Source: Falsiroseomonas bella
GTDB lineage: Bacteria > Pseudomonadota > Alphaproteobacteria > Acetobacterales > Acetobacteraceae
Direction: 5' to 3'
Assembly: GCF_003173615.1 (NCBI RefSeq)
Contig: NZ_QGNA01000003.1
Span: 186,001 to 250,000, forward strand
DNA length: 64,000 bases
In this document: positions 1-64,000 of the stretch, in pieces
Layout: each line of letters starts with the position of its first letter
Position numbering within the stretch: the first letter of the stretch is position 1
Notes under the pieces: model-generated
Told to the model about the DNA's origin: nothing
What the model saw: the letters and a program-made list of their open reading frames with translations, nothing else
Databases searched by the model: none
Program-made: the position numbers and the translations under genes

Positions 1-938
1 GCTGCCTCATCAAGCGCGCGAGAGAGCCGTCCGACATGGCTCTCCCGGTCATAGGCATATTCGCGCTCCGCGTCGTCGTGACGGATGATCATGCCAAGCC
101 GCCGCCCAGGCCCCTCCGTCGCGTAGCGCAGCATGTGCCAGTCACCGTCTGAATTGCCAAAGGCGGCAATCGGTCGCTGGCCGACATGTCGAGCGATGCC
201 GACCGGCTTGCCTGGCCCGTCATCCACGAAGTCCGCGCGCGGCTCGCGCGTCAGCGTGATGCGGCCGTCCTGCTCGCCGGGTGTCAGGGCGAAGGTCGAC
301 CCGATGACCTGATGCGGCGGGATGCCGTAGACCTCCTGCGCGAAGGCGCGAACGAATTCGACTCCACCGCCGGAGACGATGAACGTTGTGAAGCCGTTGG
401 CGCGCAGGAAGGCCAGGACCTCCAGCATCGGCTGGTAGACGAGTTGCGTGTATGGCCGGCGCCATCTCGTGTCGCTCGCGCTGGCGAGCCATTCCGCGGC
501 CATGCGCTGGAACGCCTCGGGCGAGTTCCCGGCCTGGGCCGCGGCTGCAAGCTTCAGGAGCCCGTCCACGCCGCCCGCCGCGGCGCCACGCAGGTCGCCC
601 GCGATCGCGGCGCGGAAGAGCGGATCTTGCTGCCACTCCGGATGCTGCGGGGCGAGCGTGCGGATGCGGTCGAGGATGAAAAGGAGCTGCGTGTAGACCG
701 GCTGCTCCACCCAGAGCGTGCCGTCATTGTCGAACACGGCGATGCGCTGCGCGGGCGCCACGAATTCCGAAGAGCCCTCGCGCGTGACCGCCGCCACGAA
801 GTCCAGCAGCGCCCTTCTGCGCGGGCCGTCGCGCCAGGACGGCAACGGATCCCGGGCAGGCTGGGCGCGCAGCGAGGGTGCGCCGAGGCCTGCCAGCAGA
901 AGGCCGAGGACGGCGCGACGTGTCGCGAGCGGTGTCAT
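1..938 (-). CDS. Exported HAD-family phosphatase, 3' end outside window
   Basis: Predicted haloacid-dehalogenase-superfamily phosphohydrolase, probably periplasmic. The reading frame is open from an ATG at 938 to the left edge, giving at least 312 residues; only the C-terminus is missing. Residues 1-26 form a signal peptide (MTPLATRR, then a hydrophobic stretch ending LRAQP). HAD motif I is FDNDGTLW, with nucleophile Asp70 and acid/base Asp72. Motif II is the Ser of FIVSGGG and motif IV is GNSDGDW. The substrate cannot be told from sequence. It is the last readable gene of a minus-strand run that includes a sulfatase and its maturase, so phosphate or sulfate-ester scavenging is a reasonable inference. 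No Shine-Dalgarno stands out; the start was chosen because it places the signal peptide at the N-terminus. Confidence 0.85.
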   Translation of the reverse strand, partial: MTPLATRRAVLGLLLAGLGAPSLRAQPARDPLPSWRDGPRRRALLDFVAAVTREGSSEFVAPAQRIAVFDNDGTLWVEQPVYTQLLFILDRIRTLAPQHPEWQQDPLFRAAIAGDLRGAAAGGVDGLLKLAAAAQAGNSPEAFQRMAAEWLASASDTRWRRPYTQLVYQPMLEVLAFLRANGFTTFIVSGGGVEFVRAFAQEVYGIPPHQVIGSTFALTPGEQDGRITLTREPRADFVDDGPGKPVGIARHVGQRPIAAFGNSDGDWHMLRYATEGPGRRLGMIIRHDDAEREYAYDRESHVGRLSRALDEA

Positions 939-1148
939 GGGCTTCGTTCTACACGCCGACTGCAATAACGGAATCGTCCTGGCTGCGCCCTGCCGGGCGG
1001 TGGCAGGGCAGGCCTGAGCGACGGAGGGAACCGCGTCGAGGGCGCCGGGCTGCTGCAGCTTCGCCCGGTCCGGAGCGGACGCAGGACGTCCGGGCCTGTT
1101 CGCTCCGACGCCTTCGTCATCTGGGGGCCTCGCGCATCTCACGCGGAT

Positions 1149-1283
1149 TCAGAAGGTGACGCTGACCGCGGGAAATGGCCCGCCGAACGGGAAGTCCGGC
1201 AGGGCATCGCCCGCGGGGAGGCAGGTGAGCGCAACGGCAGCACCAGCCGCGAGCGGCGGAGTTTCCGACCTGGACATCGTCAT
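1149..1283 (-). CDS. Small hypothetical protein (44 aa)
   Basis: Short frame between the sulfatase and the HAD gene, on the same strand. An AAGGAG sequence lies about five bases before ATG 1283; a second ATG follows at 1277. The product starts MTMSRSETPPL, has a short hydrophobic stretch and ends PFPAVSVTF, a C-terminal Phe ending reminiscent of outer-membrane proteins. No family is recognised. It could be a real small exported protein, the remnant of a longer gene, or chance; the ribosome-binding site is the only positive sign. Confidence 0.25.
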   Translation of the reverse strand: MTMSRSETPPLAAGAAVALTCLPAGDALPDFPFGGPFPAVSVTF

Positions 1284-1401
1284 CGGTCTCCTTGTTGACG
1301 GAGGGGCGGTTGCCGGCAGCGGCGCGGCCCCTCGGTCATGTGTGGATCGCGCAACATCCCATGGCCGCCCCGCCTGGCGATGGGCGGCCATGGTCGGCCC
1401 T

Positions 1402-3024
1402 TCAGCGCCCGGAGGTGCCGTGCCGCAGCCGCGCCATCGCATCGCCCAGGCTGAAGCTGCCCGGTGGTTGCCGCGGCGGGAAGTCGCGGAAGGTGGCCAG
1501 GAAACGCCCGACAATTTGCTGCGCGGGCAAGAAGGCGAAGGCGCGCTCCATCCGCCAGCGGCCGTAGTCGATGCTCTCCTCCGCGCGCTCGTAGGGGTCC
1601 GATCGCAGGTTGAACAGCATCGGCAGGCGCAAGGTCGTGAAGGCGCGTTCCCAGACGCGCAGGCCGGTGTTCTCCTGGATCATGAAGTGGATCTTCCAGT
1701 TGCCGTGGCGCAGCGCGGCCAGGTCGCCGTCGTCGGTGAAGTAGAACATCTCCTGCCGTGCACCGGGTCCGGTGCCGGTGAGCAGCGGCAGCTGGTTGTA
1801 GCCATCGAGATGCACCCTGTAGGTGCGCGCGCCGGCCTGGTGGCCCGCAAGCAGCTTCTGCTTGATCTCCGGCTCGCCGGCGGCGGCCACCAGCGTCGGC
1901 AGCCAGTCCTGCAGGGAGACGATCTCGTTGATCACCTGCCCCGGCTGGATGCGGCCGGGCCAGCGGATCGCGGCCGGTGCACGGAAGCCGCCTTCCCAGG
2001 CGGTCGCCTTCTCGCCGCGGAAGGGGGTGTTGCCGCCATCGGGCCAGGACATCACCTCGGCGCCGTTGTCGGTGGTGTAGAGGACGATGGTGTTCTCCGT
2101 GATGCCGAGGTCGTCGAGCTTCTTCAGCAACTGTCCGACATGACCGTCATGCTCAACCATCCCGTCCGCATAGACGCCGAGCCCGGTGACGCCCCGGCTT
2201 GACTCCTGCAGCCTTGTCCAGACGTGCATGCGGGTCGAGTTGAACCAGGTGAAGAAGGGTCGGTTCGCGGCATGCGCGCGGTCGATGAAGTCGAGCGCGC
2301 TGGCCAGGAACTCCTGGTCCACCGTTTCCATTCGCTTCATGTTCAGCGGGCCGGTGTTCTCGATGCGCTGCGTGCCGTCCGGGTTCGCCCAGGACTTGAG
2401 CACGCCGCGCGGCCCGAACTGGCGGCGGAATTCCGGGTTGCGCGGGTAGTCCGGGTTCTCCGGCTCGTCCTCGGCGTTCAGGTGGTAGAGGCTGCCGAAA
2501 AACTCGTCGAAGCCATGCATGGTCGGCAGGTGCTCGTCGCGATCGCCCAGGTGGTTCTTCCCGAACTGGCCCGTCGCATAGCCCATCGCCTTGAGCAGCA
2601 CGGCGATGGTCGGATCCTCCGGCCGCATGCCTTCCGCGGCACCGGGCAGGCCGACCTTCGACAGGCCGGTGCGGAACGGGCTCTGCCCGGTGATGAAGGC
2701 CGACCGGCCGGCGGTGCAGGAATTCTCCGCGTAGTGGTCGGTGAACATCGCGCCTTCGCGGGCGATGCGGTCGATGTTGGGCGTGCGGTAGCCCATCATC
2801 CCCATGTTGTAGGCGGAGATGTTGGCCCAGCCGATATCGTCGCCGAAGATCACCAGGATGTTGGGCCGTCGCGCCGTTCCACCGGGCGCGGGCGCTGCGG
2901 GGCGCGGCTGCGCGGGCGCTGTCTGGGCCTGCGCGGTTTGCACCCCGCCCGCCGCCGCGGCGAGGCCGGCGGCGCCGCCGAGCAGCATGGTCCGGCGCGA
3001 CGGCCGGTTGTCGTCGTTATTCAC
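1402..3024 (-). CDS. Tat-exported type I sulfatase
   Basis: Sulfatase of the alkaline-phosphatase superfamily, 540 aa, hydrolysing sulfate esters in the periplasm. The start is GTG 3024, overlapping the stop of the maturase gene (GTGA) and preceded by GAAGGAG. Residues 9-30 carry a Tat-like signal (SRRTMLLGG). The metal-binding pair is Asp62-Asp63 (FGDDIGW). The modified cysteine is Cys103 in SCTAGR, a C-x-A-x-R variant of the usual C-x-P-S-R motif. A further metal-site motif is YTTDNGAE. Tat export fits a protein that must receive formylglycine in the cytoplasm before export. The frame stays open upstream to 3681, but that part is a shadow of the maturase gene. The substrate is unknown. Confidence 0.92.
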   Translation of the reverse strand: MNNDDNRPSRRTMLLGGAAGLAAAAGGVQTAQAQTAPAQPRPAAPAPGGTARRPNILVIFGDDIGWANISAYNMGMMGYRTPNIDRIAREGAMFTDHYAENSCTAGRSAFITGQSPFRTGLSKVGLPGAAEGMRPEDPTIAVLLKAMGYATGQFGKNHLGDRDEHLPTMHGFDEFFGSLYHLNAEDEPENPDYPRNPEFRRQFGPRGVLKSWANPDGTQRIENTGPLNMKRMETVDQEFLASALDFIDRAHAANRPFFTWFNSTRMHVWTRLQESSRGVTGLGVYADGMVEHDGHVGQLLKKLDDLGITENTIVLYTTDNGAEVMSWPDGGNTPFRGEKATAWEGGFRAPAAIRWPGRIQPGQVINEIVSLQDWLPTLVAAAGEPEIKQKLLAGHQAGARTYRVHLDGYNQLPLLTGTGPGARQEMFYFTDDGDLAALRHGNWKIHFMIQENTGLRVWERAFTTLRLPMLFNLRSDPYERAEESIDYGRWRMERAFAFLPAQQIVGRFLATFRDFPPRQPPGSFSLGDAMARLRHGTSGR

Positions 3025-4010
3025 AAGGTGTCTCCTTCGTGGATGATGGGTACGTCGCGGCGGATGCAGCGGAAGCCGATGTGGCTCATGCCGGTGTCCA
3101 CCATCTGCGCGTGGCGCGCGGCCGGCCGGTACCGCCGGCAGTAGGAGGGCGCGCAGAGAAAGCTGCCGCCCTTCACCACCTTCCGCGGGATCCGGATGCG
3201 TGGCTGCGCGGGGTCGTAGCTGCCCTCCATCGCCGGGCCGCGCGGATCGGTCGGCGCGCAGCAGGGCTTGGCGGGATCGGCGGCATGGCGCGCGGCGAAC
3301 CAGTCGCTGGTCCATTGCCACACATTGCCGGCCATGTCGTAGAGGCCGTAGCCGTTGGGCGGATAGCTCGCGACGGGCGCGGTGCGCTCGAAGCCGTCGG
3401 CGGCGAAGTTGCGCCAGGGGAAGGGGCCCTGCCAGGTGTTCGCGAGATGCACGCCGCCCGGCGCCAGCTCCTCGCCCCAGACGAACTCGGCGCCCTCGAG
3501 GCCGCCGCGGGCGGCGAATTCCCACTCGGCCTCGGTGGGCAGCTGCTTGCCGGCCCAGGCGGCGTAGGCCTCCGCGTCCTCGTAGGCGACGTGCACCACC
3601 GGGTGGTCCTCGCGCCCCGCGAGGTCGCTGCCCGGACCTTCCGGATGGCGCCACTGCGCGCCGGGGGTCCAGTGCCACCAATTGGCGATCTCGCGGGTAT
3701 CAACCGGGCCCTCCGTCATGCGGAAGACCAGCGAGCCGGGGACCAGCATGGCCGGCTGCGCGCCAGGATAGAGCGCGGGGTCGAGCGGGCGCTCGGCGAA
3801 GGTGACATAGCCGGTCGCCGCCACGAAGCGGGCGAAGGCGGCGTTGGTGACGGTGGTCGCATCCATGTGGAACGGGCTCACCGTCACCCGATGCGCGGGG
3901 CGTTCCTCCGGGTAGTGGTGGTCGGATCCCATCAGGAAGGTGCCGCCGGGAATCGCGACCATCCCGTCCGAAATCGGCCGCTCCGCCAGCGCTGCCGGCT
4001 GCGCGCTCAA
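3021..4010 (-). CDS. Formylglycine-generating enzyme (sulfatase maturase)
   Basis: SUMF1/FGE family protein, 329 aa, converting the active-site Cys of sulfatases to formylglycine. The domain starts at DGMVAIPGGTFLMGSD (residues 15-30). The C-terminal catalytic segment GGSFLCAPSYCRRYRPAAR holds the copper-binding pair Cys286/Cys291, and the fold ends with HIGFRC. No signal peptide is visible, so it should act in the cytoplasm. It lies 19 bp after the outer-membrane gene and overlaps the sulfatase start by 4 bp, so it is very likely co-transcribed with its substrate. It could also serve the second sulfatase at 56-58.5 kb, which has a CSPTR motif. Confidence 0.93.
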   Translation of the reverse strand: MSAQPAALAERPISDGMVAIPGGTFLMGSDHHYPEERPAHRVTVSPFHMDATTVTNAAFARFVAATGYVTFAERPLDPALYPGAQPAMLVPGSLVFRMTEGPVDTREIANWWHWTPGAQWRHPEGPGSDLAGREDHPVVHVAYEDAEAYAAWAGKQLPTEAEWEFAARGGLEGAEFVWGEELAPGGVHLANTWQGPFPWRNFAADGFERTAPVASYPPNGYGLYDMAGNVWQWTSDWFAARHAADPAKPCCAPTDPRGPAMEGSYDPAQPRIRIPRKVVKGGSFLCAPSYCRRYRPAARHAQMVDTGMSHIGFRCIRRDVPIIHEGDTL

Positions 4011-4029
4011 TGCCCGCGGCCTCGCGCGT

Positions 4030-4896
4030 CTATCGCGGAAAGAGCAGTTGCAGTTGGAAGCGCAACTGCCATTCCGGGCCGATGTCGGGACGCACCACGT
4101 TGTAGTAGGCGCCGGCCAGCGCGTTCACCGGCTGTGCCCCGATCCTGAAGATCTGCCCTGCGCCGAGGCCGACAGGCACCGTCCATTGCTCTCCCGAGCG
4201 TGCTTCCCAGTTCGCGGTGATCAGCGGCGAGAAGGACAGGTAGGTGCCGGGCGACTGCGGGATGTTGTAGTTGATGAAGGGCTGGAAGGTGAAGTTGTTG
4301 TAGCGGTTGCGCTCCTCGCCGCCGAACGACCAGATGTTGTTCACCAGGCCGCCGAGCACCCAGGGGCCGGCCATCGTCAGTGCGACGAAGGTCGGCCCGC
4401 CGCCCCAGACATTGCTGCCGAGCGCGCTGTCGGTGGTCGTCGGCGCCTGGACGACCGCGCCCGCGCCCCAGATCACCCGCCCCGCCTGCGCAGGCGAGAG
4501 GAAGGTCGAGAACTGCACCGCGCCGAGACCGAAGGTGCTGTCCTCACCCGGCGCGAAGCTGGGTTGGGAAATGACGGGCAGGATCGTGCGGGTGATGACG
4601 TTCCAGTCCTCGTTGACGCGAAACGGCACCACCGGCTGGATGTTAAGGATGTTCTGCGTGTGACCGTTCGGGCCGTAGTTGAAGTTCGTGTTGTTCTGGA
4701 ACGGCACGCTGATCATCGCGGCGATGGGATTCTGCGCCGAACGGGCCAGGGCATCGGCATCCATCCGCGGCGCACCCTCAGCAGCCGGCGCGCCTGCCGT
4801 CCCGCGCAACTGCTGCGCCGAGGCAGGCGACGTCATGAGCCCGAAGGACAGGACGGTCACCGCGCCCCCGGTTGCGAGCGCTCCGAGAATCCTCAT
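4030..4896 (-). CDS. Outer-membrane channel-like protein (neuromedin-U/transporter family)
   Basis: Predicted outer-membrane beta-barrel, 288 aa, of the type often annotated as 'neuromedin U' or transporter. ATG 4896 is chosen over the longer frame (to 4938) because it starts directly with a signal peptide (MRILGALATGG...ASAQ). The mature protein begins QQLRGTAGAP, has many alternating aromatic and polar segments (NNTNFNYGPN, FQPFINYN) and ends LLFPR. First gene of the putative operon with the maturase and sulfatase. A role in uptake of sulfated compounds or release of products is inferred from the neighbourhood only. Confidence 0.75.
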   Translation of the reverse strand: MRILGALATGGAVTVLSFGLMTSPASAQQLRGTAGAPAAEGAPRMDADALARSAQNPIAAMISVPFQNNTNFNYGPNGHTQNILNIQPVVPFRVNEDWNVITRTILPVISQPSFAPGEDSTFGLGAVQFSTFLSPAQAGRVIWGAGAVVQAPTTTDSALGSNVWGGGPTFVALTMAGPWVLGGLVNNIWSFGGEERNRYNNFTFQPFINYNIPQSPGTYLSFSPLITANWEARSGEQWTVPVGLGAGQIFRIGAQPVNALAGAYYNVVRPDIGPEWQLRFQLQLLFPR

Positions 4897-5053
4897 CGCC
4901 TGCCCCCGAAAAATGCCTGCAGGCACGCCAGCATGCACGCCGTGCCGGCGTTTCCCTGCGATGACAGGATGCGCCCGGCATGCCCGGTTGTCTCGGCCGG
5001 TTACTATCCAGAATCAGCAGCCCGCGACCGATGGAACGGAGGGCGCGCCCGGG

Positions 5054-6094
5054 TCAGGCTGCACCATCGCCCGCTTTGCGCGGCCGGCCACGTGCCGACC
5101 CCTTCGCCCCGCGCGAGGCGAGCGTTTCCGAGGGCAACTCGCCGAACAAGGCCCGGTAGTCGCGCGCGAAATGGCCGAGGTGCCAGAAGCCATGCCCAAG
5201 GGCGACGGACTTCACGAGGTCCGGGCCATCCTCACGGCTCAGCAGCGCGCGGCGGACCAGCATGAGTCGGCGCGACTTGAGGTAGGCGTGCGGGCTGATC
5301 CCCAGCGCGGCGTGGAAGGCGTCGTGCAGGCGCCGGGCAGAGACGCCGAGCGCCGCGCAGAGTTGCTCGGTGTAGACCGGCCGGGTCAGGTCGGCCTCCA
5401 TGAAGGCCTCGGCTGCCGCGACAATGCGCAGCGCCTGCCCGACGGCACGTGGACGCGGCCTGATCTCGGCCTCGGCCGTCAGCGCGGCGGCGACCTCCTC
5501 GCGCAGCGCCATGGCGAGGTTGGACGCGCAGCACGGTGTGTCCACCATCGCCGGCAGGTCCTCCGCCAACCGCCCCGCTGCCGAGAGCGCGCTGGCCAGC
5601 CGAGCCGCCCGGTCGGGCCGCAGCGCCAAGAGGCTGCTCGCCCCCCGCACACGCAGCGGGAGAGGGGCAACTTCGACGAGTTCCTCGAGCAACGGCAGGG
5701 GCAGCGCGAGGGCCGCCCAGTCCAGGTACCGAGGGTTGTACACGGTCAGTTCGGCGCCGCCGCCGAGCAGGACCGCCTCCGCGGTGCCAACCTCCGCGCC
5801 ATTAACCCGGGCAGGGCGCTCCGCAGCCTGCAGGTTCACAATGAGCACCGCGATCCCCGGGAAGATGCCGCCGCGCGTCCTGTGCGCCGAGGTGGTGCCC
5901 TGCTGCACCACCATGTCTCCGACGCGGAGCAGGCGCAGCGTGGCCAAGAAGGGCTCGCTCCGCTCAGGGGTGGTGTCGAACTCGCCGCCCAGCAGGGCGG
6001 AGCCGAAGTCACCGGCCTTGTCGAAGCGGCGCGTCAGCGCTTGTGCGGACGCCACCTTCTCGAACGCAGCCACAACCCTTCCCCCTTGCCGCAT
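5054..6094 (-). CDS. AraC-family transcriptional regulator
   Basis: DNA-binding regulator of about 346 aa. The C-terminal roughly 100 residues form the paired helix-turn-helix typical of AraC/XylS proteins (LCAALGVSARRLHDAFH, then ALGHGFWHLGHFARDYRALFGELPS, given here in two parts of the domain). The N-terminal portion resembles the AraC-binding-like effector domain. ATG 6094 was chosen; a TTG at 6115 in the same frame is possible and no clear ribosome-binding site decides. It lies 157 bp upstream of the outer-membrane/maturase/sulfatase genes on the same strand and divergent from the DUF2092 gene, so either set is a plausible target. Ligand unknown. Confidence 0.88.
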   Translation of the reverse strand: MRQGGRVVAAFEKVASAQALTRRFDKAGDFGSALLGGEFDTTPERSEPFLATLRLLRVGDMVVQQGTTSAHRTRGGIFPGIAVLIVNLQAAERPARVNGAEVGTAEAVLLGGGAELTVYNPRYLDWAALALPLPLLEELVEVAPLPLRVRGASSLLALRPDRAARLASALSAAGRLAEDLPAMVDTPCCASNLAMALREEVAAALTAEAEIRPRPRAVGQALRIVAAAEAFMEADLTRPVYTEQLCAALGVSARRLHDAFHAALGISPHAYLKSRRLMLVRRALLSREDGPDLVKSVALGHGFWHLGHFARDYRALFGELPSETLASRGAKGSARGRPRKAGDGAA

Positions 6095-6307
6095 GGAAGC
6101 CTGCCCACGCGCCAACGGGCCTTCGCGCGCCAGGAAGGTTACACCCTGGCGGGCCGGCTCATGTCACGAGCGCGTGATCAGCCGGAGCGATGAAATTGCC
6201 GGATCGGGATACGTGTTGTCCAGGCCGACGGGGGTGACGGGGCCTACAGTCGCCACCGCGGTGCTGCACTGCGTGCATGCAGGCGCATAAGCGGTTGGAG
6301 GTGGGCC

Positions 6308-7207
6308 ATGCCGGACGGAAACGCTGCGGCGGCATATGTCATGCCCCCCTCGCCATACGGATCCTCGATGCCGGACTCGGGCCCGCACGTCGCGGTTGTC
6401 CGCGACCGCGCCACGACATCTATGAAGAGCCTCTCGTCGCGCGTGAGGACAGCGGCGCTGGCAGCGGCCGTGGTCGCGGCCGGCATCCTGGGGGCACCCA
6501 CGTCCTTGCGGGCCCAGGGGGCGATCGATGCCGACGCGCGCAGCGTGCTGGACGCCATGTCCAAATATCTGGGCGGGCTTCGGAGCTTCTCGGTCGCCTA
6601 TGCCGCCGTCGACGAGGTCGTCACGACGGAGGGTCAGAAACTCCAGTTCCTGCACGCCGGCGAATTGCTGGTGCAGCGCCCCGACCGGCTGCACGCGGTG
6701 CGACGCGGCGCAGCCGGCGTCGCAGAGATGGTCCTGGACAGCAGGGAGCTCATCCTCTTCGGCCGGGAAGCGAATGCCTTCCTTCGGCTGCCCGCGCCGA
6801 GCATCGCCGCGGCGGTGGAGGCGGTGCACCGGATGGGGTTCGACGCGCCCGGCGCCGACCTGCTCGCCGAGCGGCCGCTCGACAGCGCGACGACGGACAT
6901 CGTCAGCGGCGCCCATGTCGGCATGACCTTCATCGACGGCGTCGAGGTGCACCAGCTTGCGTTCCGCGGTGCCGAGGTGGACTGGCAGCTCTGGGTCACG
7001 TCGGGCGACCGGCCGCTGCCCGTGCGCTACGTGATCACGACGAAAACCATCCCCGGTGGGCCGCAATACACATTGCAGCTCACGAACTGGAACGTCGCGC
7101 CGCAGGCCGATCCGGCACGCTTCGTCTTCACGCCGCCGTCGGGCGCAAGGCAGCTGGATCCGGCCTCGGTCACCGCGAATGCTGTCGGCGACATGGTCAT
7201 CAGGTAG
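6308..7207 (+). CDS. DUF2092 family exported protein
   Basis: Secreted protein of unknown function, recognised as DUF2092-like: an exported protein with an N-terminal segment DADARSVLDAMSKYLGG and a LolA-like layout of short beta strands ending in FVFTPPSGA. The start at 6308 is supported by GGAGGTG six bases before it. The signal peptide proper begins at residue 39 (MKSLSSRV, then an Ala/Val-rich core and LRAQ), so 6422 is an alternative start without a clear ribosome-binding site. The small basic protein gene begins 17 bp downstream and may share the transcript. Confidence 0.75.
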   Translation: MPDGNAAAAYVMPPSPYGSSMPDSGPHVAVVRDRATTSMKSLSSRVRTAALAAAVVAAGILGAPTSLRAQGAIDADARSVLDAMSKYLGGLRSFSVAYAAVDEVVTTEGQKLQFLHAGELLVQRPDRLHAVRRGAAGVAEMVLDSRELILFGREANAFLRLPAPSIAAAVEAVHRMGFDAPGADLLAERPLDSATTDIVSGAHVGMTFIDGVEVHQLAFRGAEVDWQLWVTSGDRPLPVRYVITTKTIPGGPQYTLQLTNWNVAPQADPARFVFTPPSGARQLDPASVTANAVGDMVIR

Positions 7208-7224
7208 AGGAGCGCGCGGGAACG

Positions 7225-7425
7225 ATGTCACGCATCCTGAGGTGGGCCGCCTGTCTCCTGGCATTCGGCTTCGTCATGACAGCGGACCCGGCTGCCTACG
7301 TCGCGCGCGGGTCCTGGACGTCGCAGGCCGACGCCGTCGTGGGGCGGCCGGCCACGCCGGCCAGCGCCGCCGGCGTCGCCCGACGTACGACGCGGCGCTG
7401 CGTTGCCGGCGTGCCGCCCTGTTGA
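7225..7425 (+). CDS. Small exported basic protein (66 aa)
   Basis: Starts at ATG 7225 after AGGAG. N-terminal hydrophobic segment (LRWAACLLAFGFVMTADPAA) followed by a Gly/Ala/Arg-rich tail containing RRTTRRC. From memory, small proteins of this look often follow DUF2092 genes; the usual longer aromatic tail is absent here, so it may be shortened. It ends about 100 bp before the IS1595 element. Function unknown. Confidence 0.5.
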   Translation: MSRILRWAACLLAFGFVMTADPAAYVARGSWTSQADAVVGRPATPASAAGVARRTTRRCVAGVPPC

Positions 7426-7629
7426 GACCGCCGTGCGCACCGGGTCGCGCGGATCAATTCTCGTTACGACAGCCCACCTTCCACATCGGCGGCTGCTTCG
7501 ATAGCGGCCGCGCTCGGCGCCATCGCCAAGAAGGCTTCTCCCGTTGGCTCAGGTAGCACCACATCTTGAGGCAGTGGCCGATTGCCGTCCGGTCTCGTAG
7601 GCTTGGCTGAGAGTGCAGGAGTGAGGCGC

Positions 7630-7866
7630 ATGGGCGAGCGAGAAGGAGGAAAGCCCCTCCAGGCGCGCGATCTCAGCGTTGCGGAGCAGGTCAGTTACCT
7701 TGAAGAGCGCGCTCGCCGCGCGAAGCCTGGCGACTTCGATCGCATTCTGGCGAAAGCTGGAAGCGATGTGCGCATCCCTGGGGACGAGTTGCCCGAGGGG
7801 TGGCTCCAAGAGGTTCAGGGATCGGAAGGGCCGCGCATCACGTGGCCCGCGGCACGAAGTCCCTGA
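7630..7866 (+). CDS. IS1595 passenger protein, unknown function (78 aa)
   Basis: Small hydrophilic protein encoded inside the IS, convergent with the transposase and overlapping its 3' end by 29 bp. ATG 7630 is preceded by an AGGAG sequence. It has helical charge patterns (LSVAEQVSYLEERARRA) and a segment RILAKAGSDV followed by PGDELPEGW. It resembles small conserved alphaproteobacterial proteins, but no function is recognised. Passenger genes are known in some IS1595-family elements, so a regulatory or stabilising role is possible. The opposite-strand frame across the same bases (7549-7899) looks like a shadow. Confidence 0.5.
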   Translation: MGEREGGKPLQARDLSVAEQVSYLEERARRAKPGDFDRILAKAGSDVRIPGDELPEGWLQEVQGSEGPRITWPAARSP

Positions 7867-8782
7867 AGCCTGCGTGCGGCAGTCGCATGGCGATGCCAAG
7901 CAGCGTGTCGAAGCTGGCGCGTCGCCATCGTCGTCGGTTCCAGCGGAACACGAACTCGTCGAGGTGAGCCTGCAGGTGCGGCCCGCGCAGGCCGTGGAAT
8001 ACGCCCATGGCCCAGCGCTTCATGTTCGAGAAAACCCTGTGCACCCACGGCAGCACGACGTGGGCCGCCATTTTCCCCACCACCTTCGGCACGTGCTCGT
8101 ACTCGCCTGCGATGGCGCGATAGGCCGGCAGGCCGTCGGTGACGACCACGGATTTCGGCTTGATCTGTTCCTCGACGAAGCCGCCGAGGGTGTCGGCGTC
8201 GTAGGCCGGAATGCGCTGCAGGCGGATACGGCCCGGATAGCGTCGGTCCTCGATTTCGACGGCGCCGACGATCGCCACCTTGCCCACGTGGCTGCGCCCC
8301 TGGCCGCCGGCCACGGGATCGTCCTGCGTGCGCAGAGGGATGGTTGTCTCGTCGACCTCCACGACGCCGGCCAGCGGCTCTCGGTCCGGGTCGACCATCG
8401 CCCGGCGGAGCTTGCGCAGCATCAGCCAGGCCGTCTTGTAGCTGCCCAGGCCGAGTTGGGCCTGGAGCTGGAGCGCGGAGATCCCGTTGGAGTGGCTGGT
8501 GACGATGTGCACCGCCAGGAACCAGGTGCGCAGCGGCAGCTTCGAGCGGTGCAGCACCGTGCCGGCCTTGACCGAGGTCTGACGGCCGCAGCGGGCGCAC
8601 TCCCAGAGCCCATTCTCCTCGCGAATTTCCCAGGCTTTGCGGCCTTGGCACTTCGGATCAGGGCAGACGAAGCCCTGCGGCCAGCGCTTTTCAGCGAGGT
8701 ATTCGACGCAGGCGCGCTCGTCCGGGAAGAGATCCTCGAACTCGGCACGCGACATCGGACGATCAGGGCGGCGCTGGGCCAT
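7838..8782 (-). CDS. IS1595-family transposase (ISXO2-like)
   Basis: 314-aa transposase. The N-terminal zinc ribbon has Cys40/Cys45 and Cys62/Cys65 (CPDPKCQG and CARCGRQ). A helical region leads to the catalytic domain, with acidic residues in VVEVDETT and VVVTDGLPAYR, then the HRVFSNMKRW segment and the DEFVFRWNRRR ending typical of the ISXO2-like domain. The length is normal and the frame intact, so the copy may be active. Confidence 0.95.
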   Translation of the reverse strand: MAQRRPDRPMSRAEFEDLFPDERACVEYLAEKRWPQGFVCPDPKCQGRKAWEIREENGLWECARCGRQTSVKAGTVLHRSKLPLRTWFLAVHIVTSHSNGISALQLQAQLGLGSYKTAWLMLRKLRRAMVDPDREPLAGVVEVDETTIPLRTQDDPVAGGQGRSHVGKVAIVGAVEIEDRRYPGRIRLQRIPAYDADTLGGFVEEQIKPKSVVVTDGLPAYRAIAGEYEHVPKVVGKMAAHVVLPWVHRVFSNMKRWAMGVFHGLRGPHLQAHLDEFVFRWNRRRWRRASFDTLLGIAMRLPHAGFRDFVPRAT

Positions 8783-8895
8783 CGCCCCCGAATCGGGCCT
8801 GTTTTGTTCCGGGAGTCAAGCCCCCTCAGATACCACCCCTTGAGAGCACCTGAGCCATGGGGAGAAGCCTTTCGCCAAGACTCATGGAGAAGACA

Positions 8896-9381
8896 ATGAA
8901 CGACACGACGCGACGCCAAGGCCGCCGGATGATTCTGCGCGGCTCCGCCATGGTCATGGCTCTCGGCGCAGCCGGTTGCGGCACGGGTGGCGTCGGCCCC
9001 AACGCGGTCGCGGGCCGGACGCCGGATGCGCGGGTCGAGATGCGACAGGTGCAGGCCGCCTATGTGGCGAGCGGTGGTGGCGGCAGCGGCACGCTGCATT
9101 ATCGCGGGCGCGACTACCCTTTCACCATCGCGGCCGGCGGGATAGGCGGCATTGGCGCCTCGACACTCGAGGCCGAGGGCGACGTGTTCAATCTGCGCGA
9201 CCCGCGCGACTTCGCTGGCGCATACGGCCAGGCGCGCTACGGTGGCGCTGTCGGTACGGCAAGCGCCGGCGAGCTCTGGCTCGAGAACGCCGCTGGCGTC
9301 ATCATGCGGCTGCGCGCGCGGCGCACCGGCTTGATGCTGAGCCTCGGTGGCGATGCGGTGGTGATCAGCATGTCACCGTAG
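8896..9381 (+). CDS. Exported hypothetical protein, possible lipoprotein (161 aa)
   Basis: Starts at ATG 8896 with GGAG eight bases upstream. The N-terminus has a twin arginine (GRRMILRG), a hydrophobic core and GAAGCGTGG, which could be a lipoprotein cysteine although position -3 is Ala, not the usual Leu/Val/Ile. The mature part is rich in Gly and short strands (LHYRGRDYPFTIAAGGIGG, then FNLRDPRDFAGAYGQARYG). Family not assigned. Its start lies only 16 bp right of the IS target duplication, so the IS may have displaced its native promoter. Confidence 0.6.
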   Translation: MNDTTRRQGRRMILRGSAMVMALGAAGCGTGGVGPNAVAGRTPDARVEMRQVQAAYVASGGGGSGTLHYRGRDYPFTIAAGGIGGIGASTLEAEGDVFNLRDPRDFAGAYGQARYGGAVGTASAGELWLENAAGVIMRLRARRTGLMLSLGGDAVVISMSP

Positions 9382-9508
9382 GCCGGCGCTGAGACACCAG
9401 GGGGACGACCAGCGCGCAGGGACAAGTTGGCGCCTGGCGCCGCGGCCGGCAGCGATGAGCCATTGCAGCACGCGGGTTGAAGCCACCAGATGTAGATCGC
9501 GGCACACC

Positions 9509-9529
9509 GCGGTTCCGAAGTCGAACCGC
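9509..9529. terminator. Hairpin between convergent genes, possible bidirectional terminator
   Basis: Perfect 7-bp arms GCGGTTC and GAACCGC around a 7-base loop. It lies between the end of the exported-protein gene (9381, plus) and the end of the recombinase cassette (9568, minus). There is no T-run, so terminator function is inferred from position. It also falls near where the prophage end should be, so an attachment-site role is an alternative. Confidence 0.35.
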
Positions 9530-9567
9530 AGGCACGCCCGCGATAGGCTCTCAGCGGCGCGTGACGG

Positions 9568-9951
9568 CTACGGCAACTGACGCAGCATCGGCTGCTGAAC
9601 GTGCCAATACTCCGGAAACGGCTCCATCATCTCCGGCAGCGTCATCCCCTCCGGCTGCCGCCCGTCCAGAATCGCCTCGACGATCTCGGGCGCCAGCAGC
9701 GTCAGCCGCAGCACCCGCGAGACGTAGGACGAGTTGATCTTCTCGGCCGCGGCCAAGTCCTTGATCGTGGCGAACTGGCCGGCCTCCAGCATCCGCCGCC
9801 ACCGGAACGCTCGCGCCACCGCCTTGATGAGCGTGATGTCCTGCCGGCGCTCCAGCGCCAACACGCCCGGCGTGACCATGGCTTTCCGCCCGCCCCGCGG
9901 CTTCACCCGGAGCGGGATGACCACGGTTAGGGTTTGGGGCGCTTCGCTCAT
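9568..9951 (-). CDS. Small HTH-like protein linked to the serine recombinase
   Basis: 127-aa protein whose ATG overlaps the recombinase stop by 4 bp (ATGA). The middle region ATIKDLAAAEKINSSYVSRV looks like a helix-turn-helix, followed by RLTLLAPEIVEAILDGRQ. From memory, similar short proteins follow large serine recombinases in other alphaproteobacteria. It could be a directionality or accessory factor for the recombinase, but this is inference. Last gene of the leftward cassette. Confidence 0.7.
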   Translation of the reverse strand: MSEAPQTLTVVIPLRVKPRGGRKAMVTPGVLALERRQDITLIKAVARAFRWRRMLEAGQFATIKDLAAAEKINSSYVSRVLRLTLLAPEIVEAILDGRQPEGMTLPEMMEPFPEYWHVQQPMLRQLP

Positions 9952-11296
9952 GCCGCCGCCCTACCGGCCTCGGGCGCCTGGGCAGCCAGATCCCGCACAA
10001 GGCTGCCGAGCCCGTCTAGCCGCAACCGCACGGCTGCGCCCTCGGCTCGGACGTCGACCCGATCCACCAGCAGCCGCACGATCCGCGCCCGCTCGGCGGG
10101 GAAGAGCTCGTCCCACAGCGGCTCGATCCGCTCCAGCGCCAGCAGCACCTCCTGCTCGGTGACGTCGGGCGCCGTCGCGCGTGCCGCCCGCCAGGTGCCG
10201 ACGACCATCTCGGGCTGCCGGAGCAGTGCGCGCACCTGGGCGACCACCGCCGCCTCGATCTCGCCGGCCGGCAGCCGCGCGATGGCCGGCCGCTCGGTCG
10301 CGCCGCCCTTCAGCACGGCCTGGCTGACGTAGTAGCGGTACATCTGCCCGCTCCGGCCGCGGCTGTGGCTCGGCGACATCGCGCGACCGTCGCTGTCGAA
10401 GATCAGCCCGCGCAGCAGCGGCGCCGTGGTGTTCCGCGTCCGGTTGACCCGTACCCGCGGGCTCACCTGCAGGACGGCGTGCACGGCGTCCCACTGCGCC
10501 TGGCTGACGATGGCATCGTGCTCGCCGGGATAGGCCGTGCCCTTGTGCACCGCCTCGCCCAGGTACACGCGGTTACTGAGAATGCGGTAGACGTCGCTCT
10601 TCGTCAGTGTGCGGCCGCGCTTCGTGGTGGCACCCTCCGCGCGCAGCACCTGGACCAGCCTCGTGCAGGACTCGGTCTCGACGAAGCCTTGGAAGATCCG
10701 CCGCACCAGGGCGGCCTCGGTGTCGTTCACCACCAGCTTCCGATCGCGCACGTCGTAGCCGAGCGGCACGTAACCGCCCATCCACATGCCGCGCTTGCGC
10801 GACGCCGCCACCTTGTCGCGGATGCGCTCGCCGATGACCTCTCTTTCGAACTGCGCGAAGCTGAGCAGGATGTTCAGCGTCAGCCGCCCCATGCTGGTGG
10901 TCGTGTTGAAGCTCTGAGTCACCGACACAAACGTCACGCTGTTCGCGTCGAACACTTCGACCAGCTTGGTGAAGTCGACCAGCGAGCGGGAAAGGCGGTC
11001 GATCTTGTAGACCACCACAACATCGATCAGCCCCTCCTGGATATCGGCGACAAGGCGTTTCAGCGCGGGCCGTTCCAGCGTCCCGCCCGACACGCCGCCA
11101 TCGTCATAGCGGTCCGGCACCAGCACCCAGCCCTCGGCGCGCTGGCTGGCGATGAAGGCCTCGCACGCCTCGCGCTGGGCGTCGAGCGAGTTGAACTCCA
11201 TGTCGAGGCCTTCCTCGCTCGACTTCCGGGTGTAGACCGCACAGCGGAGCTTCCGCACGGTCGCCGGCATCGCAGCGGCCGGCTTCGCGTCGCGCT

Positions 11297-11300
<4 letters not shown>
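9948..11300 (-). CDS. Large serine recombinase (prophage integrase)
   Basis: 450 aa. The N-terminal resolvase domain begins LRCAVYTRKSSEEG, with the predicted nucleophile Ser27; DRLSRSLVDF and FERE follow as expected. The central 'recombinase' domain (RRIFQGFVETES, then YRILSNRVYLGE) and a C-terminal zinc-ribbon/coiled-coil-like region follow. The ATG at 11300 overlaps the DUF2924 stop by 4 bp; the frame open further upstream is a shadow. It most likely integrates and excises the prophage. Confidence 0.92.
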
Positions 11301-11799
<499 letters not shown>

Positions 11800-11803
<4 letters not shown>

Positions 11804-12009
11804 GCGTCTCTCCGGGTGGTCCGGTTCGCATGCAGGCGCTGCGGGGCCGCAAAGTGTAGCGGCCGCTCTCCCTGGTCCGCGGCGTCGCGCGCTGCTTCCT
11901 CGGCAGCGCGGCTGCGCAGCCGCAGCAGGCCGCGGGCGAGAAGATCGCACACCTCGCGGAGGTGGGGCGTGAGATGCTGATTGAGGGGCTGGGCGGCGAG
12001 GCGGGCCAT
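11800..12009 (-). CDS. Small conserved protein upstream of DUF2924 (69 aa)
   Basis: Starts at ATG 12009 (TTG 12045 is an alternative) and stops overlapping the DUF2924 start by 4 bp. The segment LTPHLREVCDLLARGLLRLR followed by RAAEEAARDAA is a helical, Arg/Ala-rich region, and the ending is GERPLHFAAPQR. It resembles short proteins that precede DUF2924 genes in recombinase cassettes of other alphaproteobacteria. No function is known. Confidence 0.55.
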
Positions 12010-12073
12010 GCCCCGCTGCTGCCAGATGAGCAACCGCCCGTGCAATGCACTGATTGCAGCGGGCGCGCAGCCC

Positions 12074-12730
12074 TCACATCCCGACCTGACGCCCGAGCCA
12101 GATCACCCGCCCGATGACGTGGATCGCGTCCGGCTGGATGTCGCTGAAGGTCGGATACAGGTCCTTGTTGTCCGAGATCACGCTGATCCGGCCGTTGGTT
12201 GGGTTCACCGCGACGCGCTTCACCTGAAGTCCGCCATCGGTGCGGATCACATAGATCCCGTCCTTCTGGCCTGGCCGCTGCTGCCCCATGTCGACCAGCA
12301 CCGAATCGCCTTGGCGCAGCGTCGGCTCCATCGAGTCGCCGTCGACCGTCAGCACCACGAGATCGCCGATGTTCCCGCGCGCCGCGCGGCGCAGCCAGTC
12401 AACCCGAAATGCAATGCGATAGGAGGGCGGCGCATCCTCGGCCTCGAGCCCCGGGCCCGCGGAGACCATGTCGTCGTAGACCGGCAGCATGGCGAATCGG
12501 TCACCGCCGATCTGCACGATCTCTGGCATCGCGCGCGCCCGTCCCCCGGCCGCTGTCGAACCCGCCTCCAGGTAGCCGAGGATCACCGGGATCTCGTGGG
12601 CCCGCATCGGCCGCTTGCCCGCCAGCAACCGGCTTATGGTGCTGTTGTCGACGCCCATCGCCGCGGCCAGGCCCTTCTGCGACTTGCCAGGCTGGGCGAG
12701 CCCTTCCCGGATCTGCTCGATCGTCAGCAT
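12074..12730 (-). CDS. CI/LexA-type phage repressor (HTH plus S24 peptidase)
   Basis: 218 aa from ATG 12730. Residues 1-55 form a helix-turn-helix (KGLAAAMGVDNSTISRLLAG). The C-terminal S24 protease domain has catalytic Ser133 (DGDSMEPTL) and Lys171 (LQVKRV), with a self-cleavage candidate Ala-Gly at 91-92 (SAGPG). It should maintain lysogeny and be inactivated by RecA filaments after DNA damage. A longer frame begins at 12817, but neither start has a clear ribosome-binding site; the shorter one begins at the HTH. Divergent from the Cro-like gene and upstream of the recombinase cassette, which may be co-expressed. Confidence 0.9.
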   Translation of the reverse strand: MLTIEQIREGLAQPGKSQKGLAAAMGVDNSTISRLLAGKRPMRAHEIPVILGYLEAGSTAAGGRARAMPEIVQIGGDRFAMLPVYDDMVSAGPGLEAEDAPPSYRIAFRVDWLRRAARGNIGDLVVLTVDGDSMEPTLRQGDSVLVDMGQQRPGQKDGIYVIRTDGGLQVKRVAVNPTNGRISVISDNKDLYPTFSDIQPDAIHVIGRVIWLGRQVGM

Positions 12731-12846
12731 GGCGATTCGGCGCGCTGCAGCGGTCCGCACGCGGATTTGGCTGTCGGCATGGAGAGGCTCCCACCTGGAT
12801 TCGCCCCGGCTGTCCATGGGGAAAGCTGTGGATACCGGGGATAGTG

Positions 12847-12861
12847 TTGCGTAATCCGCAA
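12847..12861. promoter_or_regulatory. Candidate repressor operator (TTGCG-N5-CGCAA)
   Basis: Perfect 5-bp inverted repeat TTGCG/CGCAA with a 5-base centre in the region between the divergent repressor and Cro-like genes. Size, symmetry and location fit a lambda-type operator. No second equally good copy was seen nearby, which weakens the case. Confidence 0.4.
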
Positions 12862-12935
12862 TACCGAGTGGGTCAACTACGTCTCGCGCAAATAGTGCAT
12901 TGTGGCGCGCGCGGAGGACGATCTACCTATCCCCC

Positions 12936-13205
12936 ATGCCCCCGGTTGATCCCGCCGCCACCGTCCTCGCCCGCTTCGGCGGCGCAGGCCCGCTCGCCCA
13001 GTTGCTTCGCCTCGACCGCAGCGCCGTGCATCGCTGGGCGCTGCCCAAGCACCGCGGCGGCAGCGGCGGGCTGATCCCCGCGCGCCACCACCAGCGCCTG
13101 CTCGCGCTGGCCGCCGCACAGGGCATCGCACTCAGCCCTGCCGACCTTGTCGGCACGCCCACGGCCACCGGCGATCCGCCCCGCGCCGGGGCCGACGACG
13201 GATAG
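12936..13205 (+). CDS. Cro/YdaS-like phage regulator
   Basis: 89 aa starting MPPVDPAATVLARFGG. The pattern PLAQLLRLDRSAVHRW followed by IPARHHQRLLALAAA and a C-terminal ALSPADL matches the YdaS/'carph-isopro' type of short HTH regulators. First rightward gene, divergent from the repressor, so it probably acts as the Cro counterpart. In-frame extension to a TTG at 12900 is possible; a GGAGG lies 16 bases upstream of the chosen ATG, further than normal. Confidence 0.7.
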   Translation: MPPVDPAATVLARFGGAGPLAQLLRLDRSAVHRWALPKHRGGSGGLIPARHHQRLLALAAAQGIALSPADLVGTPTATGDPPRAGADDG

Positions 13206-13269
13206 CCCCGCTCCGTCCTCCCTCTTTCCCCCGCCCGACCCGTCCCCGCCCTTCACGGAGCATCGCTGC

Positions 13270-13677
13270 ATGCTGTCCGAACGGTTGCCTGTTCCCGAAA
13301 TCCAGCTCGCCGCCGCCGTCATCCACCGCGCGCTGGAGGACGCCGCCACCCCCGATGCGCGCCTCGCCCGCCCGCGGATGATCGACACGCCGCAGGGCCC
13401 GCGCCGCACCTTCACGCCCGGCCTCAAGCCCCAGGAGCGCGAGGAGGCGGTGCGCTTCCTGCTGGATGGCGCGCCCAACTGGCGCCAGGCGCGCGAAGCC
13501 TGGTGCGAGATCGCCGATCTCTGCCCCCTGCGGCTGCGGCGCAGCGCCCTCGCGCGCATCCCGCATTCCGCCATGCCGGCGGACATCCGCCGCGCGCTGC
13601 GCATCCCGGAGCCCCCGCCGGCCGTCAGTGATGGCGCCTCCCCGATCCCCGCCATGCCCATGCAGGAGGCCGCCTGA
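13270..13677 (+). CDS. Phage hypothetical protein (135 aa)
   Basis: Starts MLSERLPVPEIQLAAAV after a GGAG sequence nine bases before ATG 13270. Soluble, with an Arg-rich central region (NWRQAREAWCEIADLCPLRL) and a Pro-rich end. No recognised family. It lies between the Cro-like gene and the recombination genes, two bases before the next start, so it is in the early operon. Confidence 0.6.
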   Translation: MLSERLPVPEIQLAAAVIHRALEDAATPDARLARPRMIDTPQGPRRTFTPGLKPQEREEAVRFLLDGAPNWRQAREAWCEIADLCPLRLRRSALARIPHSAMPADIRRALRIPEPPPAVSDGASPIPAMPMQEAA

Positions 13678-13679
13678 CC

Positions 13680-14222
13680 ATGGACACGCGCTCCAACCGT
13701 CCGACCCTGGACGCGCTGCGTCACCTCCCCGTGGGCGAGGTGATCGCCCTGCCGCCCGAGCATCTCGCGCTGCTGCAGTCCGATGCCCGCGAGGCGCTGG
13801 ACGCGGCCAAGCGCACCCTCGACTGGATCGAGGGCGCCATCGCGCTCCGCTACGAGCAGCGCGCGGTCGGCGCCCGGGCCGCGGCAGGCAAGGACACCGG
13901 CATCGTCCGCTTCGAGGACGGCACCGTCGAGGTCGCCGTCGAGCTGCCCAAGCGGGTGGAATGGGACCAGCGGCGCCTCGCTGCGCTGGTGGAGCAGATC
14001 CGCGCCGGCGGCGAGGACCCGGGCGAGTATGTCGAGCTCACCTTCAAGGTCTCGGAGCGCGCCTACGCCGCCTGGCCCGAGCGCATCCGCGGCGCCTTCG
14101 AGCCGGCGCGCATGGTACGGACCGGAAAGCCCAGCTACCGCCTCACCATCCTGAACGACGTCGCCCTGCGCGACAGCCCGCACGGGCCGGGCATCCGCCC
14201 TGCGATCGGAGGGCCGCGCTGA
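13680..14222 (+). CDS. Phage early protein of unknown function (180 aa)
   Basis: Begins MDTRSNRPTLDALRHL. A helical first half (LDAAKRTLDWIEGAIALRY) is followed by a strand-rich half with FKVSERAYAAWPERIRGAFEP. It resembles conserved phage proteins that precede Sak4-like ATPase genes, but no function is known. Its stop overlaps the ATG of the ATPase gene by one base, so translation is probably coupled. Confidence 0.65.
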   Translation: MDTRSNRPTLDALRHLPVGEVIALPPEHLALLQSDAREALDAAKRTLDWIEGAIALRYEQRAVGARAAAGKDTGIVRFEDGTVEVAVELPKRVEWDQRRLAALVEQIRAGGEDPGEYVELTFKVSERAYAAWPERIRGAFEPARMVRTGKPSYRLTILNDVALRDSPHGPGIRPAIGGPR

Positions 14223-15064
14223 TGGCACTCCGCATCGTCACCGCCGACGAGCGCCTGTCGCGCGCGGCCAACAAGACCACGATCGCGCTGTTCGGGCCGA
14301 CCGGCGTCGGCAAGACGACGCAGCTGAAGCGCCTGGCGCCCAGTGAGACGGTCTGCATCGACCTCGAGGCCGGGATGAAGTCCGTCCAGGACTGGCCGGG
14401 CGACAGCATCCCTGTCCGCTGCTTCGAGGACATGGTGGTGCTCGCCTCGCTGGTTGGCGGCGCGAACCCTGCCGCGGCGCCGGAGGCGTTCTTCTCGCAG
14501 CAGCACTACACGCACTTCGCCGGCCTGCATCCCGAGCTCATCGCGCTGCTCGCCAGCAAGTCCATCGTCTTCCTGGACAGCATCACCGACCTGACGCGCC
14601 AGGCGATGGCCTGGGCCAAGAAGCAGCCCGAGGCCTTCTCCGAAAAGACCGGCAAGCCGGATGTTCGTGGCGCCTACGGCCTGATGGCGCGCGAGGTGAT
14701 CGGGCTGCTGAAGCATCTGCAGCACGCGCCGGGCAAGACCACGATCATGGTCGGCATCCTGGAGAAGCACACCGACGAGTTCGGCAAGGTCACCTGGCAG
14801 CCGCAGATGGAGGGCGGCAAGGCCGGCCGCGAGCTCCCCGGCATCGTCGACCAGGTCATCTCGATGTCGCTCTTCACGCGCGAGGAGGACGGCACGCTGC
14901 GCCACGACCCAGAGCGCGGCACCGAACGGCGCTTCGTGTGCCGTGCCGGCAATCGCTTCGGGCTGCCGGCGAAGGACCGCTCCGGCCGCCTCGACGAAAC
15001 CGAGCCCGCCGACCTCGCCGCCCTGCTCCGCAAGATCAACGCCCCCGCCGCGCCCGTCGCCTGA
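14222..15064 (+). CDS. Sak4-like / AAA_24 phage recombination ATPase
   Basis: 280 aa RecA-fold ATPase. Walker A is GPTGVGKTT (residues 25-33) and the Walker B strand is KSIVFLDSITDLT. C-terminal features include TIMVGILEKH and a final RKINAP. Phage proteins of this type act in single-strand annealing and recombination together with a phage SSB. The ATG at 14222 is chosen; a long open frame upstream is a shadow of the previous genes. The adjacent candidate ssDNA-binding protein supports the assignment. Confidence 0.8.
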   Translation: MALRIVTADERLSRAANKTTIALFGPTGVGKTTQLKRLAPSETVCIDLEAGMKSVQDWPGDSIPVRCFEDMVVLASLVGGANPAAAPEAFFSQQHYTHFAGLHPELIALLASKSIVFLDSITDLTRQAMAWAKKQPEAFSEKTGKPDVRGAYGLMAREVIGLLKHLQHAPGKTTIMVGILEKHTDEFGKVTWQPQMEGGKAGRELPGIVDQVISMSLFTREEDGTLRHDPERGTERRFVCRAGNRFGLPAKDRSGRLDETEPADLAALLRKINAPAAPVA

Positions 15065-15081
15065 GCCGAGAGGAGACCTCG

Positions 15082-15813
15082 ATGTACGACATGAACGATG
15101 CCGAGCTGCCGCGCAGCTCCGACCTGATCCCGGATGGCACCTTCGCAAAGGTGACCATGGTGATCCGTCCCGGCGGGATCGACGGCCAGGGCGAGGTGGA
15201 CCGGGGCCTGCTGAAGGCCTCGCGCAGCGGCGGCGACACCAAGATGATCGACGCCGAGTTCACGGTGCTGGTCGGCCCGCACGCCAAGCGGAAGTTCTGG
15301 CAGAACTTCACCGTCGCTGGTGGGAAGGTCGACGAGCACGGCGTCTCCATCGCTTGGAAGATCTCGAAGGGGACCTTCCGCGCCATGATCGACAGCGCGC
15401 TCGGCCTCGATCCGCAAGACATGAGCGAGGCCGCCAAGGCCAAGCGCGTGCTGCGCGGGCTGGCCGATCTCTCGGGCATCACCTTCGCCGCCAAGATCAA
15501 GGTCGAGGCATCGACCAACGTCGAGTATGGCGACCAGAATAGGCTCGACCGGGTCGTGCTGCCGGGCGAGCCCGAATACGCGCGCATCATGGCCGGCGAG
15601 GTAGTGCCGCCGTCGCCCTCCACGCATCGGACACCGCGCCCGGCTTCCGCGCCCTCCGCGGCAGCCCCCGCTTGGGCCAACACGGGCGCGCCCCGGGCGC
15701 CGGTGACCGCCGCCCCGGCATGGGCCGCCCCTGCCGCCGCGCCGCCCGCCCAGCCCGCGCCTCCGCCGCCGCAGGCACCGCTCGCCAACGGTCCGGCCTG
15801 GCTGAACGGCTGA
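15082..15813 (+). CDS. Candidate phage single-stranded DNA-binding protein (DUF669-like)
   Basis: 243 aa, starting MYDMNDAELPRSSDLIPDG after GAGAGGAG. The first 170 residues are strand-rich with conserved-looking features (AEFTVLVGPHAKRKFWQNF, then ALGLDPQDMSEAAKAK). The last 70 residues are a disordered Pro/Ala tail ending GPAWLNG, the kind of flexible tail seen on SSBs. Proteins of this look sit next to Sak4 ATPases in phages. ssDNA binding is inferred from context. Confidence 0.55.
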   Translation: MYDMNDAELPRSSDLIPDGTFAKVTMVIRPGGIDGQGEVDRGLLKASRSGGDTKMIDAEFTVLVGPHAKRKFWQNFTVAGGKVDEHGVSIAWKISKGTFRAMIDSALGLDPQDMSEAAKAKRVLRGLADLSGITFAAKIKVEASTNVEYGDQNRLDRVVLPGEPEYARIMAGEVVPPSPSTHRTPRPASAPSAAAPAWANTGAPRAPVTAAPAWAAPAAAPPAQPAPPPPQAPLANGPAWLNG

Positions 15814-15820
15814 TGGCGGA

Positions 15821-16279
15821 ATGGTCCGACGACGCTGGAGCCGGCCACGGGAGGTTCGCGCTCCCGCCGCGAAGCCGATGCCGATGCGGGGCTGCACGCC
15901 GGAGGACCAGGTTCGTCGCCTGGTCTGCGCCCTGTGCAGCCGCGAGGCGAAGGGCTTCGGCTACGTGCACGAGATGCGGCTCGGCGAGTTCCCGCACCAC
16001 CGCTTCTGCAGCATGGCCTGCTGCGACGCCGGTGGCGCGCTCGCGCGGAGATCGAACGGCGTGATCGACAAGACGCAGATGGAAGCGCGCGCGATCAAGG
16101 AGGCGCGGAGGCCGCTCGCCGAGGTACTGGTCGAGCTGCAGCTCATGGCGCCGTTCCACGACCGCAGCGCGGCGGAGATCGACCGCATCATCGAGGCCTG
16201 CGTCGACGGCTTCCAGGCCTCGATGCAGCGCCAGGCCGCCGAGCGCGATCCGCTCGACGACCCGATTCCTTTTAGCTGA
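15821..16279 (+). CDS. Cysteine-rich phage protein (DUF6511-like)
   Basis: 152 aa. The region RRLVCALCSREAKGFGY and, about 30 residues later, FCSMACCDAG suggests a zinc-binding site (CxxC plus CxxxCC). The C-terminal half is helical (RRPLAEVLVELQLMAPF). The start is uncertain: ATG 15821 was used, but ATG 15878 (MPMRGCTPED) may be the true one. Probably a DNA-associated early protein; function unknown. Confidence 0.6.
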   Translation: MVRRRWSRPREVRAPAAKPMPMRGCTPEDQVRRLVCALCSREAKGFGYVHEMRLGEFPHHRFCSMACCDAGGALARRSNGVIDKTQMEARAIKEARRPLAEVLVELQLMAPFHDRSAAEIDRIIEACVDGFQASMQRQAAERDPLDDPIPFS

Positions 16280-16291
16280 GGGGAGATCGCC

Positions 16292-16723
16292 ATGAGCACC
16301 GGAGAGATCTGGCGCGATGTCCCCAGCGTGCCGGGCGTGCTGGCCAGCAGCGAGGGGCGCGTGATGATCCCGCCGTATCGCGGGACAATGCCGAATGGTG
16401 GCGAGCGCCCCTATGGCGGCACGCCGACATTCGGCGTCTGGAACAAGACAGACGGGCGCTTCATCACCACCGTCGGCGAGCGAAGCTGGAAGGTTGCCCG
16501 GCTCGTCGCGGAGGCATTCCACGGACCGCCGCCCTTCGAAGGCGCGGTGGTGATGCACCTGGACGAGAACGCGGCCAACAACAGGGCCAGCAACCTGCGC
16601 TGGGGCACGCAGAAGGAGAACCTGAACGCCCCGGGCTTCATCGAGTACTGCCGGCGGCGGACAGGGAGCAAAAGTCCTGCGACGAAGGGCATGCTGCGGC
16701 GGAGCGGCACATGCTCGACCTGA
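16292..16723 (+). CDS. NUMOD4/HNH homing-type endonuclease
   Basis: 143 aa with a strong ribosome-binding site (GAGGGGAG). It begins with a NUMOD4-like segment (IWRDVPSVPGVLASSEGRV) and continues into an HNH_3-like nuclease core (VMHLDENAANNRASNLRWG, the His-Asn-Asn pattern). Such genes are usually free-standing homing endonucleases in phage genomes. It is wedged between otherwise coupled early genes and overlaps the nuclease gene by 13 bp, consistent with later insertion. Confidence 0.85.
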   Translation: MSTGEIWRDVPSVPGVLASSEGRVMIPPYRGTMPNGGERPYGGTPTFGVWNKTDGRFITTVGERSWKVARLVAEAFHGPPPFEGAVVMHLDENAANNRASNLRWGTQKENLNAPGFIEYCRRRTGSKSPATKGMLRRSGTCST

Positions 16724-17484
16724 ATCACGGCTCGGGTGCTGTCTATGGACGGGGCGACGCACCGGCAAGCGACGCCGCCACCATCACCGCGCGCATCAAC
16801 CTGCACATCGATGCTGCCCTTCTCGCGCGCCAGCGGCAGCAGGTGCCGCGCGACTATCTCGGTGGAAGCCGGGTCGGCGAGCCTTGTGCCCGTAAGTTGG
16901 TCTACGAAATCACTCACGCACCGAAGGATCGCGACTTCGACGCCGGCATTCTCCGCGTCTTCGACGCCGGCCATCAGTTCGAGGCGCTCTCCATCCGCTG
17001 GCTCCGTCTCGCGGGCTTCGACCTGCGTGATCGGGGCGCCGATGGCGAGCAGTTCGGCTTTGCCGCCGCGGGCGGAAAGCTGCGCGGCCATGCTGATGGC
17101 GTCATCGTCGCAGGGCCCGATGTCGGCATCCGCTGGCCTTCCCTCTGGGAGCATAAGGCTCTCGGCCAGAAATCATGGACCGACCTGGTCAAGCGCGGGC
17201 TGCGTCTGTCGAAGCCGATCTACTTTGCGCAGGTGCAGCTCTACATGGCCTACCTCGATCTCGAGGTGGCGCTGCTCACCGCGCTGAACCGCGACACGCT
17301 GGCGCTGCACCACGAGGCGGTGCCGTTCGATCCAGCGGAAGCGCAGCGGCTGTCGGACCACGCGGTCGAGATCCTTCGAGCTGCCGAGGCGGGCGAGCTG
17401 CCGCCGCGTATCGCCCAGGCCGCCGACTTCTTCCTCTGCCGCCTCTGCCCCTACGCAACGCGATGCTGGGAGGCGCCAGCATGA
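16711..17484 (+). CDS. PD-(D/E)XK nuclease with Cas4-like Fe-S cysteines
   Basis: 257 aa. The nuclease core is visible as GHADGVIV (Asp129) and LWEHKAL (Glu147-x-Lys149). Four cysteines, Cys59 and Cys243/Cys246/Cys252 (CRLCPYATRCW), have the spacing of the Fe-S cluster of Cas4/AddB-type nucleases. Likely a DNA end-processing exonuclease for phage recombination or replication. It starts inside the HNH gene's 3' end and overlaps the helicase gene start by 4 bp, so the pair is translationally coupled. Confidence 0.82.
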   Translation: MLDLNHGSGAVYGRGDAPASDAATITARINLHIDAALLARQRQQVPRDYLGGSRVGEPCARKLVYEITHAPKDRDFDAGILRVFDAGHQFEALSIRWLRLAGFDLRDRGADGEQFGFAAAGGKLRGHADGVIVAGPDVGIRWPSLWEHKALGQKSWTDLVKRGLRLSKPIYFAQVQLYMAYLDLEVALLTALNRDTLALHHEAVPFDPAEAQRLSDHAVEILRAAEAGELPPRIAQAADFFLCRLCPYATRCWEAPA

Positions 17485-18764
17485 GCATCACACCCTCGCC
17501 GCAGCAGGCCGCCGCCATCGCAGCCATCGTGGACTGGTATCGGACGCGCCGCACCCAGCAGCAGGTATTCCGGCTCTTCGGCTATGCCGGCACCGGCAAG
17601 AGCACGATTACCGCCGCCGCGATCGAGGCGCTCGGCCTGGACCCCATGGCGCGCGACGGCGACACCGCAGGCGGTGTGCTGTTCGCGGCCTTCACAGGCA
17701 AGGCTGCGCTGGTGATGACGCGCAAGGGCACGCCCGCCTCGACCATCCACTCCCTCATCTATCGCGTCTCGGAGGCGACGCCGGAGGAGATCGCTCGAGT
17801 CGAGAAGGAGCTGTTCGACCTGCAGCGCGATCTGCGCCGCATGGGCCCTGCCGAGCGCGCCTTCGCGGAGACGCAGATCAGCAAGTTGCAGCTCCGACTC
17901 GCCGACATCCACAAGCCCTCCTTCCTGCTGAACGAACAGTCGCGCGTGCGGGACGCCGCGCTGGTCGTGCTGGACGAGGTCTCCATGGTCGGGCCGGAGA
18001 TGGCAGCCGACCTGCTCGCCTTCGGCAAGCCGATCCTGGTGCTCGGCGATCCCGGCCAGCTGCCGCCGATCAAGGGTGCTGGCGCCTTCACTGAGGCGCC
18101 GCCCGACGTGATGCTAACCGAAATCCACCGCCAGGCAGGCGAGAGCGCGATCATCCGCCTCGCCACCATGGCGCGGCAGGGCATCGAGATCCCGCCCGGT
18201 GGACATGACGAGCATGTCTGGAAGCTGCCGCGGAACGCCGTCGGCCCAGCCCAGATGCTGCGCGGTGGCCAGGTCATCTGCGGGCGGAACAACACACGCC
18301 TCTGGCTCAACGCCAGCATCAAGGCCGCCGCTGGCTTCCCCGACGTCTATCCGGCAGGCCGCAGCGAAAAGATCATCTGCCTCAAGAACCGGCATGATCT
18401 CGGCCTGGTCAACGGGATGTTCGTGCATCTCATCGACATCGAGGATGACAGCCCGCTCGCCTTCCGCGCCAGCGTCACGACCGAGGATGGCGTCGCAATC
18501 GCTGGGCGGCACCGCTTCTACAAGGGCCACTACGACGAGCATCTGCAGCGCGATCCCGAGCGCGAACGCCGCGACTGGCGCGAACTGCGCGGGCTGATCG
18601 AGACCTCCTGGGGCTACGCCATCACCTGCCACAAGGCGCAGGGCAGCCAATGGGAGAACGTGATCGTCTACGACGATCGCCTCTCCCGCACCCCCGAAGA
18701 CCGCGCCCGCTGGCTCTACACCGCGATCACGCGCGCCGAGCGCGGGCTGGTGCTGCTTGATTGA
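17481..18764 (+). CDS. RecD-like SF1 DNA helicase
   Basis: 427 aa. Walker A is GYAGTGKST (residues 34-42), Walker B is LVVLDEVSMVG, motif III is LGDPGQLPPI, and C-terminal motifs are YAITCHKAQGSQWENV and YTAITRAERGLVLLD. The overall order fits RecD2/Dda-type helicases. The start (ATG 17481) overlaps the nuclease stop. With the Cas4-like nuclease it forms a plausible helicase-nuclease pair. Confidence 0.92.
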   Translation: MSITPSPQQAAAIAAIVDWYRTRRTQQQVFRLFGYAGTGKSTITAAAIEALGLDPMARDGDTAGGVLFAAFTGKAALVMTRKGTPASTIHSLIYRVSEATPEEIARVEKELFDLQRDLRRMGPAERAFAETQISKLQLRLADIHKPSFLLNEQSRVRDAALVVLDEVSMVGPEMAADLLAFGKPILVLGDPGQLPPIKGAGAFTEAPPDVMLTEIHRQAGESAIIRLATMARQGIEIPPGGHDEHVWKLPRNAVGPAQMLRGGQVICGRNNTRLWLNASIKAAAGFPDVYPAGRSEKIICLKNRHDLGLVNGMFVHLIDIEDDSPLAFRASVTTEDGVAIAGRHRFYKGHYDEHLQRDPERERRDWRELRGLIETSWGYAITCHKAQGSQWENVIVYDDRLSRTPEDRARWLYTAITRAERGLVLLD

Positions 18765-21645
18765 CCTGAACGACGCGGCCACTGCACCGGCGCGCTACGA
18801 CCTCGAGGCCATCGTCCAGAGGCTACGCGAAACGGCCCATGCTTGGGTGCCAGGCATGTTCCCGAACGGTCGGCGGATGGGCGACGAATGGCGGCTGGCC
18901 AACATCCAGGGCGCCCCGCCGCGGCAGTCGGGCTCCTGCGTCATCATGCTGCGGGGCGAGCACGCCGGCGACTGGCATGACTTCGACGGCGGCGATGGCG
19001 GTGGGCCGCTCTCGACGCTGGCGCACGGCACGGGCCTGGCGGACCGGACGCTGTTCGCGCATGCGGCGGGGATGACCGGCTGGACCGGCGAAGGCCCGGC
19101 GCGCCAGGAGCCCCCTCCCGCACCGAAACCCGAGCGCGACGCCTTCCGCGACATCGCCTTCATCCGGGAACATGCGCAGCCGATCCACGGCACGGCAGCG
19201 GAGTGCTACCTGCTGGGCCGCGGGTTGGCCGTGCCCGAGGGCGCGGACCTGCTCTTTCATCCCGATCTGGCGAACTTCGAGACCCGCGCCGGCTATCCGG
19301 CGATGGTCGCGCTGGTCCGCAACCTCGCTGGCGAGGTGGTGGCGATCCATCGCACGTACCTCCAGGACGATGGCAGGACGGTCCGGAAGGCCGACATCCC
19401 GAAGCCGCGCATGGTGCTTGGCCGCAGCGGCGGCGGCACGGTGCGGCTGGCACCACCTGGCCCGCATGGCGTGCTCGGCCTCTGCGAGGGCATCGAGACC
19501 GGGCTCGCGGCGATGCTGGCCTGCCCCGGGCTGCCGGTTTGGGCGGCGCTCTCCACCACCGGCCTCGAGCAGGCGCTGCTCCCGTCCGAGGCTAAGCGCG
19601 TTGTCATCCTCGCCGACCACGACGCGTCCGGTGCGGGCATGCGGGCCGCGGAGGCCGCCGCCGCGAAGCTCCGCCTCGAGGGCCGCGAGGTGTCCATCGC
19701 CCTGCCTCCACGCGAGGGCGACGACTTCAACGACATGCTGCGGCGCGACGGGGCGGAGGCGATCGCCGCGCTGGTCGACCAGGCGATGCGCAGCGCCGCT
19801 CCCGAGCCACCGCCTCAGGAGCCGGAGACCGGTCGGCACCTGCCCATTGGCTTCCTGGAGCCGGCGCGTCCGCTCCCCACCGCCCGCGCTGACGAGGGCA
19901 ATCTCGACCGCGCCACCGCGCGCGCCTGGGGCCTCGTGTTGTCCGCCAACCGCTCGCCCTGGCTGTTCCGTCTCGGCGGCGAGCCGTCCTGGGTCGTACC
20001 CGACGACGACGGCCGTCCTGTTGCGGTCACCGTGCGCGAGGAGCGCCTGCGCCACATGCTGGCGAAGCTCGCCGACTGGCGAAAAGCGAACGCCAAGGGC
20101 GACCTCGTGCCCACGCCGCCACCAACCGGCCTCGTGAAGTCGTTGGTCGCTACGCCTGACCCGGCGCTGCCGGTGCTGGCCGGGATCGTCACCGCGCCGG
20201 TGCTTGGCCGCGGCGGCGTGCTGCTCACCGAGCCCGGCTACCACCCTGACGCCCGGCTGCTCTATCGCCCGCCGCCGGGCTTCCTGCTGCCGCCGGTGCC
20301 GGAGCGGCCGACGCCGGCCGAGATCAACGCCGCGCGCAACCTCCTCCTCGACGACCTGCTCGGCGACTTCCCCTTCACTGGCGAGGCGGAGCGTGCCCAT
20401 GCGCTCGCGCTTCTGCTGCTCGGCTTCGTACGACCGATGATCGACGCGCCGACACCGCTGCACATGATCGAGAAGCCCACGCCCGGCACCGGCGCGACGC
20501 TCATGGTGGACGCCATCGCGACCATCCTCACCGGCGTCGGCGCATCTGTGATGACAGAGGGGCGCGACGAGGATGAATGGCGCAAGCGTCTAACCGCAAA
20601 GCTGCGCCAACTGCCGACGCTGCTGCTGATCGACAACCTCCGCCAGGAACTCGACAGCTCCGCCCTGGCCGCCGCCCTGACCGCTCCGGTCTGGGAGGAC
20701 CGCGTGCTCGGCGCCTCGGACATGGTCCGCCTGCCGGTGCGCTGCGCCTGGGTCGCCACGGGCAACAATCCGGCCGTCTCGCACGAGATCGCCCGCCGCC
20801 TCGTCCGCATCCGCCTCGACGCCCGCACCGACCAGCCTTGGCGGCGCGATGGCTTCCGGCATCCCGACCTCATGGTCTGGGTCCGCGCTCAGCGCGCGCG
20901 GCTGGTCGCGGCCTGCCTCACGCTCTGCCGTGCCTGGATTGCCGCTGGTCGTCCGCGCGGGGCCCGCAGCCTGGGCAGCTTCGAAGTATGGAGCCAGACG
21001 CTGGGCGGCATCCTGCAGGTCGCGGGCGTCACCGGCTTCCTGGACAACCTCGACGAGGTGATCGCCGCCTCCGACAGCGAGGGTGGTGCGTGGCGCGCCT
21101 TCATCCAGCTTTGGTGGGACCGCTTCGGCAGCGCCGAGGTCAGCGTCAGTGATCTGCTCGGCCTGGCGCAGAGCGCCGAGGCCAGCCTGCCAATCAGCGC
21201 GAAGAACGAGCATGGCCTGAAGGTCTCGCTCGGAGCGGCCTTCACCAAGCTGCGCGACCGCGCCTTCCGCATCAGCGATCGGCTGGTCCACCTCCGGCAG
21301 GGGAAGGTGCTGCACAATTCGCAACGCTGGCGGCTCGAACCCGCTGCCGAGACGCCCGTCCATGGGGGTCTTGGGGGTCTTGTGGGGGTCTCACGCGGCG
21401 AGACCCCCATCGGTTCAAGCCAGGAATTCCGCGGCGTTGACGGGTCTTGGGGGTCTTGGGGGTCTTTTTCCAACCCCTACGCATGTGCGCGCGCGCACGC
21501 GCATGAAGAAGAGGCCGGAAAAGACCCCCAAGATCCCCAAGACCCCCAAAGTCCAGGAAATACGCGGGTTTCGGCCAGGGGATCTTCGAACCAAAGACCC
21601 CCACAGACCCCCACGACGCCTCCATGGCTCGATGGGGTGCCGTGA
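18757..21645 (+). CDS. Primase-helicase fusion (TOPRIM plus ATPase)
   Basis: 962 aa. The start is TTG 18757 (MIDLND), overlapping the helicase stop by 8 bp. Residues 60-90 hold a DUF7146-like primase N-terminal region (GDWHDFDGGDGG). The TOPRIM motifs are CEGIE (Glu244) and LADHDASG (Asp287/Asp289). The second half carries an ATPase-like domain (EKPTPGTGATLMVDA, LLIDNLRQELDS, WVATGNNPAVSHEIARR). The last 90 residues are low-complexity (GGLGGLVG, GSWGSWGSF, DPQDPQDPQSP) and probably disordered. Likely the phage replication primase/helicase. Confidence 0.85.
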   Translation: MIDLNDAATAPARYDLEAIVQRLRETAHAWVPGMFPNGRRMGDEWRLANIQGAPPRQSGSCVIMLRGEHAGDWHDFDGGDGGGPLSTLAHGTGLADRTLFAHAAGMTGWTGEGPARQEPPPAPKPERDAFRDIAFIREHAQPIHGTAAECYLLGRGLAVPEGADLLFHPDLANFETRAGYPAMVALVRNLAGEVVAIHRTYLQDDGRTVRKADIPKPRMVLGRSGGGTVRLAPPGPHGVLGLCEGIETGLAAMLACPGLPVWAALSTTGLEQALLPSEAKRVVILADHDASGAGMRAAEAAAAKLRLEGREVSIALPPREGDDFNDMLRRDGAEAIAALVDQAMRSAAPEPPPQEPETGRHLPIGFLEPARPLPTARADEGNLDRATARAWGLVLSANRSPWLFRLGGEPSWVVPDDDGRPVAVTVREERLRHMLAKLADWRKANAKGDLVPTPPPTGLVKSLVATPDPALPVLAGIVTAPVLGRGGVLLTEPGYHPDARLLYRPPPGFLLPPVPERPTPAEINAARNLLLDDLLGDFPFTGEAERAHALALLLLGFVRPMIDAPTPLHMIEKPTPGTGATLMVDAIATILTGVGASVMTEGRDEDEWRKRLTAKLRQLPTLLLIDNLRQELDSSALAAALTAPVWEDRVLGASDMVRLPVRCAWVATGNNPAVSHEIARRLVRIRLDARTDQPWRRDGFRHPDLMVWVRAQRARLVAACLTLCRAWIAAGRPRGARSLGSFEVWSQTLGGILQVAGVTGFLDNLDEVIAASDSEGGAWRAFIQLWWDRFGSAEVSVSDLLGLAQSAEASLPISAKNEHGLKVSLGAAFTKLRDRAFRISDRLVHLRQGKVLHNSQRWRLEPAAETPVHGGLGGLVGVSRGETPIGSSQEFRGVDGSWGSWGSFSNPYACARAHAHEEEAGKDPQDPQDPQSPGNTRVSARGSSNQRPPQTPTTPPWLDGVP
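21363..21620. repeat. G-rich/C-rich repeats with Z-DNA-prone palindrome
   Basis: Inside the 3' end of the primase gene, the unit GGGGGTCTT recurs several times on the plus strand (21364-21470). Its complement AAGACCCCC recurs downstream (21525-21605), giving opposed arms. Between them, around 21481-21505, lies an alternating purine-pyrimidine run containing TGCGCGCGCGCA. The repeats encode the GSWGS and DPQDPQ stretches. Possible roles are a secondary-structure element, a replication signal or simple slippage expansion. Confidence 0.7.
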
Positions 21646-21773
21646 TGCGCCGCCCGCACAGCACCGGGCCGCCTGCGAGATGGCCATCCCGGAAAGCCGG
21701 GCAGCGACGGCGAGCTCCGCCAAGAACCGCGCCGTCGCCGCCCTCACCACGACGATCCCCTCTCGGAGACCCC

Positions 21774-22322
21774 ATGGCTCTCGCGACTCTCCCCATGCCC
21801 GCGGCGCACGCAAGCGGGCCGCCGATCAGCGCTGCTCTGCCCGCCGCCCTGCGGCATCACGCCGTCCTCGCCCTCGACCTTGGCACCACCACCGGCTGGG
21901 CGCTGCGCGGCCAGGACGGGGGCATCACCTCCGGCACCATCTCCTTCAAGCCGAGCCGCTTCGAGGGCGGCGGGATGCGCTTCCTCCGCTTCCGCAGCTG
22001 GCTGACCGAGGTGGCCAGCCTCGCGAACGGCCTGTCCCGCATCGCCTTCGAGGAGGTCCGCGCCCACGCCGGGACCGACGCCGCGCACCTCTACGGCGGC
22101 TTCCTGGCCCACCTCTCCGCCTGGTGCGAGGAACGCGGCATCGCCTACGAGGGCGTCCCGGTCGGCACCATCAAGCGCTTCGCGACCGGCCGCGGCAACG
22201 CCGACAAGGCGGCAATGATCGCAGCAATCCAGGCACGCGGCTTCGCGCCAGCCGACGACAACGAGGCCGACGCGATCGCCATCCTGCTCTGGCTCACCGA
22301 CGCACAGGGAGGCCGCGCATGA
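21774..22322 (+). CDS. RuvC-like Holliday-junction resolvase, phage type
   Basis: 182 aa from ATG 21774. It has an RNase H-fold with acidic motifs Asp35 (LALDLGTTTGWAL), Glu in RIAFEEV, and a C-terminal DDNEADAIAIL. This layout is that of phage RuvC-like resolvases. A longer open frame upstream (to 21624) overlaps the primase and is Arg/Pro-rich, so it was not used. The stop overlaps the next ATG by 4 bp. Confidence 0.82.
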   Translation: MALATLPMPAAHASGPPISAALPAALRHHAVLALDLGTTTGWALRGQDGGITSGTISFKPSRFEGGGMRFLRFRSWLTEVASLANGLSRIAFEEVRAHAGTDAAHLYGGFLAHLSAWCEERGIAYEGVPVGTIKRFATGRGNADKAAMIAAIQARGFAPADDNEADAIAILLWLTDAQGGRA

Positions 22323-22546
22323 GCATTCCAGGCGCCCCCAGCCTCTCGCGCAGCCCGATCGGACGTCTGCGCAGTCCGACCAGCGAGCCCGAGCTCAACG
22401 CGATGCGCGCGGCCGCATGGCACCGGCATGGCGTCGCCGCGATCCCGGTCGACGACATCACCGATCCCTGGCTGCGCCAGGCCATCACCAACGAGGCCAA
22501 CCGCCGCTGGGGGCGGCGCAACGGAGGCAACGCCCATGGCCGGTAA
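22319..22546 (+). CDS. Small phage protein (75 aa)
   Basis: Starts at ATG 22319 overlapping the resolvase stop (ATGA), and its end overlaps the next gene by 11 bp. Features are PELNAMRAAAWHRHGVAAIP and DPWLRQAITNEANRRWG. Soluble and basic; no family recognised. The tight coupling on both sides supports it as a real gene. Confidence 0.65.
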   Translation: MSIPGAPSLSRSPIGRLRSPTSEPELNAMRAAAWHRHGVAAIPVDDITDPWLRQAITNEANRRWGRRNGGNAHGR

Positions 22547-23150
22547 GCGCAAGGCGAAGCGGACCACAACGCCGCGCGAGGACCTGTCCAAGCCCTCCAA
22601 GTGGCGGCTGCAGCACGGCGGCTTCGACGAGGCTGCCCGTGGCACCGACCCGGATACGGGCACGCCCATCCTGCACCGCCGCGCAGTCGACAGCCTGGGC
22701 GTGCTACTCGCCAACGGCAGCATCACGCCGCAGATGCACGAAGCGGGCGAGATCTTCCGCGCCGTGTTCCAGCGTGCTGCGCTCGATCGCGTGCGGACCA
22801 TGCCGATGATCCGCATCCCTGGTGGCAGGGCAGACCTGCTCTCCGAGAGCCAGACCGTCGCACGCGAGCGCGTGGCCCGCGCGATGACACATCTCGGCGG
22901 CTTCGGCAGCCCCTCCGGCAGCATCGCCTGGTACGTGCTTGGCCTCGAGAACAGCGTGCGCGACTGGGCGCTGCGCCAGGGCTGGAACGGGCGCGCGGTC
23001 ACGCCTGCGATCGCGCACGGGATCCTGCTCGGGACACTCGGCATCCTGACGGCGCACTACGGCCTTGCTCCGCCCGCCCGTGCGGCGGTCTGCGCAACAA
23101 CGTCGGCCCTTCGGGACGATGCTGCTGCAAAATCTGCACAGCCTCAATGA
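22536..23150 (+). CDS. Phage protein with DUF6456-like C-terminus
   Basis: 204 aa starting MAGKRKAKRTTT. The central part is DSLGVLLANGSITPQMHEAG, and the C-terminal part (SIAWYVLGLENSVRDWALR, then a segment ending GILTAHYG) resembles DUF6456, a domain of alphaproteobacterial DNA-binding-like proteins. Last gene of the first early block; a 312-bp non-coding stretch follows. Confidence 0.6.
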   Translation: MAGKRKAKRTTTPREDLSKPSKWRLQHGGFDEAARGTDPDTGTPILHRRAVDSLGVLLANGSITPQMHEAGEIFRAVFQRAALDRVRTMPMIRIPGGRADLLSESQTVARERVARAMTHLGGFGSPSGSIAWYVLGLENSVRDWALRQGWNGRAVTPAIAHGILLGTLGILTAHYGLAPPARAAVCATTSALRDDAAAKSAQPQ

Positions 23151-23462
23151 GTGCATTGCTCGGTGTGATTTCGCCGTGCTTGTCTGCCGTCACTGGCGAG
23201 ACGTGCGTCTCGCTGGTGGCGGTGGCTCACCAGCCACAGCGTCGCTCCATCGAGACAGTGGCTCGCGAGCCGATGGTTCCTTCCTGCGCCCGTCGTATGC
23301 GGGGGGCGGAAGCGCGCAACATCGCTAGCGCCTGGCCGGAAATGTGGTTCGCAGTTCGCACCCTTCGGCCCTAATCTCAATCGCTTAGCTGCGAACCTCC
23401 GCCGCGTCGGTTCGCAGCCGCGGTTCGCATGGTTCGCACCCCTCCTGATTCCGGATGGCCCG
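23151..23462. promoter_or_regulatory. Non-coding region with hairpins and GGTTCGCA iterons
   Basis: No gene is seen here. It holds a perfect 8-bp-arm hairpin GCGAGACG-TG-CGTCTCGC at 23196-23213, possibly a terminator for the upstream block. It also holds a cluster of the octamer GGTTCGCA at 23346-23353, 23409-23416, 23422-23429 and 23431-23438, a 7-base version at 23354-23360, and one inverted copy at 23390-23397. The inverted copy and one direct copy make a perfect 10-bp palindrome GCTGCGAACC/GGTTCGCAGC (23388-23397 and 23409-23418). Located just before the ParB-methyltransferase genes, it could be an operator array or an iteron-type origin. Confidence 0.6.
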
Positions 23463-24929
23463 ATGACGCTCCCCTGGATGGCAGCGAAGATCCTGCTGCG
23501 CCCGGTGGCGGAGCTGCGCGCGCATTCCGGCAACGCGCGCGTGCACGCCGCTGCGCAGATCGAGCAGATCAAGGCCAGCATGCTGGCCTTCGGCTTCACC
23601 AACCCGCTGCTGGTGGACGAGGCCGGCGTGCTGATTGCCGGCCATGGCCGGCTCGAGGCCGCCGTCGCGCTCGGCATCGAGAAGGTGCCGACCATCGTGC
23701 TGCGGCACCTATCCGCGGCGCAGAAGGAGGCGCTGCGTCTCGCCGACAACCGCATCGCGGAGAATGCCACCTGGGACCAGGCGCTCCTGCGCGATGCGCT
23801 CGCCGCGGCGCGTGCCGCGCCGGACCTCGACCTTGCGGCGCTCGGCTTCTCGGCCGCGGAGCTCGACGACATCCTCGCGGCGGCTGGAGATGCCGTGTCC
23901 GACGGCGACGCGCCCGAGGCCCTGTCGGCACCCGCGGTCCAGGGGGGCGGGGACGGCGCGGCGGAGACGGATGCCTCGGCGGAGGGTGACCCCGCGGATG
24001 CCGAACCGGATCCGCCGCGCCAGGCCGTCACCCGACCAGGCGACCTCTGGCTGCTCGGCGAGCACCGGCTGCTCTGCGGCGACAGCACCGATGCCGCGTC
24101 GGTCGCCCGCGTCATGGGCGCGGACCGCGCGGCGTTGCTGTTCACCAGCCCGCCCTACGGAAACCAGCGCGACTACACCACCGGCGGCGTCTCGGATTGG
24201 GACGCGCTGATGCAGGCCGTGTTCCAGCATCTCGACGGCGCGCTGCGCCGCGACGCGCAGGTGCTGGTGAACCTCGGGCTGATCCACCGCGAGGGCGAGT
24301 GGCAGCCGTACTGGCAGGGCTGGCTCGACTGGATGCGCGCGCAGGGCTGGCGGCGCTTCGGGCTCTACGCCTGGGACCAAGGCCCCGGCCTGCCTGGCGA
24401 CTGGAACGGCCGCCTGGCGCCCGCCTTCGAGCTGGTCTTCCACTTCAACCGCGAGGCGCGGCAGGCGAACAAGATCGTCCCCTGCAAATGGGCCGGCACC
24501 CCGAACAAGGGCAGCGGGCTGCGCGCCGCCGACGGCGAGGTGAAGGCGTACACCCACATCGGCCTGCCGGTGCAGGAGATGCGCATCCCCGACAGCGTGC
24601 TGCGCATCACCCGCCACAAGGGCCGCGGCATCGAGACCGAGCACCCGGCGGTGTTCCCGGTCGCGCTGCCCGAGTTCCTGATGCGCGCCTACACGGACGA
24701 GGGCGACGTCGTCTTCGAGCCGTTCGGCGGCTCCGGTACCACCATCCTGGCAGGCCAGCGCACCGGACGTCGCGTCCGTGTCATCGAGCTTGCGCCCTCC
24801 TATGTCGACCTCGCCATCGCGCGCTGGCGGATGCTGCATCCCGACCTGCCGGTGACTCTGGCGGATGACGGGAGGGACTACGACGCCGTGGCCGCGGCGC
24901 GCACGGAGGTACTGCCCGATGCTGCGTGA
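23463..24929 (+). CDS. ParB-like domain fused to N4-cytosine-type DNA methyltransferase
   Basis: 488 aa. Residues 10-110 are a ParB/Srx-like domain (NPLLVDEAGVLIAGHGRLEA, and EALRLADNRIAENATWD). After an acidic, Ala-rich linker (about 145-185) comes an S-adenosylmethionine-dependent methyltransferase of beta order: TSPPY catalytic motif at 228-232, and FEPFGGSGTT near 425. TSPPY points to N4-cytosine modification. Such fusions are frequent in alphaproteobacterial prophages and may protect phage DNA from host restriction. Overlaps the next gene by 11 bp. Confidence 0.88.
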   Translation: MTLPWMAAKILLRPVAELRAHSGNARVHAAAQIEQIKASMLAFGFTNPLLVDEAGVLIAGHGRLEAAVALGIEKVPTIVLRHLSAAQKEALRLADNRIAENATWDQALLRDALAAARAAPDLDLAALGFSAAELDDILAAAGDAVSDGDAPEALSAPAVQGGGDGAAETDASAEGDPADAEPDPPRQAVTRPGDLWLLGEHRLLCGDSTDAASVARVMGADRAALLFTSPPYGNQRDYTTGGVSDWDALMQAVFQHLDGALRRDAQVLVNLGLIHREGEWQPYWQGWLDWMRAQGWRRFGLYAWDQGPGLPGDWNGRLAPAFELVFHFNREARQANKIVPCKWAGTPNKGSGLRAADGEVKAYTHIGLPVQEMRIPDSVLRITRHKGRGIETEHPAVFPVALPEFLMRAYTDEGDVVFEPFGGSGTTILAGQRTGRRVRVIELAPSYVDLAIARWRMLHPDLPVTLADDGRDYDAVAAARTEVLPDAA

Positions 24930-26187
24930 TCTTGCGGTCACCACCATCTCCGTCGCCGCGCTGGTTCCGTACGCCGAGAACGCGCGCACGCATGCCGAGG
25001 CGCAGGTGGCGCAGATCGCCGCCTCGATCGCCGAGTTCGGCTTCGTGAACCCGGTGCTGGTGGACACCGCCGGCGTGCTGGTCGCGGGCCATGGCCGCGT
25101 CATGGCGGCAAAGCGCCTCGGCATGGCCGCGGTGCCGGCAATCCGGCTCGCGCATCTGACGGAGGCGCAGGCGCGGGCGCTGCGCCTGGCCGACAACCAG
25201 CTCGCGCTGAACTCCGGCTGGGACGAGGCGCTGCTCGCCGCCGAGATCGCCCGCATTCGCGACGAGGCGGTGGTGGACCTCGACGTGCTTGGCTTCTCGG
25301 GCATGGAACTCGATCGGCTGCTGGCCGCGGCGGATGCCGGTCTCGATGACGACGTCGACGAGGCGCCCGAGCCACCCGCCGTCTCCGTCACCCGCGCCGG
25401 TGATATCTGGCGCTGTGGTGAGCACCGCCTGCTCTGCGGCGATGCCACGAAGCTCGCAGACGTGCAGCGCGCGCTAGGTGCCGACCGCCTTGCGGACATG
25501 GCCTTCACGGACCCGCCCTATAATGTCGCCTATCAGGGCGGCACCGCGGCGAAGATGACGATCGCCAACGACGCACTCGGCCAGGGCTTCCTCGACTTCC
25601 TCCGGCCTGCGCTGGCGAACCTGCTCTCGGTGACGAAGGGCGCCTGCTACATCTGCATGTCCTCGTCCGAATGGCCGACGCTGCACCGCGCCTGGCAGGA
25701 GGCGGGCGGGAAGTGGTCGAGCACCATCATCTGGGCGAAGAACACCTTCGCGCTCGGCCGTGCCGACTACCACCAGCAGTTCGAGGCGATGCTCTACGGC
25801 TGGAAGGCCGGCGCGCAGCACTACTGGTGCGGCGCGCGCGACCAGGGGAACGTCTGGCACTTCGACAAGCCGGCGAGGAACGACCTCCACCCCACCATGA
25901 AGCCGGTGGCGCTAGTCGAGCGCGCGATCCGCAACAGCAGCAAGCAGCGCGACACGGTGCTGGATTCGTTCGGCGGCTCCGGCACGACGATGATCGCGGC
26001 GGAGCGGACCGGGCGTCGTGCTGTGCTGCTGGAACTCGATCCAGCTTATGCCGATGTCATCGTCCGGCGCTGGCAGGAGGCGACCGGCGAGGCCGCGGTG
26101 CTGGATGGCGAAGACCGCATCTTTGCCGATGTCGCAGCGGCACGCGGCGTCGGCGATCATGATGTGATCCACACCGCCGAATCATAG
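24919..26187 (+). CDS. Second ParB-methyltransferase fusion (N6-adenine type)
   Basis: 422 aa from ATG 24919. Same architecture as its upstream neighbour: ParB-like domain (NPVLVDTAGVLVAGHGRV, residues 44-61), short acidic linker, then a methyltransferase with FTDPPYNVAY (DPPY at 198-201) and a C-terminal LDSFGGSGTT. DPPY indicates N6-adenine methylation, so the two genes probably set different marks. N-terminal domains are clearly alike, suggesting duplication followed by divergence or domain capture. Confidence 0.88.
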   Translation: MLRDLAVTTISVAALVPYAENARTHAEAQVAQIAASIAEFGFVNPVLVDTAGVLVAGHGRVMAAKRLGMAAVPAIRLAHLTEAQARALRLADNQLALNSGWDEALLAAEIARIRDEAVVDLDVLGFSGMELDRLLAAADAGLDDDVDEAPEPPAVSVTRAGDIWRCGEHRLLCGDATKLADVQRALGADRLADMAFTDPPYNVAYQGGTAAKMTIANDALGQGFLDFLRPALANLLSVTKGACYICMSSSEWPTLHRAWQEAGGKWSSTIIWAKNTFALGRADYHQQFEAMLYGWKAGAQHYWCGARDQGNVWHFDKPARNDLHPTMKPVALVERAIRNSSKQRDTVLDSFGGSGTTMIAAERTGRRAVLLELDPAYADVIVRRWQEATGEAAVLDGEDRIFADVAAARGVGDHDVIHTAES

Positions 26188-26284
26188 CAATCCCGTGCCA
26201 ATGCATCTTGCTTGGCTCGCGCGCGGCACAGCGCGAATGGTCTGTCACGCGCAGGGGATGCCCTGCACCACGACGGAGACGACC

Positions 26285-26521
26285 ATGACCGACCGCGAAG
26301 CCCGCGCCGCCCGCAACCAGCAGAAGAGCCTCGAAGCCTTCCTGCAGCAGAAGGTCCGCTTCGACGCGATGGTCGCCGAACTGCAGCAGATGAGCGCGGA
26401 CCACTTCGGGGCGGATCCCGAGGACGTCCTTTGGGGCAAGGCCGCGACGCTCGAACACTGGAACAGCCGGCTGGCGAGCGTGACGGACTGCTACTTCAAG
26501 CGCGGCGAATTCGCTGAGTAG
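26285..26521 (+). CDS. Small phage protein (78 aa)
   Basis: Starts MTDREARAARNQQKSLEAF after an ACGGAGAC sequence. Highly helical and charged, with HFGADPEDVLWGKAATLEHW in the centre and ending FKRGEFAE. It resembles short conserved early phage proteins; no function known. A GC-rich hairpin follows 22 bp after its stop. Confidence 0.65.
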   Translation: MTDREARAARNQQKSLEAFLQQKVRFDAMVAELQQMSADHFGADPEDVLWGKAATLEHWNSRLASVTDCYFKRGEFAE

Positions 26522-26542
26522 CACGCGGCACAACCCGCCGCG

Positions 26543-26568
26543 GCCCCGACCGGCAGCGCCGGCGGGGC
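26543..26568 (+). terminator. GC-rich terminator-like hairpin
   Basis: Arms GCCCCG-A-CCGGC and GCCGG-CGGGGC, complementary except for one bulged A, with loop AGC. It lies just after the 78-aa gene. No T-run follows, so efficiency is uncertain; it may separate the methyltransferase transcript from the next gene. Confidence 0.45.
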
Positions 26569-26618
26569 TCCCGGCAGTAGGGGCCGATGGTCGGCACCCG
26601 ACACCGGAGACCACCACG

Positions 26619-27476
26619 ATGACGAAGCTTTCCGACACCCAGCGCGTGATCCTGAGCGCCGCGGCGCAGCACGAGATGGGCCTCGCCGGCGCGCCGAAGA
26701 CCCTGCCGGCCGCGGCCCGCAACGCGGTGTTCCGCAGCCTGATCAAGAACAACCTGCTGACCGAGATCAATGCTCCGCGGGAGCATGTCGGGCTCGGCTG
26801 GCGCCAGGATGAGGACGGGACCTGGATCGTGGCGCGCATCACCGACGACGGGCTGCGTGCCATCGGCATCGACCCGAACGCGGGCGACGCGCCGGAGGAA
26901 GACGAGCAGAGCGCCGAGGCGATCGCGCGCCGCAACGCCGAGCGCCGCGCCACCGCGGAGGCCGGCGCGACGGGCGCGGACACGGCGCCCTCGGGCGGGA
27001 CGGAGGAGGCGCCGCGGGACGAGGACGCCCCGGCGCAGGAAGCCGCCCAGGCCGCGCCCGCGCCCGCCCAGCGGGCCAGCCTGCGCGACGCCGCCGCGGC
27101 GCTGCTCGCGGCCTGGGACGACGAGGCCAACCGCGAAATGGACATGATCACTGCTCTCGACGGCCCGATGGCGGCCCTCCGCGCCACGCTCGCGGGCAAG
27201 CCGCCCCGCCAGGCGCGTGAGCCCGGCGCGCCTCGCAAGCCGCGCGAGGGCACGAAGCAGGAGACGGTGGTGGCGATGCTCCGCCGCGAGGAGGGCGCGA
27301 CCATCGCGCAGATCTGCGAGGCGACCGGTTGGCAGCAGCACACCGTCCGTGGCTTCTTCGCGGGCCTGAAGAAGCGCCAGGGGATCGAGGTGCAGGTGCT
27401 GGAGCGGGTCCGCCAGGTCGGCCCGAACAAGGAGGGCGCCCGCGGGTCCTACACGATCTACCACCTGCCGGCCTGA
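26619..27476 (+). CDS. DUF3489 family protein
   Basis: 285 aa starting MTKLSDTQRVILSAAAQHE. The N-terminal region resembles a winged helix (AVFRSLIKNNLLTEI). A long Ala/Glu-rich linker follows, and the C-terminal 80 residues form the DUF3489 HTH-like domain (TVVAMLRREEGATIAQICEA, then QHTVRGFFAGLKKR). Probably a DNA-binding regulator; such genes are common in alphaproteobacterial prophages. It sits alone between two hairpins, so it may be separately transcribed and could control the late genes downstream. Confidence 0.8.
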   Translation: MTKLSDTQRVILSAAAQHEMGLAGAPKTLPAAARNAVFRSLIKNNLLTEINAPREHVGLGWRQDEDGTWIVARITDDGLRAIGIDPNAGDAPEEDEQSAEAIARRNAERRATAEAGATGADTAPSGGTEEAPRDEDAPAQEAAQAAPAPAQRASLRDAAAALLAAWDDEANREMDMITALDGPMAALRATLAGKPPRQAREPGAPRKPREGTKQETVVAMLRREEGATIAQICEATGWQQHTVRGFFAGLKKRQGIEVQVLERVRQVGPNKEGARGSYTIYHLPA

Positions 27477-27496
27477 CAATACGGCCGGACGCATCG

Positions 27497-27526
27497 AGGG
27501 CCCGCCACCGAAGGGTAGCGGGCCCT
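27497..27526 (+). terminator. Strong hairpin between early and late genes
   Basis: Arms AGGGCCCGCCACC and GGTAGCGGGCCCT pair over 13 bp with a single mismatch, loop GAAG. It begins 21 bp after the DUF3489 stop and lies 40 bp before the small terminase gene, so it most likely ends early transcription. Confidence 0.75.
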
Positions 27527-27566
27527 TGGTCGTCATGAACACCACGGGCGGCGGGAGGTCGCCGCC

Positions 27567-28106
27567 ATGCCCGAGCTGACCCCCTCGACCCGCGAGGCCG
27601 CCCGCCGCATCGGCATCACCGAGACGGCGCTGCGCAAGGCCGAGCAAACCAACCGCATCGCCCGCGAGCCGGACGGCCAGTGGGACATCGACAAGACCCG
27701 CCGCCGCCTGGTGGAGACCGCGGATCCCGCCCGGTCGCCGCTGGCGAATGGTGGCGGTGGCGGCGGGGCCGAGGGCACGCCCTACGCACGGCTGAAGGTC
27801 GCGCAGCTCGCGCTCAAGGTCGAGGCGCAGCGGCTCGCACTCGACGAGAACAAGCGCCGGCTGCTCGACGTCGCCGAAGCCAACGCCACGATCGACGAGA
27901 TCGCCGGCGCGATGCGCGACGCGCTGCTGAATTGGCCGGCCCGCGTCTCCGGGCTGATCGCCGCGGAGCTCGGCGTCGACCCTCACCTGCTGCAGACGGT
28001 CCTACAGGCGCACATCACCGACCTGCTCTCGGAGGCAGCCGATCGCTTCGATCCTCCAGACCTCGACGGCGGCGCCGCTGGCAGAGATCGGACCGCGAAC
28101 GCGTGA
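27567..28106 (+). CDS. Terminase small subunit-like protein (Nu1-like)
   Basis: 179 aa. The N-terminal HTH region (STREAARRIGITETALRKAE) and a helical body with KVAQLALKVEAQRLALDENK and a C-terminal ADRFDPP segment match the Nu1/small-terminase pattern. It would recognise phage DNA for packaging. It stands directly before the large terminase gene. Confidence 0.75.
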   Translation: MPELTPSTREAARRIGITETALRKAEQTNRIAREPDGQWDIDKTRRRLVETADPARSPLANGGGGGGAEGTPYARLKVAQLALKVEAQRLALDENKRRLLDVAEANATIDEIAGAMRDALLNWPARVSGLIAAELGVDPHLLQTVLQAHITDLLSEAADRFDPPDLDGGAAGRDRTANA

Positions 28107-28128
28107 TCATGTCCGCCGTCGCGCCGGA

Positions 28129-30015
28129 GTGATGCTCCGTCCGCCGCCGCAGCTCCGGGTGTCGGAATGGGCGGAGCGGCACCGGATCCTCGGCAGCCGT
28201 GCCTCCTCTGAACCTGGCCCGTGGAGAACGGGCCGGACACCGTACCTCCGCGAGGTGATGGACGCGCTGTCGGCGGTGCATCCGGCACGGCGCGTCGTGT
28301 TCATGAAGGGGGCGCAGGTCGGCGCCACCGAGGCCGGCAACAACTGGCTCGGCTACATCCTGCACCACGTGCCCGCGCCGATGCTGGCGGTGCAGCCAAC
28401 CACCGAACTCGCCAAGCGCTTCTCCGACCAGCGCATCGACCCGCTGGTGGAGGAGACACCCGCGATCCGGGAACGGGTGGCGCCGGCACGCTCGCGGGAC
28501 AGTGGCAACCGCCAGCTCAGCAAGGAGTTCCCCGGTGGTCAGCTGGTGATGACCGGTGCGAACAGTGCCGTCGGCCTGCGCTCGATGTCAGCGCGGTTCC
28601 TGTTCCTCGACGAGATCGACGCCTATCCCGGCGATGTCGAGGGCGAAGGCGATCCGATTGCGCTGGCCGAGGCCCGGGCGCGCACCTTCGGCTGGCGGCG
28701 CAAGATGCTCCTGGTTTCGACGCCGACCATCGCCGGCCTGTCGCGGATCGAGCGGGAGTACCTCGCCACCGACCAGCGGCGCTTCTTCGTGCCCTGCCCG
28801 CATTGTGGCCATGGCCAGCATCTGCGTTTCGAGCGGTTGGTGTGGGACGAGGGAGCACCCGACACTGCCCGATATCTCTGCGAGGCCTGCGACCAGGCGA
28901 TCGGGGAACAGCACAAGGCGGCGATGCTGTCTGCGGGGGAGTGGCGGGCGACAGCGGAGCCGACCGATCCGCACGCGATCGGCTTCCACATCTCGGCCCT
29001 CTATTCGCCGCCCGGCTGGATGCCCTGGTCGGAAATCGCGCGGCTCTGGCTTGCCGCCCAGGGTGACGACCGGGCGATCAAGACGTTCCGCAACACGGTC
29101 CTCGGCGAGACTTGGCAGGAGGCGGGCGAGGCGCCGGATTGGCAGCGGTTCTACGATCGCCGCGAGCGCTGGCCGGTCGGCTCAGTCCCGCTGGGCGGGC
29201 TGCTGCTGACCGCGGGCGTGGATGTCCAGCGTGACCGCCTCGAGGCCTCGATCTGGGCCTGGGGGCAGGACCGCCAGTCCTGGCTGGTCGAGCACCGCGT
29301 GCTGGTGGGGAACCCGTTCGAGGCGGCGGTGTGGGAGGAGTTGCGGCGGCTGCTCGGTGAGACTTGGCGGCATGCCTCGGGCCATCGTCTGCCCGTCGCC
29401 ATGGCAGCGATCGACAGCGGCGACGGCATGACCACCGCCGAGGTTTATTCCTTCGTGCGGCGTGCCGGGGCCGGCTGCGCCATCGCGGTCAAAGGTCAGG
29501 ACGGGCTGCGCGCCGCGGTCGGCCAGCCGGCGGCCACCGAGGTGCGGCGCAACGGGCGCAAGCTCGGCGGGCTCAAGGTCTGGCCGGTCGGGTCGTCCTT
29601 TCTCAAGGCCGAGACCTATGGCTGGCTGAAGCTCGACCGCCCGACCGAGGAGAGCGGCGATCCCTTCCCGGCGGGCTTCGTGCACCTGCCAATCCATGCC
29701 GCGGGGGAAGAATTCTGCCGGCAGCTCACCGCCGAGCAGTTGGTCGCGCGGGCGGGTCGGAATGGCTTTCGCCGGCTCGAATGGGTGAAGACCCGCGAAC
29801 GCAATGAGGCGCTGGACTGCCGCGTCTATGCGCGCGCCGCCGCGGCCGCGCTCGGCATGGATGGCTGGGGCGAAGGGCGCTGGGCGCGGATGGCCGACGC
29901 GCTGTCGCTGCCGGCCGACGAACCATCGTCCGCAGCGGCGCAGGCATCGTCCGCCGCTGCACCGCCGACCCGTCCCCGCGCCTGGCTCGCCCCACGTGGC
30001 GGCTGGTTGCGCTGA
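28129..30015 (+). CDS. Phage terminase large subunit (GpA family)
   Basis: 628 aa. Walker A-like loop is KGAQVGATE (residues 60-68) and Walker B is RFLFLDEIDAYPG. A zinc-binding pair CPHCGHG and CEACDQ follows. Nuclease-domain features are GVDVQRDRLEASIWAWG and AAIDSGDGMTT. The size and order are those of the GpA family that packages lambda-like genomes. GTG 28129 or the adjacent ATG 28132 may be used. The last 40 residues are an Ala/Pro tail. Confidence 0.92.
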   Translation: MMLRPPPQLRVSEWAERHRILGSRASSEPGPWRTGRTPYLREVMDALSAVHPARRVVFMKGAQVGATEAGNNWLGYILHHVPAPMLAVQPTTELAKRFSDQRIDPLVEETPAIRERVAPARSRDSGNRQLSKEFPGGQLVMTGANSAVGLRSMSARFLFLDEIDAYPGDVEGEGDPIALAEARARTFGWRRKMLLVSTPTIAGLSRIEREYLATDQRRFFVPCPHCGHGQHLRFERLVWDEGAPDTARYLCEACDQAIGEQHKAAMLSAGEWRATAEPTDPHAIGFHISALYSPPGWMPWSEIARLWLAAQGDDRAIKTFRNTVLGETWQEAGEAPDWQRFYDRRERWPVGSVPLGGLLLTAGVDVQRDRLEASIWAWGQDRQSWLVEHRVLVGNPFEAAVWEELRRLLGETWRHASGHRLPVAMAAIDSGDGMTTAEVYSFVRRAGAGCAIAVKGQDGLRAAVGQPAATEVRRNGRKLGGLKVWPVGSSFLKAETYGWLKLDRPTEESGDPFPAGFVHLPIHAAGEEFCRQLTAEQLVARAGRNGFRRLEWVKTRERNEALDCRVYARAAAAALGMDGWGEGRWARMADALSLPADEPSSAAAQASSAAAPPTRPRAWLAPRGGWLR

Positions 30016-30029
30016 TTCCGGAGATCCTG

Positions 30030-30383
30030 ATGACCGCGATCGTACCCGTGCGCACCAGCATAGCCGCCGGCCAGGCCCTGAGCGGACCCGTCGCCAGCGT
30101 CGGCTACGGCGTCTGCCTGCTTCTGCTGCCTGCTGCCTGGACAGATGCCCCGCTCACCCTGCAGGGCTCGCTCGACGAGGGCGAGCCTGCGGCCTGGGCG
30201 GATCTCCACGACCATCTCGGCAACGAGGTGGTGCTGACCGTCGCCGCCGGCCGCGCGCTCACCCTGCCACCGACCCTGCTGCTCGGCTGGCGCTGGCTGC
30301 GGCTGCGCTCGGGCCTCGCCGCCGAGCCGGTCAACCAGGCGGCGGAGCGCCTGCTCACCCTCGGTATCCGGCCTCTTGCATGA
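30030..30383 (+). CDS. Phage protein of unknown function (117 aa)
   Basis: Lies 14 bp after the terminase gene and overlaps the next gene by 4 bp. It starts MTAIVPVRTSIAAGQALSG and looks strand-rich, with VGYGVCLLLLPAAWTDAP and a C-terminal RLLTLGIRPLA. No family recognised. Position suggests a head or packaging component. Confidence 0.55.
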   Translation: MTAIVPVRTSIAAGQALSGPVASVGYGVCLLLLPAAWTDAPLTLQGSLDEGEPAAWADLHDHLGNEVVLTVAAGRALTLPPTLLLGWRWLRLRSGLAAEPVNQAAERLLTLGIRPLA

Positions 30384-30985
30384 CCGCGCTGTTCCAGCAC
30401 TACCTGCCGTCGGCACCGGCGATGCTGCCCTACGTCTCGGGGCGGTTCTACGCCTCGCAGCACGCACGCGCCGTGGGCGGCGCCGTCGCGATGACGGCGA
30501 ACCGGCTCTACTGCGTCCCCTACGTGCTCGCGCGGCCGGGACTGTTCTCGGCGATGGCAGTGAGCGTGACGACCGGCGCCGCGGGCCTCCTGCGCATGGC
30601 GCTGGCCGCCGACAACGGCGCAGGCCGGCCGGGGGCGGTGGTCGAGGAACCGGTGGCGGACGCCGACACGGCTGCCGCCGGCAATGCGCTCTGCCCCTTC
30701 GCGCAGCCGCGCTGGATCTCGGCCGGGGTCTGGTGGCTGCTGTTGTGCTTTTCCGGTGCGCCCTCGGTGCGCGGCACCAGCACCCAGGCCTTCAGCGGCG
30801 GCAACACCCTGCTGCTCGGCTCGGCCGCCGCGGATGGCGGCGCCGGCGGCGGCACCGGGAGCGAGAACGGGTTCTTCGCGGCGCTGGCGCACCAGGTAGG
30901 CGTGCCGATCATGGCGAACCCGCCGAGTGGCCTGTCCTACCTGGTCAACGCGGCGACGCCGCTGCCGACACTCAGGGCCGCGTGA
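30380..30985 (+). CDS. Phage protein of unknown function (201 aa)
   Basis: Starts at ATG 30380 (MTALFQHYLPSAPAMLPYVS). It is rich in small residues, with strand patterns (ARPGLFSAMAVSVTTGAAG) and FAQPRWISAGVWWLLLCF, resembling virion-surface or fibre-like beta domains. No family recognised. Its stop overlaps the next ATG by one base. Being between terminase and gpW, it is probably a virion protein. Confidence 0.5.
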   Translation: MTALFQHYLPSAPAMLPYVSGRFYASQHARAVGGAVAMTANRLYCVPYVLARPGLFSAMAVSVTTGAAGLLRMALAADNGAGRPGAVVEEPVADADTAAAGNALCPFAQPRWISAGVWWLLLCFSGAPSVRGTSTQAFSGGNTLLLGSAAADGGAGGGTGSENGFFAALAHQVGVPIMANPPSGLSYLVNAATPLPTLRAA

Positions 30986-31221
30986 TGGATCCGGCAGTTC
31001 TTGCCTGGGCGCTGGCGCAGCCGGCCGGCAGCCGCGCGGCGGCGCTGGCCGCGGCCTTCACCGGCGGCACCACGCGCGTGAGCTTCGAGGGGCGGACGGT
31101 GGAGTATCGCAGCCTCGATGAGCTTGGCCGGGCGCTGGCCGTGCTGCGCGGGGCGGAGACGAGCGCAGCGCGCCGTCCCTCCGTGACCCTCGCCAGCTTC
31201 TCGCGGGAGAGAACCGGGTGA
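30985..31221 (+). CDS. gpW-like head-tail joining protein
   Basis: 78 aa: MDPAVLAWALAQPAGS and RVSFEGRTVEYRSLDELGRA, the short helix-strand-helix plan of lambda gpW, followed by a basic tail. Gene order (terminase, gpW, portal) matches lambda-like phages. The ATG overlaps the upstream stop, and the portal GTG overlaps its own stop by 4 bp. Confidence 0.7.
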   Translation: MDPAVLAWALAQPAGSRAAALAAAFTGGTTRVSFEGRTVEYRSLDELGRALAVLRGAETSAARRPSVTLASFSRERTG

Positions 31222-32693
31222 TCCGACGCCTCCGCGATGCATGGCAGGTGCTGCGCGGCTACGCCGCGGCGCAGGACCACCGCGCCTCCGCCTGGGCACC
31301 CTCCGGCGGCAGCGCCAATGCCGAGGTCGGGATGGCGGCGGCGACCGTCGCGCGACGCGCCCGCGACGCCGTGCGCAACGACCCCTACGCCAGCCGCATC
31401 GTCGACCTCTGGACCGGCAACGCAGTCGGCGCCGGCATCACCACCCGCTGGCCCGACGACGCGCATGGCCGCGCCTGGCAGCGCTGGGCGGAGAGCACCG
31501 CCTGCGACGCCGAGGGCAGGCTCGATCTTTACGGGCTGCAGGCGCTGGTGATGCGGGCGGTGGTCGAGAGCGGCGAGTGCTTCCTCCGCTTGCTGATGGT
31601 GCGGCCGTCGCCGGCGAACCCGATCGGGCTGCGGCTGCAGGTGCTGGAGAGCGACCACCTCGACACCGCGCGCACCGGCATGGTGGAGGGCACGCCGACC
31701 ATCCAGGGCATCGCGCTTGGAGAGGCCGGCGAGCCGGTTGGCTACTGGCTGCACCGGGTGCATCCCGGCGCCGCCTGGATCCTGCCGGGGGCGACCTGGC
31801 AGAGCAGCGAGCGGATCCCGGCATCGGAGGTGCTGCACATCTACCGCAAGCGCCGGCCTGGCCAGCTGCGCGACGTCTCCTGGCTCGCGCCGATCCTCCT
31901 TCGCCTTCGCGACCTCGGCGACTACGAGGCCGCGCTACTGATGAAGGCCAAGATCGAGGCCTGCCTCGCGGCGGTGGTCACCGAGGAGGGCGACGAGGCC
32001 CTGACTGGCGCCGCCGCTGGCCTGCTCCGCGACGCCCAGGGCCGCACCGTCGAGAGCTTTGAGCCGGGCATGATCCTCTATCGCCGCGGCATGGGATCGG
32101 TGGAGGTGGTCAACCCGAGTGGGGGAGGATCGCACACCGCCTTCGCTCGCCGCGCGTTGGAGGCCGCCGCGGTGGGCGCCGGCCTGACCTATGACCAGGT
32201 TTCCGGCGACCTGACCCAGGCGAACTACTCCAGCCTCCGCGCCGGCAAGATCGAGTTCCGCCGCCTCTGCGAGCAGGTCCAGTACGGCATGCTGATCCCG
32301 ATGCTGGTCCGTCCCATCGCGGACCGCTTCCACGCCCAGGGCGCGCTGCTCGGACTGTGGGGCGCGGAGATGCCGGACGGCGTCAGCCACGTCCCGCCGG
32401 CGCACGAGATGATTGACCCGCTGAAGGACACAACCGCCCTAATCGCCCAGGTGCGCGCCGGCTTCGTGCCGCAGCCCGAGGCGGCTGGCGCTTTCGGCTA
32501 CGACTTCCGCGCCGCGGTGGAGATGATCCGCGAGGCCAACGCCCTGCTCGACGAGGCGGGCATCTCGCTCGACACCGATCCGCGTCGCGTCGCGAAGTCT
32601 GGCGCGGCCCAGGACGCCGCGCAGATGGCCGCCGTCGAGATCGCCGCGACCGGAGCCGCGGTGCCGCAGCGCGAGACCCCAGCACAGGGCTGA
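31218..32693 (+). CDS. Portal protein (lambda gpB family)
   Basis: 491 aa. It begins MIRRLRDAWQVLRGYAA, with typical features RRARDAVRNDPYASRIVDLW, a central stem/wing region, and GLTYDQVSGDLTQANYSSLR, a hallmark of the lambda portal family. It forms the dodecameric DNA channel at one capsid vertex. Starts at GTG 31218. Confidence 0.92.
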   Translation: MIRRLRDAWQVLRGYAAAQDHRASAWAPSGGSANAEVGMAAATVARRARDAVRNDPYASRIVDLWTGNAVGAGITTRWPDDAHGRAWQRWAESTACDAEGRLDLYGLQALVMRAVVESGECFLRLLMVRPSPANPIGLRLQVLESDHLDTARTGMVEGTPTIQGIALGEAGEPVGYWLHRVHPGAAWILPGATWQSSERIPASEVLHIYRKRRPGQLRDVSWLAPILLRLRDLGDYEAALLMKAKIEACLAAVVTEEGDEALTGAAAGLLRDAQGRTVESFEPGMILYRRGMGSVEVVNPSGGGSHTAFARRALEAAAVGAGLTYDQVSGDLTQANYSSLRAGKIEFRRLCEQVQYGMLIPMLVRPIADRFHAQGALLGLWGAEMPDGVSHVPPAHEMIDPLKDTTALIAQVRAGFVPQPEAAGAFGYDFRAAVEMIREANALLDEAGISLDTDPRRVAKSGAAQDAAQMAAVEIAATGAAVPQRETPAQG

Positions 32694-32695
32694 CC

Positions 32696-34804
32696 ATGAC
32701 CGAACCTATCGAACCGGGCGGCAGCAATGCCGCGCCGGAGCCTGCTGCTGCGTCCGATCGACTTCCTGCTGCTGGGCAGCCGATTGTGGCGCAGCGCGCC
32801 ATCACCGCCCCGGCCACCGTCGACCGCGCTGCGCGCACGGTCGAGGTGGTCTGGTCGACCGGCGCCCGCGCGCGGAACTTCGTCCCCGCCCTCGGCCTGA
32901 TCACCGAGGAGCTAGAGATGTCGCCCGACGCGGTGCGGATGGAGGCGCTGCGCTCCGGCCGCGCCCCGGTGCTCGACACCCATCGCCGCGGTGGTGCCAG
33001 GGATGTGCTGGGGCGGGTGGTCGCCGCCCGCCTCGAGCGCGGGCGCGGCTACGCCACGCTGCAGTTCAGCTCCGCGGCTGACGTCGAGCCGATCTGGCAG
33101 CGCATCGCCGACGGCACGCTGCGGGCAGTGAGCGTCGGCTATCGCGTGCATCGCTACGAGCCGCGGCCCGACGCCGCCACCGGCGAGACCGTCCATCGCG
33201 CGGTGGATTGGGAGCCCTTCGAGATCTCCGTCGTGCCGGTCCCGGTGGACCGCGACGCGGCGGTGCGGGGTGAGGCGTCGCAGGGCGCGCCTGCCATCGC
33301 GATCGAGCCTGCCCTGCCTGATGAGGTCCCCACCATGCCCGAGACGACGCCGGAAGCCCCGGCCGCGCCGGCGCCGTCTGCGCCGCCCACCCCGCCCCAG
33401 GAGAGCACCGTGACCACCACGCCCCCCGCTGCGGCCGCCGTCCCGGCGCCCGAGCCGACCCGCGCCGCACCGGACCTCGACGCGGTCCGTGCCGAGGCCC
33501 AGCGCGCCGAGCGCGAGCGCATCGCTGGCATCGACGCCGCGGTCGAGGCCGCCCGCGCCTTCCTGCCGGCGGAACGCATCACCCCGGTGCGTGCCGACGC
33601 CATCGCCCAGGGCTGGACAGGCGACCAGGCTCGTCGTGCCCTGTTCGACGCCCTGGTGGCGCAGGGCCCGCGTCCGTCCATTCCGGCGCGCCCCGAGACC
33701 GGCCCCGGCCATGACGACCCGGCGCAGATCCTCGACGCCATGGCCGAGGCGCTCGCCGCCCGCGCCATGCCCGGCTACCAGCCCCAGGGGGAGAATGGTC
33801 GGTCCGGGCGCCACGCCGAGTTCATGGGCTGGCGCCCCTCCGACATGATCGGCGAGCTGCTCCGTGCGCGCGGCGAGCGGAGCGTGCCCCGGAATCCCAC
33901 GTTGCTCGCCGAGCGCGCCTTCCACACCAGTTCGGACTTCCCGCTGCTGCTGGCCGCCGCTGCCAACAAGATGCTGCTTGCCGCCTACCAGCCGGCACAG
34001 CCGACCTACCGACAGATCTTCCTCCGCCGCGACTTCCGCGACTTCAAGCCGCACCGTCACCTGCGCATCGGCGACTTCCCGACCCTGCTGCCGCTCGCCG
34101 AGAACGGCGAGATCCAGGTTGGCACCATGTCCGAGAGCCAGGAGATCGTGCTGCTGCAGACCTTCGCGCGGCGCATCCGCGTCACGCGGCCGATGCTGGT
34201 CAACGACGATCTCGGCGCCTTCACCGACTTCGCCGCCGCGATCGGCCGCCGCGTCGCCGAGTTCGAGAACGCCACCGCATACCAGTTGGTGAACTCGGCC
34301 AATGGTGACGGTCCGATGCTAACCACCGGCGGCGCCCCCGTCTTCGCCACCGGCGCCGCGCGGGCGAACAAGGCCAGCACCGGCACGGTGCTCGACACCG
34401 CGACCATCGGCGCCGGCCGCACCGCCATCATGAAGCAGCGCACGCTGGACGGGCTGCCCATCTCGATGGGCCAGACCATGCGGTTGCTGGTCGGGCCCAA
34501 CCTCGAGCTCGCCGCTCGCCAGGCGACGGTGGTCGTGCAGGCGAGCGAGATCGGCAAGGCCAACGTCTTTGCCGGCTTCGTGCAGCCGGTGATCGAGCCG
34601 CTGGTCCAGGCGAACCGCTGGTACCTGTTCTCCGACCCGGTCGCGGCACCGGTCTATGTCTACGGCTACCTCAACGGCGCCGAGGGGCCGCAGGTGACGA
34701 CCGGCCCGGTGCAGGGCGCCGACGGCGTCGAGGTCAGCGTGATCTTCGACTTCGGCGTTGGCGCCATCGACTGGCGCGGCGCCTGGTTCAATCCGGGCAC
34801 CTGA
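32696..34804 (+). CDS. Prohead protease fused to major capsid protein
   Basis: 702 aa. Residues 30-200 form a prohead-protease domain with catalytic His96 (LDTHRRGG) and Ser146 (LRAVSVGYRV). A Pro/Ala-rich linker (about 205-265) and a scaffold-like helical part follow. From about 380 on is a major-capsid-like domain similar to Mu gpT (FKPHRHLRIGDFPTLLPLAE, then ENATAYQLVNSANGDGP). Fusion of protease and capsid implies self-processing during head maturation. Confidence 0.85.
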   Translation: MTEPIEPGGSNAAPEPAAASDRLPAAGQPIVAQRAITAPATVDRAARTVEVVWSTGARARNFVPALGLITEELEMSPDAVRMEALRSGRAPVLDTHRRGGARDVLGRVVAARLERGRGYATLQFSSAADVEPIWQRIADGTLRAVSVGYRVHRYEPRPDAATGETVHRAVDWEPFEISVVPVPVDRDAAVRGEASQGAPAIAIEPALPDEVPTMPETTPEAPAAPAPSAPPTPPQESTVTTTPPAAAAVPAPEPTRAAPDLDAVRAEAQRAERERIAGIDAAVEAARAFLPAERITPVRADAIAQGWTGDQARRALFDALVAQGPRPSIPARPETGPGHDDPAQILDAMAEALAARAMPGYQPQGENGRSGRHAEFMGWRPSDMIGELLRARGERSVPRNPTLLAERAFHTSSDFPLLLAAAANKMLLAAYQPAQPTYRQIFLRRDFRDFKPHRHLRIGDFPTLLPLAENGEIQVGTMSESQEIVLLQTFARRIRVTRPMLVNDDLGAFTDFAAAIGRRVAEFENATAYQLVNSANGDGPMLTTGGAPVFATGAARANKASTGTVLDTATIGAGRTAIMKQRTLDGLPISMGQTMRLLVGPNLELAARQATVVVQASEIGKANVFAGFVQPVIEPLVQANRWYLFSDPVAAPVYVYGYLNGAEGPQVTTGPVQGADGVEVSVIFDFGVGAIDWRGAWFNPGT

Positions 34805-34833
34805 TCCTTCCCACCGCCACAGCAGCTTCGTCG

Positions 34834-34855
34834 AGGGCGCCCTGCGGGGCGCCTT
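34834..34855 (+). terminator. Hairpin after the capsid gene
   Basis: GGCGCC arms on either side of CTGCGG (AGGGCGCC...GGCGCCTT), 30 bp after the capsid stop and 22 bp before the decoration gene. It may act as an attenuator or protect the abundant capsid mRNA. Confidence 0.4.
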
Positions 34856-34877
34856 CGGCGTTTCAGGAGAACCTCCC

Positions 34878-35228
34878 ATGCGCAACTGTATCCGTCCCGA
34901 CGCGCGCTCCGTGCCCATGGTCGTGCCCTATGCCGGCGGGATCCTTTCCGGTCAGGGCATGTTGGTCGGCGCCTTCTTCGGAGTGGCGGCGTCCGACGCC
35001 GCGCAGAACGCCAGCATCGAGTGCGAGACCCGCGGCGAGTTCGAGCTCACCAAGGAGCCCGCACTCGCCATCAGTCAGGGCGCGCGGGTGTTCTGGGACA
35101 ACACCAACCGCCGCATCACCACCACGGCGACCGGCAACTACCAGGTCGGGCTCTGCACCGTCGCTGCCCTGGCGGCTGACGCCACCGTCCGCGTGATGCT
35201 GGCCCGCGTGCCGGCCTCGGGGACGTGA
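34878..35228 (+). CDS. DUF2190-like capsid decoration protein
   Basis: 116 aa, starting MRNCIRPDARSVPMVVPYAG after AGGAGA. ILSGQGMLVGAFFGVAASDA and ARVFWDNTNRRITTT fit the DUF2190 family, which includes capsid-stabilising proteins. It directly follows the capsid gene, as expected. Confidence 0.8.
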   Translation: MRNCIRPDARSVPMVVPYAGGILSGQGMLVGAFFGVAASDAAQNASIECETRGEFELTKEPALAISQGARVFWDNTNRRITTTATGNYQVGLCTVAALAADATVRVMLARVPASGT

Positions 35229-35635
35229 TGACCACGCTGCTGCCGCGCGACCGCGCACGCCTCGCGGGCGTGCACCGAGACCTGGTGCGCGTCGTTGAAC
35301 GGGCCCGCCTGGCGGTGCCCTTCATCGTCACCGAGGGGCTGCGCTCGCGCGAGCGCCAGGCCCGGCTAGTCGCGATCGGGGCCTCGCGCACCATGAACAG
35401 TCGGCACATCACCGGCCACGCGGTCGATCTGGCCTACTGGCTCGACGATGGCGACGATGGCGACGGTGCGGTCGAGCAGGGAGAGGTCCGCTGGGATTGG
35501 CCTCTGTATGAGCAGATCGGCGCGGCAATGAAGGCTGCGGCGAAGGAGCTCGGCGTGCCGATCGTCTGGGGCGGCGACTGGGCCTCCTTCCGGGACGGGC
35601 CGCACTTCGAACTCGACCGCAAGGCCTATCCTTGA
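35228..35635 (+). CDS. Endolysin, M15-type peptidase
   Basis: 135 aa. The zinc-site motif SRHITGHAVDL (His60, Asp67) and a C-terminal DGPHFEL match the VanY/L-alanyl-D-glutamate peptidase type used by phage lysins. No signal peptide, so it depends on the holin. Starts at ATG 35228, overlapping the upstream stop by one base. Confidence 0.9.
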   Translation: MTTLLPRDRARLAGVHRDLVRVVERARLAVPFIVTEGLRSRERQARLVAIGASRTMNSRHITGHAVDLAYWLDDGDDGDGAVEQGEVRWDWPLYEQIGAAMKAAAKELGVPIVWGGDWASFRDGPHFELDRKAYP

Positions 35636-36024
35636 TGGGCGCGGCCATCCTCGCGCTGCTCGGCCGGCACGTCGTACCGATCGGCCTGGCAGCAGCGGTC
35701 GCCATGGCGGTGCTGACCGCATGGCAACTCCGATCGCAGCGCGACGCGGCTCGCCTCGACGCCGCGGCGGCCACGCGCACCGCCGAAGCCAATGCAGCCG
35801 CGCTGGCCCGCGCCACCGCCGAGCACGCCCGCCACATCGCCGCGCTGACCGGCGAGGCCGAGCGCGCCCGCGCCCGGGCCGCGCGCCTTGGCGCCAACCT
35901 GGAGGTCCTCCGCCGTGATCCGAGCCATGCTGCCGGCGCTGCCTCTGTGCTGCGCGATGCTGTCGACCGCCTGCGCGCCGGCCGCACCGCCGGAGATCCG
36001 GCTGCTGCCGCTTCGCCTCCCTGA
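35635..36024 (+). CDS. Inner-membrane spanin (Rz-like)
   Basis: 129 aa. One N-terminal transmembrane segment (VVPIGLAAAVAMAVLTAW) is followed by a long charged coiled-coil-prone region rich in Ala, Arg and Glu (ALTGEAERARARAARLGANL). This is the i-spanin plan. The o-spanin-like frame starts inside its 3' third. Confidence 0.75.
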   Translation: MGAAILALLGRHVVPIGLAAAVAMAVLTAWQLRSQRDAARLDAAAATRTAEANAAALARATAEHARHIAALTGEAERARARAARLGANLEVLRRDPSHAAGAASVLRDAVDRLRAGRTAGDPAAAASPP

Positions 36025-36190
36025 CGCCCTGCTGGTCTGCGCGGAGGCGCCGGCGCTGCCGGCCTCGGACCAGCTGACGCAGGGACAGGTGGCGGAGCTG
36101 CTGCTGGCCTACGACGCCGCCCATGGCGACTGCGCCTCCCACCTCGCGGCGGTGCGGCGCCTGAACCCCGCCGCCGGGGGCGAGCAGTGA
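35915..36190 (+). CDS. Outer-membrane spanin-like lipoprotein (Rz1-like)
   Basis: 91 aa from GTG 35915, with GGAGG eight bases upstream, in a different frame inside the Rz-like gene. The N-terminus is a lipoprotein-type signal (MLPALPLCCAMLSTAC) followed by a Pro-rich stretch (APAAPPEIRLLPLRLP). The remainder is helical. Nesting within the i-spanin gene is the lambda Rz/Rz1 arrangement. The pair would fuse inner and outer membranes at lysis. Confidence 0.7.
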   Translation: MIRAMLPALPLCCAMLSTACAPAAPPEIRLLPLRLPDALLVCAEAPALPASDQLTQGQVAELLLAYDAAHGDCASHLAAVRRLNPAAGGEQ

Positions 36191-36495
36191 CCGCCTTCGC
36201 CGATGCGATGGCGGCCCTGCTCGCCGACCCGAACCTGGGCGTCGAGGCGGTCTATCGGCATGGCGGCATTGGTCCGGCAGTTCCGGTCCGGGTCTTGCGC
36301 TCGTCACCCGACCGCGTCGCCGACGCCTTCGGCACCGAGATCCTCTCGGCCACCGACATCCTCTCCGTCGCCACCGCCGTCCTGCCCGACTTGACCGCCG
36401 GCGACAGCTTCGGCCTCGGGCCCGACCTGCTCACCGTCACCCACGCCGAGCGCGACGCCTCCGGCACCGCCTGGCGCGTGCTCTGCCAGCGATAG
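36187..36495 (+). CDS. Head-tail joining protein (gpFII-like)
   Basis: 102 aa from GTG 36187, overlapping the spanin stop by 4 bp. Features are LADPNLGVEAVYRHGG, VRVLRSSPDRV and a final AWRVLCQR. Size and features fit the phage head-tail joining family that closes the connector for tail docking. Confidence 0.7.
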   Translation: MTAFADAMAALLADPNLGVEAVYRHGGIGPAVPVRVLRSSPDRVADAFGTEILSATDILSVATAVLPDLTAGDSFGLGPDLLTVTHAERDASGTAWRVLCQR

Positions 36496-36507
36496 GAGCC
36501 CCACCCC

Positions 36508-36831
36508 ATGCCGCAGAATGCTCTCACCCTGCTGGAGATCCTGCGCGACCTGCTGCTCGGCGCCGCGGCTGGTCTCGCCGGCGGCTTCGTCCGCTGGAAT
36601 AACCCCGAGCGCCGCCGCTTCGGTTGGTGCCTCGCCTGGGAGGTGCCCTCCGCCGCCCTGGTCGGCAGCGCCGGCTACGCCCTCGGTGGCTTCCTCGAGT
36701 TCAACGAATACGGCCGGTTCCTGTTCGCCTTCGTGTTCGGCTACCTCGGCCAGGCGGCGCTGCACGACCTCGCGGTCGCCATCATCCGCCATCGCACCGG
36801 CCTGCCGCCGCGCGATGGCGGCACGCCGTGA
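36508..36831 (+). CDS. Holin-like membrane protein
   Basis: 107 aa with at least two and probably three membrane segments (LLLGAAAGLAGGFV, VPSAALVGSAGYALGGF, FLFAFVFGYLGQAAL) and a charged C-terminus ending RDGGTP. Located close to the endolysin and spanins. Likely the holin that times lysis. Start supported by AGGAGCC. Confidence 0.7.
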   Translation: MPQNALTLLEILRDLLLGAAAGLAGGFVRWNNPERRRFGWCLAWEVPSAALVGSAGYALGGFLEFNEYGRFLFAFVFGYLGQAALHDLAVAIIRHRTGLPPRDGGTP

Positions 36832-37556
36832 GGCTGGCGGCCCGCATCATCGGCGACCTGCGGCAGGTACTGGCGGCCGAGGTCCGGGCCGGTGAGCGCG
36901 CGGCGATGACGGCGATCCGCGCCGAGACCGAGCAGGTCAAGCAGGAGCTGCGACGACAGGTCAGCAGCAGCTTCGGCGGCAATGCGCGCGGCATCGCCAA
37001 TGCCTGGCGGTCGCAGGTGTTTCCCCGCTCGGGGCAGTCACTGCGTTCCGCTGGGCTGGTCTGGACCAAGGTGCCGAACGTCATCGACGCCTTCGAGCGC
37101 GGGGCGCTGATCCGCGCCAAGGGTGGCCGGAAGTTCCTGGCGATCGCGACCGGCTTCAACGCGGCGCGGGGACGCCGCGGCCGTGGCGAGAAGGGCCTGC
37201 GCGTCACGCCGGCGCAGATGGTCGCCTCCGGGCAGGGTTTCCTCCGGCCGTTCCGCTCGGGGCGGGGCTTCGTGTGGTGCCTGCCGCTGCGTCAGGGCGA
37301 GCAGACCGGCCGGCGTCGGCGGACGCGCCTGATCGCCGGCGGCCTCGCGGAGGTCGTTACCGGCAACCGAAAGGGCCGCGAGGCCTGGGCCCGCGGCATG
37401 CTCCAGCGCGGGATGGTGCCGATGTTCCTGCTGCTGCCGCAGGTGAAGCTCGCCAAGCGGCTGGACGTGAAGGGCGCCGCTGAGCGCGGGCTGCGCCGGC
37501 TGCCGGGGCGGTTCGTCGCGGCGTGGGAGCGTGAGAGCGGGAGGGCGGCGCCGTGA
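36828..37556 (+). CDS. DUF6441-like phage structural protein
   Basis: 242 aa from GTG 36828, overlapping the holin stop by 4 bp. N-terminal helix (QVLAAEVRAGERAAMTAIRA), then basic strands (GRKFLAIATGFNAARGRRG) and a C-terminal VKLAKRLDVKGAAERGLRRL. Matches the DUF6441 type found between head-joining and tail-terminator genes, where a gpZ-like minor tail role is plausible. Confidence 0.7.
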   Translation: MRLAARIIGDLRQVLAAEVRAGERAAMTAIRAETEQVKQELRRQVSSSFGGNARGIANAWRSQVFPRSGQSLRSAGLVWTKVPNVIDAFERGALIRAKGGRKFLAIATGFNAARGRRGRGEKGLRVTPAQMVASGQGFLRPFRSGRGFVWCLPLRQGEQTGRRRRTRLIAGGLAEVVTGNRKGREAWARGMLQRGMVPMFLLLPQVKLAKRLDVKGAAERGLRRLPGRFVAAWERESGRAAP

Positions 37557-37999
37557 GCGTGCGGGAGGCTGCGATCGCGGCGTTGCACGGCCGGTTGCAG
37601 ACGGCACTCGCCACCCGCAATCCCGCCCCTCTGGTCCTGCGCGGCGAGACCGTACCGCAGCGTCTGCCGCCGGGCGGGCTGGTCGTCATCCGCGATGGCG
37701 AGACCGTGGAGGAGACGGCGATCCTCTCGCCGCTCGCCTGGGCGATCGAGCACCGCGCCGAGGTCGAGGTCATCGTTGGTGGCGCGACGCCGGCGGCGCG
37801 CGCCGCGTTGCTCGATGTGCTGCTGGTGGACATCGCCGCCGCGATCACCGCCGACCGGACCCTCGGTGGCGCAGTGGAATGGGCACAGCCCGGTGCGCCC
37901 GATGTCGAGGATGTCGAGTTCGAGGGCGCCGCTGCGGCCCGCGCTGCCTCCGTCCCTGTCGCGCTGTTCTTCACCGTCGCCGGCTCGCCGCTGGCCTGA
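37553..37999 (+). CDS. Tail terminator/completion-like protein (gpU-like)
   Basis: 148 aa from GTG 37553, overlapping the upstream stop by 4 bp. MSVREAAIAALHGRLQTAL and the alternating strands around VIRDGETVEETAILSPLAW resemble minor tail protein U types that cap the tail tube. Assignment rests mainly on size and gene order before the tail-tube gene. Confidence 0.6.
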   Translation: MSVREAAIAALHGRLQTALATRNPAPLVLRGETVPQRLPPGGLVVIRDGETVEETAILSPLAWAIEHRAEVEVIVGGATPAARAALLDVLLVDIAAAITADRTLGGAVEWAQPGAPDVEDVEFEGAAAARAASVPVALFFTVAGSPLA

Positions 38000-38033
38000 C
38001 GCTTCTTCCTCCTGCTGATCCCGGAGATCTCCG

Positions 38034-38990
38034 ATGCCCCGTGCCATCGGCGCCAATTGCCGTCTGCTCATGATCCCCGAGGCGACCTACGGCACCGCCC
38101 CCGCGGGCGACTGGCTGCGCATGCCGTTCCTCTCCTGCGACCTCGGCGCCGAGCAGCCGCTGCTCGATGCCGACGTCATCGGCGTGGGCAGCAGCCGCGA
38201 TCCCGCGGCGCCCTTCCTCGACACGGTCACCGTGCAGGGCCAGGCGGTGGTGCCGGTCGACCTCGTCAACATCGGCCACTGGCTGCGCCTGCTGCTCGGC
38301 CCGCCGACCACCACAGGCACCAGCCCGAACTTCATCCACAGCTTCGGATCCGGCGCCGCGGCGCTGCCCTCGAACAGCATCGAGATCGGCTACCCGGACG
38401 TGCCGAACTACGATCTTTGCACCGGCGTGCGCGCCGACACGCTGGAGATCGACTTCTCGCCGACCGGCCCGGCCACCGCCACCTTCGGGCTGATGGGCCA
38501 GGGCTCGACGCGCGGCGCCTCAAGCGCGGGCGGCACGCCGACCAGCGCCGCCTACACGGCCTTCAACAAGGCGCAGGGCGCGATCAACCGAAACGGCTCG
38601 GCGCTGGCGCAGGTGACCGGGGCGCGGCTGACCTACGCCAACGGGATGGAGATGGTGCGCACCATACGCGCCGACCGGAAGGTGGAAGGCGTAGATCCCG
38701 GCATCGCGCGCGCGACCGGCCAGATCACCGCGCGCTTTGCGGACACCACGCTGCTGACCCAGGCACAGAACAACGCGCCGGCGGAGTTCGCCTTCAGCTA
38801 CACGATCGACGCCAACCGCAGCCTGACCTTCACGCTGCACGAGGTCTACCTGGCGCTGGCGAAAACCCCGATCGAGGGCCCGGCTGGGGTCGAGGCGAGC
38901 TTCGAGTTCCGCGCGGCCTACAACGCCACGGCCACGCGCATGATGACGGCCGTGCTGAAGAATCTGCAAGCGGGGGCGGAGTACGTGTGA
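38034..38990 (+). CDS. Phage tail tube protein
   Basis: 318 aa. It begins MPRAIGANCRLLMIPEATYG and is strand-rich with Gly/Thr/Ser loops; typical segments are SIEIGYPDVPNYDLCTGV and ADTLEIDFSPTGPATATFG. It follows the tail terminator and would form the non-contractile tube. The two minus-strand cargo genes begin 170 bp downstream. Confidence 0.8.
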   Translation: MPRAIGANCRLLMIPEATYGTAPAGDWLRMPFLSCDLGAEQPLLDADVIGVGSSRDPAAPFLDTVTVQGQAVVPVDLVNIGHWLRLLLGPPTTTGTSPNFIHSFGSGAAALPSNSIEIGYPDVPNYDLCTGVRADTLEIDFSPTGPATATFGLMGQGSTRGASSAGGTPTSAAYTAFNKAQGAINRNGSALAQVTGARLTYANGMEMVRTIRADRKVEGVDPGIARATGQITARFADTTLLTQAQNNAPAEFAFSYTIDANRSLTFTLHEVYLALAKTPIEGPAGVEASFEFRAAYNATATRMMTAVLKNLQAGAEYV

Positions 38991-39160
38991 AACTGTCCTG
39001 CACTACTCCCTCGATCCACCAACCAGCATCAACGACCAACTGGCGGCAGGATCTCGACAGGTCGGGCTGTAGCCCCAAACGTCCTCAAGCGATCAGTGGG
39101 ACTGCCATCCGCCAAGCTCGTCGGGTGGCGAAAGACGGCTTTCAGCTCAGCGTCACTCCG

Positions 39161-39985
39161 TCAGAGCAGAGCGGCGCTAATTGGCCCAGGATGGAAGCCA
39201 ACCTGGTCGCAGGAATAGATCTGCAGGGTCACGGCATTATCAAGCGCGCTCTGTCGGATGGCAGGGAGGGCGAATTCCTCCAGCATATTCTCTTTACTAA
39301 CCACAACGAGGAGAACTCCGGCGGCCTTCCTCCCAGTCATCACCTCGTAGAGCTCGACCTTCTCGCGCAGCCATTTCCCATAGGCCGGCGCGTCTAGATA
39401 CGCCTTCCGGATATAGCTGAAATCCACAATGATATCTGCCGTTTCGTTGGCGAACTGCTTCAGGCCATCAAGGACCAGTCTCTTTTCGCCGGCAACGAGC
39501 TCCACGTGCCGCTCAAAATAGGTGCCGACGTCCTGTTCATACTTCGTGATCGCGACCTGGCAGAGGGCGAAGGCCTGAACGGCTGACCGCGTGGCGGAGA
39601 ATTTCCTAATGCCGGCGTCCGCCGGCTGCTCCTCGCTAGTCTCGACAACAGGTAGCTCGGATGCGCCGCCGCCTATCTGTCCCTCCAGCCGGGCGAGGCG
39701 CGCCATGATATCGGCCTCCCGGCTTGTCGACAGCAACTGCTTGTAGAGGCGTAAAGCCTTGCGATCGATTACGCCGGCATGCGCCATCTTATGATGCCTG
39801 TCGCACAGCGCGATCAAATTAGCCGGGTCGTTGTTCTCACGGTTCTCGTCAATGTGGTGAAGCTCGAGGTACGTGTGGTCGCGGCACTCCTTGATGGCGC
39901 AGGCATGGCCAGCCTCGACCAGCACCAGACGTTCGGTCGCCGCTGGAATTGGGGGCCTCGGCTTGTCGTAGGATGGTGTCGGCAA
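39161..39985 (-). CDS. HNH-domain nuclease-like protein (cargo gene)
   Basis: 274 aa. An HNH-type zinc site lies near the N-terminus: CAIKECRDHTYLELHHIDEN, then LIALCDRHHKMAH (residues about 28-70). A helical linker follows (IMARLARLEGQIGG). The C-terminal two-thirds is a separate domain with VGTYFERHVELVAGEKRL and GVLLVVVSKENMLEEFALP; no family recognised. Start taken as TTG 39985 with only a weak ribosome-binding site. Orientation is opposite to all late genes and the local sequence looks less GC-rich. Candidate anti-phage or superinfection-exclusion nuclease. Confidence 0.65.
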   Translation of the reverse strand: MPTPSYDKPRPPIPAATERLVLVEAGHACAIKECRDHTYLELHHIDENRENNDPANLIALCDRHHKMAHAGVIDRKALRLYKQLLSTSREADIMARLARLEGQIGGGASELPVVETSEEQPADAGIRKFSATRSAVQAFALCQVAITKYEQDVGTYFERHVELVAGEKRLVLDGLKQFANETADIIVDFSYIRKAYLDAPAYGKWLREKVELYEVMTGRKAAGVLLVVVSKENMLEEFALPAIRQSALDNAVTLQIYSCDQVGFHPGPISAALL

Positions 39986-40120
39986 GAAAGGTCACCCCAG
40001 CATTTGTAGTAATCGATGAGTTAGCGATGGCGGCGATCGGCCCCAACGCTGGCTGGCGCTTGGCGAACGCCACTGCGACCCTGATGCAGCTGCAGAAGGC
40101 GCGCCTACAGACATTGCCTA

Positions 40121-40714
40121 CTACAGTATGGCACACGGAAGCTCCTTCGCCGACAGGTTCGGAGCAAGGGACGCGGAGGGGGTGATGGCGATCGCAAGTT
40201 CGGCGAGGCGGTGCTGATAGACGCCGCCTCGCTCGGTCCTCGTCGCTCCGTTCAGCGTGTCGGGCCACCACAGTCCGTCAATCATGCCGTCCCCTGAGGC
40301 CAGCACTGCGAGAGCCGCTTGCAGTAGCTGATCCTCGAACGGACGCCCTTCAAGATGAAGCTGCGAATTCGCCGTTAGGTCCAGTGCAAGATAGAGTTGC
40401 TCCGCCGCGTGGATGCCGGATGCGTCGCGTCGAATTAGCTGTGCATGGATCGCGGCCGCCTCGATCGCATTCCTATGGTACGCCAAGGTGTTATCTGCAT
40501 CGAGGAAGCAAAGCGGCCGCCCGGATGCGGCGACCTCGTAGATGACGCCCTCTTCACCCGCCCAGCCGGACCTCCAGGCTTCGGGGTCGAGCGACACGGA
40601 AAGTAGCCCGAACTCGTAGTCCCAGTTTTTCGTGAATCGCTTATGCAGCCTACCATCCGGGCTCCGTCGACCGATGTGCCAGGTAGCGTCGAGGAATATG
40701 AATGGTAGATGCAT
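40121..40714 (-). CDS. Hypothetical cargo protein (197 aa)
   Basis: Starts at ATG 40714 (MHLPFIFLDATWHIGRRSP) with GGTGA upstream. Soluble, with WDYEFGLLSVSLDPEAWRSG, then RPLCFLDADNTLAYHRNAIE and ALDLTANSQLHLEGRPF. No recognised family. It lies upstream of the HNH gene on the same strand, 135 bp apart, so the two may form one transcription unit. Its base composition also seems lower in G+C than the neighbouring late genes. Confidence 0.6.
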   Translation of the reverse strand: MHLPFIFLDATWHIGRRSPDGRLHKRFTKNWDYEFGLLSVSLDPEAWRSGWAGEEGVIYEVAASGRPLCFLDADNTLAYHRNAIEAAAIHAQLIRRDASGIHAAEQLYLALDLTANSQLHLEGRPFEDQLLQAALAVLASGDGMIDGLWWPDTLNGATRTERGGVYQHRLAELAIAITPSASLAPNLSAKELPCAIL

Positions 40715-41068
40715 TGTTTCACCCTATACAGCCAGGACCCCGTAGCGCCACCTGGGTAGCTGCGTTGAACGAGAGTGTGCCGGTGATTTAGCCGCCATTA
40801 CCTTCGGTAGCCTTCGGCTGTCTGGGTGCTTGCCTCGACATTCGTAGTCTGCAGGACCGCTTTCGCCCCGGCGGGCCATTTGATCGCCTTGTCCGAATGT
40901 CCGAAAGGGTCCGAACGGCCGTCGCTCTCATCTTGGCGCTTTTCCGGTTTTCATGACGCCGCACCGGGCAACTTCGCCCCAGTAATGCGGACGAGCCCTG
41001 GCTAGCTCGGTCCTACTGCTGCGCTATTTCACGGATGCGGTTCCGATGTCCCCATAATGGAGAACCTC
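40715..41068. other. Non-coding stretch between cargo genes and tail chaperone
   Basis: About 350 bp with no convincing gene. It must contain the leftward promoter of the cargo genes and possibly a rightward one for the tail genes, but no clear -35/-10 pair was identified. It is less GC-rich than the surrounding phage genes and contains short direct and inverted repeats such as TTCGGTAGCCTTCGGC near 40803-40818. Confidence 0.5.
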
Positions 41069-41446
41069 ATGCTCACCCTCGACCTCCCAGCCGAGCCGTA
41101 TTGGCTCGACCTTCCCCGCGGCGTGCGCCTGGAAATCCGTCCCGTCACCACCGCCGTCATGGCCGCCGCCCAGGCCGGCTCGGCCCGCCGCCTCGGCGCA
41201 CTGCGCGCCGCGGAGGCCGACCTCGACCCCGACATGGCGCGCGGCCTGGCCTTCGCCTTCCTGGTCAAGGCGCTCGCCCGTCACGCCGTCACCGCCTGGG
41301 AGGGCGTCGGCGATGCCGCTGGCAAGCCGCTGCCGCTCTCGCCCGAGGCGGTCGAGCGCCTGATGGACCTCGACGATATCGCTGCGTCGTTCTGGGACCG
41401 CGCCACCGGCCCCGTTGCGGCCGTGGCCGCCGAGGGAAACGGCTGA
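41069..41446 (+). CDS. Tail assembly chaperone G-like protein
   Basis: 125 aa from ATG 41069, chosen because GGAG lies seven bases upstream; the earlier ATG at 41057 contains that ribosome-binding site. MLTLDLPAEPYWLDLPRGVR begins a protein with MARGLAFAFLVKALARHAV and LMDLDDIAASFWDR. Size and position before the tape-measure gene match the G protein of lambda-like phages. The gene ends just after a slippery heptamer. Confidence 0.78.
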   Translation: MLTLDLPAEPYWLDLPRGVRLEIRPVTTAVMAAAQAGSARRLGALRAAEADLDPDMARGLAFAFLVKALARHAVTAWEGVGDAAGKPLPLSPEAVERLMDLDDIAASFWDRATGPVAAVAAEGNG

Positions 41447-41760
41447 GGGCGCGCGCCGCCTGGCACTTCGGCCGCGGGCCCGACTACTGCCGCGGCTGCG
41501 CTGGCCTCGGCCGCGACTGCGCCGACGCCTGCCCCTACGCCGCGCACGCCCCCACCAGCCTTGAGGGCCATGCCTGTTGGGCCGCCGGCACCGCCTGCGC
41601 CGAGGCCACCATGGCCGGCCTGACGCTCGACACCGCCGGCGCGCTGGCCGCGGCGCGCGATCTCGGCGCCGCCGGCTGGGCCGCCGCCGAGTTGCTGCTC
41701 GCCATCCGCATCGGCATGGCCGAGGGCGCCGCTGCGCGCCGCGAGGGGAAGACGACCTGA
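41069..41760 (+). CDS. Tail assembly chaperone GT fusion by -1 frameshift
   Basis: Predicted 230-aa product: 124 codons of the G-like gene, then a -1 shift at GGGAAAC (41434-41440) into a frame that stays open to 41760. The downstream part begins RLRARAAWHFGRGPDYCRG. It has several Cys residues (CAGLGRDCADACPYA) and an Ala-rich helical end (AGWAAAELLLAIRIGMAEG). It has no obvious start of its own. This is the lambda G/GT strategy, in which the fusion protein recruits tail-tube subunits to the tape measure. Confidence 0.8.
41434..41440 (+). promoter_or_regulatory. Programmed -1 ribosomal frameshift site (GGGAAAC)
   Basis: X-XXY-YYZ heptamer read as G GGA AAC in the G-like frame, one codon before the stop TGA at 41444. 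Slipping back one base gives GGG AAA CGG and enters the T-like frame. Lambda uses GGGAAAG at the same place. A GC-rich sequence follows that could form a stimulatory structure. Confidence 0.85.
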
Positions 41761-41761
41761 C

Positions 41762-43936
41762 ATGGCCGACGCCACCCGCCGCGTCTCGGTCCGCCTCTCG
41801 CTGGACGATGCTGCCCGGGTCAAGGCCGGGCTGCGCGAGGTCGGCGAGACCGGCCAGCGCTCCCTCGACCAGATCAAGGGCGGCGCCGAGCGCGCGTCGC
41901 GCTCGCTCGAACTGCTCGACGTCGCCACCCGCGGTATCCAAATCGCCGGCGTCGCGATCGCGGCCCGTGCCCTGGTCCAGGCTGGCGATGCGCTCACCCA
42001 GAGCCTCTCCCGCCTGCAGAACGCCACCGGCTCGGTCGAGCGCGCCGGCCAGGTCTACGAGGCGCTCTATCGCAACGCACTCTCCACCGGCGTCGCGGTG
42101 TCCGAGAGCGTCGACGCCTTCCAACGCTTCTCGATCGCCGCCCGTGAGATCGGCGCCACCTCCGACCAGGTGGTCCGCCTGGTTGGCGGCCTGCAACGCG
42201 TCGCCATCGTCTCCGGCGCCTCCACGCAGGAGATCTCCTCGGCCACCCTGCAGCTTGCGCAGGCGCTGGCCTCCGGCGTGCTGCAGGGTGACGAGCTCCG
42301 CTCCATCCTCGAGGCCATGCCGCTGCTGGCCGAGGGGCTGGCCAAGGAACTCGGCGTCTCGATCGGCGAACTGCGCAAGCTCGGCTCCGAGGGCAAGCTC
42401 ACCGCCGAGCGGGTCTTCCCCGCGCTGCTGCGGGCTACCGAACGCCTCGGCGCCGAACTCGACCGCGCGCCGCTCTCGCTCGGCCGCGCCTTCGGTCAGC
42501 TCTCCGCCGCGACCGAGAACTTCCTCGGCCAGCTCGATCGCGCCATTGGCCTGTCCAACGCCCTGGCCCGAGCGCTCTCCGCGGCCGCCCGCGCGGTGGA
42601 TGGCGTCCGCCAGGGTGCGGGCCTGCTCAGCGAGGAGGAACGCTTCGCCGGCATGCGCCGCCAGGCCGAGGCGCTGGCGGCCCAAATCGCCCGGCTGGAA
42701 AGCCAGCAGGACGGCCGCGCCAGCCTGACCGCCCCGGTCCGCCGCGGCAGCATCCGCCCCGGCCTGGTCGGCACCGCCGAGCAGCAGGCCGGGGTTGATC
42801 GCGCGGCCCGGCTGGAGGAGCTGCGCCGGCAATACACGGACCTCCAGGGCGAGATCACCCGCGGCGAGCAGGCCGCTGGCGAGCGCCAGCGCAGCGAGCA
42901 GGAGAGCGCTGCCACCGCCGCGGCCGAGGCCCGCAGGCGACGCGCCACGCAGGACGTCCAGGAGCTCACCCGCGACCTCGACGACCGCTTCCGGATCAAC
43001 CGGGAATACGAGGAGCGGGTCCGGCGGCTGCGCGAGGCGGAGGCGGCCGGTGGCGTCACCGCCGCCGAGCGCACCCGCCTTGAGACCCTCGCCCTGCAGG
43101 AGCGCGACGAGGCGCTGCGCCGGCTCGAGCCCCGCGTCGCCGCCGTCCGGCGCGCCAGCAATGAGGGCGCGCGCGAGGCCCGCGAGGCCGAGCGGGAGCT
43201 CAACGAGCTGCTGCGCGAGCGCGAGCGGCTGATCCAGCAGAACGAGACCGCCTATGAGCGCTACCAGCGCCGCCTCGCCAATCTCTCCAGCCTAGTGGAG
43301 CGGGCGGAACGGGCCGGCCGCTCCGTGCCTGACGAGACCATCCAGCGCGAGGCGGTCGCGGCGATGGAGGAGCTGGAACGGGCGGAGGAGCGTGTGCAGC
43401 GCGGTGCGGAACGCACCTCCGACACCGTCCGCGAACTGGGCCTGACCTTCTCCAGCGCCTTCGAGGACGCGATTGTCAAGGGCGAGAAGTTCTCCTCCGT
43501 GCTGGAGGGGCTGCTGCAGGACATCACCCGCATCCTCGCCCGCAAGGTCATCACCGAACCGCTGGGCAATGCCGTCTCGGCCGGGCTGTCGGGCATCTCC
43601 TTCGACAGCCTGTTCACCGATGTCGGCTCCTGGCTCGGCGGGCTGTTCCGCGCCGAGGGCGGACCGGTCGCCGCCGGACAGCCCTACATTGTCGGCGAGC
43701 GCGGGCCGGAGTGGTTCGTCCCGCGCCAGGCCGGGACGGTGCTCCCCAATGGCGCGGTGCCGGGCGCTGCCGGCCCGACCATCCACACCAGCATCAGCAT
43801 CGACGCCCGCGGCGCCGATGCCGGCGTCGAGGCGCGGCTGCGGCTGCTCGCCGGGCAGATCGCCCGGCAGGCCTCGGCGATGACGCTGGACGCCATCCGC
43901 CGCGGCGGCGCGGCCTACGACACGGTGCGCGGGTAG
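41762..43936 (+). CDS. Tail tape-measure protein
   Basis: 724 aa starting MADATRRVSVRLSLDDAARV. The N-terminal region resembles a tape-measure domain (GVAVSESVDAFQRFSIAARE, GASTQEISSATLQLAQALAS). Next is a long charged coiled coil (about 350-560, rich in Glu, Arg and Ala). The C-terminus has a Gly-rich region with FRAEGGPVAAGQPYIVGERG and ends near AYDTVRG. It sets tail length. One base separates it from the GT frame. Confidence 0.88.
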   Translation: MADATRRVSVRLSLDDAARVKAGLREVGETGQRSLDQIKGGAERASRSLELLDVATRGIQIAGVAIAARALVQAGDALTQSLSRLQNATGSVERAGQVYEALYRNALSTGVAVSESVDAFQRFSIAAREIGATSDQVVRLVGGLQRVAIVSGASTQEISSATLQLAQALASGVLQGDELRSILEAMPLLAEGLAKELGVSIGELRKLGSEGKLTAERVFPALLRATERLGAELDRAPLSLGRAFGQLSAATENFLGQLDRAIGLSNALARALSAAARAVDGVRQGAGLLSEEERFAGMRRQAEALAAQIARLESQQDGRASLTAPVRRGSIRPGLVGTAEQQAGVDRAARLEELRRQYTDLQGEITRGEQAAGERQRSEQESAATAAAEARRRRATQDVQELTRDLDDRFRINREYEERVRRLREAEAAGGVTAAERTRLETLALQERDEALRRLEPRVAAVRRASNEGAREAREAERELNELLRERERLIQQNETAYERYQRRLANLSSLVERAERAGRSVPDETIQREAVAAMEELERAEERVQRGAERTSDTVRELGLTFSSAFEDAIVKGEKFSSVLEGLLQDITRILARKVITEPLGNAVSAGLSGISFDSLFTDVGSWLGGLFRAEGGPVAAGQPYIVGERGPEWFVPRQAGTVLPNGAVPGAAGPTIHTSISIDARGADAGVEARLRLLAGQIARQASAMTLDAIRRGGAAYDTVRG

Positions 43937-43950
43937 GGGGAGGGCGAGCC

Positions 43951-44640
43951 ATGACCGAATACGCCTGGCCTGCCGCGCTCCGTCCGTCGCGGCTGAGCTT
44001 CTACCTGCAGCACAATACGCTGCGCTTTGTCTCGCCGGTCAGCCGCGCCACCCAGGTGCTGCGCCGCGACGGCGCGCGCTGGATCGCCGAGGCCAGCTTC
44101 GATCCGCTCAACCGCATCCAGGCCGGCGTGCTGGAGGGGCTGCTCGCCGCCCTGGCCGGCTCGGCCAACACGATCCGCATCTGGGACTGGCGGCGCGAGT
44201 ACCGCACCGGCGATCCGCGGAGCCAGGGCGAGGTGCCCTCGGGGCCGTACTCCTTCTCGGACGCCACCATCTTCACCGATGGGACGGGGATGGTGGTGGG
44301 ATCTGGTACGCCATCGCTGGCGCCCGGCGCCGCGCGCGGGGCGCTGTCGCTCACAACCCAGGGCTGGTGGCCCAACGCGGTGGCGGTCGGTGCGGGCGAC
44401 CATATCGGGCTCGCCGGCCGGCTCTACATGGCGACCGAGCAGGTCGTGGCGTCCGGCACCGGCACCGCCACCATCCCGATCGCTCCGCCGCTGCGCGCCG
44501 CCGCCCCGCTCGCCGAGCCGCTGGTGCTGACCACGCCGACCGTCGCCATGCGCCTCGCCTCCGACGATGAGGGCGCCAACCCCACCCGGCCGGGGCGCTT
44601 CACCGCCATCACCATCCGCCTCGAGGAGGCCCTGCCGTGA
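43951..44640 (+). CDS. Distal/minor tail protein-like (229 aa)
   Basis: Starts MTEYAWPAALRPSRLSFYLQ with GGAGGGCGAG upstream. Strand-rich, with SPVSRATQVLRRDGARW, NTIRIWDWRREYRTGDPR and a C-terminal FTAITIRLEEALP. Gene order after the tape measure suggests a distal-tail or tip component. It overlaps the next gene by 4 bp. Confidence 0.6.
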   Translation: MTEYAWPAALRPSRLSFYLQHNTLRFVSPVSRATQVLRRDGARWIAEASFDPLNRIQAGVLEGLLAALAGSANTIRIWDWRREYRTGDPRSQGEVPSGPYSFSDATIFTDGTGMVVGSGTPSLAPGAARGALSLTTQGWWPNAVAVGAGDHIGLAGRLYMATEQVVASGTGTATIPIAPPLRAAAPLAEPLVLTTPTVAMRLASDDEGANPTRPGRFTAITIRLEEALP

Positions 44641-45215
44641 CCGACGGCATCACCGCCACGCCGCGGCTCTCGCCCCAGGCCGCGGCTGCCGCCACCGCGC
44701 CGGTCGCCACGCCCGTCGTCCTGGTCGAGCTCGACTTCGCCTCCGGGCCGATCCGCGCCTGGACCGGGCTCGGACCGCTCGATTGGGCCGGTGTGACCTA
44801 TGAGGGAATGGGCACCATCGGCGCCGTCTCCGACATCGAGGAGACCGCCGAGCTCAGGGCGGTGCGCATCACCCTGACGCTGTCGCCGGTGCCGCAGGAG
44901 GTGGTGGACATCGCGCTGGCCGAGCAGTCCTTCCGGCTGCGCCCGGCGCGGCTGTGGGGCGCGCTGCTCGATCCCGAGGGTGCCTTCGTCGCCGATCCCT
45001 TTCCCCTCTGGGCCGGGCTGATGGACACCATGCAGGTGGTGGACGGGGCCGAGCCGCGCATCTCGCTGACCTGCGAGAGCCGGCTCGTCGACCTCGAGCG
45101 TGCCGAGGTGCGCCGCTACACCGATGCCGACCAGCAGGCCGAGTATCCGGGGGATCGCTTCTTCGAGTTCGTCCCCGCCCTGCAGGAGGCGGAGATCCGG
45201 CTGCCCGCCAGCTGA
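44637..45215 (+). CDS. Tail tip/baseplate protein-like (192 aa)
   Basis: GTG start overlapping the upstream stop. VVLVELDFASGPIRAWTGLG, YEGMGTIGAVSDIEETAEL and a C-terminal RRYTDADQQAEYPGDRFFEF are typical of minor tail proteins in this kind of prophage (DUF2163- or gpL-like). Exact family not assigned. Its stop overlaps the next ATG by one base. Confidence 0.6.
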   Translation: MTDGITATPRLSPQAAAAATAPVATPVVLVELDFASGPIRAWTGLGPLDWAGVTYEGMGTIGAVSDIEETAELRAVRITLTLSPVPQEVVDIALAEQSFRLRPARLWGALLDPEGAFVADPFPLWAGLMDTMQVVDGAEPRISLTCESRLVDLERAEVRRYTDADQQAEYPGDRFFEFVPALQEAEIRLPAS

Positions 45216-45568
45216 TGGCCCGTCTGCCGGATTGGCACGCGCGGCTGGCAGCCCTGCTCACCGCGGCGGAGGCGCGCCCCTTTCACGCCCATCGCTGGAA
45301 CTGCGGGCGGCTTGCCTTGGCCGCGGTGCGCGCCAGCACGGGCCGGATGCCCGCCTGGCGCAGCCGGCCGACGCTGGAGGCCACGGCGGACAGCGCCGGC
45401 TTCCCGCGCATCCCGCCGGCCTTTGCACGAGCGGGGGACGTTGTCCTCGCCGGTGACCCGCCGCGCCTCGGCGTGGTGGTGGATGGCGGCCGTGCGGCCT
45501 TTGTCGGTCCCCGCGGCCTGGTCCGCGTCCCGCTCACCACCTGCACCACCGCCTGGCGCATCGACTGA
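45215..45568 (+). CDS. Tail-tip NlpC/P60-like protein (DUF6950-like)
   Basis: 117 aa. HAHRWNCGRLALAAVRA places a Cys at the start of a helix, as in NlpC/P60-like cysteine peptidases, and the strand region RAGDVVLAGDPPRLGVVVDG supports the fold. The corresponding lambda-like position is gpK, a tail-tip peptidase. The catalytic His is less certain, so it may be inactive or structural. Confidence 0.65.
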   Translation: MARLPDWHARLAALLTAAEARPFHAHRWNCGRLALAAVRASTGRMPAWRSRPTLEATADSAGFPRIPPAFARAGDVVLAGDPPRLGVVVDGGRAAFVGPRGLVRVPLTTCTTAWRID

Positions 45569-45589
45569 CGCCTCGGAGGACCGCGCCTG

Positions 45590-47596
45590 ATGCCTGCCGC
45601 TGTCCCCCTCATCGCGGTCGCCGCCGCCGGCGTCGCCTCCGCCGCGGTCGGCGGTGGCATCATCGGTGCCGTGGTCGGCGCCGGCGCCGCCTTCATCGTC
45701 TCGGCCATCGGCCAGTCGGTCTTCCCGCAGAAGCAGAAAAAGCAGGCCAGCCTCAGCCCGCAGGCGGCGGCGATCGCCGGCTTCGACGCCGGCCAGCCCG
45801 GCGCCGGCCGCACCCAGGCTTTCCGCCAGCCGGTCACCGAGCATCAGCTCGTCCTCGGCCGTTGCAAGGTGTCGGGACCCATCGTCTTCCTGCACTCGGC
45901 AACCGACGATGAGGGCCGCGCCGACGGTTATTTCTACTCGGTGGTCGTGCTCGCCGCGCACCGCGTCCGCGCCATCGGCGAGGTGTTTTTGGGCGACAAG
46001 CTCGAGGGCGACGGATCGCTCGCCGGGCTGCTCCGCACCGACCGGCACCTGGGGGATCCAAATCAGGTGGCCGATGCCAACCTGATCGCCGAGACTGGCG
46101 GCCAGTGGACCAGCGCGCATCGCGGCCGCAGCCGCGCCTATGTCGCCGTCCGCCTGAAACTCACCGCCGAGGCGTTTCCCGCCGGCCCGCCCAACATCGC
46201 CGCCATCGTCGAGGGCGCCGACACCATCCTCGACCCGCGCACGGGGATGGTGGGCTGGTCCGACAACCCCGCCCTGCTGCTCGCCTGGTACCTCACCGCG
46301 CCCTTCGGTTGGCGGGCGTCCTGGTCCGACATCGACATCCCCGCCCTGATCGCCGCCGCCAACATCTGCGACGAGCTGGTCGGCACCCGGGCCGGGGTCT
46401 ACGAGCGCCGCTACACCGCCAACGGCGTGCTGTCGCTGGCCGAGGGCAAGATCGCCATCACTCGCAAGCTCGCCGCCGCCATGGCCGGCGCGTTGGTGGT
46501 GAGTGGGGGGCGGTTCTTCATCCATGCTGGGGCGCCGGCGCTGCCCGCCGCCACCCTGACCTCGGACGATCTCCGCGGCGACGTCACCATCCAGGGCGCG
46601 CGGCCGCGACGGGACCTCTTCAACGGGGTGCGCGCCGTCTATGTCGAGCCCGCCGCCAACTGGCAGCCGACCGACGCGCCGCCGCTGCTGGCCTCCAACT
46701 ACGTCGCCCAGGATGGCGGCGAGATGATCTACCGCGACCTCGAATTCCCGCTCACCACCTCGGCCAGCACCGTGCAGCGGCTGATGAAGGTCGAGTTGGA
46801 GCGCAACCGCCGCCAGCGCACCGTGGCCTTCCCAGCCAACCTCTCGGCGCTGCGCCTGCGGCCCTGGGAGGCGGCGACGGTCGCGCTCGACCGGCTGACG
46901 CCCTTTCCGGCGCGGGTCACCGCCTGGTCGCTGGCGGCCGAGGGCGGTGTCGACCTCACCCTGGAGGAGGAGGACGCCGCGGTGTGGGATTGGAACCCGG
47001 CGGTCGATGAACGTGCCACCGGGTCGAACCCTGCCGTGGTGCTGCCCAACCCGGGCGTCATCGCCACGCCGGCCGCAATCACGGTGGAGACGCCGCAGAC
47101 CACCGCCTTTGCCGCGCTCTCCCTGTCCTGGGCGGCGGTCGGCTCCTCCCACCTCGCCGGCTACCAGGTCGAGTTTCAGCCGGCCTCAGTCGCGTCCTGG
47201 CAGGGCTATGGCGGTTCGCTCGGCGCCACCGCGGCCGCGATCCCCACCGCCGAGCCGACCGGCTTCCGGGTGCGCGCCGTGGCGCGCAGCAGCGCGGTCT
47301 CGGGCTGGCGGCAGGCCCTCGTCCCGGCCGCGGTGGCGGCGCCCACCGCGACGGGGATTACCGGCGGCATTCGCCTCTCCGGCAGCTTCCCGCCCGATGC
47401 CATCCGCCTTCAGGTGTTCGAGGCGAGCACCAGCAGCCTCGCCGCCGCGACCAAGCTGGCGGCGGAGCCGACCAGCCTCTTTTGGGACCGCACCGGCCTC
47501 AGCACCGGGGACACCCGTTGGTACTGGCTGCGCGCCGTCTCGGCCGAGGGCAACGTATCGGCCCTGGCCGGGCCGGTGACAGCGACTGCGCTGTAG
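45590..47596 (+). CDS. Tail tip host-specificity protein (gpJ-like)
   Basis: 668 aa. The N-terminus has a hydrophobic Ala/Gly stretch (AAAGVASAAVGGGIIGAVVG), followed by a hub-like region (RVRAIGEVFLGDKLEGDG, NPALLLAWYLTAPFGWRASW). The C-terminal third has fibronectin-type III-like strands (LSLSWAAVGSSHLAGYQVEF, STGDTRWYWLRAVSAEGNVS). It should form the central tail tip that contacts the host. Confidence 0.8.
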   Translation: MPAAVPLIAVAAAGVASAAVGGGIIGAVVGAGAAFIVSAIGQSVFPQKQKKQASLSPQAAAIAGFDAGQPGAGRTQAFRQPVTEHQLVLGRCKVSGPIVFLHSATDDEGRADGYFYSVVVLAAHRVRAIGEVFLGDKLEGDGSLAGLLRTDRHLGDPNQVADANLIAETGGQWTSAHRGRSRAYVAVRLKLTAEAFPAGPPNIAAIVEGADTILDPRTGMVGWSDNPALLLAWYLTAPFGWRASWSDIDIPALIAAANICDELVGTRAGVYERRYTANGVLSLAEGKIAITRKLAAAMAGALVVSGGRFFIHAGAPALPAATLTSDDLRGDVTIQGARPRRDLFNGVRAVYVEPAANWQPTDAPPLLASNYVAQDGGEMIYRDLEFPLTTSASTVQRLMKVELERNRRQRTVAFPANLSALRLRPWEAATVALDRLTPFPARVTAWSLAAEGGVDLTLEEEDAAVWDWNPAVDERATGSNPAVVLPNPGVIATPAAITVETPQTTAFAALSLSWAAVGSSHLAGYQVEFQPASVASWQGYGGSLGATAAAIPTAEPTGFRVRAVARSSAVSGWRQALVPAAVAAPTATGITGGIRLSGSFPPDAIRLQVFEASTSSLAAATKLAAEPTSLFWDRTGLSTGDTRWYWLRAVSAEGNVSALAGPVTATAL

Positions 47597-47607
47597 GGAA
47601 CCCCACC

Positions 47608-49329
47608 ATGCCCGCCCGCATCGACGACCTGCTGGTGCTCGACACCGCGGTCAGCAAGACCGATCTCGCCAAATACCTCCGCGACCGCGAGACGGTGCTG
47701 CCGTCCGACTTCGGCGGCCTCGGCGACGGCGTCGCCGACGACCGTGCCGCCATCCAGGCGGCCTTCGACCGCGCCGCCGCGGACCAAAAATTCGCCGTCA
47801 TCCCGCCCGGCACCTGGAACGTCTCTGCCGGCGTGATCCTCGGCGGCGGTGCCCGCGGCCTGATCATGCACGGCGTGCTCCGCTACACCGGCACCGCCCC
47901 GGCCACCGTGCTGACGCTCGGGGATGGCGGCGCCGTCCGCAACGGCGAGAAGCACTACGCCGGGCTGCAGGTTGTCCGGCAGACCCAGTCCGACTGGCTC
48001 GACGAGGGCGACATCGGCATCCTGGTGCGCAACGTCGACGCCTCGGTGGTCGAGCTGCGTCTGGTCTCGGGCTTCACCATCGGCATGCGCACGCTGGGCG
48101 ACGGCCGCGGCGTCGAGGACAGCACCTTCCATCTCGGCCGCATCCTCAACAACCGCATCGGCCTCGACATCCGCTGCGCCACCGCGACCGCTTGGAACAC
48201 ATCTGTTCGCTACTATGGCGGCCACTTCGCCATCGCGACCGGGATCAACCCCACCATCGACCGCTTCGGGATCCGGCTGTCCAAGGCGGACGGCGCCTAT
48301 TCCAACCACAACCGGCACGTCTTCGACGCGCCGAACTTCGAACTGCGCCAGCTCGACCCGAACGTCGCCATCCCTTTCCTGAACGAGACCAGCGGCTCGG
48401 CCATCATCGGCCGGGCGCTGCGCATGGAGGCCTGCTCGCCGATCGTCGCGCGGCACACCGCCGCGGCACAGGATTGCGAGTACGAGGTGGCGTGGAGCAA
48501 CACCTACCAGGTTGGCATTGACTACGCCGCGACCGCCACCCGCTGCGGCAACACCGTGCTCAACCGGCATCGCGCCCCGGCGTCGCGGCATCTGCGGTTG
48601 TTGGGGGCGATGCCCAATGTCCGCGCCAAGGCGTTCCGGCACAGCTCCACCGAGATCGGGGTGGAGGGGCTGGCGGTGGTCGCGACCTCCACGACCAGCG
48701 CCACGACGCTGGCCGGGCTGTCCTTCAACGGGCTGGACGATATCACGCCGACCTCCCGCGGGCTGCTGCTCGAAGCGCAGCGGGGGCTGGCCTTCGTGGT
48801 GGAGTGTTCACAGGCGAAGGAGTTCGCGCTGGTGCATTCCCTCGTCGGCGGCGCGGATGGCGGGCGGATCTTCGTGCGCTGCTTCGATGCGTCGATGAAT
48901 GTGCGGGAGAATGTCGCCGACGACGCGCTGGTCTCGATCACGACCCTGCTGTGGAACGTGCTGGCCAAGGCCTGGACCGGCGGTGCCGCCATGGCCGACG
49001 CCTCGCTGAACAAGCGCATGACGGTGCGGCTCGGGCCCGGCGTCGCCTTCGCGCAGATCGGCATTGTCGGCTTCGACGGGCAGATCGAGGTCGAGGCCCT
49101 GCGCCTCTACGGCCTGCCCGAGGCGGCGCCGGCGCTGCTCTGCGGCACGCCGGCGCTGCCGGTCGGGCAGCGGGAATTCGCGGCGGAGGTGTCCTGGGAT
49201 CTGCCGAACCTGGCACCTGGGGCGACCAGCCTGCTCGACGTCACCGTGCCTGGCGCGCGTCAGGGGGACTTCGCCTACGCGGCGCTGGTGTCGTCGACGC
49301 GGTTCATCGAGCTTGATGCCGCGGCGTGA
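47608..49329 (+). CDS. Tailspike/pectate-lyase-like receptor-binding protein
   Basis: 573 aa to the first TGA (49327-49329). The N-terminal segment DFGGLGDGVADDRAAIQAAF is the classic start of phage tailspike beta-helices, and the body is repetitive short strands (FHLGRILNNRIGLDIRCATA). Likely binds or degrades a surface polysaccharide. After the TGA the same frame continues for 34 codons ([19 protein letters not shown], then VVKRRVP) to a second TGA at 49432-49434. This suggests a Trp codon changed to TGA, or stop readthrough. Confidence 0.8.
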   Translation: MPARIDDLLVLDTAVSKTDLAKYLRDRETVLPSDFGGLGDGVADDRAAIQAAFDRAAADQKFAVIPPGTWNVSAGVILGGGARGLIMHGVLRYTGTAPATVLTLGDGGAVRNGEKHYAGLQVVRQTQSDWLDEGDIGILVRNVDASVVELRLVSGFTIGMRTLGDGRGVEDSTFHLGRILNNRIGLDIRCATATAWNTSVRYYGGHFAIATGINPTIDRFGIRLSKADGAYSNHNRHVFDAPNFELRQLDPNVAIPFLNETSGSAIIGRALRMEACSPIVARHTAAAQDCEYEVAWSNTYQVGIDYAATATRCGNTVLNRHRAPASRHLRLLGAMPNVRAKAFRHSSTEIGVEGLAVVATSTTSATTLAGLSFNGLDDITPTSRGLLLEAQRGLAFVVECSQAKEFALVHSLVGGADGGRIFVRCFDASMNVRENVADDALVSITTLLWNVLAKAWTGGAAMADASLNKRMTVRLGPGVAFAQIGIVGFDGQIEVEALRLYGLPEAAPALLCGTPALPVGQREFAAEVSWDLPNLAPGATSLLDVTVPGARQGDFAYAALVSSTRFIELDAAA

Positions 49330-49559
49330 TCCAACAACACCGTGCGCGTCATGGCCAGGAACATCTCGCCAGCCACCTTCGATCTCGTCGCGGCGACGCT
49401 GTCTGTGCAGGTGGTGAAGCGGCGCGTGCCGTGAGCGGGATGGCGCGTTCGCCGCAAACCGCACAACCGGCTGACACTGGGTGCTCAGCGAGCGCGACGC
49501 GCGGCAAACTGAACCGCCCCGGGTTTGTCGGAGGCTCCAACTCCTGAGAGGCTGGAGCG

Positions 49560-49889
49560 ATGACGAGCAAGACGACGAACAAGTTTTCGCCTGAGGTTCG
49601 CGAGCGGGCGGTGCGGATGGTGCTTGAGCACGAGGCGCAGCACCCGTCGCGCTGGGCGACGATCCTGTCGATCGCGGCCAAGATCGGCTGCACGGGCCAG
49701 ACGCTGAACGAGTGGGTGAAGCAGGCGGAGCGCGATACCGGCCGCCGGCCTGGCCCGACGACGGAGATGGCGGCCCGCCTCAAGGCCCTGGAGCGTGAGA
49801 ACCGCGAGCTGAGGCAGGCGAACGAAATCCTGCGCAAGGCGTCGGCGTATTTCGCCCAGGCGGAGCTCGACCGCCGGTTCAAGCCATGA
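49560..49889 (+). CDS. IS3-family transposase OrfA
   Basis: 109 aa with an HTH region ([20 protein letters not shown]) and a C-terminal leucine-zipper-like helix ([19 protein letters not shown]), the standard OrfA layout that binds the IS ends and multimerises. The stop overlaps orfB's ATG by 4 bp; an OrfAB fusion by frameshifting is usual in the family, but no obvious A-rich slippery site was seen. Confidence 0.92.
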
Positions 49890-50791
49890 TCGGCTTTATC
49901 GATGATCATCGTGAGGTTTATGGGGTCGAGCCGATCTGCAATGTCTTGCCGATCGCCCCATCGACCTATCGCGTGCAGGCGGCCCGGCGGCGTGATCCGG
50001 CCAAGCTGCCGGCCCGAGCGCAGCGCGACGCCGCACTGATGCCCGAGATCGCGCGCGTGTTCGAGGAGAACTTCCGCGTCTACGGCGTGCGCAAGGTCTG
50101 GCGGCAGCTGAAGCGCGAGGGCCATGACCTGGCCCGCTGCACCGTCGCACGCCTGATGCGCAGCATGGGCCTGCAGGGCGTGATCCGCGGCAAGCCGGTC
50201 AGGACGACGATCAGCGACAAGGCCGCACCTTGCCCGCTGGACCACGTGAACCGGGAGTTCAAGGCACCGCGCCCGAACGCGCTGTGGGTCTCCGACTTCA
50301 CCTATGTCGCGACCTGGTCAGGGTTCGCCTACGTCGCCTTCATCATCGATGCCTATGCGCGGCGGATCGTCGGTTGGCGCGTGTCGCGGACCGCGCATAC
50401 GGGCTTCGTGCTGGATGCGCTGGAACAGGCCCTGCACGAGCGGCGCCCGCTGCATCGCGGCGGCCTCGTGCATCACAGCGACAGGGGCAGCCAGTACGTC
50501 TCCATCCACTACACGGAACGCCTGGCCCAGGCCGGCATCGAGCCCTCCGTCGGCAGCGTCGGCGACAGCTATGACAACGCCTTGGCCGAGAGCATCAACG
50601 GTCTCTACAAGGCCGAAGTCATTCACCGGCGCGGCCCCTGGCGCTCGCTCGAGGCCGTGGAATTCGCCACCCTCGAATGGGTGGACTGGTTCAACCATCG
50701 GCGGCTGCTGGAGCCCATCGGCAATATCCCGCCGGCCGAGGCCGAAGCAATCTACTATGCTGCCCAGGAGAACCTGCTCCTGGCGGCGTGA
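49886..50791 (+). CDS. IS3-family transposase OrfB (DDE integrase core)
   Basis: 301 aa. HTH_21-like N-terminal part ([18 protein letters not shown]) followed by the rve core with Asp137 (WVSDFTYV), Asp199 (HHSDRGSQY) and Glu235 ([12 protein letters not shown]); the D-35-E spacing is as expected. Ends with YNHR-like [13 protein letters not shown]. Complete frame, so potentially active. Confidence 0.95.
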
Positions 50792-50997
50792 CTCAAACCA
50801 AACAGCCTCCGGCAAACCCGGGGCGGTTCAAACCGAACTTGCAAAGGAGAGATGCCACACCTTAAACGCTGGGCGCCCAGGGTAATTGCTGGCTCACCGA
50901 AACTCTTGCGCATGCCAACTTACCTTCGATGTTCTCCAGCGTGCCCTCTCTCGAACAAAACCCCGTTTCCAGACCATGGCGAATATCGAGACAAACA

Positions 50998-52233
50998 ATG
51001 CGCAATCTGCGTGAGCACTGCCCCATCCGCCCCGTGGCACCGACCCTCTCCCGACGAGCCCTCCTGTCGACGAGCGCGGCCCTGGGACTGACTGGATGCG
51101 CCCTGCCAACGCGGCTGCCGGCTGTGCCCGTCGAACGACGCCCAGAGGTCACGGTCCTGGGCCTGCCCAATGAGCGCTTCTTCCCAAGCGACCCGGCGGG
51201 CCAGTTCGGGCTGCAACAGGAGTTTGCGGCGGCGGTGCAACGCAACATCGCAAGGCGCGGCCTGCCGGCGGGCGCTCCGATTCCCGAGCTGGACCTGCTG
51301 GCCATCTCGGGCGGCGGCGAGGATGGAGCCTTTGGCGCCGGCCTGCTGGTCGGCTGGACCGAACTGCGCACCCGGCCGGAATTCTTTCTGGTCACCGGGG
51401 TAAGCACCGGCGCGCTGACGGCACCCTTTGCCTTTCTGGGCAGCGACTGGGATGCGGCGCTGCGCGCGGTCTACACCGAGGTCACCCTCGCCGACATCCT
51501 GACCCGGCGATACCCCACCGCCGCACTTTTCGACGACGCGATGGCGGACAACACCCCCCTGCTTCGCACGATTTCCCGCCACATGACCGAGCAGATGCTG
51601 GGTGAAATCGCGCGCGCCTATGATGCAGGGCGGCTGCTGCTCATCGGAACCACCAACCTGGATGCGGAACGGCCGGTGATCTGGAACGTCGGCGCGATTG
51701 CCCGGAGCGGACATCCCCGCGCGCTCGATACGGTGCGGCGGATCATGCTCGCGTCGGCCGCGATTCCGGGGGCTTTCGCGCCGGTATTGTTCGACGTCAG
51801 CCTGGGGGAAGGCCAATACCAGGAACTGCATGTGGATGGGGGGGTGTTCGCGCAGGCCTTCCTCTACCCCAGCAGCGTGGGCGACTTGCGACGGCAACGC
51901 ATTGCCAGGGGCTTGCCGACGGCACCGATCCGCGCCTGGATCATCCGCAACGCGCGGCTTGAACCCAGGGGCAGCGAGGTCAATCGGCGCACGCTTGGAA
52001 TCGTCGGGCGGGCCGTCGGCTCGATGATCGCCGCGTCCGGCCGGAATGATGTGGTCCGGATGCATCTGGCGTCAGAGCGGGACCACGTGGACTACAACCT
52101 GGCTTTCATCGGAAATGACTTCGCAATCCCCTACACGCTGCCATTCGACCGAGCGTATATGCGGCCGCTCTTCGAGTATGGACGGCAACGCATGCTGCGT
52201 GGGGAAGCCTGGGTCAAACGGCCGCCCGCCTGA
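50998..52233 (+). CDS. Patatin-like phospholipase, lipoprotein
   Basis: 411 aa from ATG 50998 (a longer frame starts at 50929). The N-terminus has RR plus a hydrophobic core and a good lipobox, LTGC (Cys34), so it is probably membrane-anchored. Patatin features are the glycine-rich AISGGGEDGAFGAGLLVGW, the nucleophile motif TGVSTGAL and the catalytic Asp in HVDGGVFAQ. Likely hydrolyses lipids in the periplasm. By eye it is slightly less GC-rich than its neighbours. It follows the IS3 element directly. Confidence 0.87.
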   Translation: MRNLREHCPIRPVAPTLSRRALLSTSAALGLTGCALPTRLPAVPVERRPEVTVLGLPNERFFPSDPAGQFGLQQEFAAAVQRNIARRGLPAGAPIPELDLLAISGGGEDGAFGAGLLVGWTELRTRPEFFLVTGVSTGALTAPFAFLGSDWDAALRAVYTEVTLADILTRRYPTAALFDDAMADNTPLLRTISRHMTEQMLGEIARAYDAGRLLLIGTTNLDAERPVIWNVGAIARSGHPRALDTVRRIMLASAAIPGAFAPVLFDVSLGEGQYQELHVDGGVFAQAFLYPSSVGDLRRQRIARGLPTAPIRAWIIRNARLEPRGSEVNRRTLGIVGRAVGSMIAASGRNDVVRMHLASERDHVDYNLAFIGNDFAIPYTLPFDRAYMRPLFEYGRQRMLRGEAWVKRPPA

Positions 52234-52440
52234 TGTGACACGAAAGCCGGTTGCATGAGCCCCTCGCCGCCGGTCAGGACAGGGCGCCCTGTGCAATCTG
52301 CGACACGGCCTGTGTGCCGGCGCCATGCCGAGGTGCCGGCCAAGACCTGATGCATCACAAGCCACGGCACGGGCCCGCGTGGAAACACGGGAGACCATCA
52401 TCGTTTCGGATGCCACCGGCCGATGAGGTTCAACCAGCCC

Positions 52441-52545
52441 ATGCAATTCAATCGTCTCGCCCCGCTGACCGGCCTCGCCACGCTCTTCGCGCCGCGCACG
52501 CTGGGAGGCCTGGATCCCCGTAACCGCCTTATGCCGGGCGCTCCC
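52441..52545 (+). pseudogene. Possible fragment of an old-yellow-enzyme-type gene
   Basis: A short frame reads FNRLAPLTGLATLFAPRTLG, then GLDPRNRLMPG, resembling the N-terminus of NADH:flavin oxidoreductases (LFxPxTLGGLxxRNR). It runs at once into unrelated sequence with shifted frames. The match is short, so it could be chance; if real, it is only a remnant. Confidence 0.25.
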
Positions 52546-52949
52546 TGGCGGATGAGACGCAGCATGTCCGCGTGGAGGCCGCGCGCCTCTCTTTCGCCCG
52601 TGCGGGCGAGGAATTGCTGAAGAACGAACGTGTCGCCGCCGAGCGGCCTGAGGCGCAGGTGAACATCGCCGCGCTGTTCGCCGCGCCTGGCGATACGGCC
52701 GGCGCCGACGGCCTACCGGGACGCTCTGGCCCGCGATGCGACGCCTCGCGGCACGCTGGTGAACCTCTCGGATTTCGAGGCGCACCGCGCGGGCGGCACG
52801 GCGCCGCCGAGGCAGCGCTGCGTCGCGCCATCGCCGCGCATCCGCGCGAGGCCGAGGCGCAGTTCGCGTTGGCTCTGGCACTCGCCCGTCAGGACTGCGC
52901 CGGGGATGCGCTCGGACCGCTCGAGCAGGCCACATCGAATCACAAGTGA
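52540..52949 (+). pseudogene. Frameshifted TPR-protein remnant
   Basis: Homologous-looking pieces appear in successive frames: ARLSFARAGEELLKNERVAA and ERPEAQVNIAALFA in one frame, AYRDALARDATPRGTLVNLS in a second, and EAALRRAIAAHPREAEAQFA back in the first. Together they look like the C-terminal TPR part of a larger protein, broken by at least two frameshifts and lacking its N-terminus. It sits in a run of decayed sequence between the patatin and porin genes. Confidence 0.55.
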
Positions 52950-53491
52950 TTCCAGAGATTCAGACTGTTCCCGAACAGACACTCAGAACCTTGTGACGGT
53001 CCGGAGCCCGAGCGCGACAACGGTGCCCTCTTCTAGAGTAGGAGCGATGACCTGCACGTTCGCACCCACAGTGAGCCACGGTGTCACTTGGAAATTGTAA
53101 AAAGCTTCCAGTCCCTGTTCGTCTTTGATCCTCACACGGGGCGCAAAGGCACTCATCAAATCCCGACTCGGGGCATTGTAGTAATAAGCGATTCCCCAGT
53201 TATCCCGGCTCCGGCCCGGAATCAATCCGGTGCCGCCTATGCCCACGAGGGCCGACCAGTATAGGTTGTTGGGATTGCCGTCCGAGATGCCGAACTGGCC
53301 AAAGAGCCCGAAGCCCTCCCTGGAATTTTCGCTCCGCCGATAAAGATATTGGTCGAACGAATAGGATAAGTGGTAACGACTGTTCTTGATGAAAGGCTTC
53401 TCCCGTTGGCTCAGGTAGCACCACATCTTGAGGCAGTGGCCGATTGCCGTCCGGTCTCGTAGGCTTGGCTGAGAGTGCAGGAGTGAGGCGC

Positions 53492-53728
53492 ATGGGCGAG
53501 CGAGAAGGAGGAAAGCCCCTCCAGGCGCGCGATCTCAGCGTTGCGGAGCAGGTCAGTTACCTTGAAGAGCGCGCTCGCCGCGCGAAGCCTGGCGACTTCG
53601 ATCGCATTCTGGCGAAAGCTGGAAGCGATGTGCGCATCCCTGGGGACGAGTTGCCCGAGGGGTGGCTCCAAGAGGTTCAGGGATCGGAAGGGCCGCGCAT
53701 CACGTGGCCCGCGGCACGAAGTCCCTGA
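53492..53728 (+). CDS. IS1595 passenger protein, copy 2
   Basis: Identical in predicted sequence to the passenger frame of copy 1 (78 aa, MGEREGGKPLQARDLSV). Its preservation in both copies is weak support only, since both copies are nearly identical overall. Function unknown. Confidence 0.5.
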   Translation: MGEREGGKPLQARDLSVAEQVSYLEERARRAKPGDFDRILAKAGSDVRIPGDELPEGWLQEVQGSEGPRITWPAARSP

Positions 53729-54644
53729 AGCCTGCGTGCGGCAGTCGCATGGCGATGCCAAGCAGCGTGTCGAAGCTGGCGCGTCGCCATCGTCGTCGGT
53801 TCCAGCGGAACACGAACTCGTCGAGGTGAGCCTGCAGGTGCGGCCCGCGCAGGCCGTGGAATACGCCCATGGCCCAGCGCTTCATGTTCGAGAAAACCCT
53901 GTGCACCCACGGCAGCACGACGTGGGCCGCCATTTTCCCCACCACCTTCGGCACGTGCTCGTACTCGCCTGCGATGGCGCGATAGGCCGGCAGGCCGTCG
54001 GTGACGACCACGGATTTCGGCTTGATCTGTTCCTCGACGAAGCCGCCGAGGGTGTCGGCGTCGTAGGCCGGAATGCGCTGCAGGCGGATACGGCCCGGAT
54101 AGCGTCGGTCCTCGATTTCGACGGCGCCGACGATCGCCACCTTGCCCACGTGGCTGCGCCCCTGGCCGCCGGCCACGGGATCGTCCTGCGTGCGCAGAGG
54201 GATGGTTGTCTCGTCGACCTCCACGACGCCGGCCAGCGGCTCTCGGTCCGGGTCGACCATCGCCCGGCGGAGCTTGCGCAGCATCAGCCAGGCCGTCTTG
54301 TAGCTGCCCAGGCCGAGTTGGGCCTGGAGCTGGAGCGCGGAGATCCCGTTGGAGTGGCTGGTGACGATGTGCACCGCCAGGAACCAGGTGCGCAGCGGCA
54401 GCTTCGAGCGGTGCAGCACCGTGCCGGCCTTGACCGAGGTCTGACGGCCGCAGCGGGCGCACTCCCAGAGCCCATTCTCCTCGCGAATTTCCCAGGCTTT
54501 GCGGCCTTGGCACTTCGGATCAGGGCAGACGAAGCCCTGCGGCCAGCGCTTTTCAGCGAGGTATTCGACGCAGGCGCGCTCGTCCGGGAAGAGATCCTCG
54601 AACTCGGCACGCGACATCGGACGATCAGGGCGGCGCTGGGCCAT
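53700..54644 (-). CDS. IS1595-family transposase, copy 2
   Basis: 314 aa, identical to the transposase at 7838-8782: zinc ribbon, ISXO2-like catalytic domain, ending FVPRAT. Oriented in the same direction as the porin gene it interrupts. Confidence 0.95.
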   Translation of the reverse strand: MAQRRPDRPMSRAEFEDLFPDERACVEYLAEKRWPQGFVCPDPKCQGRKAWEIREENGLWECARCGRQTSVKAGTVLHRSKLPLRTWFLAVHIVTSHSNGISALQLQAQLGLGSYKTAWLMLRKLRRAMVDPDREPLAGVVEVDETTIPLRTQDDPVAGGQGRSHVGKVAIVGAVEIEDRRYPGRIRLQRIPAYDADTLGGFVEEQIKPKSVVVTDGLPAYRAIAGEYEHVPKVVGKMAAHVVLPWVHRVFSNMKRWAMGVFHGLRGPHLQAHLDEFVFRWNRRRWRRASFDTLLGIAMRLPHAGFRDFVPRAT

Positions 54645-55636
54645 CGCCCCCGAATCGGGCCTGTTTTGTTCCGGGAGTCAAGCCCCCTCAGATACCACCC
54701 CTTGAGAGCACCTGAGCCATGGGGAGAAGCCTTCTTGATGATGTCAGGTCGATCTGGAGGAAACGGTGGAATGAAGATGTCGCCTTTGCTGTCCTGGTCG
54801 ATGCCTGGCTGGGTACTGACCAAGGCGGCAAATCCTTGACGCCCGCTGAGACCACCGATGGTGACTGGGAAATCAACGCTCCCGCGGATCGAGACTCCGT
54901 CAGCGAAAGGCGCTTCGAAACCTGTCTTGTTGACCACGCTGACAGGATCATAGACCCACAAGCCGAAAGTGGCGGCTTCCGTTCGCACACTCAACATGGC
55001 ACCGAAGAGATAGGGCGGGACAGCGGCGCTGGGAGGAGCGGCGAAGGTAAGGTTCCAGAACGAGTCGATGCCGGCACCGCCACTGAACGGCCTCATGCCA
55101 GCGAGATCGATCATGTTGAATTTGCCGAATAACAGGGAAACCGAGTTTCCGAACCGCTGCTGAAAATAAACGCTCGACAGGTCAAAGCGGTCGGCACCCT
55201 CCATCCCTGGAAAAAGGAGCGCCGTGTTGGGCGGGGACACCACACCCCCAACCCCGTTGATACTCCGACCGAAATTATACTCTCCGTGGATGGTTACCGA
55301 GAAGCCATCCCAAAACCCCAACCTGCTGAGGTCGACATTGAGCAGCAGGTCAGCCTTGCCGCCATATTGGAAATTGCGATTCGGGCCGCCGCCAACCAGA
55401 CCCTGGTAGAATTGTGTCACTCGAGGGGCGAGTGTGATGCCATGTTCTCTCAACGAAGTCCGGAGGCCACCCCAATCGCCGGTGAGCGTATCCCGTTCCA
55501 TCCAACCGACTGGCCGGGTCGCATCAGCATTGACAGTGGCTCCGCCGCCTCTTGGTGCTTCTTGCGCAGACAGCGGACTGCAGATGAAGACAGACAGCAG
55601 GGCCGCAACCTGCACTTCGATAAGTCTCATTTTCAT

Positions 55637-55939
55637 ATTCTCCGCCCGGCTCCCTTTCGATCTGATTGTGCCCGTGCCGTATCGTGGGCAGGGGCAAAAA
55701 CGCGGCCCGCATCATGCCCAACTAACCCAACGAAGCGAACCGCGCCCAACCCCCGCCAGGACGCTCGATGCCACGCAGCAGGGGCCGTCCACCCCATCAA
55801 CTCCAATTCACACAGTTCTTTTGCGCATTGCTCCAGGTCAAAACCCCGTGGCAAGCACCGCCGCCGCCGTACTCGCTGAATCCAAGAGACCGGGTTATCG
55901 TCTCACTAGTTGGGCCTGCGTGGACGAGGGAATGTGGAT
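55637..55939. other. Intergenic region between porin and second sulfatase
   Basis: About 300 bp separating divergent genes. It should hold promoters for both directions, but no convincing -35/-10 pair, operator dyad or small gene was seen. The porin side is less GC-rich. Short frames here carry no recognisable protein features. Confidence 0.5.
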
Positions 55940-58513
55940 ATGAGACTTGGCTTGTCGCTGGCCATGCCGTCGTCAATCGCTCGCTGCTGGATCTCGCCCA
56001 CGGAGAAATTGGCCCAGGCAACAACGGATTGGCCAACTCATACGCGCGGCGGGCCTGCTTGGCTCTTGCGTGCGCAACTGCCGGCGATCGGGGTTGTCGG
56101 CGTCCTCATCGCTGGCCTGGCGACGGCGGCCGCGCCCGCCGCAGCGCAGCAGCTTCGCGGCACGCCGGGCTCCGCCACCGCGGTCGAGTTCCCGAACTCC
56201 CGCGTCCTGCCCCAGCCGCCCGCGCCCTTCGCCGGCACCATCAGCCCATCCGCGCGGGAGAGCACGCCGGCCTGGCCGCCGACGCTCGGCGCGCCCGAGA
56301 ACGCGCCCAATGTCCTGCTGATCATCACGGACGATGTCGGGTTCGGCTCGCCGTCCACCTTCGGCGGCGTCATCCCAACGCCCACGCTCGACCAGGTGGC
56401 GCAGACGGGGCTGCGCTACACGCAGTTCCACACCACCGCGCTCTGCTCGCCGACGCGCGCCTCGCTGCTCACTGGCCGCAACCCGCATTCCGTCGGCTTC
56501 GGCGCGGTCGCGGAACTCTCGACGGGCTTCCCCGGCTACAACGCGATCATCGGCGCCGACACCGCGACGATCGCGCAGACGCTGCGCCAGAACGGCTACT
56601 CCACCGCATGGTACGGCAAGAACCACAACACGCCGCCCTGGGAGATCAGCCCCGCCGGCCCCTTCGACCGCTGGCCCACGGGCCTCGGCTTCGATGTCTT
56701 CTACGGCTTCATGGGCGGCGAGACGAACCAGTGGGAGCCGGGCAACCTCTATCGCAACACGACGCGAATCCTGCCCTTCGAAGGCCGGCCGGGCTGGAAC
56801 CTGACGACCGCCATGGCCGACGAGGCCATCGCGCGCATCCGCGAACTGCATGAGGTGGCACCCGGCCGCCCCTGGTTCATCCACTACGCGCCGGGCGGCG
56901 CGCATGCGCCCCATCATCCGACGCCCGAATGGATCGCGCGCTTCCGTGGCCAGTTCGACGAGGGGTGGGAGGTGATCCGCGAGCGCATCTTCGCCAACCA
57001 GCAGCGCCTGGGCGTGCTGCCGCCGAACGCGGTGCTGCCGCCCTGGCCGGACACGCTGCCGCGCTGGTCGAGCCTCTCGGCGGATCAACGCCGCCTCTAC
57101 GCGCGGCAGGCCGAGGTCTTCGCGGCCTACCTCGCCTACACCGACCACGAGATCGGGCGCGTCATCCAGGCGGTGCGCGACGCCGGGCAGCTCGACAACA
57201 CGCTCATCATCTACATCAGCGGCGACAATGGCGGCAGCGCCGAGGGCCAGGTGCACGGCACGCCGAACGAGGTCGCCTTCTTCAACGGCGTCGAGATCCC
57301 GGTCGAGCGGCAGCTGCCCGTCATCGACGAATGGGGCGGGCCGAGCACCTATCCCAACCTCGCGGTCGGCTGGACCTGGGCCTTCGGCACGCCCTACCAG
57401 TGGACCAAGCAGGTCGCCTCCCATTTCGGCGGCACGCGCAACGGCATGGCGATCTCCTGGCCGCGGCGCATCGCGGATCGCGGCGGCATCCGCCACCAGT
57501 TCCACCACGTGATGGACATCGCGCCGACGATCCTGGAGGCGATCGGCATCCCCGAGCCGCGCATGGTCAACGGCGTGGCGCAGCGGCCGATCGAGGGCGT
57601 CAGCATGGCCTACACCTTCGACGCCGCGAACGCCGCGGCGCGGTCGCGCCGCCGCACGCTGCACTTCGAGATGCTCGCCCATCGCGGGATCTACCACGAT
57701 GGCTGGTACGCCAACACGACGCCGCCGACCCTGCCCTGGCAAAGCGGGGGCCGGCTGCCGGAGGATGTGGTGAACGGCTACAGCTGGGAGCTGTACAACC
57801 TCGAGCAGGATCCGACGCAGAGCCGGAACCTCGCCGCGCAGTTCCCGGAGCGGCTGCGCGACATGCAGCAGCGCTTCCTGATCGAGGCGGCGCGCTTCCA
57901 GGTCCTGCCGCTCGACAATTCGAGCCTGCCGCGGCTGATCACGCAGCGGCCGGGCCCCTCGGCCGGGCGGCAGGAATTCGTCTATCGCGGCACGGGGAGC
58001 GGGCTGCTCGGCAGCGCGGCGCCGTCGCTGCTGAACCGCGCCTACCGGCTGGTGGCCGAGATCGAGGTGCCCGCCGGCGGGGCGAACGGCGTGATCGCGA
58101 CGCATGGCGGGCGCTTCGCGGGCTGGGGCTTCTACCTGCTCGGCGGCCGGCCGGTCTTCACCTGGAACCTGCTCGACATGGAGCGGGTGCGGTGGGAGGC
58201 GCCGAATGCCCTGCCGCCAGGGCGCCACAGCATCGCCTTCGAGTTCCAGCCCGAGGCATCCGGCGCGCCGGTGGGGCGCGGCGGGACCGGCACGTTGTCG
58301 GTCAACGGCCAGGTCGTCGCGCGCCAGGCGATGGCGCGGACGCTGCCCTTCGCGGTGCAGGGCGACGAGACCTTCGATGTCGGGCTCGACACCGGATCCT
58401 CGGTGGATGAGCGCGACTACCGGGCGCCCTTCGCCTTCACCGGGCGGCTCGACCGGTTCGTGGTGACGCTAGGCGAATCCACGTTGGCGAGGGGAGGGCC
58501 GGCGCGCGACTGA
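55940..58513 (+). CDS. Large arylsulfatase-type sulfatase
   Basis: About 857 aa from ATG 55940 (a TTG at 55910 or later starts are possible; the signal peptide core LPAIGVVGVLIAGLATAAA begins some 45 residues in). The mature region begins AQQLRGTPGS. Catalytic motif is LCSPTRASLLTGR, a canonical C-x-P-x-R with Cys169 in this numbering. The metal-binding pair is in IITDDVGFG. The domain continues with YISGDNGGSAEG and a C-terminal beta-sandwich-like region (VIATHGGRFAGWGFYLLGG). It needs formylglycine and may depend on the maturase at 3-4 kb. Substrate unknown. Confidence 0.92.
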   Translation: MRLGLSLAMPSSIARCWISPTEKLAQATTDWPTHTRGGPAWLLRAQLPAIGVVGVLIAGLATAAAPAAAQQLRGTPGSATAVEFPNSRVLPQPPAPFAGTISPSARESTPAWPPTLGAPENAPNVLLIITDDVGFGSPSTFGGVIPTPTLDQVAQTGLRYTQFHTTALCSPTRASLLTGRNPHSVGFGAVAELSTGFPGYNAIIGADTATIAQTLRQNGYSTAWYGKNHNTPPWEISPAGPFDRWPTGLGFDVFYGFMGGETNQWEPGNLYRNTTRILPFEGRPGWNLTTAMADEAIARIRELHEVAPGRPWFIHYAPGGAHAPHHPTPEWIARFRGQFDEGWEVIRERIFANQQRLGVLPPNAVLPPWPDTLPRWSSLSADQRRLYARQAEVFAAYLAYTDHEIGRVIQAVRDAGQLDNTLIIYISGDNGGSAEGQVHGTPNEVAFFNGVEIPVERQLPVIDEWGGPSTYPNLAVGWTWAFGTPYQWTKQVASHFGGTRNGMAISWPRRIADRGGIRHQFHHVMDIAPTILEAIGIPEPRMVNGVAQRPIEGVSMAYTFDAANAAARSRRRTLHFEMLAHRGIYHDGWYANTTPPTLPWQSGGRLPEDVVNGYSWELYNLEQDPTQSRNLAAQFPERLRDMQQRFLIEAARFQVLPLDNSSLPRLITQRPGPSAGRQEFVYRGTGSGLLGSAAPSLLNRAYRLVAEIEVPAGGANGVIATHGGRFAGWGFYLLGGRPVFTWNLLDMERVRWEAPNALPPGRHSIAFEFQPEASGAPVGRGGTGTLSVNGQVVARQAMARTLPFAVQGDETFDVGLDTGSSVDERDYRAPFAFTGRLDRFVVTLGESTLARGGPARD

Positions 58514-58720
58514 CGGGCGCGCCAGCGGCATCGGCGCAAGCCGACCTGCCGCCGGGCTAGGTGTACGGCCGAAGGAGATGAGTCTGTCACCGATCGCTGC
58601 CTGCCAGCGAATGGAGACGGTTCGAATCCGGTCGCACTCCCTCCGCCAGCGCAGCCGTCTCCCAACCCGCGCTTGACCGCGGGGTGAGCAGGGCGATCCC
58701 TTCCCCCTGTGCCTCCGCGC

Positions 58721-60430
58721 TCAGCGCGTGTGCCAGTCCGGCGCGAAGACCTGCAGCCCGTCCACCACGGTCAGCAGGTCGCGCGAGGGATTCGCGCGCC
58801 GCTCCACCAGCCGCAGCGCGCCCTCGTCGCGCAGGACGTAGAGCGTGCCGCGCTCCCACCGGCCGGCGTCGAAATCCGCAACCGTCCGGGCATTCAACCG
58901 GCGCAACGCCTCGGCCTCGACCCGCGACAGGTAGACGACATCGGTCGGCAGACGGTGGCGTGCCGCGAAACGGGCGACCGGCTCCCAATCCGCTCCGAAA
59001 TTCGCGGCAGGCACGGCGCGCACCCGACCGTAGCGCAGCGCCGCCTGGGACCAGAAGGGATCGGGCAGGCGCTCCGCCGCCTGGCGGGGCGCTTCCGCCA
59101 CCAGCGCGCGGAACTTCGCCATGCCGGCATCCACGTCCACAACCTGCAGCGCCAGCGCGACCCCGAGCACGATCCGGGCGGCCCGTATCGGCAACCGCAG
59201 CGCGACCAGCGAGACCGCGCCGAACAGCGCGGCATAGCCCAGCGGCCAGTAGAACCGCTCGGAGGCGCGCAGCATGTCGGCAAGCCGCATCACCGGCGCG
59301 GGCAGCGGGATCTCCACCAGCACATGGCCGCCGACCGCGACGCGGTTGGAGATCGCGAAGAGCAGCATGCCCCCGAGGACGACCAGCAGCGGACGGTGCC
59401 GTCGCAGCGCCCCGCCGAGGCCGCCGCGCCAGGCGAGCATGGCTGCGACGGCAAGCACGGCCAGCGCGCCGGCGCCAAGATAGGCGCCGCCATGCTCCCA
59501 GTGCCGCAGCCCGGGCAGCGCGGGCAGCAGCCGCCCCCACTCCACCGCATCGAAGGGCGCGGTCAGGTCGAGCTGCGAATGGCCGTAATGCACGCCCATC
59601 GGCTCAACCTCGCCGCGGACCGTGAAGTAGCCGGCGAGCCAGAGCCCCGCCAACCCCGCCGCCGGCACGCCCAGCGCTTCCCCCAGGACGGGGCGGATGC
59701 GCCCGGCGTTGATCCCGCGGGCGGCCAGGTCGGACACCCACAGGCCGGCACACATCGCGAGCACATAAGGGTTGAGCATCGCGACGAGGCCGAGGCAGCC
59801 GGCCCATTGCAGCGCCTGGCGACGTCCTGCGGGCCGCAGGCAGAGCCAGAGCGCCCAGAGCAGCGCCCACTGCGAGGCCAGGGCGAAATGCCCGCCATAG
59901 CGATTGAGCAGCAGGGGCTGGAACACGAAGAGCAGCGCGCCGAAGGCGCGGGAGACGGGATCCTCCACCGACAGCGCCAGCAGGCGCCACGCCATCGCCC
60001 CCTGCAGCATGGCGCTGAGCACCAGCCAGGGGCCCCAGTACTGCTTGATCTCGACAACCGGCAGCAGCGCCTTTGCGATGAAGGCGGCCAGCGGCACCAC
60101 GTCCACGAAGAAGATCGCGCTGGCCAATTCGAGCCCGTAGGCCGGGTTGAGGCCGAGCGGCAGCGTCCAGGGCGCGACCGAGAAATACCGCCAGGCCAGC
60201 CAGTAGGCGACGGGGTCCGGTCCGAGGGTGCCGTGCAGCAGCCAGCCGGTGTCGCGGATGTCGAGGATGCGGGGGCCGAGCGCCAGGATCGCCGCCGATG
60301 CGCCGCCCAGCAGCACCAGCAGCCGGCAGATCCGCTGAAGCGCCATGCGATCCGGCCGGGCCGCCGCTTCGGCCGCCGGGCGCAGCCGCGCCAGCGGCGG
60401 CATCGGATCCAGCGGATGGCCGGGGCTCAC
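58721..60430 (-). CDS. DUF6311 multi-pass membrane protein
   Basis: 569 aa with about ten hydrophobic segments and a C-terminal soluble domain. The N-terminal periplasmic motif DTGWLLHGTLGPDPVAYWLA and AYGLELASAIFFVDVVPLAA are characteristic of DUF6311, related to glycosyltransferase-like membrane proteins. The start is uncertain: GTG 60430 was used; ATG 60403 or 60346 (MALQRICRLL) are alternatives. Probably a cell-envelope polysaccharide function, by family resemblance only. Confidence 0.8.
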   Translation of the reverse strand: MSPGHPLDPMPPLARLRPAAEAAARPDRMALQRICRLLVLLGGASAAILALGPRILDIRDTGWLLHGTLGPDPVAYWLAWRYFSVAPWTLPLGLNPAYGLELASAIFFVDVVPLAAFIAKALLPVVEIKQYWGPWLVLSAMLQGAMAWRLLALSVEDPVSRAFGALLFVFQPLLLNRYGGHFALASQWALLWALWLCLRPAGRRQALQWAGCLGLVAMLNPYVLAMCAGLWVSDLAARGINAGRIRPVLGEALGVPAAGLAGLWLAGYFTVRGEVEPMGVHYGHSQLDLTAPFDAVEWGRLLPALPGLRHWEHGGAYLGAGALAVLAVAAMLAWRGGLGGALRRHRPLLVVLGGMLLFAISNRVAVGGHVLVEIPLPAPVMRLADMLRASERFYWPLGYAALFGAVSLVALRLPIRAARIVLGVALALQVVDVDAGMAKFRALVAEAPRQAAERLPDPFWSQAALRYGRVRAVPAANFGADWEPVARFAARHRLPTDVVYLSRVEAEALRRLNARTVADFDAGRWERGTLYVLRDEGALRLVERRANPSRDLLTVVDGLQVFAPDWHTR

Positions 60431-60732
60431 CGCGGATCAGCCTGCCCGCAAGCCGGCGGGGTGTGTTCCTCCCGATCCTGGCCCACTCCAGTCCCTCCCT
60501 CAGGCTTCACGAGTATTTGACGGTGCGGAGGCCGAGGCAATCACGGGCCGGGCTGCCGCGCCGGAGGCGATGACGACGAGCTCATGGCGTGCCCGGGATG
60601 CCGATTGCGCGGCAAGCCGCGGCGGCGCGCAAGAAATGTGTCAAGGCCGTAAGATTCGCCAAAAGAGGATTGCCAACCACATTAGGACAACCCTAAGTAG
60701 ACCCTATGGCGCATCGCCACTATCCTGCCTCC
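60431..60732. other. Intergenic region upstream of small membrane protein
   Basis: About 300 bp between divergent genes. The right part holds the candidate leaderless promoter listed separately. An AT-richer patch (AAGATTCGCCAAAAGAGGAT, near 60649-60668) precedes it. No further gene was seen. Confidence 0.5.
60698..60726 (+). promoter_or_regulatory. Candidate sigma-70 promoter for a leaderless mRNA
   Basis: TAGACC at 60698-60703, a 17-base spacer, then TATCCT at 60721-60726. Only six bases separate the -10 element from ATG 60733, so transcription would begin at or next to the start codon; no Shine-Dalgarno is present. Confidence 0.5.
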
Positions 60733-60879
60733 ATGACTGAGCCCCCACGGCATCGCCGTTACTGGGTCCTGGCCGCGCTTATCCTGGTGGTGGCCGCCGC
60801 GGCCGCCGCGCTCACCGTGCAGGCGGACCGGACCCCGCAGCCTGCCGTGATGCCCTATGATCCCCTGCCGCGCTGGTAG
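60733..60879 (+). CDS. Small single-pass membrane protein (48 aa)
   Basis: MTEPPRHRRYWVLAALILVV followed by an Ala/Val-rich continuation forms one transmembrane helix with a basic N-terminal side. A short tail ends VMPYDPLPRW. The start sits exactly at the predicted transcription start of a leaderless promoter. No family known. Confidence 0.55.
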   Translation: MTEPPRHRRYWVLAALILVVAAAAAALTVQADRTPQPAVMPYDPLPRW

Positions 60880-60996
60880 CAAAGCACGCCAGCGGCTCAG
60901 GCCGGCGTGAAACCGGCGAAACAATAGAGCCCTCCCCCGCAATCCTGGCGACACGCGCCCCGGCGAGGCTCGTGGCGTCGCAGGGAGAGACCCGCC

Positions 60997-61419
60997 ATGA
61001 GGCCCGACCAGATCGCGCATGTGGAACGCAGCTTCCGCGTCATCGCGCCGCTCGGCGAGATGGCCGCGGCGATCTTCTACGAACGCCTCTTCACCATGGA
61101 CCCCGCGATGCACCGGCTGTTCCGCCATGCCGACATGGGGGAGCAGGGACGGAAGCTGATGGCGGCGCTGGGCTTCGTGGTGAACAACCTGCGGGAGCCG
61201 GACCGGCTGCTTCCGGCGGCGGCCGAACTCGGGCGACGGCATGCCGGCTACGGCGTGCAGCCTTCCCACTACGATACGGTCGGGGCGGCGCTGCTCGACA
61301 CGCTGGCCGAGGGGCTGGGCGACGGGTTCAGCCCGCCGGTCCGCGACGCCTGGGAGGCGGCCTACCGGCTACTGGCCGGCACGATGCAGGCCGGCGCCGC
61401 GCCGGCGCGCGCGGCGTGA
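60997..61419 (+). CDS. Globin family haem protein
   Basis: 140 aa. MRPDQIAHVERSFRVIAPLG opens helix A, and AAAIFYERLFTMDPAMHRLF covers B-C with the conserved Phe. The proximal histidine is His82 in GRRHAGYGVQPSHYD, as in bacterial haemoglobins and flavohaemoglobins. No reductase domain follows, so it is a single-domain globin, probably for oxygen or NO handling. GGAGAG lies upstream of the start. Confidence 0.88.
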   Translation: MRPDQIAHVERSFRVIAPLGEMAAAIFYERLFTMDPAMHRLFRHADMGEQGRKLMAALGFVVNNLREPDRLLPAAAELGRRHAGYGVQPSHYDTVGAALLDTLAEGLGDGFSPPVRDAWEAAYRLLAGTMQAGAAPARAA

Positions 61420-61441
61420 CGATTTCACGCCTGCCGGCACG

Positions 61442-61471
61442 TTCACCGGCCCCCTCCGGGCCTGCTATCCT
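61442..61471 (+). promoter_or_regulatory. Second candidate leaderless promoter
   Basis: TTCACC at 61442-61447, an 18-base spacer, then TATCCT at 61466-61471, six bases before GTG 61478. The -10 sequence and its distance to the start codon are identical to the promoter at 60698-60726. Confidence 0.45.
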
Positions 61472-61477
61472 GCCCCG

Positions 61478-62137
61478 GTGAACATCCTCGCCCCGCCGCG
61501 CGCCCGGCTGCAGATCGAGGTCGTCTTCGACCTGGTCTGCCCCTGGTGCTACCTCGGCACGCACCGGCTGCGGCGCACACTGCGCGCGCGGCCCGACCTT
61601 GCGGCCGACATCGTCTGGCGGCCCTTCCTGCTGAACCCGGACATCGCGCCGGGCGGGCTGGCGCGGCAGGACTACCTGATGCGCAAGTTTGGCGGCGAGG
61701 AGCGCGCCCGGCGCCTGCACGCCACGATCACCGAGCTCGGCCGCGCCGAGGGCCTGCGATTCGCCTTCGACCGCATCCGCCGCATCCCGCCCTCGCTCGA
61801 CGCCCATCGCCTGGTCCGCCTGGCGGAGCGCCAGGGGCTGGCGGAGGCGGCGGTGGAGGCCGTGTTCGGCGCCTATTTCCTCGAAGGCCTGGATATCGGC
61901 GACCTGGACGTGCTGGCGGCCATAGCCGGGACGATCGGGATGGATGCACAGGCCACGCGCCAGGCGCTGGCCGGCCCGCAGGAGGCCGAGGCGGTGCATG
62001 CCGACAATCTCCGCGCCCATCGCCTGGGCATCAACGGCGTGCCCTGCTTCGTGGTGCAGGGCCGGCATGCCATCGCCGGCGCGCAGGAGCCGGAAGTGCT
62101 GGAGCGCCTGCTGGACGTGGCGCTGGTGGAGGGCTGA
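61478..62137 (+). CDS. DsbA-family (FrnE-like) oxidoreductase
   Basis: 219 aa from GTG 61478. A thioredoxin-fold active site CPWC (Cys21/Cys24) lies in FDLVCPWCYLGTHRL, the FrnE/polyketide-type DsbA pattern. The cis-Pro region is NGVPCFVVQGRHAIAGAQ. No signal peptide, so cytoplasmic. Likely a disulfide isomerase or reductase involved in stress responses. Ends six bases before mfd, which is convergent. Confidence 0.9.
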   Translation: MNILAPPRARLQIEVVFDLVCPWCYLGTHRLRRTLRARPDLAADIVWRPFLLNPDIAPGGLARQDYLMRKFGGEERARRLHATITELGRAEGLRFAFDRIRRIPPSLDAHRLVRLAERQGLAEAAVEAVFGAYFLEGLDIGDLDVLAAIAGTIGMDAQATRQALAGPQEAEAVHADNLRAHRLGINGVPCFVVQGRHAIAGAQEPEVLERLLDVALVEG

Positions 62138-62143
62138 CGCCCT

Positions 62144-64000
62144 TTACCGCTTCCACCGCCCGGGGAACGGGATCGGCTTGGTCGCGGCGCCCTTCGGCGC
62201 CGGCGGCACGATGGTCGGGCGGAACACGCTCTTCTTCGCCGCCGCGGGCGGCTGCTTCGGCGGGGGCGCGGCCTGCTTCGGCGGCTTCGGCGTCTCCGGC
62301 ACGCGGCCGCGCGCCACCTCGGCGAGCGCGGTGAGCAGGCGGCGCGCTTCGCGCACGCGCGCCTCGAAGGGCATTTCCTGCGAGAAGGCGAGCTTGTGGT
62401 CCGGGCGCAGCTTCACGGCAGCGCCCTGCCCAGCCACCCACTGCACCAGCGACGCCGGGTCGGCGAAGCGGTTGCCGCGGAAGCCGATGACGATGCCCTT
62501 CGGCCCGACATCCACCTTCTCCACCCCCGCGGCGCGGCAGAGCGACTTCAGGAAGACCACCTGCAGCAGCGTCTCGGCCTCGGGCGGCAGCTTGCCGAAG
62601 CGGTCGGCGAGCTCCGCGGCCATCGCCTCGATCTCGGCCTCGTTCTGCAGCGCGCCGATGCGGCGATAGAGCCCGAGGCGCACCGGCAGGTCGCGCACAT
62701 AGGCCTCGGGCAGCATCACCGGCAGGCCGAGATTGATCTGCGGCGTCCATTCCCGGTCGTCCACGGCGTCCTTGCCGGTGCCGTGCTTCAGCTCGTTCAC
62801 CGCCTCTTCCAGCATCTGCTGGTAGAGCTCGATGCCGACCTCGCGGATGTGGCCGGACTGCTCGTCGCCGAGCAGGTTGCCGGCGCCGCGGATGTCGAGG
62901 TCGTGGGAGGCCAGCGTGAAGCCCGCGCCGAGATTGTCGAGCGTCTGCATCACCTCAAGGCGCTTCTCCGCCGCGGCCGAGAGGCGATGCGTCTGCGGCC
63001 AGGTGAGATAGGCGTAGCCGCGCTGCTTGCCGCGCCCGACGCGGCCGCGCAGCTGATAGAGCTGCGCCAGGCCGAACATGTCGGCGCGGTGGATGATCAG
63101 CGTGTTCACCGCCGCCATGTCGAGCCCGCTTTCCACGATGTTGGTGGAGAGCAGGATGTCGTGCTTGGCGTCGCCGAACTCGGTCATCACGCGCTCGAGC
63201 TCGGTCGGCGAGAGGCGGCCATGCGCCTCGGCGACGCGGGCTTCCGGCACGATCTCCGCCAGCCGCTCGCGCACCCTGGGCAGGTCCTCGAGCCTGGGAA
63301 CGACGCAGAAGATCTGGCCGCCGCGGAAGCGCTCGCGCTGGATCGCCTCGCGGATCACCACGCCGTCCCAGGGCATGATGAAGGTGCGCACGGCGAGCCG
63401 GTCCACCGGCGGGGTCGCGATCACGCTCATCTCGCGCACGCCGGTCAGCGCCAGCTGCAGCGTGCGCGGAATGGGCGTGGCCGTCAGCGTCAGCACATGG
63501 ACGTCCGACTTCAGCGCCTTCAGGCGTTCCTTGTGGGCGACGCCAAAATGCTGCTCCTCGTCGACGATGACGAGGCCGAGATCGGCGAATTCCACGCCCT
63601 TCGCCAGCAGCGCATGGGTGCCGACGACGATGTTGATCGAGCCGTCCTTCAGCCCTTCGCGCACCTGCGCCGCGTCCTTCGGCGTCACCATGCGCGACAG
63701 CTGCGCCACCTTCACCGGCAGCCCCTCGAAGCGGCGGGTGAAGGTGCGGGTGTGCTGGCGGGAGAGCAGCGTGGTGGGGACCACCACCGCCACCTGCGCG
63801 CCCGTCATCGCCACGCAGAAGGCGGCGCGCAGCGCGACCTCGGTCTTGCCGAAGCCGACATCGCCGCAGATCAGGCGGTCCATCGGCTTGCCGGCGGAGA
63901 GATCCTCCAGCACGTCGGCGATCGCGCGCTGCTGGTCGTCGGTCTCGGCGAAGGGGAAGCGGGCGCAGAACTCGTCCCAGGCGCCTTCGGGCGGCATCGC
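62144..64000 (-). CDS. mfd: Transcription-repair coupling factor, C-terminal part
   Basis: The window holds the last 618 codons; the N-terminal half lies beyond the right edge. The translocase module is clear: Walker A GDVGFGKTEVALRAA, DEEQHFGVAHKERLK, TLTATPIPRTL, STNIVESGLDM, and YQLRGRVGRGKQRGYAYL. The C-terminal regulatory domain 7 (NLGLPVMLPEAYVRDLPVRL) and a Pro/Lys-rich tail ending PFPGRWKR follow. Mfd removes stalled RNA polymerase and recruits UvrA to damage. Confidence 0.97.
   Translation of the reverse strand, partial: AMPPEGAWDEFCARFPFAETDDQQRAIADVLEDLSAGKPMDRLICGDVGFGKTEVALRAAFCVAMTGAQVAVVVPTTLLSRQHTRTFTRRFEGLPVKVAQLSRMVTPKDAAQVREGLKDGSINIVVGTHALLAKGVEFADLGLVIVDEEQHFGVAHKERLKALKSDVHVLTLTATPIPRTLQLALTGVREMSVIATPPVDRLAVRTFIMPWDGVVIREAIQRERFRGGQIFCVVPRLEDLPRVRERLAEIVPEARVAEAHGRLSPTELERVMTEFGDAKHDILLSTNIVESGLDMAAVNTLIIHRADMFGLAQLYQLRGRVGRGKQRGYAYLTWPQTHRLSAAAEKRLEVMQTLDNLGAGFTLASHDLDIRGAGNLLGDEQSGHIREVGIELYQQMLEEAVNELKHGTGKDAVDDREWTPQINLGLPVMLPEAYVRDLPVRLGLYRRIGALQNEAEIEAMAAELADRFGKLPPEAETLLQVVFLKSLCRAAGVEKVDVGPKGIVIGFRGNRFADPASLVQWVAGQGAAVKLRPDHKLAFSQEMPFEARVREARRLLTALAEVARGRVPETPKPPKQAAPPPKQPPAAAKKSVFRPTIVPPAPKGAATKPIPFPGRWKR

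Follow-up and report, generated by a model that had tools for sequence, protein, structure and literature searches.

A candidate HNH nuclease effector in a variable cargo slot between prophage tail tube and tail chaperone genes

Within a 64,000-nucleotide stretch of the Falsiroseomonas bella genome (hereafter the window), two genes, here termed P1 and P2, are lodged among the tail genes of a prophage and are read in the direction opposite to them. This arrangement raises the question of what the two genes are, why they are found at this position and whether they act together. An earlier note on this DNA regarded them as moron-like cargo and as a candidate two-gene defence system. Here, we compared the locus with its counterparts in related phages and genomes and analysed the two encoded proteins by family searches and structure prediction.

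An antisense, low-GC insert in the tail operon

The two minus-strand open reading frames were found exactly where the earlier note had placed them (Table 1), and all four flanking genes tested (4/4) lie on the plus strand, as had been claimed for the late genes. The space between the tail tube and the chaperone (hereafter the slot) includes 170 bp of non-coding DNA on the left, 135 bp between P1 and P2 and 342 bp on the right, the last corresponding to the roughly 350 bp described before. The lower GC content noticed earlier was also borne out: the GC content of the slot is 0.602 against 0.702 for the window, below that of every 2066-bp segment tested outside the slot (579/579), the lowest of which reached 0.619. 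Such deviant GC content is one of the features by which morons are recognised. A consensus scan of the 342 bp upstream of P2 gave no promoter-like site, its results being at chance level, and an inverted-repeat search of the slot returned one weak 14-nt pair (79%) spanning the P1-P2 gap. An integron cassette as the immediate origin of the insert was weakly disfavoured, since no attC-like core was seen in the slot, which was searched for inverted repeats only and inspected by eye.

Table 1 Features of the tail region in the window (positions are those of the window)
Feature	Position	Strand	Evidence and remarks
Tail terminator	37553-37999	+	PHROG match, 7e-22
Tail tube, left slot anchor	38034-38990	+	PHROG 290, E 3e-54; cargo starts right after the stop codon
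Hypervariable cargo slot, 2066 bp here	38991-41056		Spacing variation; 46 cargo groups; lowest GC of windows tested
P1, 274 aa, TTG start, two-domain nuclease-like	39161-39985	-	HNH matches; 7 full-length relatives, 41-71% identity
P1 C-terminal domain, about residues 133-262	39200-39589	-	PD-(D/E)XK-like topology in the model (mean pLDDT 72) and Foldseek; canonical lysine absent
P1 N-terminal HNH module, residues 1-88	39722-39985	-	Shared by 20 proteins whose C-termini form nine groups (one truncated at a contig end)
P2, 197 aa, ATG start, orphan ORF	40121-40714	-	Upstream of P1 on the same strand; no family match
Non-coding, 342 bp	40715-41056		Precedes P2 as read on the minus strand; the RBS-like ggag of the chaperone comes next
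Tail assembly chaperone, right slot anchor	41057-41446	+	PHROG 313, E 3e-14
Tape measure	41762-43936	+	PHROG match, 1e-62

The slot is filled in most related tail modules

A scan of viral contigs with the tail-tube protein yielded 118 relatives, 80 of which were taken in. The chaperone was also present in 67 of these 80 loci; the other 13, with no chaperone in the surrounding DNA, were omitted from the gap count. Over the 67 viral loci, the distance between tube and chaperone ranged from -13 to 4581 bp and exceeded 300 bp in 64 of them, the slot being empty in three (L084, L112 and L118). The neighbouring gaps were short or nearly constant: 12-35 bp between terminator and tube (78/78 loci), at most 187 bp before the terminator (74 loci) and 243-364 bp between chaperone and tape measure in 50 of 55 loci. 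The results thus revealed a variable locus between two conserved phage genes, as expected of a hotspot. In the remaining five loci, the chaperone-tape measure gap measured 1462-1977 bp, which may mean that cargo is housed here too or that the alignment is at fault.

Among 200 whole genomes from the family of the host, 28 also had a match to the tube gene, with up to 6 matches per genome. Twenty of the 55 listed genome places, hand-chosen partly on how long the contigs were, were retrieved, and the slot was filled in all of them (20/20). Counting all loci with both anchors (67 viral and 20 genome), the slot is filled in 84 of 87 and empty in three. Because some sequences recur among these 87 slots (L056/L167, L057/L168, L066/L164, L097/L183, L062/L063, L093/L094 and L114/L115/L117), groups are counted beside loci below. 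Among the slots compared, P1 and P2 occur in that of their own genome only; the insert therefore sits between adjacent phage genes and is absent from relatives, including the three with empty slots, as is characteristic of a moron.

The source genome itself has four copies of the tube gene, and each of their slots has cargo from a different group. A search of this genome for Phage_integrase gave 6 matches, none on the contig of the window and none on contigs C8, C11 and C12, the carriers of the four related tail modules. Searches of the same genome with Portal (PF04860) and Mu-transposase (PF09299) returned nothing, the former profile having matched only 4 of 14 controls and the latter none.

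The comparison also took in four distant relatives, Rhodobacter phage RcKvothe, Nostoc phage Nsp-JY21, and Shinella and Methylobacterium replicons. Their tubes are 43-49% alike, and their slot is empty or nearly so, holding at most about 0.2 kb. The filled slot therefore looks like a habit of this phage lineage. The tail tube of RcKvothe (OP009275.1, L184) contains an extra internal stretch relative to the tube of the window, with the match falling in two pieces (1254 bp).

Cargo appears exchangeable and is mostly antisense

By DNA similarity, the 84 cargos fell into 46 groups, 35 of them singletons, a grouping in which distant protein relatives may land in different groups. In the two groups with the most loci (20 and 10), the members scanned contain toxin-antitoxin-like genes. 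Cargo extends from directly after the tube stop codon to near the ribosome-binding site of the chaperone. In one pair of loci (L060 and L175), a 1025-bp cargo and the chaperone are 100% identical while the tube genes are 84% alike; the same cargo behind such different tubes indicates that cargo can move by recombination, and at the sequence level this pair is a clean sign of exchange within the flanking genes. Another pair (L061 and L166) has cargos 92% and tubes 82% alike. We suggest that, in general, cargo is swapped via recombination in the conserved flanking tail genes.

The main open reading frame, as called by a simple ORF caller and not a gene finder, has minus orientation in 66 of the 84 loci (35 of the 46 groups), and cargo GC content is lower than that of the tube in 77 of 84. 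Cargo that mostly points against the late genes would be expressible in the lysogen while the late genes are silent. For Burkholderia prophages with moron hotspots, RNA-seq data described in the available text of PMC2920897 showed several morons expressed and most phage genes not.

Slot contents include known defence and toxin-antitoxin genes

The cargos contain 112 open reading frames of at least 100 aa, which form 82 clusters, and 50 proteins were scanned singly against Pfam. These 50 were picked by hand with a leaning to likely conflict genes, spurious-looking ORFs and several transposase-, regulator- or metabolic-looking ORFs being left out, so the share of conflict genes given here is biased. 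Pfam families were matched by 26 of the 50 (E<=0.01; for part of the set E<=0.001) and by none of the other 24. According to our own classification of this hand-picked sample, 19 of the 50 (19 of the 26 matched) belong to toxin-antitoxin, defence or conflict families, 4 of these 19 matches being below the Pfam cut-off. The families are ParE, ParD, PemK (below cut-off), Phd, protein kinase, DUF3800 (below cut-off), DUF4145, HEPN_Toprim_N, SIR2_2, DUF4238, DarT, M78-XRE, SLFN_AlbA_2, caspase (twice, once below cut-off), HATPase, Hypoth_Ymh, Mrr (below cut-off) and DUF7665, the last in a protein that PADLOC called BilB.

Further PADLOC matches were obtained for BilD (7e-172) and BilB (2e-60) in L070, and the tally over 53 proteins includes one BilA (2e-56; matching member not specified). 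The Bil operon of L070 also lies between tube and chaperone in L172, a locus of genome G857. Together with the DarT, SIR2_2, HEPN_Toprim_N and caspase matches, the Bil genes place known anti-phage systems inside the slot, as in other hotspots. In both L172 and L070, an XRE-M78 gene stands beside BilA, BilB and BilD, and two short ORFs occupy the likely place of BilC.

Other contents have no evident link to defence: a TauE exporter, an ion channel, YcaO, a C92 peptidase and GNAT by Pfam, and transposases, an enolase-like gene and a mercury operon by eye. The mercury-resistance-like operon (L177, the slot of G008) comprises reductase, transport and MerR-like ORFs. The slot of G826 (L181) holds a 7.1-kb cargo, mostly on the plus strand, in which a metallophosphatase, a GTPase-like ORF and a 692-aa ORF were recognised by eye; this cargo is possibly a GTPase-centred conflict system. 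Given the TauE, ion channel, YcaO, GNAT, transposase and mercury genes, the conflict genes of the slot are many but not exclusive, and on sequence evidence the slot is a cargo site with many, though not exclusively, conflict genes.

The moron-like character proposed in the earlier note thus agrees with a slot that is filled in 84 of 87 loci and elsewhere carries known genes for defence and toxin-antitoxin systems, and the reading of the tube-chaperone site as a cargo hotspot is strongly supported by these sequence comparisons. Antiviral hotspots between conserved phage genes have been described in P2-like phages, P4-like satellites and Vibrio and Bacillus prophages (PMC9122126, 2022). As far as the available text of that paper goes, these hotspots are likewise high-turnover loci of about 1-5 kb, enclosed by two conserved phage genes and filled with diverse anti-phage systems. 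The present slot differs in lying inside a tail operon (tube/chaperone), in being mostly antisense and in belonging to another phage lineage. The Burkholderia moron hotspots resemble it in having different morons at one site, deviant GC content, and toxin-antitoxin and restriction genes; they comprise 17 different morons, none placed between tube and chaperone in the accessible part of that report (PMC2920897), whereas the present comparison covers a single site with 46 cargo groups across 87 loci.

P1 joins a conserved HNH module to a predicted restriction-endonuclease-like domain

Family searches bore out the HNH-like nature ascribed to P1. Its HNH stretch matches many PHROG HNH families, a Pfam HNH_3 match falls below the Pfam cut-off, and PADLOC matches are restricted to this stretch. 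Full-length relatives (n=7, identities 41-71%) were found on an Enterobacter plasmid (51%) and at six genome loci, in Sphingomonadales (71%), a gammaproteobacterium, Oceanospirillaceae, Nodosilinea, Polaromonas and Rhizobacter; a P1 nucleotide search of E. coli genomes found nothing. Twelve further loci share about the first 88 residues of P1 only.

The resulting set of 20 HNH proteins (P1 and L007-L025) includes 18 of 19 genome loci, L026, with 21 residues matched, having been dropped. In these proteins, the module has a mean identity of 65% and 30 invariant residues, among them C29, C34, H43, H44, N52, N56, C61, H64, H65 and H69. The scan patterns were drawn from the HNH stretch, so the high conservation of the module is partly due to selection, which does not apply to the spread of C-termini behind it. 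These C-termini form nine groups without BLASTP similarity between them, one being cut by a contig end; besides that of P1, the module carries seven other complete C-termini, one of which consists of TPR repeats. A sister HNH module (GHRCAIP...CPxCHRRA), with likewise differing C-termini, was seen in L041, L042 and L043, in genomes of the same phylum.

An AlphaFold model of P1 (m9e7b18541301; 7 sequences) has a mean pLDDT of 72, and the order of elements in its C-terminal part is helix, three strands, helix, strand. This corresponds to the alpha-beta-beta-beta-alpha-beta core of PD-(D/E)XK nucleases, with moderate model confidence and weak Foldseek E-values. The best Foldseek matches in PDB are the XisH structures 2inb and 2okf (E 2.2e-3, probability 1.0), and no PDB hit reached E 0.001. 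Can2, Shedu and EndoMS appear lower down, interspersed with unrelated folds (Rab GTPases and clamp loaders). A single BFVD hit below 0.001 is nameless, and the entries next to it are HNH and restriction-endonuclease proteins. These data point to a restriction-endonuclease-like fold for the C-terminal domain, as far as the model can be trusted.

No sequence-level match between XisH and P1 was obtained at E<=1 in a PDB profile search, although XisH is the best structural match of the model; the same search gave weak hits only, to SAVED-domain proteins, IscB, ExpZ and BsoBI (at E 0.69). An XisH family search of 200 genomes of the phylum gave no match, and its 14 controls were equally blank. The catalytic lysine of the (D/E)-x-K motif was absent from all eight sequences (8/8; motif position assigned by us). 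At position 190, P1 has S, and its seven relatives have C, H, Q, Q, H, R and R. For this reason, we infer that the HNH module is the cutting domain and the second domain the recogniser. In such a protein, the HNH module would cut DNA or RNA once the C-terminal domain recognises foreign DNA or another infection signal.

Cap5-type HNH-SAVED effectors of CBASS combine an N-terminal HNH nuclease with a C-terminal sensor-like domain. P1 is similar to them in this architecture and in its weak PADLOC and PDB hits. It differs in that its C-terminus is restriction-endonuclease-like in the model, not SAVED, and in that the hits are confined to the HNH stretch.

Settings of P1 relatives and the role of P1

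Relatives of P1 and of its module were found in several settings. L009 adjoins GmrSD, PDDEXK_4 and TIR genes, which make up a defence island. L007 adjoins a DUF3800 gene, with a cytosine methyltransferase and a DUF4928 gene 4-6 kb away. Repeats that we take to be integron attC sites flank L010 as well as L023 and L024, two relatives of the module, in an integron-like array. A phage-type integrase comes after L015, and an IS3-like transposase after L013. Judged by their gene neighbourhoods, all of these appear to be mobile and conflict contexts, and L012, L016 and L021 stand solitary among genes that look metabolic by eye.

These settings bear on whether P1 could be a homing endonuclease of the free-standing HNH type, self-inserted between the tail genes, with P2 a passenger or chance ORF. 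Free-standing HNH genes are common in phages, many PHROG HNH families match the HNH stretch of P1, and shuffling of the slot (see below) is compatible with P2 as a chance ORF. A homing gene would, however, be expected to recur at its cognate site in related genomes, yet the P1 module is present in 1 of 84 occupied slots and dozens of other cargos occupy the same site. Moreover, the full-length relatives occur on a plasmid and on chromosomes as well as in a defence island and an integron-like array. A simple homing endonuclease was rejected on these grounds, and we regard homing as very improbable.

Another alternative is that the slot is a general accessory site and that P1, with no part in defence against viruses, works in the DNA metabolism of the host or the phage. 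The TauE, ion channel, YcaO, enolase-like and mercury genes of the slot and the three module relatives among metabolic-looking genes would fit this explanation. Against it stand the predominance of toxin-antitoxin, defence and conflict families among the Pfam-matched cargo proteins (hand-picked and classified by us) and the presence of many alternative C-termini on one HNH module, a pattern that we would consider typical of conflict effectors. This alternative seems unlikely to us. P1 is probably a nuclease effector, predicted to act against other mobile DNA, and an anti-virus function is plausible for this putative effector.

P2 is absent around full-length P1 relatives

The 197-aa P2 had been described as belonging to no recognised family, and it indeed gave no match at E<=1 in Pfam, PHROGs, PADLOC or NCBIfam. 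In the collections searched, P2 was found solely in its own genome and in the matching viral-contig copy, with no relatives in 59 related genomes, in 385 genomes from the class or in 398 from the phylum. Because an ORF of at least 197 aa arose in 24 of 300 mononucleotide shuffles of the slot, length alone is no proof that P2 is a gene. The GC content of its codon positions (0.67/0.47/0.70) is gene-like, and P2 is likely a real gene. An ADP-ribosyltransferase fold, suggested by eye, was unsupported by family searches, and the structure model has a mean pLDDT of 39, too low to be informative.

Could P1 and P2 form a dedicated two-gene defence or toxin-antitoxin system? The two genes lie on the same strand, 135 bp apart, in one cargo, and two-gene cargos such as ParDE and Phd/PemK-like pairs are common in the slot. 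The earlier note, which favoured one system, had named homologues that never co-occur as the finding that would speak against it, and this is what was observed: in the surrounding DNA examined, P2 is absent around all seven full-length relatives of P1 (0/7 with P2). The confinement of P2 to its own genome among those searched argues in the same direction. A co-evolved pair is thus not supported by the sequences, and we consider a two-gene system rather improbable. P2 would instead be unrelated co-cargo of P1, or an accessory to it.

Interchangeable lysogen cargo as the preferred explanation

Overall, we favour the explanation that P1/P2 belongs to a large set of exchangeable cargos that lie between the stop codon of the tube gene and the ribosome-binding site of the chaperone in a family of siphovirus-type prophages and are carried for the lysogen, with P1 a putative nuclease effector and P2 its co-cargo or accessory; taken as a whole, this account is fairly probable. 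The cargo pool, rich in addiction and anti-virus genes in the hand-picked sample, suggests that the slot may serve lysogen fitness and competition between mobile elements.

A wider hypothesis can be advanced more tentatively, as possible but somewhat doubtful. Here, P1 would represent an undescribed modular family in which a highly conserved HNH module sits on at least eight alternative C-terminal sensor domains, among them the restriction-endonuclease-like one of P1 and TPR repeats, forming a one-protein sense-and-cut anti-virus system that moves as integron cassettes, plasmid genes and prophage cargo. The slot would be a dedicated docking site that keeps cargo lysogen-expressed and out of the late transcript.

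Morons and prophage-defence hotspots are known kinds of loci. Tab of phage JBD26 is a prophage-encoded anti-phage moron among late genes (PMC10884400), and Tai genes lie, according to the available text, in recognised and novel phage hotspots (PMC11364771). Tab and P1/P2 are alike as prophage cargo lodged among late genes, the anti-phage role being that of Tab; in the available description, Tab is an 83-aa tail-assembly inhibitor encoded between terminase genes and is not presented as a nuclease, in contrast to P1/P2 (PMC10884400). No description of the tail tube/chaperone slot or of the P1-type HNH family and its architecture was found in the open PMC literature, which is weak evidence of absence, and the same literature had nothing on point for XisH with HNH, Roseomonas prophages or Acetobacteraceae hotspots.

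A fixed, tiny site between two conserved anchors would be a ready-made trap for defence and addiction genes. To sample it, reading between tube and chaperone in this phage family suffices, even on short metagenome contigs. The 24 of 50 scanned cargo proteins without a Pfam family keep company with Bil, DarT and toxin-antitoxin genes, and the HNH module with its exchangeable C-termini offers a concrete, testable family of candidate single-protein effectors.

Elsewhere in the window, an ALIL pseudoknot (Rfam RF01497, E 8e-31) was found at 49844-49960, at the start of an IS3-like transposase ORF (49886-50791) that looks rve-like by eye.
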